DNA of 36,124 nt from positions 1 through 36,124 of IMG/VR virus record IMGVR_UViG_3300044974_000658; one strand, given 5' to 3'. Shown piece after piece: positions 1-36,124 of the stretch. Positions within the stretch are counted from its first letter, which is position 1, and every line of letters starts with the position of its first letter. The notes beneath the pieces are model-generated. The model did not search any database, was not told where the DNA came from, and was given only the letters and a program-made list of their open reading frames with translations. The translations under genes and the position numbers were made by a program. The DNA is from a virus.

Positions 1-719
1 TCGGCTTCTTTCTCAATTTCAATTTCCATTACTGGAGTAAATTCATTACTTCCTTTAATTACTGCACTACCTTCGATAACTTTTGCTTCAGTAACCGCCC
101 AAAAGAAACCTTTTTCGTCAGCTACTTCTTTATTAATTACCATAGGATAGTATTTATTCCAGTTTTCCTTTTCAGCTGAATATTCTGCTTCGTTTGAATT
201 AATACATAGGTACAACTTAACATATCGCATTCCTACAGAATGATTGTATACACGACCTTTTTTGTATAAATCAAACATAAAAGGATTAACCTCTTGTTTT
301 ATTTGAGTATCAAAAACTAAAGCTTCTGTATTTCCATCATAGTTAAAACCAAGTTTTTTGAAAGGAATTACTTTAGTATATGCTTTTAATTCATCTTTTA
401 CTGAATCTGATATAATCTTATCAAATTCCATTTCATGTTCTTGTAATAAATACAAAGTTTTTGATTCTTGTAAAGATTTCTTCCAAATACCTTGAATATG
501 ACAATCCATGTGGCTATCTATTACGTTTGTGGTATTAATAACCAATTTAGCACGTAATACAGTTGGATTTTCCACACTTAAAGAAATATCTTCTGCTTTA
601 TTTGCACTTTCTTTTTCTTCAATTAAAGATACATTCATTACAAAATCACCACGTTTGATAGCGTTTTTCTTTTGTGCAATAATTAGATCTTTATTCTTAA
701 ATACTTCTTCAAATGTCAT
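1..719 (-). CDS. HK97-type prohead maturation protease, left copy, cut by window edge
   Basis: This is the N-terminal portion of the protease annotated in full at 33203-34012; the C-terminal end runs off base 1. Apart from the silent difference at base 96 the coding sequence is the same. The histidine of the LQEHE motif and the serine of YNHSVGMR, the expected catalytic pair of HK97-like prohead proteases, are both included. It is not a second gene but the same locus seen again because of the terminal redundancy. Its start overlaps the stop of a 22-aa ORF by ATGA. Confidence 0.9.
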   Translation of the reverse strand, partial: MTFEEVFKNKDLIIAQKKNAIKRGDFVMNVSLIEEKESANKAEDISLSVENPTVLRAKLVINTTNVIDSHMDCHIQGIWKKSLQESKTLYLLQEHEMEFDKIISDSVKDELKAYTKVIPFKKLGFNYDGNTEALVFDTQIKQEVNPFMFDLYKKGRVYNHSVGMRYVKLYLCINSNEAEYSAEKENWNKYYPMVINKEVADEKGFFWAVTEAKVIEGSAVIKGSNEFTPVMEIEIEKEA

Positions 720-784
720 TTCTTTACTATTTGAGTTTCTTTGATAATCTTAAGTTTTTCCTTCTTAATCTTCTTAATATCCAT
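716..784 (-). CDS. 22-aa lysine-rich leader ORF before the protease (left copy)
   Basis: A 22-codon ORF beginning MDIKKIKKEK and ending QIVKK. About ten of 22 residues are lysine. Its TGA stop overlaps the protease ATG as ATGA, the same 4-nt coupling seen between many neighbours in this genome, and its ATG follows a 7-bp palindrome directly. I recognise no family. It could be a true small protein, a leader peptide that delivers ribosomes to the protease start, or chance. The coupling and position favour translation, but the length makes this tentative. Confidence 0.4.
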   Translation of the reverse strand: MDIKKIKKEKLKIIKETQIVKK

Positions 785-804
785 TTTGATTATATTTTAA
801 TCAA
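785..804. repeat. Palindromic intergenic element, left copy
   Basis: TTGATTA (786-792) and TAATCAA (798-804) form a perfect 7-bp inverted repeat around TATTT. The 19-mer TTTGATTATATTTTAATCA (785-803) recurs exactly at 29553-29571, after the tail tube gene. Here it lies directly before the ATG of the small ORF leading into the protease and capsid genes. No TAnnTTTG box is visible on the minus strand nearby, so this may be a phage-specific regulatory site for late genes. That role is inference. Confidence 0.5.
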
Positions 805-835
805 TGTAAAAGTAAATAAAAAAAATAATATTTGT

Positions 836-843
836 TATTTTTG
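836..843 (+). promoter_or_regulatory. Possible -7 box for the portal gene
   Basis: TATTTTTG fits the Bacteroidetes TAnnTTTG -7 consensus and lies 23 nt before the portal ATG at 867. No convincing TTG/TTTG -33 element is found 19-21 nt upstream, so support is moderate. Portal is the only plus-strand gene and would need its own promoter. A second candidate, AATATTTG just upstream, misses the first T of the consensus. Confidence 0.4.
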
Positions 844-866
844 ACTAAAAATTAATCAATTTAGAT

Positions 867-2078
867 ATGTTTATTAAACTAACAGAACGCTTAGGCTTCA
901 ATTTTGGATTCAAAAGATACGATTCTAACCCACAAATGCAAGGTGTTAATCTATTATCTTTAAATGGTAATGACTTTATCGATCCTGAAAATATAGATGC
1001 TTATGATATTTATTCAACTACTCCGCATCTATGGGCTGTAATACAAAGAAGAGGAGATTTATTAGCTGCTGGTCAATGGAGACATTATAAGTTAGTAAAT
1101 GGTCAAAAGGTAGAAGTAGATAATAGTGAAATAGTAAATACTTTAGAAAATCCTAACCCATTATATAAAGGTAATGACTATCTAAGGTTATTAAATGAAA
1201 ATAAGTGTGTTTACGGTAACGTATATACATATCAGGTAAAACCTTATTCTTTATCAAATCCATTATTATTAACTATTCTACCAAGTTATGATGTAAGGAT
1301 TAAAACGTTTAATAAATGGTTTAAACAAAGTAATATTGAAGATATTATTCAACATTATGAAATTATTTCTAGTAATGAGAAATTAGAAGTAAAAGATATA
1401 AATCATGTTTGGATTCAAAACTCTAAAAATCCTTTACAAGGTGAAAGCCCATTGCATAATTTATATATGCCAATATCAAATCTTAGATTAGGTTTAAGAT
1501 TTAGAAATACTTTAATGGCAAAAAAAGGAGCAATTGGTATTTTATCTAACGAATCAAAGGATCAAGCTGGACACGTTGCAATACCTAAAGATGAACGTTT
1601 AAGAATAGAACAAGAATTTCAAAAAGATTACGGAATTCAAGAAGGTAAAAGTTCTATAATAATGGCTTCATCTAATCTTAAATGGCAGTCAATATCATTC
1701 CCAACAAAAGATTTAATGTTATTTGAAGAGGATGAAAATGATTTTTGTCAAATATGCGATGCTTATGGAGTAAAAAGAGATTTGTTTGCTAGTACCAAAG
1801 GAGCAACTTTTGAGAATCAAAAAGAAGCATTAAAACAAACATATCAAAGTACTATTATTCCTGAAGCTGAAGAAATAGCTATGAATCATTCCTCAATGTT
1901 TAACTTAGATGGTAAGACTGAATGGTTAGAATTAGATTACTCACATATTCCGGTACTACAAGAAAATCAAGTTGAGAAAGCTCGAGTAAACAAATTACTA
2001 ACTGAAAGCATTAAAACATTAAAAGATGCTGGATTTGAAGATAAACAAATAAATGAATTGTTAGGGGTAAATCTATAA
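867..2078 (+). CDS. Phage portal protein (HK97-like), left copy
   Basis: A 403-aa protein with the layout of HK97-family portals. The N-terminal part has HLWAVIQRRGDLLAAGQW, where portals usually read 'av...ia..va...w', followed by LLNENKCVYGNVYTY, the usual 'L.GNaY' region, and a C-terminal helical part rich in acidic residues. It forms the dodecameric ring at one capsid vertex for DNA entry and tail joining. Length is typical. Gene order TerS-TerL-portal-protease-capsid is normal, but this gene alone lies on the plus strand. It converges on TerL with a 6-bp overlap of the two 3' ends and diverges from the protease. An identical copy is at 34160-35371. Confidence 0.9.
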   Translation: MFIKLTERLGFNFGFKRYDSNPQMQGVNLLSLNGNDFIDPENIDAYDIYSTTPHLWAVIQRRGDLLAAGQWRHYKLVNGQKVEVDNSEIVNTLENPNPLYKGNDYLRLLNENKCVYGNVYTYQVKPYSLSNPLLLTILPSYDVRIKTFNKWFKQSNIEDIIQHYEIISSNEKLEVKDINHVWIQNSKNPLQGESPLHNLYMPISNLRLGLRFRNTLMAKKGAIGILSNESKDQAGHVAIPKDERLRIEQEFQKDYGIQEGKSSIIMASSNLKWQSISFPTKDLMLFEEDENDFCQICDAYGVKRDLFASTKGATFENQKEALKQTYQSTIIPEAEEIAMNHSSMFNLDGKTEWLELDYSHIPVLQENQVEKARVNKLLTESIKTLKDAGFEDKQINELLGVNL

Positions 2079-3452
2079 AACCCTTAACACTCCTTCTCTT
2101 TGTAAATGTAATACAACATAAGATATAGCATCCATTGTATGGTTATTATTATCTTCAGGCTCTTCTAACGTAATTCCATGTCTATCAACTTTACGTGAAT
2201 AGTTTTCTTGTTCATGCTTTATGTTTTGTGAACTTGAAGTATAATATATCTTAATATTGTTCATTAAGTCAATCCTATCTATAATAGTACCTTTGTAAGC
2301 AACATGGCTATCGTAACCAAATCTTCTAAGCATGGCTATTTTTAAAGGTCTATTTGAATCACATATAATCGGTCTATCTTCTAGTATACCTAACTTTTTA
2401 AACATATAAATAACTATACCTTCATTCACTCCTTCGGAAAGTTCATAGTTCGTTATTTCATTACGTTGGTTAGATTGTAATTTTTCTCTAATAATATTTT
2501 CACTATCGTAATTCTTTTCATGTACGTATATAGCACCGTCATAATATTTGACTTCAACAACAGCCCATGGATCAACAGCTCCCCAGTCACAACCATAATA
2601 AACAGGTGCATCAAGTTGATGATATTCATGTTCGCTTATTTCTGACCATTTAAATATTCTATTAGGTTTCTCAGATTTCAAACCAAGTCCGTAAACTTCC
2701 CAGTTGAATTTAGAAGCACTATTTTTATTTTCGTTATCTAAACATCTTTGAAGCTCTATAATTTGATTTTTATTTAATTGCTTAATGTTTTGTTCAAAGT
2801 TATACGAAAATGCTTCTGAAATGCTTAAAACGTTATTTAAAACAGATTCACACATTTCTAATGGTTGGTAAGAAAGTATTTTATTTCTACTTTCAGCTGG
2901 ACAAAATGGATTATCTTTGAATGTAGAGTGTATTATAAGACTTCTTTTATCTTTCATTAAATCTTCTACCCAATGACCTTTTTTTGGATTGTAATCAATA
3001 AATACAAAGTCACTAGTACGTTGATCTAATTGGTTAAATGTAGTTAGTGAAATATTGTAAGGTTCATTAACCCAACAACAATCTTGTGTAAGTCCATGTA
3101 TCTTTTCTTCATCATCTGTACCTAAGAATTCAACACTAGAAAAGTTATTATAGAAAAATTTACCTTCTGTTTTATTTAAAGTAAATCCTTTTTGATACAT
3201 ATTATTTTCACGTAAATAGCGAATAGCATCTTGTAGTATTGTTTGTCTACAATCATGCTTTGTATCTCTCCAAATAGTCATACGTTTATTTGGATTCTGT
3301 AATGCGTATAAGTGATGCAATTGGATTAAAGATACTGTTTTACTACTACGTGAACTACCTACGTTTATAATGTATCTATATTTGTTAGATCCATCTTTAT
3401 TTTGTTCCTGAATAGCATTCCAATTTTTCTCAAATACTATCGTCGCTTTCAT
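2073..3452 (-). CDS. terL: Terminase large subunit
   Basis: A 459-aa packaging motor ATPase and nuclease. Residues about 31-40 read VGSSRSSKTV, a Walker A variant of phage terminases. CCWVNEPYN (about 124-132) is the Walker B region with its glutamate. The C-terminal RNase H-like nuclease is marked by YYGCDWGAVDPWAV, ICDSNRP and a late DAISYVVLHL, giving three acidic positions for metal binding. It acts at the portal and cuts concatemeric DNA. The start overlaps the TerS stop by 23 nt; the 3' end overlaps the oppositely oriented portal gene by 6 bp. The 3' part is repeated at 35366-36124. Confidence 0.93.
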   Translation of the reverse strand: MKATIVFEKNWNAIQEQNKDGSNKYRYIINVGSSRSSKTVSLIQLHHLYALQNPNKRMTIWRDTKHDCRQTILQDAIRYLRENNMYQKGFTLNKTEGKFFYNNFSSVEFLGTDDEEKIHGLTQDCCWVNEPYNISLTTFNQLDQRTSDFVFIDYNPKKGHWVEDLMKDKRSLIIHSTFKDNPFCPAESRNKILSYQPLEMCESVLNNVLSISEAFSYNFEQNIKQLNKNQIIELQRCLDNENKNSASKFNWEVYGLGLKSEKPNRIFKWSEISEHEYHQLDAPVYYGCDWGAVDPWAVVEVKYYDGAIYVHEKNYDSENIIREKLQSNQRNEITNYELSEGVNEGIVIYMFKKLGILEDRPIICDSNRPLKIAMLRRFGYDSHVAYKGTIIDRIDLMNNIKIYYTSSSQNIKHEQENYSRKVDRHGITLEEPEDNNNHTMDAISYVVLHLQREGVLRVL

Positions 3453-3891
3453 CAGGTCTTACAATCTCTATTTTTACACTATTTAATTGCTCTCCATCTG
3501 TTGTTACATCTGTTTGCTCTTTCAGTCCATTTAAACGTTGTGTAATGCTCGGATTGAAGATACCTAACATACCACCTATGATTTGATTTTCTCGTATTTC
3601 TTCTTTGATATATGAACAGATAGGAATAAAGTCATTATAGATTTTATCTTGATTTTTTAAATATTGATCTATTGTTCCGTATCTTTTATAGCAAAAAACT
3701 TTAAATCCTTCAATTGTCAAAGGTATTTTCATTGCGTCTTCCATTCTTTGACCTTCTTTGCCTACGTATTGAACTTTTAACCATTCTTTGCTTTGTTCTT
3801 GTACGTATTGTTTATATTCGTTGAAAGCATTAAGCAATTCATTTGGTTCTTTGAATATTCGAGTAGGATGTATATTGCCGTTTTTTCCCAT
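3430..3891 (-). CDS. terS: Terminase small subunit (GP3-package-like)
   Basis: A 153-aa protein directly upstream of TerL, overlapping it by 23 nt. The central block, with IPLTIEGFKVFCYKRYG, then SYIKEEIRENQIIGGMLGIF and ITQRLNGLKEQ, matches what I know of the small terminase family related to DNA-packaging protein gp3, common in Bacteroidetes phages. It should recognise phage DNA and load TerL. The ATG overlaps the stop of a 28-aa ORF by one nucleotide (TAATG). It is transcribed from the promoter at 3983-3990. Confidence 0.82.
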   Translation of the reverse strand: MGKNGNIHPTRIFKEPNELLNAFNEYKQYVQEQSKEWLKVQYVGKEGQRMEDAMKIPLTIEGFKVFCYKRYGTIDQYLKNQDKIYNDFIPICSYIKEEIRENQIIGGMLGIFNPSITQRLNGLKEQTDVTTDGEQLNSVKIEIVRPDESDDSI

Positions 3892-3977
3892 TAGTTTAAA
3901 AATATTATTATTTCTATTCCACCTTTATAGAATTCGTTTTCTATGTAGTAGTATTTAAATGTTCGTTGTGTTTTCAT
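3891..3977 (-). CDS. 28-aa ORF coupled to terminase small subunit
   Basis: A 28-codon ORF starting MKTQRTFKYYYI, with an aromatic patch (FKYYY) and an IIIF stretch near its end. Its TAA shares one base with the TerS ATG, the same TAATG arrangement seen at other junctions here. Its ATG lies five bases after a TATATTTG box, so the transcript would be almost leaderless. I recognise no family. It may be a small protein or a leader that couples translation into TerS. Support comes from position and junction geometry, not homology. Confidence 0.5.
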   Translation of the reverse strand: MKTQRTFKYYYIENEFYKGGIEIIIFLN

Positions 3978-3982
3978 TCTAA

Positions 3983-3990
3983 CAAATATA
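3983..3990 (-). promoter_or_regulatory. Promoter -7 box for the packaging genes
   Basis: TATATTTG on the minus strand, an exact match to TAnnTTTG, placed between the early-operon terminator and the 28-aa ORF/TerS/TerL unit. A TTTG lies 16 nt upstream within the terminator stem; spacing is shorter than the usual 19-21, so the -33 element is uncertain. The ATG at 3977 is only five bases after the box, implying a very short or absent 5' leader. Confidence 0.6.
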
Positions 3991-3993
3991 AAT

Positions 3994-4022
3994 AAAAAAA
4001 CCCTTACAAATTAATGCAAGGG
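3994..4022 (-). terminator. Rho-independent terminator of the early operon
   Basis: On the minus strand CCCTT (4022-4018) pairs with AAGGG (4005-4001), with one further G-C pair inside, followed by seven T residues (4000-3994). It lies 46 nt after the stop of the last early gene (4069) and directly before the packaging promoter, so it separates the two transcription units. Confidence 0.75.
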
Positions 4023-4068
4023 CTAAAACTAAATCTATGAATGAAAGTATAAATATAATGTTTTTTAT

Positions 4069-4248
4069 TTAACTACCGCATGAATCACATTGTTCATTGT
4101 TGTTACTATCGTATACATCTACTGTTATACCTTGTTGTTTTGCTATTTGTTTTTTTAGTTCGTAAATTTTGCCTTGTGTATCTATGTCTTGCATTAGATT
4201 ACCGGTAAGGTCTTTTTTCAATTGTTCTATTTGTTGTTCTAAAGTCAT
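4069..4248 (-). CDS. 59-aa hypothetical protein with C-terminal CxxC
   Basis: A 59-codon ORF starting MTLEQQIEQLKK. The first 40 residues are predicted coiled coil (EQQIEQLKKDL, IYELKKQIAKQ). The tail ends QCDSCGS, a single CxxC pair that could bind metal if the protein dimerises. Its ATG overlaps the stop of the upstream gene as ATGA, and a terminator follows, so it is the last gene of the early operon. No family recognised. Confidence 0.65.
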   Translation of the reverse strand: MTLEQQIEQLKKDLTGNLMQDIDTQGKIYELKKQIAKQQGITVDVYDSNNNEQCDSCGS

Positions 4249-4442
4249 AATTCTAAATTTAACTGGTTATTTTCTTCGTTTTTTTTAGGCTTGTTTAAAG
4301 CTTTGTATTGCTTCCAATAATCATATCTTATCAATCTATCCGTTTGATTGCAATAGTGGTAATATACACCATCTATATTAGCACCTCCGTAGTATCTTGC
4401 TATTGATAGTTGAGAGTATGATATGTTTTCAATTATTTTCAT
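4245..4442 (-). CDS. 65-aa hypothetical protein
   Basis: A 65-aa protein rich in tyrosine and asparagine (IARYYGGANIDGVYYHYC, then RLIRYDYWKQYKAL) with a polar C-terminus. No signal peptide or membrane segment. It overlaps the MazG-like gene upstream by 4 nt and the 59-aa gene downstream by 4 nt (ATGA both times), so all three are probably co-translated. The family is not one I can name. The tight coupling to MazG suggests a small early accessory protein; function unknown. Confidence 0.7.
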   Translation of the reverse strand: MKIIENISYSQLSIARYYGGANIDGVYYHYCNQTDRLIRYDYWKQYKALNKPKKNEENNQLNLEL

Positions 4443-5104
4443 TTTTTTATAAAAGTACCATTTTTTGTAACTCCTTTTCTGTCTTTTATTTCGTTATAAG
4501 CTATATCAAAACAAGCATCTATATCTAAATTTAATTGTGCAGCAAGTATTGTAATAACTACTCTAATATCTCCAAGTGCATCTATTTGTTCAGCTTTATT
4601 TCCTTTCAAATAAGCACTACATAATTCGCCTACTTCCTCTTGTAGCTTTATTAATTGTTTAGGTGCATTTTCTTCATGAATTAAATCTTTATCTTCTGCC
4701 CAAACTAATACATTGTTTTTAGTAGAAGTATTTTGTTGACTCTTTAGCTTTTCGATATAATTAACTGCATCCATAAGCTCTTCCTGAAGATGAATTAAAA
4801 AATTATCATTTTCATTTTCAGCTAAAGTAGTTCCGTATTTTGAAATACCTAATTCACTACGTTTACGAAATTGTTTTACTACTTCTTCAACTATTGAATC
4901 TTTTTTTGGTATTTCTATTATATTATAATCAAAATAATCACTTATATTATTATAATTAACAGTCATTTTGTGTCCATTATCTGCTATATATATTATACTT
5001 TCTTTGTTAAAATCAATTACAATGTATTCTTTATCTTTTGTAATGTATTTATCTAAATCAAATTTACCGTATAGTTTTGTGCCTAATTCAATCAATTTCT
5101 TCAT
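4439..5104 (-). CDS. MazG-like nucleotide pyrophosphohydrolase with two helical modules
   Basis: A 221-aa protein. The C-terminal half (about 148-215) carries LQEEVGELCSAYLKG and, later, DALGDIRVVI, the EExxE...ExxD metal-binding pattern of the all-alpha NTP pyrophosphohydrolases (MazG/dUTPase-2 superfamily). The middle part (about 82-122), SELGISKYGTTL...HLQEELMDAVNYIEKL, resembles a second such helical module often seen in phage dNTP-hydrolysing proteins. The first 70 residues are an uncharacterised lead. It probably hydrolyses NTPs or dNTPs, affecting nucleotide pools or (p)ppGpp levels during replication. It overlaps neighbours on both sides (17 nt upstream, 4 nt downstream). Confidence 0.8.
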   Translation of the reverse strand: MKKLIELGTKLYGKFDLDKYITKDKEYIVIDFNKESIIYIADNGHKMTVNYNNISDYFDYNIIEIPKKDSIVEEVVKQFRKRSELGISKYGTTLAENENDNFLIHLQEELMDAVNYIEKLKSQQNTSTKNNVLVWAEDKDLIHEENAPKQLIKLQEEVGELCSAYLKGNKAEQIDALGDIRVVITILAAQLNLDIDACFDIAYNEIKDRKGVTKNGTFIKK

Positions 5105-5255
5105 TTATATATTTTTTATTGTTAAAAACTCCTTTTCGATTTTCTCTAAATTTAAATCGTTTGTATGAAACCTCAGCAAATTGAACAGGTATAATTTTAC
5201 TTATACCCGTCCAGTGTATTGTGAGTCTATTTTTTGTTAATCTTGCTTTATTCAT
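5088..5255 (-). CDS. 55-aa basic hypothetical protein
   Basis: A 55-codon ORF starting MNKARLTKNR, strongly basic (KRFKFRENRK), with a short beta-like stretch IHWTGISKIIPVQF. Its ATG overlaps the stop of the SSB-like gene by one base (TAATG) and its 3' end overlaps the MazG-like gene by 17 nt, so it fills an otherwise empty interval in the operon. Position beside an SSB-like protein and its basic character are compatible with nucleic-acid binding, but no family is recognised. Confidence 0.65.
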   Translation of the reverse strand: MNKARLTKNRLTIHWTGISKIIPVQFAEVSYKRFKFRENRKGVFNNKKYINEEID

Positions 5256-5593
5256 TAGAAAGGCAGATCTTGTGATTCATTTTTACTTTCTTGTGCCATT
5301 TGTATAGGCAGCGGTTGTGATGTTTGTGTGCTACCTTGTTGGATTGATATTTTCCAAGCATCTAATGTAACGTAATAACGTCCGTTATATTCTTTACCAC
5401 GTAAATTAAACTCAACTTCTATTTGTTCACCTAATCGAATAGCATCAATTAAATCTACATTTCCTTGTGAAAGTTGAAATTGAATATCCTGTGGGTATTT
5501 GTCGTTTGTTCTTATTACAAAATCCCTTTTTGTAAACTTTTCAGTAATTACTTGTTCATCGTTTTTTACGATTAATTGTCCTTGTGTTTTCAT
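5255..5593 (-). CDS. DUF3127-family OB-fold, SSB-like protein
   Basis: A 112-aa protein with the DUF3127 signature: FTKRDFVIRT, then YPQDIQFQLSQ, EVEFNLRGKEYNGRYYVTLDAWKI. This family is largely confined to Bacteroidetes and their phages and has an OB-type fold. The protein ends in an acidic tip, SQDLPF, like the DDIPF tail by which SSB proteins recruit partners. It therefore probably coats single-stranded DNA during phage replication. It sits downstream of the recombination genes and one base from a small basic protein. Confidence 0.85.
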   Translation of the reverse strand: MKTQGQLIVKNDEQVITEKFTKRDFVIRTNDKYPQDIQFQLSQGNVDLIDAIRLGEQIEVEFNLRGKEYNGRYYVTLDAWKISIQQGSTQTSQPLPIQMAQESKNESQDLPF

Positions 5594-5607
5594 ATTTATT
5601 TATTGGT

Positions 5608-5871
5608 TTAAAATTCTAATTCTATTTGTTCTGCAAAATTATCAATGCTTGCGATTAATTGTATATATTCATTTGCTTCTGCAATACTTAAATTTTCTGT
5701 AAGTTCACAAACGATACTTTCTAACCATTTAATAGTATTATTTAGCCTTGCTTTGTTTTCTCTAACAAATGGCACTTCTCCTTGAATATTCTCTAATCTA
5801 TGAAGAGTTGACTGCATTAATAGACAAGCTCTAAATATATTATTCATGGTATTTTTTTTATTTTCATTCAT
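5608..5871 (-). CDS. 87-aa helical hypothetical protein
   Basis: An 87-aa, mostly alpha-helical protein (IFRACLLMQSTLHRLENI; NNTIKWLESIVCELTENLSIAEANEYIQ) with an acidic end IELEF. No metal motif or membrane segment. The start used gives a 3-nt gap to the gene upstream; Met9 (MNNIF) is a possible alternative start. Early-operon position between an SSB-like protein and small Cys-rich proteins suggests a host-takeover or replication accessory role, but nothing in the sequence shows which. Confidence 0.65.
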   Translation of the reverse strand: MNENKKNTMNNIFRACLLMQSTLHRLENIQGEVPFVRENKARLNNTIKWLESIVCELTENLSIAEANEYIQLIASIDNFAEQIELEF

Positions 5872-5874
5872 TTT

Positions 5875-6066
5875 TTATTCTTTTAATTTGTTTTTATCAT
5901 ATTGACTGAATTCATAATCTAACCACACATCGTGACTGCTTTTAAAATTACAATAGCCACATTGAATTGTATCTCCTTTCATTATGTTTCTTTTAAACTT
6001 TGATGGTCTTTGTGCACATGATTTACAACTGCAGCTATTTTCTTTTTCACATGAAGGGCATATCAT
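5875..6066 (-). CDS. 63-aa cysteine-rich, zinc-ribbon-like protein
   Basis: A 63-aa protein with CPSC (3-6), a CSCKSC cluster (12-17) and CGYC (about 37-40), spaced like a small zinc ribbon or two half knuckles. It begins MICPSCEKEN and ends DKNKLKE. It overlaps the upstream zinc-finger gene by 4 nt (ATGA), so the two Cys-rich proteins are made together. Probably a metal-binding adaptor for DNA, RNA or protein; no named family. Confidence 0.7.
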   Translation of the reverse strand: MICPSCEKENSCSCKSCAQRPSKFKRNIMKGDTIQCGYCNFKSSHDVWLDYEFSQYDKNKLKE

Positions 6067-6287
6067 TTCTTTAAAATATATTTAATTATCTCTATTCTAC
6101 TCATTGGTACAAACTCAAACTTTCCGTTTACCCTTTGTATTAATCCTTTATGCTTTTTAGCTCTTTTAAAGCAACATAATCTGCATTCTATAGTTACTCC
6201 TTTGTCAGCTTCACGCATATACTTAGATGTATTTATATGATACAAAAACAATGGATAGTTACGTTTGCATCCGAAACATTTTTTCAT
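6063..6287 (-). CDS. 74-aa zinc-finger-like protein
   Basis: A 74-aa protein with MKKCFGCKRNYPLFLYHIN and, about 25 residues later, ECRLCCFKR: two CxxC pairs in the arrangement of the small phage proteins related to the zinc-binding N-terminal part of HNH endonucleases. There is no HNH catalytic motif after it; the remainder is a basic stretch and a helix IEIIKYILKK. It is probably a stand-alone zinc-binding protein. ATGA overlaps join it to the genes on both sides. Confidence 0.7.
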   Translation of the reverse strand: MKKCFGCKRNYPLFLYHINTSKYMREADKGVTIECRLCCFKRAKKHKGLIQRVNGKFEFVPMSRIEIIKYILKK

Positions 6288-6424
6288 AGTAATTTAATTT
6301 TCAAAAACATTTCAAACGTAAATATTTTCTGTTGCTTACCGAAATTCTTAATATACAACCCGTACAATCTATTCCTATCTGCTTTTCTTTTACTTACTTT
6401 CATATTTAATAATTCTACTTTCAT
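6284..6424 (-). CDS. 46-aa basic hypothetical protein
   Basis: A 46-codon ORF starting MKVELLNMKVSKRKADRNRL and ending EMFLKIKLL; it is strongly basic. Its TGA overlaps the ATG of the zinc-finger gene (ATGA), and its start is 3 nt after the stop of the gene upstream, so it fills a gap in the operon exactly. It reads like a small nucleic-acid-binding protein, but no family is recognised. A start at Met8 is also possible. Confidence 0.6.
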   Translation of the reverse strand: MKVELLNMKVSKRKADRNRLYGLYIKNFGKQQKIFTFEMFLKIKLL

Positions 6425-6427
6425 TTA

Positions 6428-6820
6428 TTAGTCAAGTATTTTAATTCGTTTCATATATTTCCATTCTACGTATTTTTCACTATGAACTGCTTTACATATA
6501 AATAATCCATGTTCATATTTGGCAAACTCTCTAACTAACCAAGAATCTGTTTCATAATCCCTAACCAAACACAACTCACCAACTTCAGGAAGTACAATCG
6601 GTCTTTCTTGTGTGAATCCTTGTAATGTGTATTCTGTGAATGAGAGTAATGAATTTGATTCATTTATATCTTCTTTTCCATCTTTTGTAAATGATATAAT
6701 AAAAACATCAAATTTAACATTGATAGGATTGTATTCATCGCCGTCAATACTGGCAACCACACCCCACCCATAAGAAGCATGATAAACTCTATCTCCTACT
6801 TTAAAATTTTCTTTTTTCAT
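6428..6820 (-). CDS. 130-aa conserved phage protein with KOW/Tudor-like N-terminus
   Basis: A 130-aa protein. Its N-terminus, FKVGDRVYHASYGWGVVASI, is a beta-barrel lead shared with CarD/KOW-like folds and found in many Bacteroidetes phage proteins, followed by LLSFTEYTLQGF. The second half (LCLVRDYETDSWLVREFAKY; AVHSEKYVEWKYMKRI) is a separate small beta domain seen in phage accessory proteins. Role unknown; binding to nucleic acid or polymerase is possible from the fold but unproven. It lies between the RlpA-like gene and small basic proteins in the early operon. Confidence 0.75.
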   Translation of the reverse strand: MKKENFKVGDRVYHASYGWGVVASIDGDEYNPINVKFDVFIISFTKDGKEDINESNSLLSFTEYTLQGFTQERPIVLPEVGELCLVRDYETDSWLVREFAKYEHGLFICKAVHSEKYVEWKYMKRIKILD

Positions 6821-6843
6821 AAATTTTATTTTTAAATTTATTA

Positions 6844-7167
6844 TTATAACATAACTACTTTTATATTTAACACTCCTTTTTTAAGCTTTGCTATTCGTTT
6901 AAATGCTCCTTGTGATAAATCAATAATATATTTATCCATAGAACCACGATCATTAACACGTACAATAACACTCTTTTTATTTTCTAAATTTATTACTTTT
7001 AGTTTAGTGCCTATTGCAAAGTGATTAGAAGCACACGTTAGTTTATTCATATCAAATACTTCACCTGAAAATGTATATTGACCATGAAAAGCTTTACCAT
7101 ACCATGTGGCTTTGAAAGTACTAGCAGTCAGGATTACCCAACTGCTAATTAATATTATTAATTTCAT
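6844..7167 (-). CDS. RlpA-like double-psi beta-barrel protein with signal peptide
   Basis: A 107-aa protein starting MKLIILISSWVILTAS, a signal peptide, followed by the RlpA double-psi beta-barrel pattern: ATWYGKAFHG, TFSGEVFDMNKLTCASNHFAIGTKLKVINL, VIVRVNDRGSM, IDLSQGAFKRIA. The conserved catalytic-type aspartate of NDRG is present. RlpA proteins cleave or bind denuded peptidoglycan in the periplasm. I chose the ATG at 7167, not the one 12 codons upstream, because it puts the signal sequence at the N-terminus and gives an ATGA overlap with the Gp157 gene. It is odd in an early replication operon, away from the lysis genes. Confidence 0.85.
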   Translation of the reverse strand: MKLIILISSWVILTASTFKATWYGKAFHGQYTFSGEVFDMNKLTCASNHFAIGTKLKVINLENKKSVIVRVNDRGSMDKYIIDLSQGAFKRIAKLKKGVLNIKVVML

Positions 7168-7658
7168 TTTATTGATATATTTTGTTTTTCTACTATGTAA
7201 CAATTTGGAATATGCTCACCATTTTCTAAAGCTTTTTTAATTGCTAATTTATCTGGTGTTTCTGTTACTTTGATCGTTTTATATTGCTTTGGAATATCAT
7301 TTACATCACCATCAATTTCTACAGATTTAGATTTTCGTACTCCGAACGTTAAAAAACCGCTTTTAAATGATCCATATAAATTAACAGCACTAACTAAATT
7401 AGTCTTTAACTTATCAATTAGATTTTCATTTGATTTTTTAATAGATTGTAATCTTTTTATTTCTTCATTTATACGTTCGTTAAAACTTTCTTTTGATTTT
7501 ATATATTCTACATAAGCAATGCTTTTAACTTCTAATTCGTTTTTATTGATTTGTAAAGCTTGTTCTAGTTCTTCTGTTAACTCACCTTCAGCTAATTCAA
7601 CTTGGTTAATTAATTCTAAGTATTCATTACTTATTTGATAAAGTGCTTTTGTTTCCAT
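7164..7658 (-). CDS. Siphovirus Gp157-family protein
   Basis: A 164-aa protein. An N-terminal coiled coil (about 10-85, ending IDKLKTNLVSAVNLYG) is followed by a short beta region, FGVRKSKSVEI, then IPKQYKTIKVTETPDKLAIKKALENGEHIPN and a final beta strand. This is the arrangement of the Siphovirus Gp157 family, which is usually encoded beside single-strand annealing proteins and SSB, as here, and has been linked in streptococcal phages to phage resistance phenotypes. Probably a recombination or replication accessory. It overlaps RlpA by 4 nt and the 52-aa ORF by 32 nt. Confidence 0.85.
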   Translation of the reverse strand: METKALYQISNEYLELINQVELAEGELTEELEQALQINKNELEVKSIAYVEYIKSKESFNERINEEIKRLQSIKKSNENLIDKLKTNLVSAVNLYGSFKSGFLTFGVRKSKSVEIDGDVNDIPKQYKTIKVTETPDKLAIKKALENGEHIPNCYIVEKQNISIK

Positions 7659-7785
7659 TTTGGTTTTCGTTTTGATTATTATTATTTTGTTTTTGATTTT
7701 GATACCATTCTAAGTATTCTAACCTTTCTTCATGCTCCACCTCGTCTTGAGATGGAGTTCTGTAGAATTCTGCTGTTTTACTCAT
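7627..7785 (-). CDS. 52-aa Asn/Gln-rich hypothetical protein
   Basis: A 52-codon ORF starting MSKTAEFYRTPSQDEVEHEE, then a charged helix EERLEYLEWYQNQK and an Asn/Gln-rich disordered tail. It overlaps the ERF gene by 8 nt upstream and Gp157 by 32 nt downstream, bridging a gap of about 120 nt in a tightly packed operon. No family recognised. Placement between an annealing protein and its usual partner suggests a linked role, but this is inference. Confidence 0.6.
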   Translation of the reverse strand: MSKTAEFYRTPSQDEVEHEERLEYLEWYQNQKQNNNNQNENQNGNKSTLSNK

Positions 7786-8305
7786 GTTTTAAATTTTCAA
7801 TTGATTTTAACTCTAAGGCTTGTTGACCGGTTAAATCGTATGTTTGTTCAATCTTAGCAATTAAATCAAACTCACCAGCTAATATACGTTCTATTGCCTT
7901 TTCAAATTGTGCTTCATTTATAAATGGTTTAGCTTGTTGCTTTGGTGTACTTGCTAATTGTCCATCATCATCAACGGCTTGTAAAGATAAAATACTTTGT
8001 AAAGTATATCTTCGATAATATGTAATTTGTGAGCCTTGTTGCTGTGCATTTAATTTTGCATCTAACTCAATTATTGATTCTAATTTTTCAGAAGTTTCTA
8101 CATCTATAATTTGTGTAACTACTTTACCATTTATAATTGGTTGTAGTAGTAGCAAACCATTTTCTAACAATATAGGTTCAACTGTTTCTATTAATGCATT
8201 TAAATCTGCATAGGTATTTTTATAGTGTGGATTTTTGGCATTTTTAACAACCTTGCCAATAGATTTTTTTGCATCTAAAAGACGCGTATATATATTTTTA
8301 CTCAT
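7778..8305 (-). CDS. ERF-family single-strand annealing protein
   Basis: A 175-aa protein matching the ERF (essential recombination function) superfamily: IGKVVKNAKNPHYKNTYADL, VEPILLENGLLLLQPI, then AQQQGSQITYYRRYTLQSIL and LQAVDDDGQLA. The 'G..iTYarRY.l.....l....DDDg' block is the family hallmark. It anneals complementary single strands for phage recombination and concatemer formation, working with the SSB-like protein and NinG. It is the first gene after the promoter at 8379-8409, so it heads the second early transcript. The C-terminal helical tail probably contacts partners. Confidence 0.88.
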   Translation of the reverse strand: MSKNIYTRLLDAKKSIGKVVKNAKNPHYKNTYADLNALIETVEPILLENGLLLLQPIINGKVVTQIIDVETSEKLESIIELDAKLNAQQQGSQITYYRRYTLQSILSLQAVDDDGQLASTPKQQAKPFINEAQFEKAIERILAGEFDLIAKIEQTYDLTGQQALELKSIENLKHE

Positions 8306-8378
8306 AAAATTTAGTTTTTTTAGTTTTATTTCCCTTATCTCGATTGAGATTCAAACCATTAATTCAAAGAACTTTTGA

Positions 8379-8409
8379 CAAATATACAACATTACTTTTA
8401 ATAAACAAA
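8379..8409 (-). promoter_or_regulatory. Early promoter 2 (TTTG-N19-TATATTTG)
   Basis: On the minus strand TTTG (8409-8406), 19 nt and TATATTTG (8386-8379) give a full Bacteroidetes-type promoter. The expected start point near 8373 leaves a leader of about 70 nt before the ERF ATG at 8305. It lies just after the NinG stop. Its -33 region is embedded in an inverted repeat nearly identical to that of the promoter at 15028-15059. Confidence 0.85.
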
Positions 8410-8415
8410 TGTAAT
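8391..8415. repeat. Inverted repeat at early promoter 2 (candidate operator)
   Basis: ATTACTTTT (8391-8399) and AAATGTAAT (8407-8415) form 9-bp arms with one mismatch around a 7-nt spacer containing the -33 TTTG complement. The 25-bp block matches the one at 15041-15065 in all but one position. A dimeric regulator bound here would cover the -33 element, so this is a candidate operator that would control both early promoters together. Confidence 0.65.
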
Positions 8416-8416
8416 A

Positions 8417-8968
8417 TTAAATATTTTTCAATTTATTTTTATATAATTCTATTAACTCTTTGATTTCCTGGATATTATATTTACGTGTTACGTGTGCTAT
8501 TTCAGATAGGTTATTAAAATCTGTAATTCCGATTTTCTTAATTAAATTTTCTCTATAAGATATTAGATTACCACTTAAAAAAGTATTACAGTGTTCGCAT
8601 TGTAAATGTACATTACGTTCGTCAAATCTAACGTTATAATGATTATTTGCATTATAGAAATGCCCAGCGTTTTTTTTCAAAGGTGGCTTTTGACAACTTA
8701 TACATAATTGATTCTTATCTCTTTCACGAATGTATTTATTAAATACTTGTTGTGCTAATTTTAACCAATCGGATAAACTAAGAAGTTCTTTTTTTAACGT
8801 AGATTTTCTTTTTTGCCAGTCTTTTTTTTCTTTCTTTTCGTTTAGTTCCTTAGCATATATATTAGCACATTGCCATCCGCATACAATAGCTGTACTTCTA
8901 AATGGAGTAAATTTAGTTTCACAAACTCGACAAACTTTATCTTTTAACTGCTTCACAATGATTTTCAT
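8417..8968 (-). CDS. ninG: NinG/Rap-like recombination nuclease
   Basis: A 183-aa protein of the NinG (Rap) family. The N-terminal zinc region has CRVCETKF and CGWQCANIYA. A helical linker LKKELLSLSDWLKLAQQVFNKYIR follows, then CISCQKPP...NAGHFYNANNH...NVHLQCEHCNTFLSGN, the metal-binding nuclease core of lambda Rap, which acts on Holliday junctions and D-loops. The C-terminus is a helical, lysine-rich end. With ERF and the SSB-like protein it forms a phage recombination set. It overlaps the gene upstream by 32 nt, and its stop abuts early promoter 2. Confidence 0.88.
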   Translation of the reverse strand: MKIIVKQLKDKVCRVCETKFTPFRSTAIVCGWQCANIYAKELNEKKEKKDWQKRKSTLKKELLSLSDWLKLAQQVFNKYIRERDKNQLCISCQKPPLKKNAGHFYNANNHYNVRFDERNVHLQCEHCNTFLSGNLISYRENLIKKIGITDFNNLSEIAHVTRKYNIQEIKELIELYKNKLKNI

Positions 8969-9173
8969 TTATATCTATATTTTTTGATAACAACATTTGA
9001 TCTAACATATTAATTATCTCATCTAGTTGTTCTGCTTCTAAATCTTTATAACTTGTAAAAGTATATTTATCTTTTACTACAAAGTCAATATCAAGTACAT
9101 CTACTTCAAAAGCTTTTGCAGTTGCTGGATATAAAATACCTCTTATAAATTTTATTCTTTTATTATTATTCAT
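8937..9173 (-). CDS. 78-aa hypothetical protein
   Basis: A 78-aa protein beginning MNNNKRIKFIRGILYPATAKAF, then LDIDFVVKDKYTFTSY and an acidic helix LEAEQLDEIINMLDQMLL. No cysteine or membrane pattern. Located between a small membrane protein and NinG, overlapping NinG by 32 nt. The family is unknown to me. The basic N-terminus and acidic helix could mediate protein or nucleic-acid contacts, which is inference from composition only. Confidence 0.65.
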   Translation of the reverse strand: MNNNKRIKFIRGILYPATAKAFEVDVLDIDFVVKDKYTFTSYKDLEAEQLDEIINMLDQMLLSKNIDINENHCEAVKR

Positions 9174-9175
9174 AA

Positions 9176-9301
9176 CTATATCAAAAAACCTATTAATAAT
9201 CCTAATAAACTAACTACCGATACAAAACCAATGATTACAAAATATATCATCACTTTCATATAACTTATCATTTCTTTTATTTCTTGTTCGTCAATTCGCA
9301 T
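9176..9301 (-). CDS. 41-aa single-pass membrane peptide
   Basis: A 41-codon ORF starting MRIDEQEIKEMISYMKV, then one long hydrophobic helix (about 18-41, VMIYFVIIGFVSVVSLLGLL) reaching the C-terminus. It overlaps the gene upstream by 25 nt and ends 2 nt before the next start, closing a 100-nt gap. It would insert in the inner membrane with the charged N-terminus probably inside. Possible roles include superinfection exclusion or membrane tethering; nothing specific is shown. Confidence 0.6.
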   Translation of the reverse strand: MRIDEQEIKEMISYMKVMIYFVIIGFVSVVSLLGLLIGFLI

Positions 9302-9465
9302 TTTTCCATTTTTTTCATGTAACCACTTACAAAACCTTTAATATAACCGTTTTTATACTCTTGGCTTGTTTCTAACTTCATTTGCAAAAATTTATTTTCT
9401 TGCTCTAAATAATCTATTGTTTCTAATAGTTTTTTATAACTAAAAGGGCATATCTGTTTCTTCAT
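9277..9465 (-). CDS. 62-aa coiled-coil hypothetical protein
   Basis: A 62-aa protein beginning MKKQICPFSYKKLLETIDYL with a leucine/glutamate-rich coiled coil (LEQENKFLQMKLETSQEY) and a C-terminal KNGYIKGFVSGYMKKMEK. I chose Met at 9465, which overlaps the primase-helicase stop by 26 nt; an upstream ATG at 9486 adds seven residues but lengthens the overlap to 47 nt, more than any other junction here. No family recognised. Confidence 0.6.
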   Translation of the reverse strand: MKKQICPFSYKKLLETIDYLEQENKFLQMKLETSQEYKNGYIKGFVSGYMKKMEKCELTNKK

Positions 9466-11236
9466 CAAAATCTCTGTTAGGTTCAAAATAATTTATTACT
9501 TCTATTTCTTTATTTATTCTATTATTAATTATATTATAGTTGCTTTCAGTTCCATCTACATAAAATCTTCTATTATTATTATTCCAGTTAAATTTAGTAA
9601 ATGATCCTATTTTACCTTGAAAATCATACTTTGTTTTTAAATTAATAACTAAAGTATGTTCGTTCTCATTTTCATCACCAAAATGTCTATATACACATAA
9701 ACCATTGTGTGTTTGGTTACGAAAATCAGCAGAGCCACTTACATCATATAAATCAGGAACTTCAAATTTATCAGTTTTTTCATTCTTTTTCATTTTAGTA
9801 GGGTGTGCAACTAAAAAAATATGTACATTATTTTGAATACAAAAAGATGTTATTCTTGTTAAAATTTCGTCAATTGCTTCTTTTCCTCTCATTCCTTTTG
9901 GCATTAATACTTTGTTCCAAGCATCAATTATAAATAAATTAATACCGTATGTGTACATTTGCTCTTTAAACTTGTTTAGTAACCAATCCCAATCAGGGGT
10001 AATTGTATCCTCTGCAGTTGTATAGTATAACTTTTCTCTGGACCATTCGGTATAATCATAAATATCTGTTTCATCCATTTTGTTTGTACCCCAAAAAGCT
10101 TTACCGATTGCTAAAGTAGAATATTTAGAATTATATAATTCTAATGGATTATGTTCAGGTGAGAAAATAGAAAGTTTATAATCGTAATCTTTAACCAAAT
10201 TTAAACAATACCAATCAACAAAACTACTTTTCCCATGTGATGGAATACCAGTTACGACTGTTAATTGTCCCATCATTATAGAAAAGTTTTCATTAAAACC
10301 TCTAAACATTTCAGATTTAGGGTAAATAGTCTTTGGTAATCCATCATTATATAGTCTTAAAGTTGCATCTAACAAATCAAATGAATTAAACGTACCACCA
10401 ATACTAAATCTCTTTTCGTTTTTTATCGTTTTAATCAATTCTCCCGACTTTAAATCGTCATTAGCATCCTTGCTATCAAACTCAATATAAACGCATCTGT
10501 AACGCCCTAATCTTTGAGCAATCTTTTCACGTACTTCTATTCCTTTTGAATCGTTATCAGTTGCTATAATAAATTTTTTAATATCCTTTAAATATTTTTC
10601 TGAATTAATCCAAAAGTCATCATTATCATTTGCACCGTTTGGAAGGCTTATAACGTTCTTAATTCCTATTTCATATAAAGCCAAAACATCAAATTCACCT
10701 TCTACTATGTAACATTCATCTAAACCAATAATAGAATTTATATTGTAAAAGATAGGTTTACCACCAGTATGTGATGTAAAAAGTTTTTTTGTTTCTCCAT
10801 TGATATTGGCAACTCCCCTATATTTTTTATTTACCAAAGTTTCACCTTCAAAGTAATTAAACACAATTGCATTTTGTTTCTTTTGTGTTTGTGGAAAATA
10901 TACTTCTTCTTGTGTTATCTCAAATTGGTTGAGTGTATTTTGGCTAATCATTCTTTCACTCCATACCCATTTAACAAGTTTATCCGGTAGGTTCGTATAG
11001 TTTTTCCATTCCTGTTTTGGAAATGTATAAACTTTATCTTGATATTTTGTTTCTGCTTTATCTCTAATCGTTAAAGCACCACAATAAAAACAATTACCAA
11101 ATCCTCTGTTATGATCTATTTTTAACGATCTATCTCTTTTGTCAGTTCTTGTTTCATCACAAGCTGGACACCTTACAGGTTCTTTACCACTATATTTTTT
11201 TAGTTGTAATGTATTCCAATCAATAAATTGTTTCAT
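9440..11236 (-). CDS. Bifunctional primase-helicase (T7 gp4-like)
   Basis: A 598-aa replicative enzyme. Near the N-terminus CPACDE (about 19-24) and CFYCGA (about 49-54) form a zinc ribbon. The TOPRIM primase region follows with CYIVEGEFDVLALYEIG and IATDNDSKG. The RecA-like helicase core has Walker A GIPSHGKSSF (about 335), Walker B LFIIDAWNK, and VHIFLVAHPTK for the sensor motif, then SADFRNQTHNGLCVYR. This is the domain order of T7 gp4 and Twinkle: it primes and unwinds at the phage fork. It overlaps the initiator-like gene by ATGA and is the central replication gene; no phage DNA polymerase is seen, so host polymerase is presumably recruited. Confidence 0.92.
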   Translation of the reverse strand: MKQFIDWNTLQLKKYSGKEPVRCPACDETRTDKRDRSLKIDHNRGFGNCFYCGALTIRDKAETKYQDKVYTFPKQEWKNYTNLPDKLVKWVWSERMISQNTLNQFEITQEEVYFPQTQKKQNAIVFNYFEGETLVNKKYRGVANINGETKKLFTSHTGGKPIFYNINSIIGLDECYIVEGEFDVLALYEIGIKNVISLPNGANDNDDFWINSEKYLKDIKKFIIATDNDSKGIEVREKIAQRLGRYRCVYIEFDSKDANDDLKSGELIKTIKNEKRFSIGGTFNSFDLLDATLRLYNDGLPKTIYPKSEMFRGFNENFSIMMGQLTVVTGIPSHGKSSFVDWYCLNLVKDYDYKLSIFSPEHNPLELYNSKYSTLAIGKAFWGTNKMDETDIYDYTEWSREKLYYTTAEDTITPDWDWLLNKFKEQMYTYGINLFIIDAWNKVLMPKGMRGKEAIDEILTRITSFCIQNNVHIFLVAHPTKMKKNEKTDKFEVPDLYDVSGSADFRNQTHNGLCVYRHFGDENENEHTLVINLKTKYDFQGKIGSFTKFNWNNNNRRFYVDGTESNYNIINNRINKEIEVINYFEPNRDFDEETDMPF

Positions 11237-11940
11237 AGTGTAATTTTAAAAAAGTTAGAATTATTATTACTTTCTTTTTGTGAAATAGTTTCATTTTTTA
11301 ACCATTCATTATTAAATCCTTTCCAACTATTTTCAACACATTTTTGAAGTATATAATTTTTATCATTACCATTCTTTTCAACTTCAGATATAAATTTATT
11401 AAAAGCAGTTTCAGTATTTACACCATGTTTAGCCTTTCTAACTTTTAACCATTCATCAACTAATTCAGATTTAAAACCAAAAGATATAAGAGCGGAGCGA
11501 AAATTAAATGTAATATTTTTCTTTTCTTCTCTTTTCTCTTCTATTCTATTCTCTTCTGTATTGCTATCGTTATTCGGTTGTAATACGTTCGTATTACTTT
11601 CGTTATTCGATTGATTTACTTCTGTATTACGTTTTGCCCATCTTTTAGCAACCGCATCTTTTGCTTTTTCGCTTTTATTTAAAGCATTTTCAAACTGTTC
11701 ATCTAAAAAATATATTTTTATAAAACCATCTACTTCTTTAATTACCTTTTTAGATAACAGGTTTTTATAATTTTCTTCATCACATTCAATAATTGCATCT
11801 TCAATAGATAATTTTGTTTCATTTATCCAATATAAACAGCATAATTCCATAAAAGAAGATTTAGCTTCTTGAGTACATCTTTGTATTTTTCCCATTTTCC
11901 ACTCTGAAATAGAAAATTTAAACCATTGTAACTTTTCCAT
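11233..11940 (-). CDS. Replication initiator/helicase-loader-like protein (YdaU/DnaD type)
   Basis: A 235-aa protein. The N-terminus (MEKLQWFKFSISEWKMGKIQ, then MELCCLYW) resembles the DUF1376/YdaU-like winged-helix lead of phage replication proteins. AKDAVAKRWAKRN precedes a low-complexity Asn/Glu linker (about 105-140). The C-terminal helical domain, SALISFGFKSELVDEWLKVRKAKHG, ends in WKGFNNEWL, a common end in phage initiators and DnaD-like loaders. It probably binds the origin and delivers the primase-helicase, whose gene overlaps by 4 nt. The linker DNA contains repeats that may be the origin. Confidence 0.75.
   Translation of the reverse strand: MEKLQWFKFSISEWKMGKIQRCTQEAKSSFMELCCLYWINETKLSIEDAIIECDEENYKNLLSKKVIKEVDGFIKIYFLDEQFENALNKSEKAKDAVAKRWAKRNTEVNQSNNESNTNVLQPNNDSNTEENRIEEKREEKKNITFNFRSALISFGFKSELVDEWLKVRKAKHGVNTETAFNKFISEVEKNGNDKNYILQKCVENSWKGFNNEWLKNETISQKESNNNSNFFKITL
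11551..11630. repeat. Iteron-like repeats inside the initiator gene (candidate origin)
   Basis: Direct repeats TCGTTATTCG(G/A)TTG occur at 11567-11580 and 11600-11613, 33 nt apart. Between them is a perfect inverted repeat, GTAATACG/CGTATTAC (11580-11587/11590-11597). TTCTGTATT occurs on both sides. This lies in the low-complexity linker of the initiator-like gene, the same arrangement as the lambda origin inside gene O. The repeats also encode similar peptide segments (NNESNT, NNDSNT), so protein-level repetition is an alternative explanation. Confidence 0.4.
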
Positions 11941-11942
11941 AA

Positions 11943-12128
11943 CTAATCTAATAAAGCAATTTGTTTACGAAGTTCTTTAGAAAGTTTTATAGCTGTTGAT
12001 TTATCTAAATTAACTGCTCTTTCGTGATTATCTTCTGTTATAGAAATAATCAAACTTGTTTCAGAAATAACATCAATCTCAATAAAATCTTCTTTTGTTT
12101 CTTGACAACGGAATTTTAGACTAACCAT
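11943..12128 (-). CDS. 61-aa hypothetical protein
   Basis: A 61-aa protein starting MVSLKFRCQETKEDFIEIDV, predicted beta strands followed by a helix STAIKLSKELRKQIALLD. No cysteine pairs or membrane span. It is the first gene after the structured RNA element and starts 2 nt upstream of the replication initiator, so it heads the replication operon. Small beta-beta-alpha proteins of this type are common in phage early regions, but no role can be assigned. Confidence 0.65.
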   Translation of the reverse strand: MVSLKFRCQETKEDFIEIDVISETSLIISITEDNHERAVNLDKSTAIKLSKELRKQIALLD

Positions 12129-12171
12129 AATTTTAATAAAGGTTTAAAGATTACCAGTAACTTTTAGTGAA

Positions 12172-12263
12172 CAAAAAAAGCCAAGCTAACGAAGGTGCGT
12201 GAGAAAACCTTGTTGCTTGACTTTGTGTTATAAAAAATGTTTTTCGGAGTTTCTCACGCTTCG
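12172..12263 (-). ncRNA. Candidate structured small RNA or attenuator with interleaved helices
   Basis: A stretch of about 92 nt between a TATATTTG box and a Rho-independent terminator, with no ATG in the transcribed direction. Helix A pairs CGAA-GCGTGAGAAA (12263-12250) with TTTCTCACGC (12206-12197) and, past a GGT/ACC bulge, TTCG (12193-12190): 14 pairs. Helix B pairs AAGTCAAGC (12223-12215) with GCTTGGCTT (12186-12178): nine pairs including one G-U. The order A-B-A'-B' means the helices cross, giving an H-type pseudoknot or two exclusive folds. It lies upstream of the replication genes, so it could be a free small RNA or a leader that controls read-through into them. Confidence 0.6.
12173..12223 (-). 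terminator. Terminator at the end of the structured RNA
   Basis: AAGTCAAGC (12223-12215) pairs with GCTTGGCTT (12186-12178), followed by a run of T (12179-12173) on the minus strand. The loop is long (28 nt) and contains one arm of the competing helix, so termination strength may depend on which fold forms. No separate promoter is visible between here and the 61-aa gene at 12128, so some read-through is expected. Confidence 0.6.
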
Positions 12264-12268
12264 ATACA

Positions 12269-12276
12269 CAAATATA
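12269..12276 (-). promoter_or_regulatory. -7 box for the structured RNA
   Basis: TATATTTG on the minus strand, an exact TAnnTTTG match, 11 nt after the stop of the 53-aa gene. A start site five to seven bases downstream would place the 5' end exactly at the first arm of helix A (12263). No clear TTG/TTTG lies 19-21 nt upstream, so this promoter may be weak or activator-dependent. Confidence 0.5.
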
Positions 12277-12287
12277 ATAATTATTGT

Positions 12288-12449
12288 TTAATTATAACTG
12301 TTTTTTAATTTAATTAATGCTTCATTTAGTTCATTTAAACGTTTATCACGTTCTTTTTTAGCTTCTTTATACTCATTACACTCCCATTTGTTTAAACAGC
12401 GTTGTAATAATTTAATTTCATATTCTATTAATTTTATTGCGTAATTCAT
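12288..12449 (-). CDS. 53-aa coiled-coil protein
   Basis: A 53-codon ORF beginning MNYAIKLIEYEIKLLQRCLN, then KWECNEYKEAKKERDKRLNE and a final helix. The whole sequence has heptad character and is highly charged, so it is probably a single long coiled coil. Its ATG overlaps the stop of the NUMOD4-like gene by one base (TAATG). Similar short helical proteins are frequent in Bacteroidetes phages, but I cannot name a function. Confidence 0.7.
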   Translation of the reverse strand: MNYAIKLIEYEIKLLQRCLNKWECNEYKEAKKERDKRLNELNEALIKLKNSYN

Positions 12450-12643
12450 TAAAATATTTTTTTAGATAAGCTAATTGGATAAATATCCTTTTTAACTGAA
12501 TTATTTTCTAAAGTTAAAGTAACCTTACAAACGTTTCTTTTATGCTTTTTAATATGCTTTAAAATACGTCCTGTGTTGTCATTTCTTACATTTCCTAAGT
12601 TAGATATAGAATAATGTTCTATTAATGGTTTAAATTGCTCCAT
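12449..12643 (-). CDS. Stand-alone NUMOD4-like DNA-binding module
   Basis: A 64-aa protein beginning MEQFKPLIEHYSISNLGNVR, then DNTGRILKHIKKHKRNVCKV. 'YSISNLGNVR' is the NUMOD4 signature, normally the DNA-binding lead of HNH homing endonucleases. Here no HNH nuclease follows: the protein ends at SLSKKIF where the HNH domain (usually introduced by 'VHRLVA.aFI') would begin. It is either a decayed homing endonuclease or a NUMOD4 module kept as a small DNA-binding protein. It overlaps the HTH gene upstream by 14 nt. Confidence 0.65.
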   Translation of the reverse strand: MEQFKPLIEHYSISNLGNVRNDNTGRILKHIKKHKRNVCKVTLTLENNSVKKDIYPISLSKKIF

Positions 12644-12845
12644 TTTGACTAATTAAAATGTATTTAACATATTTATTATCTTCTACCGGTAACGAGTTTA
12701 TAACCATTCCACGTTTACGAAATCTATGTATAATAGAACTTAATCTTGTTACTTGATATTTCTCAAATGCTATCCATGAAGTAATAGATCCGTATCTATT
12801 TAAATGTTCTTCTATGTGTTTTGTTTTGGTTTCCATTTTTTTCAT
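12630..12845 (-). CDS. Small helix-turn-helix protein (HTH_39-like)
   Basis: A 71-aa protein with IEEHLNRYGSITSWIAFEKY and VTRLSSIIHRFRKRGMVI, the pattern of the phage HTH_39 family (a small winged helix: 'G.iT...A....g..rL..rI..LR..G..I'). The C-terminal strands KYVKYILI would form the wing. It probably binds DNA as an early regulator and could be the protein acting on the repeated promoter palindromes, although that is inference. Start at 12845; Met4 is a possible alternative. Confidence 0.72.
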   Translation of the reverse strand: MKKMETKTKHIEEHLNRYGSITSWIAFEKYQVTRLSSIIHRFRKRGMVINSLPVEDNKYVKYILISQNGAI

Positions 12846-12855
12846 TTTTATTTAT

Positions 12856-13092
12856 TTATAATCCTTGAAAATAACCCATATCATGAGCATATTCATTATC
12901 CATCATCATGTCGTAATGACTTTGTGCTATATCTCCAGACAAACCAGAGTGATGATCTAATTTTTGTTTTGGTTTTTTCTGAGATTGAATTGCTCTAACT
13001 ACCATTTTTAAAGAGTTTCTAAGATGATTAATATCCATATCATCAATTGATATTTTTTTACCATCTTTCATTGTCCAATATACCTTTTCCAT
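12856..13092 (-). CDS. 78-aa conserved phage protein
   Basis: A 78-aa protein starting MEKVYWTMKDGKKISIDDMD, followed by INHLRNSLKMVVRAIQSQ and a C-terminal stretch rich in His, Asp and Met (DHHSGLSG; HYDMMMDNEYAHDMG). The lead 'W.t.dG..i.i..M...HL.N.lk.i.r' is a short conserved module in many phage early proteins, probably a zinc-free helical domain. Function is unknown. It lies between the acidic 44-aa protein and the HTH protein. Confidence 0.7.
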   Translation of the reverse strand: MEKVYWTMKDGKKISIDDMDINHLRNSLKMVVRAIQSQKKPKQKLDHHSGLSGDIAQSHYDMMMDNEYAHDMGYFQGL

Positions 13093-13111
13093 CTTATTTA
13101 TTATTTAATCG

Positions 13112-13246
13112 TTAATATTCATCATCTTCATCATCTTGATCATCTAGATCGTCATCGTCGTCATCGTCATCGTACTCATCAAGGTATTTGTCTAATTGTG
13201 ATTCCCAGTATCTATCAAAAGAATCGTTTCCATAACATCCAGCCAT
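13112..13246 (-). CDS. 44-aa hyperacidic protein
   Basis: A 44-codon ORF starting MAGCYGNDSFDRYWESQLDK. The C-terminal half is almost entirely aspartate and glutamate, including eight aspartates in a row (about 26-33). It starts 2 nt after the stop of the gene upstream and ends 19 nt before the next start. Acidic tails like this can mimic DNA and block nucleic-acid-binding proteins, or be flexible tails; DNA mimicry is inference from composition. Confidence 0.65.
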   Translation of the reverse strand: MAGCYGNDSFDRYWESQLDKYLDEYDDDDDDDDLDDQDDEDDEY

Positions 13247-13248
13247 AA

Positions 13249-13476
13249 TTATTTTGTTTTTATTATTTTATCGTAATACACTTCTCCTAAGGTTCTTCTT
13301 TCTTTAATTGCTTGTTTTAATAACTCATCATGTTTCATTTCAGAATAATTAATTGCTCTTATAATCTGGTTACGTTCCATTTCTTTTGCTTGTTCAAATA
13401 TTTTAATTTCTGCTTTCATATCTTCAGAAAGCACATAAATATTTAAATTTTCAAATAACCATTCTACTGCTGTCAT
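13249..13476 (-). CDS. 75-aa conserved phage protein
   Basis: A 75-aa protein starting MTAVEWLFENLN, then IKIFEQAKEMERNQIIRAIN and LKQAIKERRTLGEVYYDK. 'TAVEWL...FEQAKEMEk.QI..A' is a short, all-helical protein type that recurs in Bacteroidetes phages and prophages, function not established. It overlaps the gene upstream by 4 nt (ATGA). Confidence 0.75.
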   Translation of the reverse strand: MTAVEWLFENLNIYVLSEDMKAEIKIFEQAKEMERNQIIRAINYSEMKHDELLKQAIKERRTLGEVYYDKIIKTK

Positions 13477-13700
13477 AATTTATTATTTTCTAAAATTTCT
13501 AACATATCTTTAATCATTGCGACAACTAACTCTCCATTCATAAAGTTTTCACCATATCCTTTTTTAATCATTTGTTGGATTATTTCGTCTAATTCTTTTT
13601 TTTTAATTTCTTCTAAAATAATTTTTTCTAACTCAGGAGTCCAAATACCTTGACTTCCTAATCCAAGCCTTAAACCATCAATTATTATTTTTTTTTTCAT
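13473..13700 (-). CDS. 75-aa hypothetical protein
   Basis: A 75-aa protein starting MKKKIIIDGLRLGLGSQGIW, then LEKIILEEIKKKELDEIIQQM and a C-terminal helix VVAMIKDMLEILEN. Mostly helical with no cysteine or membrane pattern. ATGA overlaps join it to the genes on both sides, so it is made as part of a coupled chain of small early proteins. Family unknown. Confidence 0.65.
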   Translation of the reverse strand: MKKKIIIDGLRLGLGSQGIWTPELEKIILEEIKKKELDEIIQQMIKKGYGENFMNGELVVAMIKDMLEILENNKL

Positions 13701-14026
13701 ATCCTACAAAATTTTACAGCATTATTATAAATTGCTTTTTCACTTGGGCTTAAATCTTCAAACCGATAAACTGGAGTACATAACATTTCTTCTTCTGTTG
13801 CATACGCTTCGTTCTTGTAACCTAATCCAACTTTTGTTTTAAATTTTTCTTTTTCTAATCTAATCATTGCTAATTTGTAACATTTAGGCTTATGATTAGC
13901 TCTGCGTTTTAACTCATCAATTATAATTAAATCATGAGGATTACGTGTTAATTTATTTACTAATGCTATGGTTGAATAGCTTCGTATAGTATTTTTTTTA
14001 ATTGATTCGATTAAAGCTTGATCCAT
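13697..14026 (-). CDS. 109-aa hypothetical protein
   Basis: A 109-aa protein starting MDQALIESIKKNTIRSYSTI, with IIIDELKRRANHKPKCYKLA and a C-terminal LSPSEKAIYNNAVKFCRI. The middle is basic. It overlaps the HTH-like gene upstream by 16 nt and the 75-aa gene downstream by 4 nt. No named family; the composition suggests nucleic-acid contact, but there is no catalytic motif. Confidence 0.65.
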   Translation of the reverse strand: MDQALIESIKKNTIRSYSTIALVNKLTRNPHDLIIIDELKRRANHKPKCYKLAMIRLEKEKFKTKVGLGYKNEAYATEEEMLCTPVYRFEDLSPSEKAIYNNAVKFCRI

Positions 14027-14280
14027 TTTACTTTTGTTTTAATTTTAACTGGGTATCTATTTTCAGTTATGAACTTGTTAAAGTTTATGATTAAATCAGT
14101 GTTTTTAACTTCTTCTTTTTCAAGTGTCCATAAAGTTTTATAAGTTACACCTATTGTTTTAGCTATATCTTTTCGCAACATTCCTAATTGTAGCATTCTT
14201 TCTATTGCGATTATTTTCATATCTCGATACTCCTGGATGTTTGGGATATCTTTTTGGAAGTATTTTTTTAAGTAACTCAT
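14011..14280 (-). CDS. 89-aa helix-turn-helix protein
   Basis: An 89-aa protein. Residues about 25-55, AIERMLQLGMLRKDIAKTIG then VTYKTLWTLEKE, form a clear helix-turn-helix with a recognition helix starting after 'IGVT'. The N-terminal helix (EYRDMKII) and basic C-terminus (YPVKIKTKVKWIKL) flank it. It is the second HTH protein in the early region and a candidate regulator of the two promoters with the shared palindrome. It overlaps its neighbours by 4 and 16 nt. Confidence 0.7.
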   Translation of the reverse strand: MSYLKKYFQKDIPNIQEYRDMKIIAIERMLQLGMLRKDIAKTIGVTYKTLWTLEKEEVKNTDLIINFNKFITENRYPVKIKTKVKWIKL

Positions 14281-14624
14281 ATTGCAAATGGTTTATTTTC
14301 ACAAGTACATTGATATTTTAAACACTCTAAAGGTGCATCATTATCATAAACAGTTTCCGTTATCTCTCCAGTATCATTACAATCCTGACATACATTGTAT
14401 TCATTGAAGTTAGTAAATTGCGTTAAATCACTTAAAAAGCATATAAAACAATCATTCTCATCATATAACTCTCCTTCATCTGAAAGTAATATACTTATTT
14501 GTTCATTGTCATGTTTAAATACTACTTCATTCCAACCTAATGATCCTGAAAAAAATACATCTTCTTCTTGAAAATCATTTGTGTTTTTATTAAACACTCT
14601 TCTAAAAATTTCTTTTGCTTTCAT
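14277..14624 (-). CDS. 115-aa protein with DnaJ-like zinc knuckle
   Basis: A 115-aa protein. The first 80 residues contain FSGSLGWNEVVFKHDNEQIS and an acidic FICFLSDLTQF region. The C-terminus has CQDCNDTGEITETV followed by CLKYQCTCENKP, a CxxCxxTG pattern like one half of the DnaJ zinc-finger domain, giving four or five cysteines to bind one zinc. No J domain is present. Probably a small zinc-binding protein of unknown function. ATGA overlaps lie on both sides. Confidence 0.7.
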   Translation of the reverse strand: MKAKEIFRRVFNKNTNDFQEEDVFFSGSLGWNEVVFKHDNEQISILLSDEGELYDENDCFICFLSDLTQFTNFNEYNVCQDCNDTGEITETVYDNDAPLECLKYQCTCENKPFAI

Positions 14625-14806
14625 AAATCTATATTTCTAAGTGCAAACATTAAACCATCAATTCTACCTATCATTTTAGCAGAATGTATAACAAATTTAT
14701 CTTCTAATTTCATTCCAAATTCATTTATAAATTTGTCGTTTTCTTCTTTCATTTCTTTAATTGATTTAGCTACATATAGCAAATCGTTAATTTGTGTTTT
14801 ATTCAT
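14621..14806 (-). CDS. 61-aa helical hypothetical protein
   Basis: A 61-aa protein starting MNKTQINDLLYVAKSIKEMK, then DKFINEFGMKLEDKFVIHSA and RIDGLMFALRNIDL. Entirely helical with heptad character. It overlaps the membrane protein gene upstream by 4 nt (ATGA) and the zinc-knuckle gene downstream by 4 nt. No family or motif recognised. Confidence 0.62.
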   Translation of the reverse strand: MNKTQINDLLYVAKSIKEMKEENDKFINEFGMKLEDKFVIHSAKMIGRIDGLMFALRNIDL

Positions 14807-15000
14807 TTTTTTTGATATTTAGGCATGTAATACTTATAACCATAATCAATATAGTTACCTTTTTTGTCTCCAATAATTACTTTTTCTGAAGCTTTTATTC
14901 TTGTTTTAATATATTTATGAATTCTTGATAATAACTCAAGAAACAATAAACAACATCCTAAGAATAATGTCCATACGATAGGATAAATAATAATGTTCAT
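14803..15000 (-). CDS. 65-aa membrane protein, first early gene
   Basis: A 65-aa protein with an N-terminal membrane helix (about 3-25, IIIYPIVWTLFLGCCLLFLE) and a basic cytoplasmic part (RIHKYIKTRIKASEK) ending in YGYKYYMPKYQKK. It is the first gene after early promoter 1, so it is among the first proteins made on infection. Early membrane peptides often act in superinfection exclusion or host takeover, which is inference from position. Confidence 0.65.
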   Translation of the reverse strand: MNIIIYPIVWTLFLGCCLLFLELLSRIHKYIKTRIKASEKVIIGDKKGNYIDYGYKYYMPKYQKK

Positions 15001-15027
15001 AATTTTGTTTTTTTAGTTTGTATAGGA

Positions 15028-15059
15028 CAAATATATATACATTACATTTAATAAACAAA
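15028..15059 (-). promoter_or_regulatory. Early promoter 1 (TTTG-N20-TATATTTG)
   Basis: On the minus strand TTTG (15059-15056), 20 nt and TATATTTG (15035-15028) give a complete Bacteroidetes-type promoter, 28 nt before the ATG at 15000. It follows the terminator of the tail and lysis operon and drives the small early genes leftward. Its upstream half is almost identical to early promoter 2 at 8379-8409. Confidence 0.87.
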
Positions 15060-15065
15060 TGTAAT
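15041..15065. repeat. Perfect inverted repeat at early promoter 1 (candidate operator)
   Basis: ATTACATTT (15041-15049) and AAATGTAAT (15057-15065) are perfect 9-bp arms around AATAAAC. The block overlaps the -33 element and differs from the block at 8391-8415 at one position. Shared, palindromic and promoter-embedded, it looks like the binding site of a dimeric regulator that controls both early promoters. Confidence 0.68.
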
Positions 15066-15070
15066 ACTAT

Positions 15071-15109
15071 AAAAAAATAAAAAAGTACAAAGTTTTTTAC
15101 AATGTACTT
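15071..15109 (-). terminator. Terminator of the tail and lysis operon
   Basis: On the minus strand AAGTACA (15109-15103) pairs with TGTACTT (15089-15083) around a 13-nt loop, followed by a T-rich tract (TTTTATTTTTTT region to 15071). It lies 39 nt after the endolysin stop and just upstream of early promoter 1, separating late from early transcription. Confidence 0.72.
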
Positions 15110-15147
15110 AATTATTAATATGTTATAAAATTAAATTTTTGGATAAA

Positions 15148-15615
15148 TTATTCTTTTATTTCAAAATGCATCCAATCATAGTTTTTTTCAACTCCTAACG
15201 ATACAAAACCATGTTTATAGAAAATATCTATCATTGGTTTGTATTCAGGTCTTGAAAAACGTGCTGTTTTAGAAGTTTCTTTTAATAGGTTTCTTGCTGG
15301 ATCCAAATCTATTGCTACTCCCCATGAGTGACGAGACCAATCAGAACCTCCTCGCATTTTCCTGAAGTTAAAACAGCCTCCGAAAAGATCAATTCCTAAT
15401 TCTACTATCTTAGCATATCCGTAATGCTTTAATAAGTCGTTAAACACCGCTATAAATTTATCTGCAACAAGTTTATGACAACTAATTCTAGATACTTTTG
15501 TGTTTAAGTCCCAAGCTAAACGCATAGGATATGGTAAATTAATAGTAACTAGATATCCTTGACCTGTTACATTTGGCTTACCATACTTCGAGATTAGTTG
15601 CTTAGTTGTTATCAT
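15148..15615 (-). CDS. Endolysin, M15-family peptidase
   Basis: A 155-aa peptidase of the M15 (VanY/L-alanoyl-D-glutamate or D-Ala-D-Ala endopeptidase) type. The zinc motif is visible as SRHSWGVAIDLDPARN (His and Asp ligands) and the second as DWMHFEI (tryptophan-His). The N-terminal part, LISKYGKPNV and a core DLFGGCFNFRKMRGG, is typical for phage endolysins of this family. It cleaves peptide cross-links of host peptidoglycan at lysis. It is the last gene of the late operon, and overlaps a small membrane protein upstream by 14 nt. Confidence 0.88.
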   Translation of the reverse strand: MITTKQLISKYGKPNVTGQGYLVTINLPYPMRLAWDLNTKVSRISCHKLVADKFIAVFNDLLKHYGYAKIVELGIDLFGGCFNFRKMRGGSDWSRHSWGVAIDLDPARNLLKETSKTARFSRPEYKPMIDIFYKHGFVSLGVEKNYDWMHFEIKE

Positions 15616-15820
15616 CTTTTACAATTTTTTGACCATTATAAACTGCAACAGCACCTAATTTAACGCTTAAAACTTCCAATCCTAATTTTAGAACTGGTCG
15701 GTTTTCTACTATTCCTGATTCAGCAATAGTTAAAGATACAAGAGACAAAACAGATGCTGCTTGACCTATTATTTTGTTTTTTTTCGGTGTTTCTTTTCTA
15801 AATCTTTCAATTAATTTCAT
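15602..15820 (-). CDS. Putative holin or lysis-associated membrane protein
   Basis: A 72-aa protein. A basic N-terminus (MKLIERFRKETPKKNK) precedes two hydrophobic stretches, IIGQAASVLSLVSLTIAESG and LKLGLEVLSVKLGAVAVYNG, and a charged end. It sits directly before the endolysin, in the usual holin position, and small proteins of this type accompany M15 endolysins in Bacteroidetes phages. The hydrophobic stretches are only moderately strong, so 'holin' rests mainly on context. Confidence 0.6.
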   Translation of the reverse strand: MKLIERFRKETPKKNKIIGQAASVLSLVSLTIAESGIVENRPVLKLGLEVLSVKLGAVAVYNGQKIVKDDNN

Positions 15821-16689
15821 TATCCGTTGTATTTTGAGTAAGACAATTTTTGTTTATCTTCAAATGTTACCTTAACACTTGCATATTTTGAGTATTTTTT
15901 ATAATCTAATGTAGGAGTATCTTTTAATATAACCGGTACATCTAAAAGACTCCATGAATGATTAAAATCATTGTAATCACTAATATACATTTCATTTTCT
16001 GAAAGCATATGCAAATCTATAATTAAAATAGTATATTGTTCTTCTAATGGATCGGTTTCTAAAGTATAAACATTTAGATTTTCACGTATAACATTTTTAC
16101 TAACTCTATCATTATATATAAGATTATCAATTGCTGTGTTAGGTTGTCTATCACCAAAGAAACCTTGTACACGTACACAATCAATTACATTACTATTTGT
16201 AAAATCTATTTTTTCTAAGTTATTATATTGGTTAAAATTTGATTTTATTCTAATTGTTCCAAGTGCATTTTCAACCGTATAATTTTTAAGTTCAAATTCT
16301 CCGACAGTAGTTGTTGTTTCTTCACCTAATACATTTTCAATTAAAATTAAATCATAACATCCTATACCATCTGATTGTAATACACTTTTCCAGTTAATTG
16401 TTGAATAATATGCTAATTCATCATTTACACATTGTGTTGTGTTAGGTTGATATGAAGTATTTACATTGTTCTTTTTTAATACAAATAAACAGCTATCCGT
16501 ATTTTCAACTAATTTAGTAAACCTTGAATTAATATCATTTTTCCACGTACTAACATCACTTATATGTGCTAATACTAGCATTCTATCACAACATTGATCT
16601 ACTTCACCTAATTGTTCAGATGGAGTTTTTTTCCGTAATTGTGCTAAATTAAAATTTCTTTTAGTTCTATTAAATAATGGAGTTGGCAT
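15820..16689 (-). CDS. 289-aa late structural-region protein
   Basis: A 289-aa protein starting MPTPLFNRTKRNFNLAQLRK, mostly predicted beta strands, with QCCDRMLVLAHISDVS, a Cys pair, and several NVYTLETDPLEEQYT-like stretches. No signal peptide or enzyme motif. It lies between a membrane-anchored GAF-like protein and the holin candidate, overlapping the latter by one base (TAATG). Beta-rich late proteins here are usually tail tip or fibre parts; a virion role is likely but unproven. Confidence 0.6.
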   Translation of the reverse strand: MPTPLFNRTKRNFNLAQLRKKTPSEQLGEVDQCCDRMLVLAHISDVSTWKNDINSRFTKLVENTDSCLFVLKKNNVNTSYQPNTTQCVNDELAYYSTINWKSVLQSDGIGCYDLILIENVLGEETTTTVGEFELKNYTVENALGTIRIKSNFNQYNNLEKIDFTNSNVIDCVRVQGFFGDRQPNTAIDNLIYNDRVSKNVIRENLNVYTLETDPLEEQYTILIIDLHMLSENEMYISDYNDFNHSWSLLDVPVILKDTPTLDYKKYSKYASVKVTFEDKQKLSYSKYNG

Positions 16690-16699
16690 ATAATTAAAT

Positions 16700-17314
16700 T
16701 TATTGTACTAAAATATTTCCTATTTCATCTGTAAAAGACTTAAATTCATTATAGTTAAAATCATTTTGCATTTCTTCTTTTACAAAATCTAATCCTATAT
16801 ACGCTACAAATTTACCGTCTTTAAAGTAAGGTGCTGTAAATATACTTTTAATACCTTGTTTTTTTAAACCAATTCTAGTTGATCCTTCTTTTATTTTACT
16901 AATATTTTTATATTGCATACGTTCTAACATAACTTCTTGTAAGAATACTGGATATAAGCTAACGGCTAAATTTTGCAATCCATTTGCTTCTGAACTTATA
17001 CCATTTGCACATACTTCAAATGTCATTGACTGGTGATTTCTATGTGAACCATCGTAATATCTAATTGTATTATGAAATTGAAATACATAAGCCCTATCTG
17101 CTTTATAACGTAACATCAATTCGTTTAGCATTTGCTGAATTAACACATTATTATTTATATCCTCTTTTACTTCATCTGTAGTTTCAATCTTTTTTTCTAC
17201 TACATTGGTAATTAAAGATTTATAATAAAATAATACAAAAGCAATCAGTAAAATTATAATTACTAAAGTTTTTGTCTGTCTTAATTGTTCAAGGATATTT
17301 TTAACTTCATTCAT
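16700..17314 (-). CDS. Membrane-anchored GAF-like domain protein
   Basis: A 204-aa protein. A single membrane helix (about 16-33, TLVIIILLIAFVLFYYKS) is followed by a coiled linker (IETTDEVKEDINNNV) and a GAF-like domain: ADRAYVFQFHNTIRYYDGS, SMTFEVCANGIS, IKSIFTAPYFKDGKFVAYIG, NEFKSFTDEIGNIL. 'yvFQFHNg..y..g' and the FxxG strand are features I associate with phage GAF-like proteins; no ligand residues are certain. Its place in the tail and lysis operon suggests a lysis-timing or envelope role. It overlaps the fibre gene by one base. Confidence 0.65.
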   Translation of the reverse strand: MNEVKNILEQLRQTKTLVIIILLIAFVLFYYKSLITNVVEKKIETTDEVKEDINNNVLIQQMLNELMLRYKADRAYVFQFHNTIRYYDGSHRNHQSMTFEVCANGISSEANGLQNLAVSLYPVFLQEVMLERMQYKNISKIKEGSTRIGLKKQGIKSIFTAPYFKDGKFVAYIGLDFVKEEMQNDFNYNEFKSFTDEIGNILVQ

Positions 17315-19407
17315 TATACTGGTATTTTAATTGCTGAAACATTTAAATCGGCTATTCTCATGTTTGAACTTGATGTGTTTTTAACAAAAACTTCGACGTA
17401 ATCATTTGTAGTCATGCTTAATTGACAAGATGTAGAACTTGGATATTCTTGATTGGCAACATCAGTTCTAACTGTCATTTCACTCTCTGCTAGTATTGTT
17501 CCGTTCTTCGCTATTCCAATTGATATAACTTGTGAAACAGAACCTGACCTAACACTACAATTTACACTAATCTGAAAAGAATTTGAAAATGCACCAGTGT
17601 AAGTGAGTCTATTTGCAGAATGCGTAAACTTAGAATTGTCAGCACTTGCTGTAGTTGTGCCACCAGCTTTAACCCATACGTTTACGTTTGGAGAACCAAT
17701 AGTAGTATCTGTAGTGTTGTTTACCATATACATAAATCCACGAGTAGCTGTATTGGTAATGTTTACACAGTTTACAAATAATGCTTTATTACTAGTATGC
17801 GTTACTCCAGCTACGTATGAACCACCACCACTAAAGTTTATAGTATCTAAGATGTATTTTTCATCACCAATAGTAGCACTAGCATTTACATTTAATGCTG
17901 TTTCGCCACTTAAAGCAATAAATGAAGAGTAAATAATTCTAAATCTACGTGTAATATTTGCTCCTGACGCTATTATAATTGCTGTACCTGACGCTTTACA
18001 GTCAAATAAAGAGTTACTTATTCCAATTGTCCCGATAGTCCCATCAAAAGTTAATCCTTGTGAGTTTAAGAAAGCACTATCCGACATCACAAAGTTTGTA
18101 TAGTTAGCAATTGTACCAACCGTATTACAATCTGTAAAGTTTACACCGAACCAATCTAATGCAGTAGTTACACCATCACCACTTAAATTTAAAGCTATAT
18201 CTGCTTCAATTGTTACGTTTCTAATTGGTAGAGAGTAAGAAGAGGTGATTAATGCAGTTCCAGTAAGTCCAGTTGACTTTATTCTACAATTTTCAGATGA
18301 ACCGCCTAAAATAGTCGTATTAGTGCTACCCACTAGCCTATCTCCAGTTAAATCTACTGTAGTAGTAAAATAATAAGTTACGTTACTAGCAAGCGTTATT
18401 ACCCCACCAGAAGGAGTTGGTAAGTTAGATTTAGAATGTACAAATACAAATTGACTATTATTTTGTGAAGGAGTGTAACCTAAAACCTCTGAAATAGTAG
18501 CGTTTTCCCATAAACCAGTTGAATTGTTATAATAAACTATGTCTTTATCCGTTTCACTTGTGATTTTAACACCATGTAATTCATTTAATTCGTACCCATT
18601 TTGAATATGAAGAATGATTTTACCAGCTGTTGGGTGAGCATAAGCAACATATCCAATAAATACAGAGTGTGCTGGCTCGTTAGGTACAACATTTACTATC
18701 TCACCAGCTGTTTCGGATAACCATAAAGCATCACCATCTGCAAAACTAGAAGTGTTAATATCGTGTATTGTTCCATGCGTTATAACATATCCATCCGTGT
18801 TGTGAGCAATTGAATTTCTAGTTATACCAATAGTTTTACTTGATGTAATCTCTAAACTTGCATCTGCTAGTGTTATATTAGGTTTTTGTCCAGTAGCACC
18901 ACTAATATAAACTACTTTAGTTTTTCCAATTGTTACTCCAGTAGAGTTTTTACCGATAAATTCTAACTTTTCCGAACTATCAACAACACCATCGTTATCA
19001 GTATCATAAACAGCCTTAGTCATGTCTCCACCAGTAGCTGAGCTTGTTTCATTTTCCCACTTTGAAGTAGTACTATTGTAAACCAAAACTTGTCCGTTAG
19101 AAGGTGCTGAAACAACAACATCGTTTAAGTCGTCCAATGTAATTAAAGGCTGTTGAAACCTTACACCAGTATTTTCGTAAATATACTCTTCAAATATATC
19201 TTGCGTTGCATAAGGAGTGTTAGTTTCATCATTAATACTTGAAAAAGGTATATCTGTAAACCTTGCATTGGAAGATTTTAGTAATATATTATAATTACTA
19301 GACTCCAAATCATTTTTATATACTAATACATTTTCGCAATTATCAATCCAAATCAAATCACTTGAATCAATATAAATGAAGAAATTACCTTTTATAAATA
19401 CTTTCAT
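17314..19407 (-). CDS. Tail fibre / receptor-binding protein, beta-helix
   Basis: A 697-aa protein. The N-terminus (MKVFIKGNFFIYIDSSDLIW) could attach it to the tail. About 95-130 reads VVVSAPSNGQVLVYNSTTSK, a repeat common in phage fibres. About 210-300 has ITHGTIHDINTSSFADGDAL and LHIQNGYELNELHG. The central part (about 330-550) is a string of short glycine/asparagine-rich turns typical of a right-handed beta-helix, and the end (KFTHSANRLTYTGAFSN onward) looks like a C1q-like jelly roll. It should bind surface glycans. No lyase residues are evident. Confidence 0.72.
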   Translation of the reverse strand: MKVFIKGNFFIYIDSSDLIWIDNCENVLVYKNDLESSNYNILLKSSNARFTDIPFSSINDETNTPYATQDIFEEYIYENTGVRFQQPLITLDDLNDVVVSAPSNGQVLVYNSTTSKWENETSSATGGDMTKAVYDTDNDGVVDSSEKLEFIGKNSTGVTIGKTKVVYISGATGQKPNITLADASLEITSSKTIGITRNSIAHNTDGYVITHGTIHDINTSSFADGDALWLSETAGEIVNVVPNEPAHSVFIGYVAYAHPTAGKIILHIQNGYELNELHGVKITSETDKDIVYYNNSTGLWENATISEVLGYTPSQNNSQFVFVHSKSNLPTPSGGVITLASNVTYYFTTTVDLTGDRLVGSTNTTILGGSSENCRIKSTGLTGTALITSSYSLPIRNVTIEADIALNLSGDGVTTALDWFGVNFTDCNTVGTIANYTNFVMSDSAFLNSQGLTFDGTIGTIGISNSLFDCKASGTAIIIASGANITRRFRIIYSSFIALSGETALNVNASATIGDEKYILDTINFSGGGSYVAGVTHTSNKALFVNCVNITNTATRGFMYMVNNTTDTTIGSPNVNVWVKAGGTTTASADNSKFTHSANRLTYTGAFSNSFQISVNCSVRSGSVSQVISIGIAKNGTILAESEMTVRTDVANQEYPSSTSCQLSMTTNDYVEVFVKNTSSSNMRIADLNVSAIKIPV

Positions 19408-19631
19408 TATATTGGAAATTCATTAATTGTAACTGTGAATTCGGTTGGTGTACCAAGTACAGCCTCAAGTCCTTCAATGTATTCAATGTAGTAGAATCCG
19501 TCGATTTCGGAATAGTTATATCCAACCCAATATAGCGTATCACCTGTTGGGTTAGGGAAACCTGCGTAAGTAGCTGCTTGCGCTCTAGCGTCAATTGCTT
19601 CTTGTTCTGTTGTGTATGTGTATCCTTGCAT
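19407..19631 (-). CDS. 74-aa small tail-region protein
   Basis: A 74-aa protein starting MQGYTYTTEQEAIDARAQAA, rich in Tyr and acidic residues, with TLYWVGYNYSEIDGFYYIEY. Small proteins of this type, with a 'T.eqea..a...' lead, are commonly found next to tail fibre genes in Bacteroidetes phages and may be fibre chaperones or tip proteins. The stop overlaps the fibre ATG by one base (TAATG), so the two are translated together; that pairing favours a chaperone role, which is inference. Confidence 0.65.
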   Translation of the reverse strand: MQGYTYTTEQEAIDARAQAATYAGFPNPTGDTLYWVGYNYSEIDGFYYIEYIEGLEAVLGTPTEFTVTINEFPI

Positions 19632-19633
19632 GT

Positions 19634-20503
19634 TTAGTAGATTGAGTAATATGAGTTGATGTTAGTGTTAATTGGTGTGAAATTAGTTGATTGATTAGAT
19701 AAATAAAAAATAGCTTCATATATATACCCATTAAGCGCAGCAGGACCAAGTGGTTCGCGGGTATTAAATAAATTAATTCTATAAAAAATACTAGTACCAG
19801 CATTTCCAGTTACAAAATTATTATTAACACCTAATTGAGATGATGTTCCGTTAAACAATGCAGTGTACAAGTACTTTGTGTTGTTCGCTACTGATATATT
19901 ATTATTATATAATGATGTGTTAGCATATATTCTATGGTTGTTATTACCAATACCACCAATTAGGACATTATCTGAAAACAACTCATAGTTAAACCCTGCC
20001 AAATCCCCAACATAGGGGAAATTTGTTGGTGAGGTAGTACTTATGTATTCAGCTAAAACAAAGGATGAATATGGTTGGTTTACATTTATAGAACCGTTCA
20101 TTCTTAAAGCTGTAGTATTTGATGTATAGCCTTTTATTCTTGGTTTATTGCTAGAATCTAAATATAATGACCCTGAGGTAACTATTTGTGGTTGGTCAGC
20201 GGATGTTGCTTGGGTTAGATTTCTGTTATTTTCACTTTGGTCGTACCATATTGATATAAACCCATTTCCTGCACCAACAAATGATAATAATGAAGTAGTG
20301 TCCAATGTACCATCCGCTTTGAATCCAATATCTTGGGATGTACCATCACTTGAACGTCTAACGCGAATGGCATATCCAGTATATGCAGTTCTCATTTTTC
20401 TTAACGAATAAGCCGCAGCAGCTCCCGTATATGTATCTAACAATGGAGTATATGACATACCAATTGCTTTACTCATCGAACTTATTAATTTATAGTAGTA
20501 CAT
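19634..20503 (-). CDS. Receptor-binding protein with arabinofuranosidase-B/lectin-like domain
   Basis: A 289-aa protein. LLDTYTGAAAAYSLRKMRTA then AIRVRRSSDGTSQDIGF and FISIWYDQSENNRNLTQATS are hallmarks of a jelly-roll domain related to the catalytic-type lead of arabinofuranosidase B and found repeatedly in tail proteins of marine and Bacteroidetes phages. The remainder is a concanavalin-like sandwich (SSFVLAEYIS; LNGYIYEAIFYLSNQ). It probably binds host polysaccharide; an enzyme activity cannot be claimed. It overlaps the fibre-stem gene by one base. Confidence 0.75.
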   Translation of the reverse strand: MYYYKLISSMSKAIGMSYTPLLDTYTGAAAAYSLRKMRTAYTGYAIRVRRSSDGTSQDIGFKADGTLDTTSLLSFVGAGNGFISIWYDQSENNRNLTQATSADQPQIVTSGSLYLDSSNKPRIKGYTSNTTALRMNGSINVNQPYSSFVLAEYISTTSPTNFPYVGDLAGFNYELFSDNVLIGGIGNNNHRIYANTSLYNNNISVANNTKYLYTALFNGTSSQLGVNNNFVTGNAGTSIFYRINLFNTREPLGPAALNGYIYEAIFYLSNQSTNFTPINTNINSYYSIY

Positions 20504-21513
20504 TATGCTTGCTGATTTAAACCTAAAATATCAAATTTTGCATCTGTAGAATTGTATATAATTCCAAGATACATTGTTTTACTTATCACAGTAGTAGTAG
20601 GTAAAGTTATTCCAATTGCTCTATAGTCAGCACCAAAAGTAATTGCTCTAGCTGTACCATTATCTTTTATTCTAATCATTAACGATTGACCTTCTACGAA
20701 TGTACCAGTAGGATTAGCAAGTGTAAGTCCAGTAGCTTGTGCTGTAATAATTACTAAATCATTTGTAGATACTGGAGTAACTGTAGCTGAACTAGTAACT
20801 GTTTGAACTGTAGGTGTAATATAACCCCAATTTGCCTTACCATCAGTATCTACACATTTAAGTACTTTACCAACTCCTTGCGTTCCATCAAGCAATCTAA
20901 CTGCGTATTTATTTGCAGTAGTTCCTTCGGCACTAAAATCTCCACCTATACTATTTGAAGTACCAGTTCCAGTTGCTCTACCTTGAATTCCTATATTTGC
21001 AACGGCACTACCAGTTACAAGTGTATTTACACCATAATTATTATTACTTGGATTTACAGCGTCATTTTGAAATGAACCAGTAGTAGTATCGGAAGTTGCA
21101 GAAGACCATGTATTTTCTGACCTTAAAGATACAGCACTACTAGTTTCTTTAACTTTAAGTCTAATTGCAGAATCAGGAGCAACATTTACACCTACTTTAC
21201 CACCAGTTTCTCTAATAGATGAATCAGTAAGAGTATTAGAATCAGTCCATTTAGGAACGTAGTCAGTTGTTCCACTACCATCTACAGCATCTGTAATACC
21301 ATAACCACTTAAAGTTGTAGGTTTGCCTGTAATTGAACTCCATGCTACTGATCCAGCAACTACCCAACTATTAACCCATGTTTTAAAAGCTGTTAAAGTC
21401 CATTTTCTACTCTCAAAAGTAGTTGTTCCAGTTTTTTCACTTAAATCTAATAAAGAGTTTAAATCAGGATTAACTGAAACGTTATTAGAGTATTGTGTTA
21501 TTTTTTTTCCCAT
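20503..21513 (-). CDS. Tail fibre stem protein
   Basis: A 336-aa protein. The N-terminus (MGKKITQYSNNVSVNPDLNS then LLDLSEKTGTTTFESRKWTL) is an attachment region. About 55-80 contains WSSITGKPTTLSGYGITDAV, the common phage fibre 'I.gKP.TlsGYGItda' repeat. TDYVPKWTDSNTLTDSSIRE and GKVGVNVAPDSAIRL follow, repeats shared with marine phage fibres, and the C-terminus is beta-rich. It probably forms the trimeric stem that carries the adjacent lectin-like protein. Confidence 0.75.
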   Translation of the reverse strand: MGKKITQYSNNVSVNPDLNSLLDLSEKTGTTTFESRKWTLTAFKTWVNSWVVAGSVAWSSITGKPTTLSGYGITDAVDGSGTTDYVPKWTDSNTLTDSSIRETGGKVGVNVAPDSAIRLKVKETSSAVSLRSENTWSSATSDTTTGSFQNDAVNPSNNNYGVNTLVTGSAVANIGIQGRATGTGTSNSIGGDFSAEGTTANKYAVRLLDGTQGVGKVLKCVDTDGKANWGYITPTVQTVTSSATVTPVSTNDLVIITAQATGLTLANPTGTFVEGQSLMIRIKDNGTARAITFGADYRAIGITLPTTTVISKTMYLGIIYNSTDAKFDILGLNQQA

Positions 21514-21515
21514 TT

Positions 21516-23813
21516 TTAATCGGTTATTTTAGTTGTTAAATCTTCCATTAATTTAATAGTACCATCTTCCATTAATTTAGTTTCTTCTAAGTGATTATTA
21601 TCTTGTCCATCTTCACTTATTTTACTAGTAATCATAAAACTATAATTTACTTTATTAGTGTCAAGTAAACAGGTAAGCTCTATTGTATCAGCAGAGACTA
21701 AAGTGTATTGAAGTCTATCGTTATTTATTCCGTATAAAGCATTGTTTTTATCGCAATCTATTTCCGTTGACATTAATTGCATTGGTTTGCCGTTTTTTGG
21801 CTCTATGGTTATATCTCCCCAAGGATAACCACTCCATGAAGTAGGATGTACATGAGTAGCCTTTACTAGATAGATATTACCTTGTATAATTGTATTATAT
21901 TCTTTTGTACCGGTTGAATCGTAAATTTTTATATTAGATGTAATTGTTGAATCATCATAATCATATATAACTAAATCTTTGTAAAAATAATCATACACTC
22001 CATTACGTTCAATTTCTAATTTAAATCTAAGTTCATACGTTCCATTTTGATAGTTTACCCAGTTTTTAGTAGCTTTATTTTGCGATTTAAAATAATTATT
22101 AGCTTCAAATTCAGTTAAATAATCTTCCCATCTAACCATAAATGGATAGTATAACCTTAAAGTATAATTTCCTCTATCTACAACATTTTTTAAAGCTAAA
22201 TAAGATACTTGTTTATTTGATGAAAGTGGTAAACTATATGATAAATTTTGGCTTAATTCTACCCAGTTATTCGGATCTTGATTACTACAATCGTATGTTA
22301 TTGAATCTAGTACAAATTCAGAGTTATCAGCATTATTATAACATACTATTTTTCCTATTACATTTCCTAAAGTATTATCTGTTGAAAAATCAAAATCACA
22401 AATAACAGCTATATTATCATGAACATTTATATCCAAATTTTCTGTAGGCTCGGATAAATCTTTAAATAATTCATTATTATCATGATTTACATAAGCTGAA
22501 AAGTCAGGAGTAATTAATTCACCAACTGGTAATTTATATTCTAATTGGTTACCATATACTAAAACATTTGTATTGCCTACTTTACACCAAATATAAAATA
22601 GTCTATCAGAATCTCCTCTACCTTCAATAAATTTACCAAATCTATTTAAAGAGTTATAATAAGGCAAAAATTCTATTTCAATTGTAAAAGTTCGATTACC
22701 ACCAGCATCTACATAGCTAAAATCTCTTAAAGCAATAGTAAAAAAATCAGAAGAGCTATTAACATAATCATCTATATTAGTAGCATTCCATAAAGGGGAT
22801 TTAACAAAAGGTAAATAAATTTCTTGTGATTCTGCTTTATTTAAATTTAGATTTTCATCTAAAGTAATATAACATCCACCAATTTGTATAGTTGATATAC
22901 TAGTTGTATTTGTAGTAATTGTAAAAATTATATTTTTTGACTCATTATAATATAATTCGTTTGCATCAGTAGTATAAGAAATAACATTTGATATTTCACT
23001 ATTGAAACCAGTATCAAACCATCCAGTATCTGCTTTATCTTGTATATTAATAGTTGTTACACCAAAAGTTTCACCAACATTAACTTTAAATTGTAATTTT
23101 GAATATAATTTTAAACACTCAACACCTATAAAGGCATCTTCAACAAATCCACCTATAAATATAATATCGTATGTTATTTCAAAATTTTGTCTATTGTGAG
23201 TAAACCCATAAGGATTAACAGTATCAGCTATTCGTTTTATTTTGCAATTTGAAACAGCATATCCACCTGATTTTTTACCTACTTGTGTTAAATTTGCTTG
23301 AGAAGATACAGTTAAAGTATCTACAGAATTATATACAAATCTAATAGTTTCACCATCAATTAAAGATTCTAATGATGGATTTGGATTTTCATTTTCAACG
23401 AAATTTAATCCTAATTCAATAGATTTTCTAGTTTGTTCAACAAATATACACCAAATAGAACCTTGAGAACTTGAATTGTTCACATTAGGTAATCCAGTAA
23501 GTACTAATTGTAAATCTGTAACAGAAATGATTGTACCCGTATAAGTTGCAGTAACTACATTTGAGTTGTTTACATCTTTAAATACATATGTTTGACCAGC
23601 TCTAAATCCTTCATCTATAAATGAACCTTGTGATTGTACAATTGTACCATCAATAGCATTCATTGACATTGAATTACTTTGTGTTGATCTTATATATATT
23701 TCCGTACTAATAGTATGTTTAACAGAAACAGTATCACCGGCATTTGCTTTGTAATAACTTGAAGTATTACCGTAAATATCAGTATATAGATTACTTACTA
23801 GTGTTACAGGCAT
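21516..23813 (-). CDS. Large distal tail / baseplate structural protein
   Basis: A 765-aa, almost wholly beta-rich protein, starting MPVTLVSNLYTDIYGNTSSY. No enzyme motif, collagen repeat or membrane helix. Composition (Asn, Thr, Tyr, Asp) and position after the tail distal gene suggest a baseplate or tail-tip component, as in other siphophages of Bacteroidetes where the genes after the tape measure encode tip and fibre parts. The last 25 residues (LMEDGTIKLMEDLTTKI) contain a short repeat LMEDxT. It overlaps the 74-aa helical protein upstream by 23 nt. Confidence 0.62.
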   Translation of the reverse strand: MPVTLVSNLYTDIYGNTSSYYKANAGDTVSVKHTISTEIYIRSTQSNSMSMNAIDGTIVQSQGSFIDEGFRAGQTYVFKDVNNSNVVTATYTGTIISVTDLQLVLTGLPNVNNSSSQGSIWCIFVEQTRKSIELGLNFVENENPNPSLESLIDGETIRFVYNSVDTLTVSSQANLTQVGKKSGGYAVSNCKIKRIADTVNPYGFTHNRQNFEITYDIIFIGGFVEDAFIGVECLKLYSKLQFKVNVGETFGVTTINIQDKADTGWFDTGFNSEISNVISYTTDANELYYNESKNIIFTITTNTTSISTIQIGGCYITLDENLNLNKAESQEIYLPFVKSPLWNATNIDDYVNSSSDFFTIALRDFSYVDAGGNRTFTIEIEFLPYYNSLNRFGKFIEGRGDSDRLFYIWCKVGNTNVLVYGNQLEYKLPVGELITPDFSAYVNHDNNELFKDLSEPTENLDINVHDNIAVICDFDFSTDNTLGNVIGKIVCYNNADNSEFVLDSITYDCSNQDPNNWVELSQNLSYSLPLSSNKQVSYLALKNVVDRGNYTLRLYYPFMVRWEDYLTEFEANNYFKSQNKATKNWVNYQNGTYELRFKLEIERNGVYDYFYKDLVIYDYDDSTITSNIKIYDSTGTKEYNTIIQGNIYLVKATHVHPTSWSGYPWGDITIEPKNGKPMQLMSTEIDCDKNNALYGINNDRLQYTLVSADTIELTCLLDTNKVNYSFMITSKISEDGQDNNHLEETKLMEDGTIKLMEDLTTKITD

Positions 23814-24015
23814 TGTAAATTTCTGTTAATTTGTTAATATCCTTGTTTTTTAAAGCATTAATAACATCACTTGATGTATTCATAAGGTTTAAAGCTACTT
23901 CTTTATCCTCATTGCTTAGATTCTCATCATTCAATTTTGATTGAATCTGAATATTCATATTCTTAGCAATACTTTCTATTTGTTCAGATAAGTTATTTAA
24001 TAGTGAAATATCCAT
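23791..24015 (-). CDS. 74-aa helical hypothetical protein
   Basis: A 74-aa protein starting MDISLLNNLSEQIESIAKNM, all predicted helix with heptads (LNDENLSNEDKEVALNLMNT; INALKNKDINKLTEIYN). It lies between two large distal tail genes and overlaps the downstream one by 23 nt. It is probably a small assembly factor or coiled-coil linker of the tail tip; no family is recognised. Confidence 0.6.
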   Translation of the reverse strand: MDISLLNNLSEQIESIAKNMNIQIQSKLNDENLSNEDKEVALNLMNTSSDVINALKNKDINKLTEIYNACNTSK

Positions 24016-24024
24016 GCTATAAAA

Positions 24025-25710
24025 TTAATATAACTTTGTGAGTTTTGACGAGTTTTTAATCAAATTTTTTGGCATTTTGAAAGAAATTATAGCAAAATTC
24101 TTTTTATCGAAATATTGTAGAGTAATAATTTTACAAATAGTACCTTCTATATTCACGTAATTATTTCTATAAATATCTAAAAATTCACTTCCAGTCATTG
24201 GAATTTTAACGTTTTCATAAATGATATATTGATTGTTTTCTAAAGAGTTAATCACATGAAAATTATTCCAAATATTAGATGCGTTTAACTTATATTCATT
24301 TGTTTGACTTACTTTTTCAACTCCATCCCACATAAATATCTTAGTTATAGAGAAAAATTGCTCCGTAATTACTATATAACCTTTTTTATCTTTTTTGTAC
24401 GCATAATTAGTACCAGCTAATTTATCAACCAATTTGAACAACTTTACAAATTCTTTTTCTAACCAACTTTGGTAAGTCTTTGCTTTAGCACGTGCAAATG
24501 GTATATTTACATCTGTTAGTCCTTTAATTAGATTAAATTCATTTGTAGCACCTGAAATCAAATCCTGAGAGTACTCAGCGTTTGTGTTTTCAAAATTATC
24601 TAGTGTTGTTTGATCGGAATAATCAGTTGAATAATGTATATAATATCGTTTAAACAATTTAGAAGTATCAAAAGTAAATACGTTTTTACGTAATTCTTGA
24701 ACATTCATAGGTTGTTTTAAAGATAGTTTATTTGAGTTTTGCCAATAATCCCATCTTTCTAAATGCACTTCTTTATCTACTACTCTAATATCTGCATTAA
24801 ACATTATTTGCATTTGATTTAATAAAGTTCCTAAAGTTGGAGTAACATCACTTGCACTTGGATAACATTTATTGTATTTTAAAGTAATATCATTTTGAAA
24901 TATCTCATACCATTTTTGACTAGTTGTATTTTGTGGTACTGGTAAGATTGCAATATTATTATAGTTATTGTCAAATATTGTAGATTTAAAAGTATAACCT
25001 AAATAAGAACATGATTTTTCTAATAATTCCTTAACCGTACAAGCATTTAAATATCTTACTTGTGGGAAAATCAAATTAAATAATCTTTTTACAAGCTGTA
25101 CAGCCTGAAATAACAATATAGCTGTAAATGTTATTTCTATTAATAATTGAACAGCAGCTTCTACCAATTTACCTTGAATTGCAAACGGGGCATACGCAAC
25201 AGCTGAACTAAATTCTTTTACTGTTTTAGATAGCTCACGTGCTTTATCCGCTAAAGCCATTGATATCATAAATAACGATACAGAAGTAATTAAAGCTTGT
25301 GCAACTGCATCTTTTGGTATAACTTGGTAACCAACTTGAAAACCTGTGAATTTTATTTTAGTATTTACTAATTCAAAACTCAAACCTTGTGCATCATCAA
25401 AGAAATGATCGTGTGACTTTATAGCACGTAAATTAAATTCGCATTCATTACCAAAGTCTCTAAAACTATTTGTAAAGTCAATAGCAAAATTCAATTCTTT
25501 ACCAGTAGCAAACTCAACTTTATAATCTAAACCTTCTAAAAAACTTTTAACTAGTAAATGATTTTGTATTAATGTATATGCTTCTCGATTGACTTTAATT
25601 GTATCAGTAGTTAATTTGTTTTGATCTACTGTACCTTCAAAATTCACATTAATACCAATATCAAAAGTATTTATTGGTGTTATTTCTTTATTTGCTATAA
25701 AATGTCTCAT
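24025..25710 (-). CDS. Distal tail / tail-hub-like protein with hydrophobic segment
   Basis: A 561-aa protein immediately after the tape measure gene, where the distal tail or hub protein is expected. It begins MRHFIANKEITPINTFDIGI. The segment about 140-205 is unusual: ALITSVSLFMISMALADKAR and LLIEITFTAILLFQAVQLVK give two hydrophobic stretches long enough for membrane helices. The rest is mixed alpha/beta with WYEIFQNDITLKYN and YKKDKKGYIVITEQFF. Hubs normally lack membrane helices, so this may be a tip protein that enters the host envelope. Family uncertain. Confidence 0.6.
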   Translation of the reverse strand: MRHFIANKEITPINTFDIGINVNFEGTVDQNKLTTDTIKVNREAYTLIQNHLLVKSFLEGLDYKVEFATGKELNFAIDFTNSFRDFGNECEFNLRAIKSHDHFFDDAQGLSFELVNTKIKFTGFQVGYQVIPKDAVAQALITSVSLFMISMALADKARELSKTVKEFSSAVAYAPFAIQGKLVEAAVQLLIEITFTAILLFQAVQLVKRLFNLIFPQVRYLNACTVKELLEKSCSYLGYTFKSTIFDNNYNNIAILPVPQNTTSQKWYEIFQNDITLKYNKCYPSASDVTPTLGTLLNQMQIMFNADIRVVDKEVHLERWDYWQNSNKLSLKQPMNVQELRKNVFTFDTSKLFKRYYIHYSTDYSDQTTLDNFENTNAEYSQDLISGATNEFNLIKGLTDVNIPFARAKAKTYQSWLEKEFVKLFKLVDKLAGTNYAYKKDKKGYIVITEQFFSITKIFMWDGVEKVSQTNEYKLNASNIWNNFHVINSLENNQYIIYENVKIPMTGSEFLDIYRNNYVNIEGTICKIITLQYFDKKNFAIISFKMPKNLIKNSSKLTKLY

Positions 25711-25719
25711 AATTATTTA

Positions 25720-25727
25720 TATATTTG
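25720..25727 (+). promoter_or_regulatory. Possible plus-strand promoter box
   Basis: TATATTTG on the plus strand matches TAnnTTTG. A TTTG lies 25 nt upstream (25691-25694), longer than usual, so the match is incomplete. It points toward the plus-strand terminator at 25765-25795, 38 nt downstream. Since all genes here are on the minus strand, a transcript from this box would be a short antisense-orientation RNA. Confidence 0.35.
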
Positions 25728-25732
25728 TGTCG

Positions 25733-25795
25733 TCATGGTTGACATTTGATTATTATTTACGTTTAAAGGTAGTTCTTGTCGGCTACCTTTTTTTT
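25733..25795 (+). ncRNA. Possible short plus-strand RNA between tape measure and distal tail genes
   Basis: A span of about 60 nt bounded by a TATATTTG box and a strong intrinsic terminator, both in the plus direction, inside the only sizeable gap (83 nt) of the tail operon. It encodes no convincing ORF. If transcribed it would be a short RNA running against the tail operon. Only the terminator is convincing; the promoter is weak. Confidence 0.3.
25765..25795 (+). terminator. Plus-oriented intrinsic terminator
   Basis: AAAGGTAG (25765-25772) and CTACCTTT (25783-25790) are perfect 8-bp arms around a 10-nt loop, followed by a run of eight T (25788-25795). The T tract exists only on the plus strand. 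In the minus direction the hairpin follows the tape measure stop directly, but its tail is only TTTAAACG, so it would be a weak terminator or mRNA-stabilising hairpin there. Confidence 0.6.
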
Positions 25796-28631
25796 ATATC
25801 CTAGTGATATTTCTTACCCTTTGGTTTTTAGTTTTAATAGTCTCAACTACGTGCATAACTCCTCCGATTATCTCACCTACTTCAGCTTTATATTCTTCTT
25901 TATTTACAATAGCTTTTTCTAAACTATCCAATTTTGAAACTATTAATTCTGTACTCCAATTAGTATTTATAACCGTATCTTGTTTAATAACGTTACCTCT
26001 TAAATAATCATCCGCTAAGTTAGATAATTCTAAATTTGTCATTCCTTTCATCTTTTCATTTAGTTGCTTTGGCACAACTCTTTCATTAGGATGTAATACT
26101 GACAAGAAACCACCTTTTCCATCTAATCCTTTACCATTTAATCCGGTATCTTCAGTACCTTCCATAAATGCTGGTAAAGAGTTTATAAACGCCTGAAGTA
26201 ACCTTACATCTTTAATTGTTTTTACTAATGCATTTTGACCTCCTAATTCTTTACTTTGTAAGTTAGCATTATAAGAATCAAATACAGTCATTGCAAGTTT
26301 TATTTTCTCTTGTTTCTTTAGCTCTTTTTGTTTCTCTTTATTAGCATCTTGAATCAATTTATTGTTTTGTGCAAGTGATTGTTGAGCATTAATGTTTCCA
26401 CTAGCTGCTAAATCTTTCATGTAATCATTTTGTTTGTTTAAAGCATCTATTTGTCTATCAATAGCAGTTATTTTACGTTCAGATTGAGCAATGAAATAAT
26501 CTGCAGAGAATTTAGCTAACTGATCTAACTTTTGAAAAGTATCTTTTTGTTGTTGTAATTGTTTTTCAGCGTTGTTTTTCTGCGTTTCTAATTGTCTTGT
26601 TTGGTATTCTTCCCATGTTTCAAATAATTCTTTATCTATACTTTGTTTTTCTTTTTTATAATCTTGCTCTATTTTTAATTTATTATCTGCATTTTGTTCA
26701 TCTAATAATTCATTTTCTTTTTTATAATCTTTTTCTAAATTATTAATAGATTCTTGATACTTTTTATATTCTTCAGTACCTACTTTATATGTATCTCTTT
26801 TTTGTTCTAATTTCTTTTTTTCTTCTTTAAATTCTTCTTCTCTAACGTCTTGATTTGCTTTATATTCTTTTTTTAGTGCTTCTAATTTAAAATCTAATTG
26901 CTGCTGTAAAATAGATTCAATTTTGCTATTTTCAGGTACTCCAATTTGTGATATACTATCTTTTTGTTTTTGTATTTCTTTATTTAACTGGTTCTGTAAT
27001 TCTGTTTCTCTAACTTGATTTCTGTATTGTTGTATTTTAGCTAAAATTTCCAAGTATTTAGAAACATATAGATTCAGTTCTTTTTGTGTTTCTGTAGACT
27101 CTTTTGTTTTATTGTTATTTGTACCTATAACTTGATTTAAATTTCCTATGTTCAAACCATATTTTTTAGATCTTTCACTTAGTTCTATCAATTGATTAAT
27201 TAAATCATATTGAGCAGTATTATTATTAGCTAAATTTAAACCTTGTTCTTTTGCGTATTTAATTAATTCTTTATTATTTAATAATTCTTTATATTTTTCT
27301 TTATTATATTCTTTTTGTGTAATTAAACCAGATTCATAACGTAACTTCAAAGAATTTGTTGTCATTTTATTTAATTCAGCAATTACTTTATCTTGTTTTA
27401 TCAAATTTGCTTGTAATAAATTATCGTTTTTTCTTAATTTATATTCAGCTTCTTTAACTTTTATGTATTCTATAACAGATAAATTTAATTGTTCTTGAAA
27501 TAATCTTTCATCACTAATGTTTTTCAATGAAGTTCCATATTGTTTATTTATATTATTCATTAATTCAATTCGTTCTTTACTACCTTTGTTGGTTTGTGTT
27601 AAAGCATATACTAATCCAATATACATTGAACTTTCTTTACTTATATATTCTGAATGTTCCTTTTGTTCTTCTGCAATTCTTTTTTGTTTTTTATTAAGTT
27701 CTTCAAGTTCTTTATTTGCTGGATTTAAAGCATTACTAACCCAATCAACTATTTTAGCTCCATAAATAGTAAGTAATGTAACACCAACTGATAATAATGT
27801 TTGAAAACTAAAAACTGCACCAGCTAATTGTTTAAATACACTTGTTGTTGGTTGTCCTGTAGCTTGTAATTCTACATTTGCTTTTTTAATTTTTTGCAAC
27901 TCATCAAATAATATAGGTAAGTTATTTGATATTGCCATGAAACCAGTTTGCATCGAATTCGCAAAAGCTGGCATTTCACGTGTTAATTGAGCAACAGAAA
28001 AACCTAACCCATCAAAAGCACTTCTGTAGTTACCTACATTACGATTATGAATACCCATTGAAGCATCAACACCCTTTAAAGCTTTATCGTATGTTTGAAT
28101 ACGTTTTTCTAAAGTAGAATATCTTAATTCTTCTTTTTCAGTTAAAGATAAACCTAACTCTTTTTTTATAGCTAAATCTCTGTATTCAGCACGTAATTTA
28201 TTAAGCCAACTATTAACACGTGCGTAACGACTTTCAAGCATAGATTGAGCTTTTATTTCTCTTTCAGTTGCTTTAGCTTGTCTTTCTTGCTCTTTTGTTT
28301 GTAAAATTGTTCTACGTGTTCTTTCCGTTTCGCTTTTCTCTATTTGAATTTCTATTTTAGCTTTTAATCCTAAAGCTTTGTTTAATTCATTTTGAACTTG
28401 TAATTGTGCTTTTTGTAACTTAGTAGCTTGTTCAGTTGCTTTTGTGAAATCATTTAAAGACTTAACAGAATCAAATTTACTAGATTTAATTACCTCTTTT
28501 GTCGTTTCAGCAACTGTTTTAAACTCGGTATTTAATGCAGTCAATTTAATAATTAACTCATCCGCACTTTTAATAGTATTTTTAAATATATTTTGCTCTA
28601 TTATATCACTAGATAGTATTTTTTTCGCCAT
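25794..28631 (-). CDS. Tail tape measure protein
   Basis: A 945-aa protein, the largest in the genome. Long coiled coils fill about 40-200 (QKAQLQVQNELNKAL; TRRTILQTKEQERQAKATER) and about 540-740 (many KEEKKKLEQKRD-like heptads). GLGFSVAQLTREMPAFANSM and a hydrophobic stretch FSFQTLLSVGVTLLTIYGA (about 270-288) form the typical mid-region of Bacteroidetes phage tape measures. Near the C-terminus GGFLSVLHPNERVVPKQLNE is also typical. It sets tail length and takes part in DNA entry. The start overlaps the chaperone-position gene by 23 nt. Confidence 0.85.
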   Translation of the reverse strand: MAKKILSSDIIEQNIFKNTIKSADELIIKLTALNTEFKTVAETTKEVIKSSKFDSVKSLNDFTKATEQATKLQKAQLQVQNELNKALGLKAKIEIQIEKSETERTRRTILQTKEQERQAKATEREIKAQSMLESRYARVNSWLNKLRAEYRDLAIKKELGLSLTEKEELRYSTLEKRIQTYDKALKGVDASMGIHNRNVGNYRSAFDGLGFSVAQLTREMPAFANSMQTGFMAISNNLPILFDELQKIKKANVELQATGQPTTSVFKQLAGAVFSFQTLLSVGVTLLTIYGAKIVDWVSNALNPANKELEELNKKQKRIAEEQKEHSEYISKESSMYIGLVYALTQTNKGSKERIELMNNINKQYGTSLKNISDERLFQEQLNLSVIEYIKVKEAEYKLRKNDNLLQANLIKQDKVIAELNKMTTNSLKLRYESGLITQKEYNKEKYKELLNNKELIKYAKEQGLNLANNNTAQYDLINQLIELSERSKKYGLNIGNLNQVIGTNNNKTKESTETQKELNLYVSKYLEILAKIQQYRNQVRETELQNQLNKEIQKQKDSISQIGVPENSKIESILQQQLDFKLEALKKEYKANQDVREEEFKEEKKKLEQKRDTYKVGTEEYKKYQESINNLEKDYKKENELLDEQNADNKLKIEQDYKKEKQSIDKELFETWEEYQTRQLETQKNNAEKQLQQQKDTFQKLDQLAKFSADYFIAQSERKITAIDRQIDALNKQNDYMKDLAASGNINAQQSLAQNNKLIQDANKEKQKELKKQEKIKLAMTVFDSYNANLQSKELGGQNALVKTIKDVRLLQAFINSLPAFMEGTEDTGLNGKGLDGKGGFLSVLHPNERVVPKQLNEKMKGMTNLELSNLADDYLRGNVIKQDTVINTNWSTELIVSKLDSLEKAIVNKEEYKAEVGEIIGGVMHVVETIKTKNQRVRNITRI

Positions 28632-29088
28632 TTTCTTGCTTTTTATCGTTTGTATATGTTTTTAGGATAGTATCAAACTCTCCTTTACTTATTACTTTCC
28701 AATCTAATCTGTAACCTATCCATTTAGATAGTATTACAAGCGTTTCCTGAATACTTATACCTCTATCGGTACTTTTTTTCATTGTTTCTATTTCTGCATC
28801 GCACAACTCTATTTTAGTTAAATTAAATCTATCCAAATTAATAGTATAGTCTAATTGTAACAAAGCACGTTTACGGATCAATTTCAATAACCTTTCATAT
28901 GTTTTAGAAATACCGTTTTTTTGAATGTAACTATCAAAAATAGTATTAAATATTTCTTCTAGTTTTGAATTTTCTATTTTAGTTGCGTTCTTTTCATCAT
29001 GTAAAACATAGTTAAAATTACCTTGCGTACATTCTATCCAATTAAACAAAGGTATTTCATCAACCGATTTGTAATATTTCTCTAACAT
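28609..29088 (-). CDS. Protein in tail assembly chaperone position
   Basis: A 159-aa helical protein starting MLEKYYKSVDEIPLFNWIEC, with YERLLKLIRKRALLQLDYTI and a C-terminal, lysine-rich end. It lies immediately before the tape measure gene, where siphophages encode the tail assembly chaperone. I looked for a slippery heptamer at its junctions and saw none, so a lambda-like frameshift product is not supported. Chaperone function is an inference from position. It overlaps both neighbours by 23-29 nt. Confidence 0.55.
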   Translation of the reverse strand: MLEKYYKSVDEIPLFNWIECTQGNFNYVLHDEKNATKIENSKLEEIFNTIFDSYIQKNGISKTYERLLKLIRKRALLQLDYTINLDRFNLTKIELCDAEIETMKKSTDRGISIQETLVILSKWIGYRLDWKVISKGEFDTILKTYTNDKKQENGEKNTI

Positions 29089-29512
29089 AGTTTATATATT
29101 TTGGTAATAATTCTTGAGCTAATTTCTCTAAACTTTCATTTGTTAATCCTACAATATTATCACCATACTTAACAAATAGGTTTTCATCATCTTTTTGTCC
29201 GTTTCCTTCTACAATAAAAGATAAACCTGATATAATTATTCTTAAAGAATTGTAAAATGCTCCCGTATCATATAAATTATATGGAGTTCCTTCTTCTTTT
29301 CTACCCTCACTTATTATTTCTGTCCAGTAAGAATAAAGACCTATGGTATCTCCATCTGCATCTATACCCTTACTTAATTGATCGTTTTTTATTAATCCTA
29401 ATATAAATGATTTAGTATTTTCATCTAAAGCAGTATACCAAGCAATTGCATCACTTAGTTTCTTTGCATTAAATGCTATTTTACCTAAATCAGTATCTAA
29501 AAAATTAACCAT
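29060..29512 (-). CDS. 150-aa tail-region protein
   Basis: A 150-aa protein starting MVNFLDTDLGKIAFNAKKLS, with DENTKSFILGLIKNDQLSKG, YNLYDTGAFYNSLRIIISGL and LAQELLPKYINYVREI. The 'YDTGaFynSlr' stretch resembles one I know from phage proteins that act at the tail or neck (minor tail or tail completion type). It is the first gene after the tail tube terminator and begins 4 nt after a TATTTTTG box, so it heads the tail and lysis operon. Exact role unknown. Confidence 0.6.
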   Translation of the reverse strand: MVNFLDTDLGKIAFNAKKLSDAIAWYTALDENTKSFILGLIKNDQLSKGIDADGDTIGLYSYWTEIISEGRKEEGTPYNLYDTGAFYNSLRIIISGLSFIVEGNGQKDDENLFVKYGDNIVGLTNESLEKLAQELLPKYINYVREILQIG

Positions 29513-29516
29513 ACAA

Positions 29517-29524
29517 CAAAAATA
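29517..29524 (-). promoter_or_regulatory. -7 box for the tail and lysis operon
   Basis: TATTTTTG on the minus strand fits TAnnTTTG and ends 4 nt before the ATG at 29512, directly after the T tract of the tail tube terminator. The geometry, terminator then box then ATG within a few bases, is the same as at 3977-4022 before the packaging genes. The transcript would be almost leaderless. No clear -33 element is seen. Confidence 0.45.
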
Positions 29525-29549
29525 AAAAAAGGGTAGCTATTAACTACCC
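29524..29549 (-). terminator. Terminator after the tail tube gene
   Basis: On the minus strand GGGTAG (29549-29544) pairs with CTACCC (29536-29531) around a 7-nt loop, followed by seven T (29530-29524). It lies 34 nt after the tail tube stop, and marks the end of the head-to-tube transcription unit. Confidence 0.78.
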
Positions 29550-29552
29550 TAA

Positions 29553-29571
29553 TTTGATTATATTTTAATCA
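29553..29571. repeat. Palindromic intergenic element, tail tube copy
   Basis: TTTGATTATATTTTAATCA is identical to 785-803 and 34078-34096. Here it overlaps a second palindrome (TTTAATCA-T-TGATTAAA, starting inside it) and lies between the tail tube stop and its terminator. Two exact intergenic copies per genome in an A/T-only-rich background suggest a protein-binding site or RNA processing element rather than chance. Confidence 0.5.
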
Positions 29572-29582
29572 TTGATTAAATT

Positions 29583-30494
29583 TTAAGCATCTTTATAGTC
29601 TAATTTACCTACATAACCATCTTTTGCCATTGATAAAGTTAAATCATCAGTTGAACCTGTGATAGCAACATAAGTAATAGTATATTGACCTTCATTTGCT
29701 CCAGTTCCTTCAGTTACAGTTGCAATTGAATGAGATGCAGCTAAAGTGTTATTATAAAGTGCAAAATCCGCAGCTAATAAACCTTTAACTTTCAACAATT
29801 GAATTGCTGTACCATAAGATAAAGTAGCATTTACAACAACTTGAGTAGAAGTTTTAGAAACAAATTCTAACTCTACATCTTTCAATCCATCTTGATCATT
29901 CAAATCTGCTCCAATTTCTTCAGCAGAAATTAACCATAACTCTTCAGATTTCATTAAACGATTGTAATCAAAAGATACCATTAATTTAGAAGTTGCTGTA
30001 TCCGTTGGATCAACATATTTCACATCAAAAGAATCCCCATCCACTGGGATAGGATATAAATCTGTACCAACTTTTTTACCGATTAAATTACCATCAATAT
30101 CAAGTTCAATAACACCCCAACCACCACAAAGGTACTCGTTGTATTTTCCCTCTAATTGTGGAGATACATCCCAATGCTCTGCACTGAAAGATTTTTTACC
30201 AGCTTTAATTCTTTTTTTACGTTGTGAAGGTGCTTCTTCAAATGTAGTATCTGCTGTTGCTTTAACAACATTTTCAAATACTGGAGATAAATACCAACGT
30301 TTAGAAGCATCTGATTGATTAATTAAAGCTGTGATAGTAGCTTCATTAATTGTACCAGTTAAATCTAATTTGTTTTTTACTCCTGTGCTGTCATATACAG
30401 GCACAAAGAATAATTTATTTGTAACATTTCTGTTAACTACACAAGAAGATAAACCTAAATTACCTAATCCTGTGCCACATAAACAATCTGCCAT
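29583..30494 (-). CDS. Major tail tube protein
   Basis: A 303-aa protein starting MADCLCGTGLGNLGLSSCVV. Beta-rich throughout, with AEHWDVSPQLEGKYNEYLCG and a C-terminal Ig-like part (TVTEGTGANEGQYTITYVAI) common on phage tube proteins. It lies between neck genes and tape-measure genes and is followed by a strong terminator, consistent with a highly expressed structural protein. It should polymerise into the tail tube. Cysteines 4, 6 and 18 in the N-terminal arm are unusual and could crosslink. Confidence 0.75.
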   Translation of the reverse strand: MADCLCGTGLGNLGLSSCVVNRNVTNKLFFVPVYDSTGVKNKLDLTGTINEATITALINQSDASKRWYLSPVFENVVKATADTTFEEAPSQRKKRIKAGKKSFSAEHWDVSPQLEGKYNEYLCGGWGVIELDIDGNLIGKKVGTDLYPIPVDGDSFDVKYVDPTDTATSKLMVSFDYNRLMKSEELWLISAEEIGADLNDQDGLKDVELEFVSKTSTQVVVNATLSYGTAIQLLKVKGLLAADFALYNNTLAASHSIATVTEGTGANEGQYTITYVAITGSTDDLTLSMAKDGYVGKLDYKDA

Positions 30495-30511
30495 TTCTTT
30501 TATTTTTTAAA

Positions 30512-31213
30512 TTAACAATTACATTCTTTTTTTCTTTTCACACTCAATTTAATTGAGAGTTCTAAACCGCTTAGATTATCGGATAATATGTTTTCAATTA
30601 CTCCTTGTTCTGTTTCATTTCCGAATCTTGTAATAGTTCTAATATCTACACTTTCATAAGTTTGAAATATTTTATTTAATCTAACTATTCTCAAAAATTC
30701 ATCTTTTAATCCAATCATAGGAGTTACAACATTTTTCCGGTAATCTTCATTTAAATATTGTTTTGGATTATTATCGTCAAGAAAATAAAATCTTAACGAA
30801 GCGTCTCTTTCAATAGCACTACCGTAGTTGTATTCAGTTTCTCGGATATTTTCTACTAACCAAATTAAAGGTAACTTATTACGGTTGTCATTACTTGTTT
30901 TCTTATACTCATTATCTGCACTTATTCGAGTACCAAATAAGAATTTAGGCTCGATTAGTGTTAGTGTTTGATTTACACTCAAATTTGAAGCTCCGGTTGG
31001 TTTTTTAACTACTATTTCATTATCAGTAATAGATTGAATTAACCAATTCTTATTACTTGCATCTTTTAAATATGTTCCAACTCTAACCCATTTTTGAACA
31101 CATAATACTATTGTTTGTGTTCCTCCACTTAAAGCAGAAGCACTAACTATTTTAACTTCGTTATTCAACTTAGAAAAAATCTCGTCTTGTACTATGTCGT
31201 AAATATCTTTCAC
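30512..31213 (-). CDS. Neck / tail terminator-region protein
   Basis: A 233-aa protein starting MKDIYDIVQDEIFSKLNNEV, beta-rich in the first half (VGTYLKDASNKNWLIQSITD, KPTGASNLSVNQTLTLIEPK) with a C-terminal LSGLELSIKLSVKRKKECNC ending. It lies between a connector gene and the tail tube gene, where head closure and tail terminator genes normally occur. It overlaps the upstream connector by one base (TAATG). Exact family uncertain. Confidence 0.62.
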   Translation of the reverse strand: MKDIYDIVQDEIFSKLNNEVKIVSASALSGGTQTIVLCVQKWVRVGTYLKDASNKNWLIQSITDNEIVVKKPTGASNLSVNQTLTLIEPKFLFGTRISADNEYKKTSNDNRNKLPLIWLVENIRETEYNYGSAIERDASLRFYFLDDNNPKQYLNEDYRKNVVTPMIGLKDEFLRIVRLNKIFQTYESVDIRTITRFGNETEQGVIENILSDNLSGLELSIKLSVKRKKECNC

Positions 31214-31710
31214 TATAATAAGTATTCAAAAGGTAAATATTGCCCGTTATATGTAGCGTAATCGCTTATATTGTCCTCTATGTATTGTTGTATAGATCTA
31301 AAACTTGCAACACAATCGTTAAAACGTGTTATGTTGTTGTAATTAGCTCCTAATACATTTGAATTTTCAGCTTTTGCACTAGTAGTACCTATTGGCGTTT
31401 GAAGTTGCGTATTATCATTTGTGTAATGGTAGAAAATAAATCCAAGTAACATTTCTTTAATACCATCACTTGTAACAATACTTCCATTATTATCATAGTT
31501 CAATGCTTCGTAAATAGTGATATACTTTGCTGTTTGTGGCTCATTGTTAACATCTAAGTCATCAATAAACAAATCATACAATTCAACACCTAATAACTGG
31601 ATTAAGTATTTTTTTTCGTACTTATCAATATAGTAATCAATTTTATCAACATTAAACTTGTCTAATGCTAATTCATATCTACCTATAAAATCACTATTAA
31701 CTACTATCAT
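31213..31710 (-). CDS. Head-tail connector (DUF6712-like)
   Basis: A 165-aa protein: FDVNKIDYYIDKYEKKYLIQL-type lead (seen here as VDKIDYYIDKYEKKYLIQLL), then YELFIDDL-like, a central helix IKEMLLGFIFYHYT and an end CVASFRSIQQYIED. This helical arrangement is that of the adaptor/connector proteins annotated as DUF6712 in Bacteroidetes phages, which bind the portal after packaging. It is followed by the neck gene with a one-base overlap. Confidence 0.72.
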   Translation of the reverse strand: MIVVNSDFIGRYELALDKFNVDKIDYYIDKYEKKYLIQLLGVELYDLFIDDLDVNNEPQTAKYITIYEALNYDNNGSIVTSDGIKEMLLGFIFYHYTNDNTQLQTPIGTTSAKAENSNVLGANYNNITRFNDCVASFRSIQQYIEDNISDYATYNGQYLPFEYLL

Positions 31711-31712
31711 AA

Positions 31713-31880
31713 CTATTTTAATTCAACTGCTTTTTTCCCTAACAATATCAATGCTAATTCATGAGTTAGTTCAACTTCTAAATCTTTTGGTAAGTGTCTA
31801 TTTAAACCAGTTGCTTTAAACAATCTTACACCTTCATAGAACGCTAACTCTTTAACTACTTCAACTACTTTCTTTGCCAT
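31713..31880 (-). CDS. 55-aa small head-region protein
   Basis: A 55-aa protein starting MAKKVVEVVKELAFYEGVRL, then ATGLNRHLPKDLEVELTHEL and a helix ALILLGKKAVELK. I used the ATG at 31880; an extension to a TTG at 31910 would run through the hairpin at 31895-31916 and add ten unlikely residues. Small proteins of this type lie just after the capsid gene in many Bacteroidetes phages; a capsid decoration or connector role is possible but not shown. Confidence 0.68.
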   Translation of the reverse strand: MAKKVVEVVKELAFYEGVRLFKATGLNRHLPKDLEVELTHELALILLGKKAVELK

Positions 31881-31894
31881 ATTAAGTAAAATTA

Positions 31895-31916
31895 AGGGAG
31901 TATATTTCAACTCCCT
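31895..31916 (-). terminator. Hairpin after the major capsid gene
   Basis: On the minus strand AGGGAGT (31916-31910) pairs with ACTCCCT (31901-31895) around an 8-nt loop, followed by TAATTTTAC-like sequence. The T tract is interrupted, so this is probably a leaky terminator or a hairpin protecting the capsid mRNA, letting capsid exceed downstream neck proteins. Confidence 0.55.
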
Positions 31917-31925
31917 ATATTATAA

Positions 31926-33197
31926 TTATGCAGTTTCTAAAGCAGCTTTATCAGTTGAGAAAGTACCTTTTACAAATGCTGTACGGTCGTTGTTTTTAAC
32001 TACCATTGCACCTCTATACTCTGCGATGATTGTACGTAGGTTTTTAGTCCAGTCATTACCATCTAATCCCATTTCAATTGAAATAGAACCCATATCATAA
32101 AGAGTTGCTAAGTTAAAAGCACCTACTAAGTAAGTACCAGCAGTTACCAATGTAGTTTTGATAATTGGAATACCATCTAAAGATAATTGACCAGCAATCA
32201 TTAACAAACGATCAACATAACGTTTATCAGTAGCACTAACTTTAATAACTAACAATTTAGCTACATCTGTTGGGTGCATTAAGATAGCAGTTGGAGTTGG
32301 TTGTTCAGCAATAGCGATTTGGTTAATTGCTACAACTAAAACATCTGCTTCGTTTGCATTGTCAATTGCTAAAGCAAAATCACCAGCAGAAAAAGCTGTT
32401 GCAGTTGTTCTAACACCTTTCATTGCTGGAGCTGTACCATCACCTGAATAAGCAGTTAACTCAATGTCTTTGTTCAATTCACGTAACAACTCATTGTTAA
32501 TTTCAGCTTGAATGAAGTCAATATCATCTAACATTTCAGTAGATACTTTAATGAAAGCAGTACGTTTAACAACAGCTTGTGAATCTACAACTAAGTTAAA
32601 GTCAATTTGGTTTTTAGTTGCACCTTCAGAAGTTCCACCAGCAGCACCTTCTTTACCTTGTTGGTAAACCCAAGAAATGATATTAGAAGTTGCACGACCT
32701 CTTGAAACTAAATCCATCAAACGTGGTACACGAGTAGCAATAGCATTAAGTCCAGCTATTCTTTGTTCAACTGGTACGTTACCACCTGAAATGTTAGCAC
32801 TTTCTAACATTGTACCTACTGCTTTAACAGTCATTTTAACCCAAGGAGCAGAACGATCTGTTTTCAATTGAGCAATTGCTTCTTTATTTTTAGCAACTAC
32901 TTCTTCTAATGAATCACCTTTTGAAGTTCCTGACTTTTCAGTAGATGCTTCAATTTTCAATCCCATTTCTTTAAGAGCTTCATTCATTTGTTTCATTTGC
33001 TCTAATTGTGCATTTTTCAATTCATCTAATGCAGTTGTCATTTCTGATTTAGTAGCGTTATTTGCTTCTAATTCATCAATTTTTTTACCTAGCAAAGAGT
33101 TATACTCATTGTATAATCCAGCTGTTGCTTCTACGTCCATTGATTTGAACGTTTCCTCTGTAATACCTTTCGATACTAAAAAACTTTTAAAGTTCAT
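31926..33197 (-). CDS. Major capsid protein, HK97 fold
   Basis: A 423-aa protein. The N-terminal 120 residues are a coiled-coil delta (scaffold) region (LGKKIDELEANNATKSEMTT; LEEVVAKNKEAIAQLK) expected to be removed by the protease. The mature part shows the HK97 pattern: VPRLMDLVSRGRATSNIISW, NQIDFNLVVDSQAVVKRTAF, IKVSTEMLDDIDFIQAEINN, ELTAYSGDGTAPAMKGVR, then the C-terminal VKNNDRTAFVKG. It forms the icosahedral shell. It follows the protease by 5 nt and is followed by a hairpin. Confidence 0.92.
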   Translation of the reverse strand: MNFKSFLVSKGITEETFKSMDVEATAGLYNEYNSLLGKKIDELEANNATKSEMTTALDELKNAQLEQMKQMNEALKEMGLKIEASTEKSGTSKGDSLEEVVAKNKEAIAQLKTDRSAPWVKMTVKAVGTMLESANISGGNVPVEQRIAGLNAIATRVPRLMDLVSRGRATSNIISWVYQQGKEGAAGGTSEGATKNQIDFNLVVDSQAVVKRTAFIKVSTEMLDDIDFIQAEINNELLRELNKDIELTAYSGDGTAPAMKGVRTTATAFSAGDFALAIDNANEADVLVVAINQIAIAEQPTPTAILMHPTDVAKLLVIKVSATDKRYVDRLLMIAGQLSLDGIPIIKTTLVTAGTYLVGAFNLATLYDMGSISIEMGLDGNDWTKNLRTIIAEYRGAMVVKNNDRTAFVKGTFSTDKAALETA

Positions 33198-33202
33198 TTT
33201 GT

Positions 33203-34012
33203 TTAATTTAATAGATTAATAAAAAATTGTTGTTTTTTGTTGCTTTGAGTGTCTTGTGACGGCTCGTTTATATTTGTTTCAGAAGTGATTTGCTCGGCTT
33301 CTTTCTCAATTTCAATTTCCATTACTGGAGTAAATTCATTACTTCCTTTAATTACTGCACTACCTTCGATAACTTTTGCTTCAGTAACAGCCCAAAAGAA
33401 ACCTTTTTCGTCAGCTACTTCTTTATTAATTACCATAGGATAGTATTTATTCCAGTTTTCCTTTTCAGCTGAATATTCTGCTTCGTTTGAATTAATACAT
33501 AGGTACAACTTAACATATCGCATTCCTACAGAATGATTGTATACACGACCTTTTTTGTATAAATCAAACATAAAAGGATTAACCTCTTGTTTTATTTGAG
33601 TATCAAAAACTAAAGCTTCTGTATTTCCATCATAGTTAAAACCAAGTTTTTTGAAAGGAATTACTTTAGTATATGCTTTTAATTCATCTTTTACTGAATC
33701 TGATATAATCTTATCAAATTCCATTTCATGTTCTTGTAATAAATACAAAGTTTTTGATTCTTGTAAAGATTTCTTCCAAATACCTTGAATATGACAATCC
33801 ATGTGGCTATCTATTACGTTTGTGGTATTAATAACCAATTTAGCACGTAATACAGTTGGATTTTCCACACTTAAAGAAATATCTTCTGCTTTATTTGCAC
33901 TTTCTTTTTCTTCAATTAAAGATACATTCATTACAAAATCACCACGTTTGATAGCGTTTTTCTTTTGTGCAATAATTAGATCTTTATTCTTAAATACTTC
34001 TTCAAATGTCAT
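33203..34012 (-). CDS. HK97-type prohead maturation protease
   Basis: A 269-aa serine protease of the HK97 prohead family. LVINTTNVIDSHMD and LYLLQEHEMEFDKII contain the catalytic-type histidine; GRVYNHSVGMRYV contains the serine. VTEAKVIEGSAVIKGSNEFT is the conserved late strand region ('e..l.E.s.v..ga...a'). It cuts the capsid delta domain during maturation. The last 45 residues (EINEPSQ, QSNKKQQFF region) are a polar tail, which may be self-processed. The ATG overlaps the 22-aa leader ORF by ATGA. The left copy at 1-719 lacks the C-terminus. Confidence 0.88.
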   Translation of the reverse strand: MTFEEVFKNKDLIIAQKKNAIKRGDFVMNVSLIEEKESANKAEDISLSVENPTVLRAKLVINTTNVIDSHMDCHIQGIWKKSLQESKTLYLLQEHEMEFDKIISDSVKDELKAYTKVIPFKKLGFNYDGNTEALVFDTQIKQEVNPFMFDLYKKGRVYNHSVGMRYVKLYLCINSNEAEYSAEKENWNKYYPMVINKEVADEKGFFWAVTEAKVIEGSAVIKGSNEFTPVMEIEIEKEAEQITSETNINEPSQDTQSNKKQQFFINLLN

Positions 34013-34077
34013 TTCTTTACTATTTGAGTTTCTTTGATAATCTTAAGTTTTTCCTTCTTAATCTTCTTAATATCCAT
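34009..34077 (-). CDS. 22-aa lysine-rich leader ORF before the protease (right copy)
   Basis: Second view of the ORF at 716-784: 22 codons, about ten lysines, stop overlapping the protease ATG by ATGA. It begins one base after the palindromic element at 34078-34097. Whether it is translated cannot be decided from sequence alone. Confidence 0.4.
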   Translation of the reverse strand: MDIKKIKKEKLKIIKETQIVKK

Positions 34078-34097
34078 TTTGATTATATTTTAATCAA
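34078..34097. repeat. Palindromic intergenic element, right copy
   Basis: Right copy of the element at 785-804, with the 7-bp arms TTGATTA and TAATCAA. It lies in the 147-nt gap between the divergent protease and portal genes, which also holds the 22-aa ORF and a candidate portal promoter box. Confidence 0.5.
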
Positions 34098-34128
34098 TGT
34101 AAAAGTAAATAAAAAAAATAATATTTGT

Positions 34129-34136
34129 TATTTTTG
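34129..34136 (+). promoter_or_regulatory. Possible -7 box for the portal gene (right copy)
   Basis: TATTTTTG, same site as 836-843, 23 nt before the portal ATG at 34160. It matches TAnnTTTG but lacks an evident -33 element. Confidence 0.4.
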
Positions 34137-34159
34137 ACTAAAAATTAATCAATTTAGAT

Positions 34160-35371
34160 ATGTTTATTAAACTAACAGAACGCTTAGGCTTCAATTTTGG
34201 ATTCAAAAGATACGATTCTAACCCACAAATGCAAGGTGTTAATCTATTATCTTTAAATGGTAATGACTTTATCGATCCTGAAAATATAGATGCTTATGAT
34301 ATTTATTCAACTACTCCGCATCTATGGGCTGTAATACAAAGAAGAGGAGATTTATTAGCTGCTGGTCAATGGAGACATTATAAGTTAGTAAATGGTCAAA
34401 AGGTAGAAGTAGATAATAGTGAAATAGTAAATACTTTAGAAAATCCTAACCCATTATATAAAGGTAATGACTATCTAAGGTTATTAAATGAAAATAAGTG
34501 TGTTTACGGTAACGTATATACATATCAGGTAAAACCTTATTCTTTATCAAATCCATTATTATTAACTATTCTACCAAGTTATGATGTAAGGATTAAAACG
34601 TTTAATAAATGGTTTAAACAAAGTAATATTGAAGATATTATTCAACATTATGAAATTATTTCTAGTAATGAGAAATTAGAAGTAAAAGATATAAATCATG
34701 TTTGGATTCAAAACTCTAAAAATCCTTTACAAGGTGAAAGCCCATTGCATAATTTATATATGCCAATATCAAATCTTAGATTAGGTTTAAGATTTAGAAA
34801 TACTTTAATGGCAAAAAAAGGAGCAATTGGTATTTTATCTAACGAATCAAAGGATCAAGCTGGACACGTTGCAATACCTAAAGATGAACGTTTAAGAATA
34901 GAACAAGAATTTCAAAAAGATTACGGAATTCAAGAAGGTAAAAGTTCTATAATAATGGCTTCATCTAATCTTAAATGGCAGTCAATATCATTCCCAACAA
35001 AAGATTTAATGTTATTTGAAGAGGATGAAAATGATTTTTGTCAAATATGCGATGCTTATGGAGTAAAAAGAGATTTGTTTGCTAGTACCAAAGGAGCAAC
35101 TTTTGAGAATCAAAAAGAAGCATTAAAACAAACATATCAAAGTACTATTATTCCTGAAGCTGAAGAAATAGCTATGAATCATTCCTCAATGTTTAACTTA
35201 GATGGTAAGACTGAATGGTTAGAATTAGATTACTCACATATTCCGGTACTACAAGAAAATCAAGTTGAGAAAGCTCGAGTAAACAAATTACTAACTGAAA
35301 GCATTAAAACATTAAAAGATGCTGGATTTGAAGATAAACAAATAAATGAATTGTTAGGGGTAAATCTATAA
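34160..35371 (+). CDS. Phage portal protein (HK97-like), right copy
   Basis: Identical in sequence to the 403-aa portal protein at 867-2078 and the same locus seen again through the terminal redundancy. It is the one plus-strand gene of the genome, divergent from the protease (147-nt gap with the palindrome and small ORF) and convergent with TerL, whose stop it overlaps by 6 bp. Family features (HLWAVIQRR; YGNVYTYQ; acidic helical end) are described at the left copy. Confidence 0.9.
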   Translation: MFIKLTERLGFNFGFKRYDSNPQMQGVNLLSLNGNDFIDPENIDAYDIYSTTPHLWAVIQRRGDLLAAGQWRHYKLVNGQKVEVDNSEIVNTLENPNPLYKGNDYLRLLNENKCVYGNVYTYQVKPYSLSNPLLLTILPSYDVRIKTFNKWFKQSNIEDIIQHYEIISSNEKLEVKDINHVWIQNSKNPLQGESPLHNLYMPISNLRLGLRFRNTLMAKKGAIGILSNESKDQAGHVAIPKDERLRIEQEFQKDYGIQEGKSSIIMASSNLKWQSISFPTKDLMLFEEDENDFCQICDAYGVKRDLFASTKGATFENQKEALKQTYQSTIIPEAEEIAMNHSSMFNLDGKTEWLELDYSHIPVLQENQVEKARVNKLLTESIKTLKDAGFEDKQINELLGVNL

Positions 35372-36124
35372 AACCCTTAACACTCCTTCTCTTTGTAAAT
35401 GTAATACAACATAAGATATAGCATCCATTGTATGGTTATTATTATCTTCAGGCTCTTCTAACGTAATTCCATGTCTATCAACTTTACGTGAATAGTTTTC
35501 TTGTTCATGCTTTATGTTTTGTGAACTTGAAGTATAATATATCTTAATATTGTTCATTAAGTCAATCCTATCTATAATAGTACCTTTGTAAGCAACATGG
35601 CTATCGTAACCAAATCTTCTAAGCATGGCTATTTTTAAAGGTCTATTTGAATCACATATAATCGGTCTATCTTCTAGTATACCTAACTTTTTAAACATAT
35701 AAATAACTATACCTTCATTCACTCCTTCGGAAAGTTCATAGTTCGTTATTTCATTACGTTGGTTAGATTGTAATTTTTCTCTAATAATATTTTCACTATC
35801 GTAATTCTTTTCATGTACGTATATAGCACCGTCATAATATTTGACTTCAACAACAGCCCATGGATCAACAGCTCCCCAGTCACAACCATAATAAACAGGT
35901 GCATCAAGTTGATGATATTCATGTTCGCTTATTTCTGACCATTTAAATATTCTATTAGGTTTCTCAGATTTCAAACCAAGTCCGTAAACTTCCCAGTTGA
36001 ATTTAGAAGCACTATTTTTATTTTCGTTATCTAAACATCTTTGAAGCTCTATAATTTGATTTTTATTTAATTGCTTAATGTTTTGTTCAAAGTTATACGA
36101 AAATGCTTCTGAAATGCTTAAAAC
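35366..36124 (-). CDS. terL: Terminase large subunit, C-terminal part, right copy cut by window edge
   Basis: Codes for the last 252 residues of TerL; the start lies beyond the end of the window and is found complete at 2073-3452. It includes the nuclease motifs YYGCDWGAVDPWAV, ICDSNRP and DAISYVVLHL but not the ATPase Walker A and B. An internal ATG at 35974 is not a real start; the reading frame continues open to base 36124. It is not a truncated gene but the edge of the redundant end. Confidence 0.9.
   Translation of the reverse strand, partial: VLSISEAFSYNFEQNIKQLNKNQIIELQRCLDNENKNSASKFNWEVYGLGLKSEKPNRIFKWSEISEHEYHQLDAPVYYGCDWGAVDPWAVVEVKYYDGAIYVHEKNYDSENIIREKLQSNQRNEITNYELSEGVNEGIVIYMFKKLGILEDRPIICDSNRPLKIAMLRRFGYDSHVAYKGTIIDRIDLMNNIKIYYTSSSQNIKHEQENYSRKVDRHGITLEEPEDNNNHTMDAISYVVLHLQREGVLRVL

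Follow-up and report, generated by a model that had tools for sequence, protein, structure and literature searches.

The minus strand of IMG/VR record IMGVR_UViG_3300044974_000658, analysed over its whole 36,124-nt stretch (the window), carries a structured leader. Judged by sequence, it belongs to an RNA family that is large, apparently undescribed and found in phages of Flavobacteriia. In general the RNA forms two hairpins whose loops are complementary, a description that suits it better than a simple H-type pseudoknot. We think it probable that its members make up a new family of leader RNAs in phages, acting in cis as promoter-proximal conditional terminators (attenuators) of early and replication operons. 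The architecture, covariation, position and allele swaps of the leader were established by comparison of sequences.

Anatomy of the leader

Throughout the family, a Bacteroidetes promoter box is followed by hairpin D, which holds the 5′ arm of helix A in its loop, and then by a linker rich in A and U; helices B and C next form a strong terminator hairpin, which presents the 3′ arm of A in its apical loop and leads through a T-run to a start codon. In the window (minus strand throughout), the −7 box is TATATTTG at 12269–12276, of the Bacteroidetes TAnnTTTG type. The 5′ arm of helix A, CGAAGCGUGAGAAA (12263–12250; CGAA followed by the core GCGUGAGAAA at 12259–12250), pairs and covaries with 12206–12190 (UUUCUCACGC...UUCG) through 14 pairs with a 3-nt bulge, that is, 10 continuous pairs plus 4. 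Hairpin D, a family-wide feature, spans 12245–12263 (CGAAG at 12263–12259 against CUCCG at 12249–12245, with one mismatch) and encloses the A 5′ arm in its loop; here it is weak, at −1.1 kcal/mol, and no better than shuffled sequence. The A/U-rich linker occupies 12226–12244. The terminator stems, both of which covary, consist of outer helix B (AAGUCAAGC at 12223–12215 with GCUUGGCUU at 12186–12178) and inner helix C (AAGGU at 12207–12211 with ACCUU at 12192–12196). Their apical loop, UUUCUCACGC (12197–12206), is the core of the covarying A 3′ arm, which in most members is largely unpaired in the minimum free energy (MFE) structure of the terminator. A tract of seven U residues (12173–12179) follows, as a T-run does in nearly all members, and no ATG is present. 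The outer part of helix A (UUCG, 12193–12190) overlaps, and may compete with, the 3′ arm of C (ACCUU, 12196–12192).

The preliminary description had identified two crossing helices between 12178 and 12263, and its coordinates and pairings were correct: the box, the 14 pairs of helix A with their bulge, the nine pairs of helix B and the lack of an ATG can be read directly in the sequence. Its remark that helix A begins at the predicted 5′ end is true of the window and peculiar to it, and by treating the element as a feature of one phage it understated the observation, as there is a whole family, with several copies in some genomes. The window leader by itself has a nested MFE of −22.5 kcal/mol (z −1.78), which is only mildly unusual for a single sequence, and the decisive evidence comes from comparison with relatives.

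Covariation and fold across the family

Members were found in IMG/VR contigs with an 18-mer and a gapped two-arm pattern, and the family extends to cultured phages of Flavobacterium, Cellulophaga and Polaribacter. Cultured carriers are Hattifnattvirus (two copies), Lillamyvirus morran, Cellulophaga phi19:1, Elemovirus and Polaribacter P12002L; the phage collections with the leader comprise Lillamyvirus, Hattifnattvirus, Muminvirus, Elemovirus, Cellubavirus and Incheonvirus, and because these are cultured and sequenced the leader can be tested at once. Upstream of the box, family members show an excess of TTG at −24 to −19. We counted at least 25 sequence types of helix A, every one of them complementary, among them GCGTGAGAA/TTCTCACGC, GCGTAGGAA/TTCCTACGC, GCCTGAGAA/TTCTCAGGC, GCATCGGAA/TTCCGATGC, AGGTCGGAA/TTCCGACCT and GAGTCTCAA/TTGAGACTC. 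The sequence of A differs among viruses and yet stays matched, so the pairing must matter.

In an alignment of 25 sequences, the 8-bp core of A was paired in all 25, with 27 double-sided and no one-sided changes. For A, B and C combined, we counted 61 double-sided cells against 17.7 expected; none of 500 shuffles reached as high, and sliding the pairing partner abolished the signal. Helices B and C covary as RNA, G–U pairs included. Compensating changes in relatives, whose absence the preliminary description had named as grounds for rejection, are therefore present, and the crossing helices are genuine and subject to selection.

Descriptor searches demanded a box of the TATATTTG type and seven exact A pairs, so that variants of A with G–U pairs were under-sampled. 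Since some searches had demanded complementarity, three less biased checks were made. A pattern for the 3′ arm that left four A bases free matched 20 distinct sequences that also had a box and a T-run, and each of these had a matching 5′ arm (20/20). A covariance model in which B and C were paired and A was left unpaired returned, with rough E-values, seven matches outside the training set; all seven had a perfect A helix of 8–10 bp and a promoter box, and three A types among them were new. In the third check, the full descriptor (box, D, A, B and T-run) matched 23 times per Mb in phage records and twice per Mb in trinucleotide-matched random sequence. Loci chosen only for a related replication protein or primase gave further members, with entirely different stems.

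The same comparison revises the proposed H-type pseudoknot. Its crossing helices stand, as A and B both covary, but a 5′ partner that is single-stranded outside any hairpin is not the rule in the family: of 32 non-redundant cases, 31 had a hairpin around the A 5′ arm that scored below versions with shuffled flanks (Wilcoxon p ~1e-9), and its stems differ among members (GAAG/CUUC, GUAG/CUAC, AGUUC/GAACU, AAUG/CAUU). With the 5′ arm usually in a small hairpin of its own, the fold is better named kissing hairpins. When the two halves were folded separately, the terminator half had a mean energy of −17.9 kcal/mol and the 5′ half −3.1 kcal/mol, and the A duplex averaged −12.7 kcal/mol; in 45 of 52 members the terminator MFE left 70% or more of the A 3′ arm unpaired, and the 5′ arm was mostly unpaired in 35 of 52. 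From the A 5′ arm to the terminator base, the gap ranged from 17 to 43 nt and was at least 17 nt in all 52 members, a length that reaching across a 20-nt half-hairpin would need. Because A is confined to the loops in many members, direct competition with the terminator is not forced there. A second leader subclass (loci L008, L018, L250, L395, L448 and L451) often has an internal loop between B and C with possible tandem G–A pairs, which is perhaps kink-turn-like.

The lack of one-sided (G–U) changes in A among the 25 sequences could also arise at the level of DNA, if the arms were inverted half-sites of a repressor near the promoter, their joint changes followed repressor specificity and the terminator were incidental. 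The first arm does lie ~10–25 nt past the promoter box, and differing specificities within one phage would fit different repressors. We judge this very unlikely, given that each arm sits in a hairpin loop and the two hairpins covary independently, that B and C covary with the G–U pairs expected of RNA, that the variable linker gap leaves no fixed helical phase, that the sites are not themselves palindromic and that no linked repressor gene was identified.

The preliminary description knew of no described RNA with such a pattern in Bacteroidetes phages. This agrees with a scan of the leader against Rfam 15, in which no family reached the gathering score, and with a literature search (mainly open-access, with most subscription papers and all preprints outside its scope), which found no description of the family. 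Yfr10 came closest among the sub-threshold Rfam candidates, at 24.1 bits (E 0.11) where its gathering score is 43, and was judged a chance match. A plasmid search and phage BLAST with the window's leader gave nothing useful, as its sequence is not conserved outside its subfamily, and a 14-mer scan of genome contigs was unspecific. A covariance-model scan of 399 Flavobacterium genomes, of limited sensitivity and restricted to the best 10 candidates per genome, returned no chromosomal member; its sole match (L525) was weak and had neither box nor helix A. The family thus adds to the phages of a major aquatic bacterial class an apparently undescribed structured RNA that is proven by covariation. 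We note that two annotated small ORFs overlap the leader, morran gp042 (L447/L454; MN812219, 14157–14300) and snusmum gp041 (L527; MN812237, 14006–14101), and are probably spurious.

Genomic position and conditional termination

The leader stands at the switch to genome replication. The next start codon lies a median of 22 nt past the T-run (60 nt or less in 47 of the 51 cases measured); on the other side, an ORF of the same strand stops a median of 11 nt short of the promoter box (60 nt or less in 43 of 50). The next gene is usually small and leads into replication genes. In the window, as the preliminary description had it, the leader and its terminator precede the replication genes: ORF1 (61 aa, 11943–12128, minus strand) starts at 12128, 44 nt past the T tract, and is followed on the same strand by genes for a replication initiation (O-like/primosomal) protein (11233–11940, PHROG 6451/678) and a DNA primase/helicase with Toprim and DnaB-like domains (9440–11236, Pfam and PHROG). 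Promoter, structured leader and intrinsic terminator thus lie directly before the first gene on one strand, the arrangement of an attenuator. With so little space on either side, transcription can scarcely reach the downstream gene except through the terminator.

The same position bears on the alternatives of small RNA and attenuator that the preliminary description had left side by side. An operon leader with a terminator is what we find, and the closeness of both neighbouring genes makes a free small RNA less likely. Promoter and terminator do delimit a discrete 90-nt RNA, present in several copies in some phages, and this terminated leader could in principle be the product, its loops serving to regulate other RNAs of phage or host. 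Conserved outside targets would, however, forbid what is seen, namely two loops that vary freely and stay mutually complementary, and the position before the start codon is fixed; we regard such a role as highly improbable.

TAnnTTTG by itself is frequent in the window (80 matches against 69 expected). On the plus strand, the interval 11817–14028 has no TAnnTTTG, and its four sigma-70-type matches (two of them at 12102–12131 and 12251–12278) are within chance of the 3.1 expected. Promoter-like boxes at 8379, 15028 and 3983 were inspected and none has such a leader, which is thus not general phage machinery. Two of these spots, both intergenic and on the minus strand (8379–8413 and 15028–15063), carry boxes TACATTTG and TATATTTG ~28 bp apart within similar flanks (ATTACATTTGTTTATTAAA..GTAATGT..TATATTTGTC), a repeated tandem promoter that lacks the leader RNA.

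The T-run terminator separates each promoter upstream of it from the start codon beyond, and we infer that it must be passed conditionally; termination on condition, regulation and switching would then be the work of the leader. As the loop arm of A emerges on the nascent transcript, it would pair with the 5′ arm already made, hinder closure of C and B and so allow read-through; were the 5′ loop occupied, the strong terminator would form. Against this proposal, hairpin D is weak in the window, a few second copies (L028, L315 and L195) lack a T-run of at least four, and the other window promoters inspected have no such leader.

Alternatively, the hairpins could always kiss within one RNA and form a stable 5′ leader or boundary terminator that separates the upstream operon or protects the 5′ end, with A drifting through compensatory changes and carrying no regulatory specificity. 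Structure alone does explain all of the covariation, and the element fills a gap between two same-strand genes. However, a strong terminator so close to the start of essential replication genes needs read-through, and there is little room for another promoter; we hold a purely constitutive structure to be rather unlikely.

Conditional termination could also be under the control of a protein, if ORF1 or a host RNA-binding protein bound the kissing complex and the operon were controlled autogenously. ORF1 was confidently predicted by AlphaFold2 (pLDDT 92.6) to adopt a bbbb-alpha fold, which resembles the nucleic-acid-binding domains of the PUR/Whirly/PC4 type. Its top structural match in VIA-align is human PURA repeat III (Z 8.0, rmsd 2.0 over 58 residues), where a Z of ~8 is near background for folds this small, a point against this reading, and it had no credible Pfam family and no Foldseek match below E 0.001. 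Borrelia Bpur, a bacterial PUR protein, is a known nucleic-acid-binding regulator (PMC3764826). The predicted fold together with this precedent makes protein control a rival to be taken seriously, or else a further layer. In many phages the gene right after the leader is ORF1-like (two similar small families), and leader and ORF1 are swapped together between the window and its nearest relative. As the main explanation we nevertheless consider it unlikely, because one ORF1 family accompanies many A sequences and because a replication, HNH-type or other gene, with no ORF1, follows the leader at L018b, L033, L036, L220, L267, L344 and L400. ORF1 and its relatives form an uncharacterised family of small proteins (~60–75 aa, bbbb-alpha) that usually follows the leader RNA. 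Leader copies also precede NUMOD4/HNH-type genes (L007 5044; L344 5954; L400 2687), as if homing-endonuclease cassettes brought a promoter–leader module of their own.

Exchange of the kissing sequences

The window's nearest relative (L007) has a replication protein 97% identical to that of the window and near-identical DNA as far as the promoter box. Beyond it, leader and first ORF have been exchanged completely until identity resumes in the last codons of that ORF; the L007 leader is unrelated in sequence and the same in architecture, so that leader and ORF1 were swapped as a cassette. Elsewhere A alone is exchanged with compensation in otherwise alike leaders (L002/L011, L185/L220 and L004/L346). 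In L002/L011 and L185/L220 the other stems are almost unchanged, unlike the uniform drift that a constitutive structure would predict. Lillamyvirus (28 records at 99% identity or more) carries GTGAGACG/CGTCTCAC as helix A; Muminvirus, with a leader 91–93% like it, carries GTGGAACG/CGTTCCAC, again swapped with compensation. The hosts of the two are Flavobacterium LMO6/LMO9. On host BAL314, 63 Elemovirus genomes have two leader alleles that are 77% alike (4 against 59 records), and two genomes that were compared share 97% identity over the 2.5 kb around the leader. Such natural pairs of alleles, distinct mainly in their kissing sequence and carried by phages of one host or of sister hosts, lend themselves directly to experiments on RNA specificity and competition between phages.

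Some 14 phages have two leader copies, and the two A pairs differ in every one. Across 13 such pairs, the mean duplex energy is −12.4 kcal/mol for cognate and −3.4 kcal/mol for crossed arms. Differing A pairs within a phage would arise by chance with a probability of ~0.2 from the type frequencies (0.109 per pair), so that the difference is not significant alone; this chance level of about 1 in 5 counts in favour of a constitutive structure.

With two loops kept complementary, kissing can in sequence terms take place within one RNA or between two copies. This allows a more speculative form of the proposed attenuator, in which the partner that occupies the 5′ loop of a nascent leader would be the terminator loop of a leader released earlier. 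The leader would then be its own antisense RNA, with A as a specificity barcode and negative feedback proportional to the number of templates or RNAs: terminated leaders would repress new ones in trans by kissing, and the operon would sense copy number with no antisense gene. We put this forward tentatively, as a possibility that we rather doubt. Intramolecular kissing would compete with binding in trans, and the barcode part is weakened by the chance level just given and by an identical barcode, GCTTCGAC, common to Hattifnattvirus and snusmum9-1. Were leaders their own antisense RNAs, compensated swaps of A would sort co-infecting phages into new 'incompatibility groups' and prevent cross-talk of paralogous leaders in one genome. 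Were A a barcode, phages would possess an RNA-only principle of immunity or copy control, from which short orthogonal RNA switches of natural origin could be drawn.

By analogy, the nearest known mechanism would be the pT181 repC attenuator, in which kissing by an antisense RNA brings about formation of the terminator (PMC3753616). Both have a 5′ leader before a replication gene with a conditional intrinsic terminator (proposed for the phage leader), and both have kissing-hairpin recognition through loops that can be exchanged into orthogonal pairs. Whereas pT181 uses a separate antisense RNA, the sequence of the phage leader places both complementary loops in one sense RNA, with the terminator loop as one partner; reading several members, we saw no conserved antisense promoter at the leader. 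The phage element also differs in having more than one copy in some genomes.

Other systems resemble the leader in part. The antisense-controlled leaders of IncI/IncB/IncL plasmids (repZ type) likewise precede a replication initiator gene and pair loops across two hairpins, but there a pseudoknot controls rep translation, whereas the second hairpin of the phage leader is a terminator with a T-run. The put RNAs of HK022 are two-hairpin RNAs right after early phage promoters, with more than one per genome, as in the phage leader; their loops are not known to be complementary. They act on RNA polymerase, which then passes later terminators, whereas the second hairpin of the phage leader is itself the terminator. 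Type III toxin–antitoxin loci (ToxI/CptI/TenpI) have the same order of promoter, pseudoknotted RNA, terminator and gene, and their RNAs consist of tandem repeats of 34–45 nt. We rejected this candidate: tandem direct repeats of 34–45 nt are absent, the only repeat being an unrelated one of 21 bp at 12408–12452, and the predicted fold of ORF1 is PUR-like and not toxin-like.

We also noted an identical 2.7-kb direct repeat at the two ends of the window (97–2831 and 33390–36124), with the same 403-aa portal gene in each. The record is thus terminally redundant, through a circular or permuted genome or an assembly overlap, and its unique genome amounts to ~33.3 kb.
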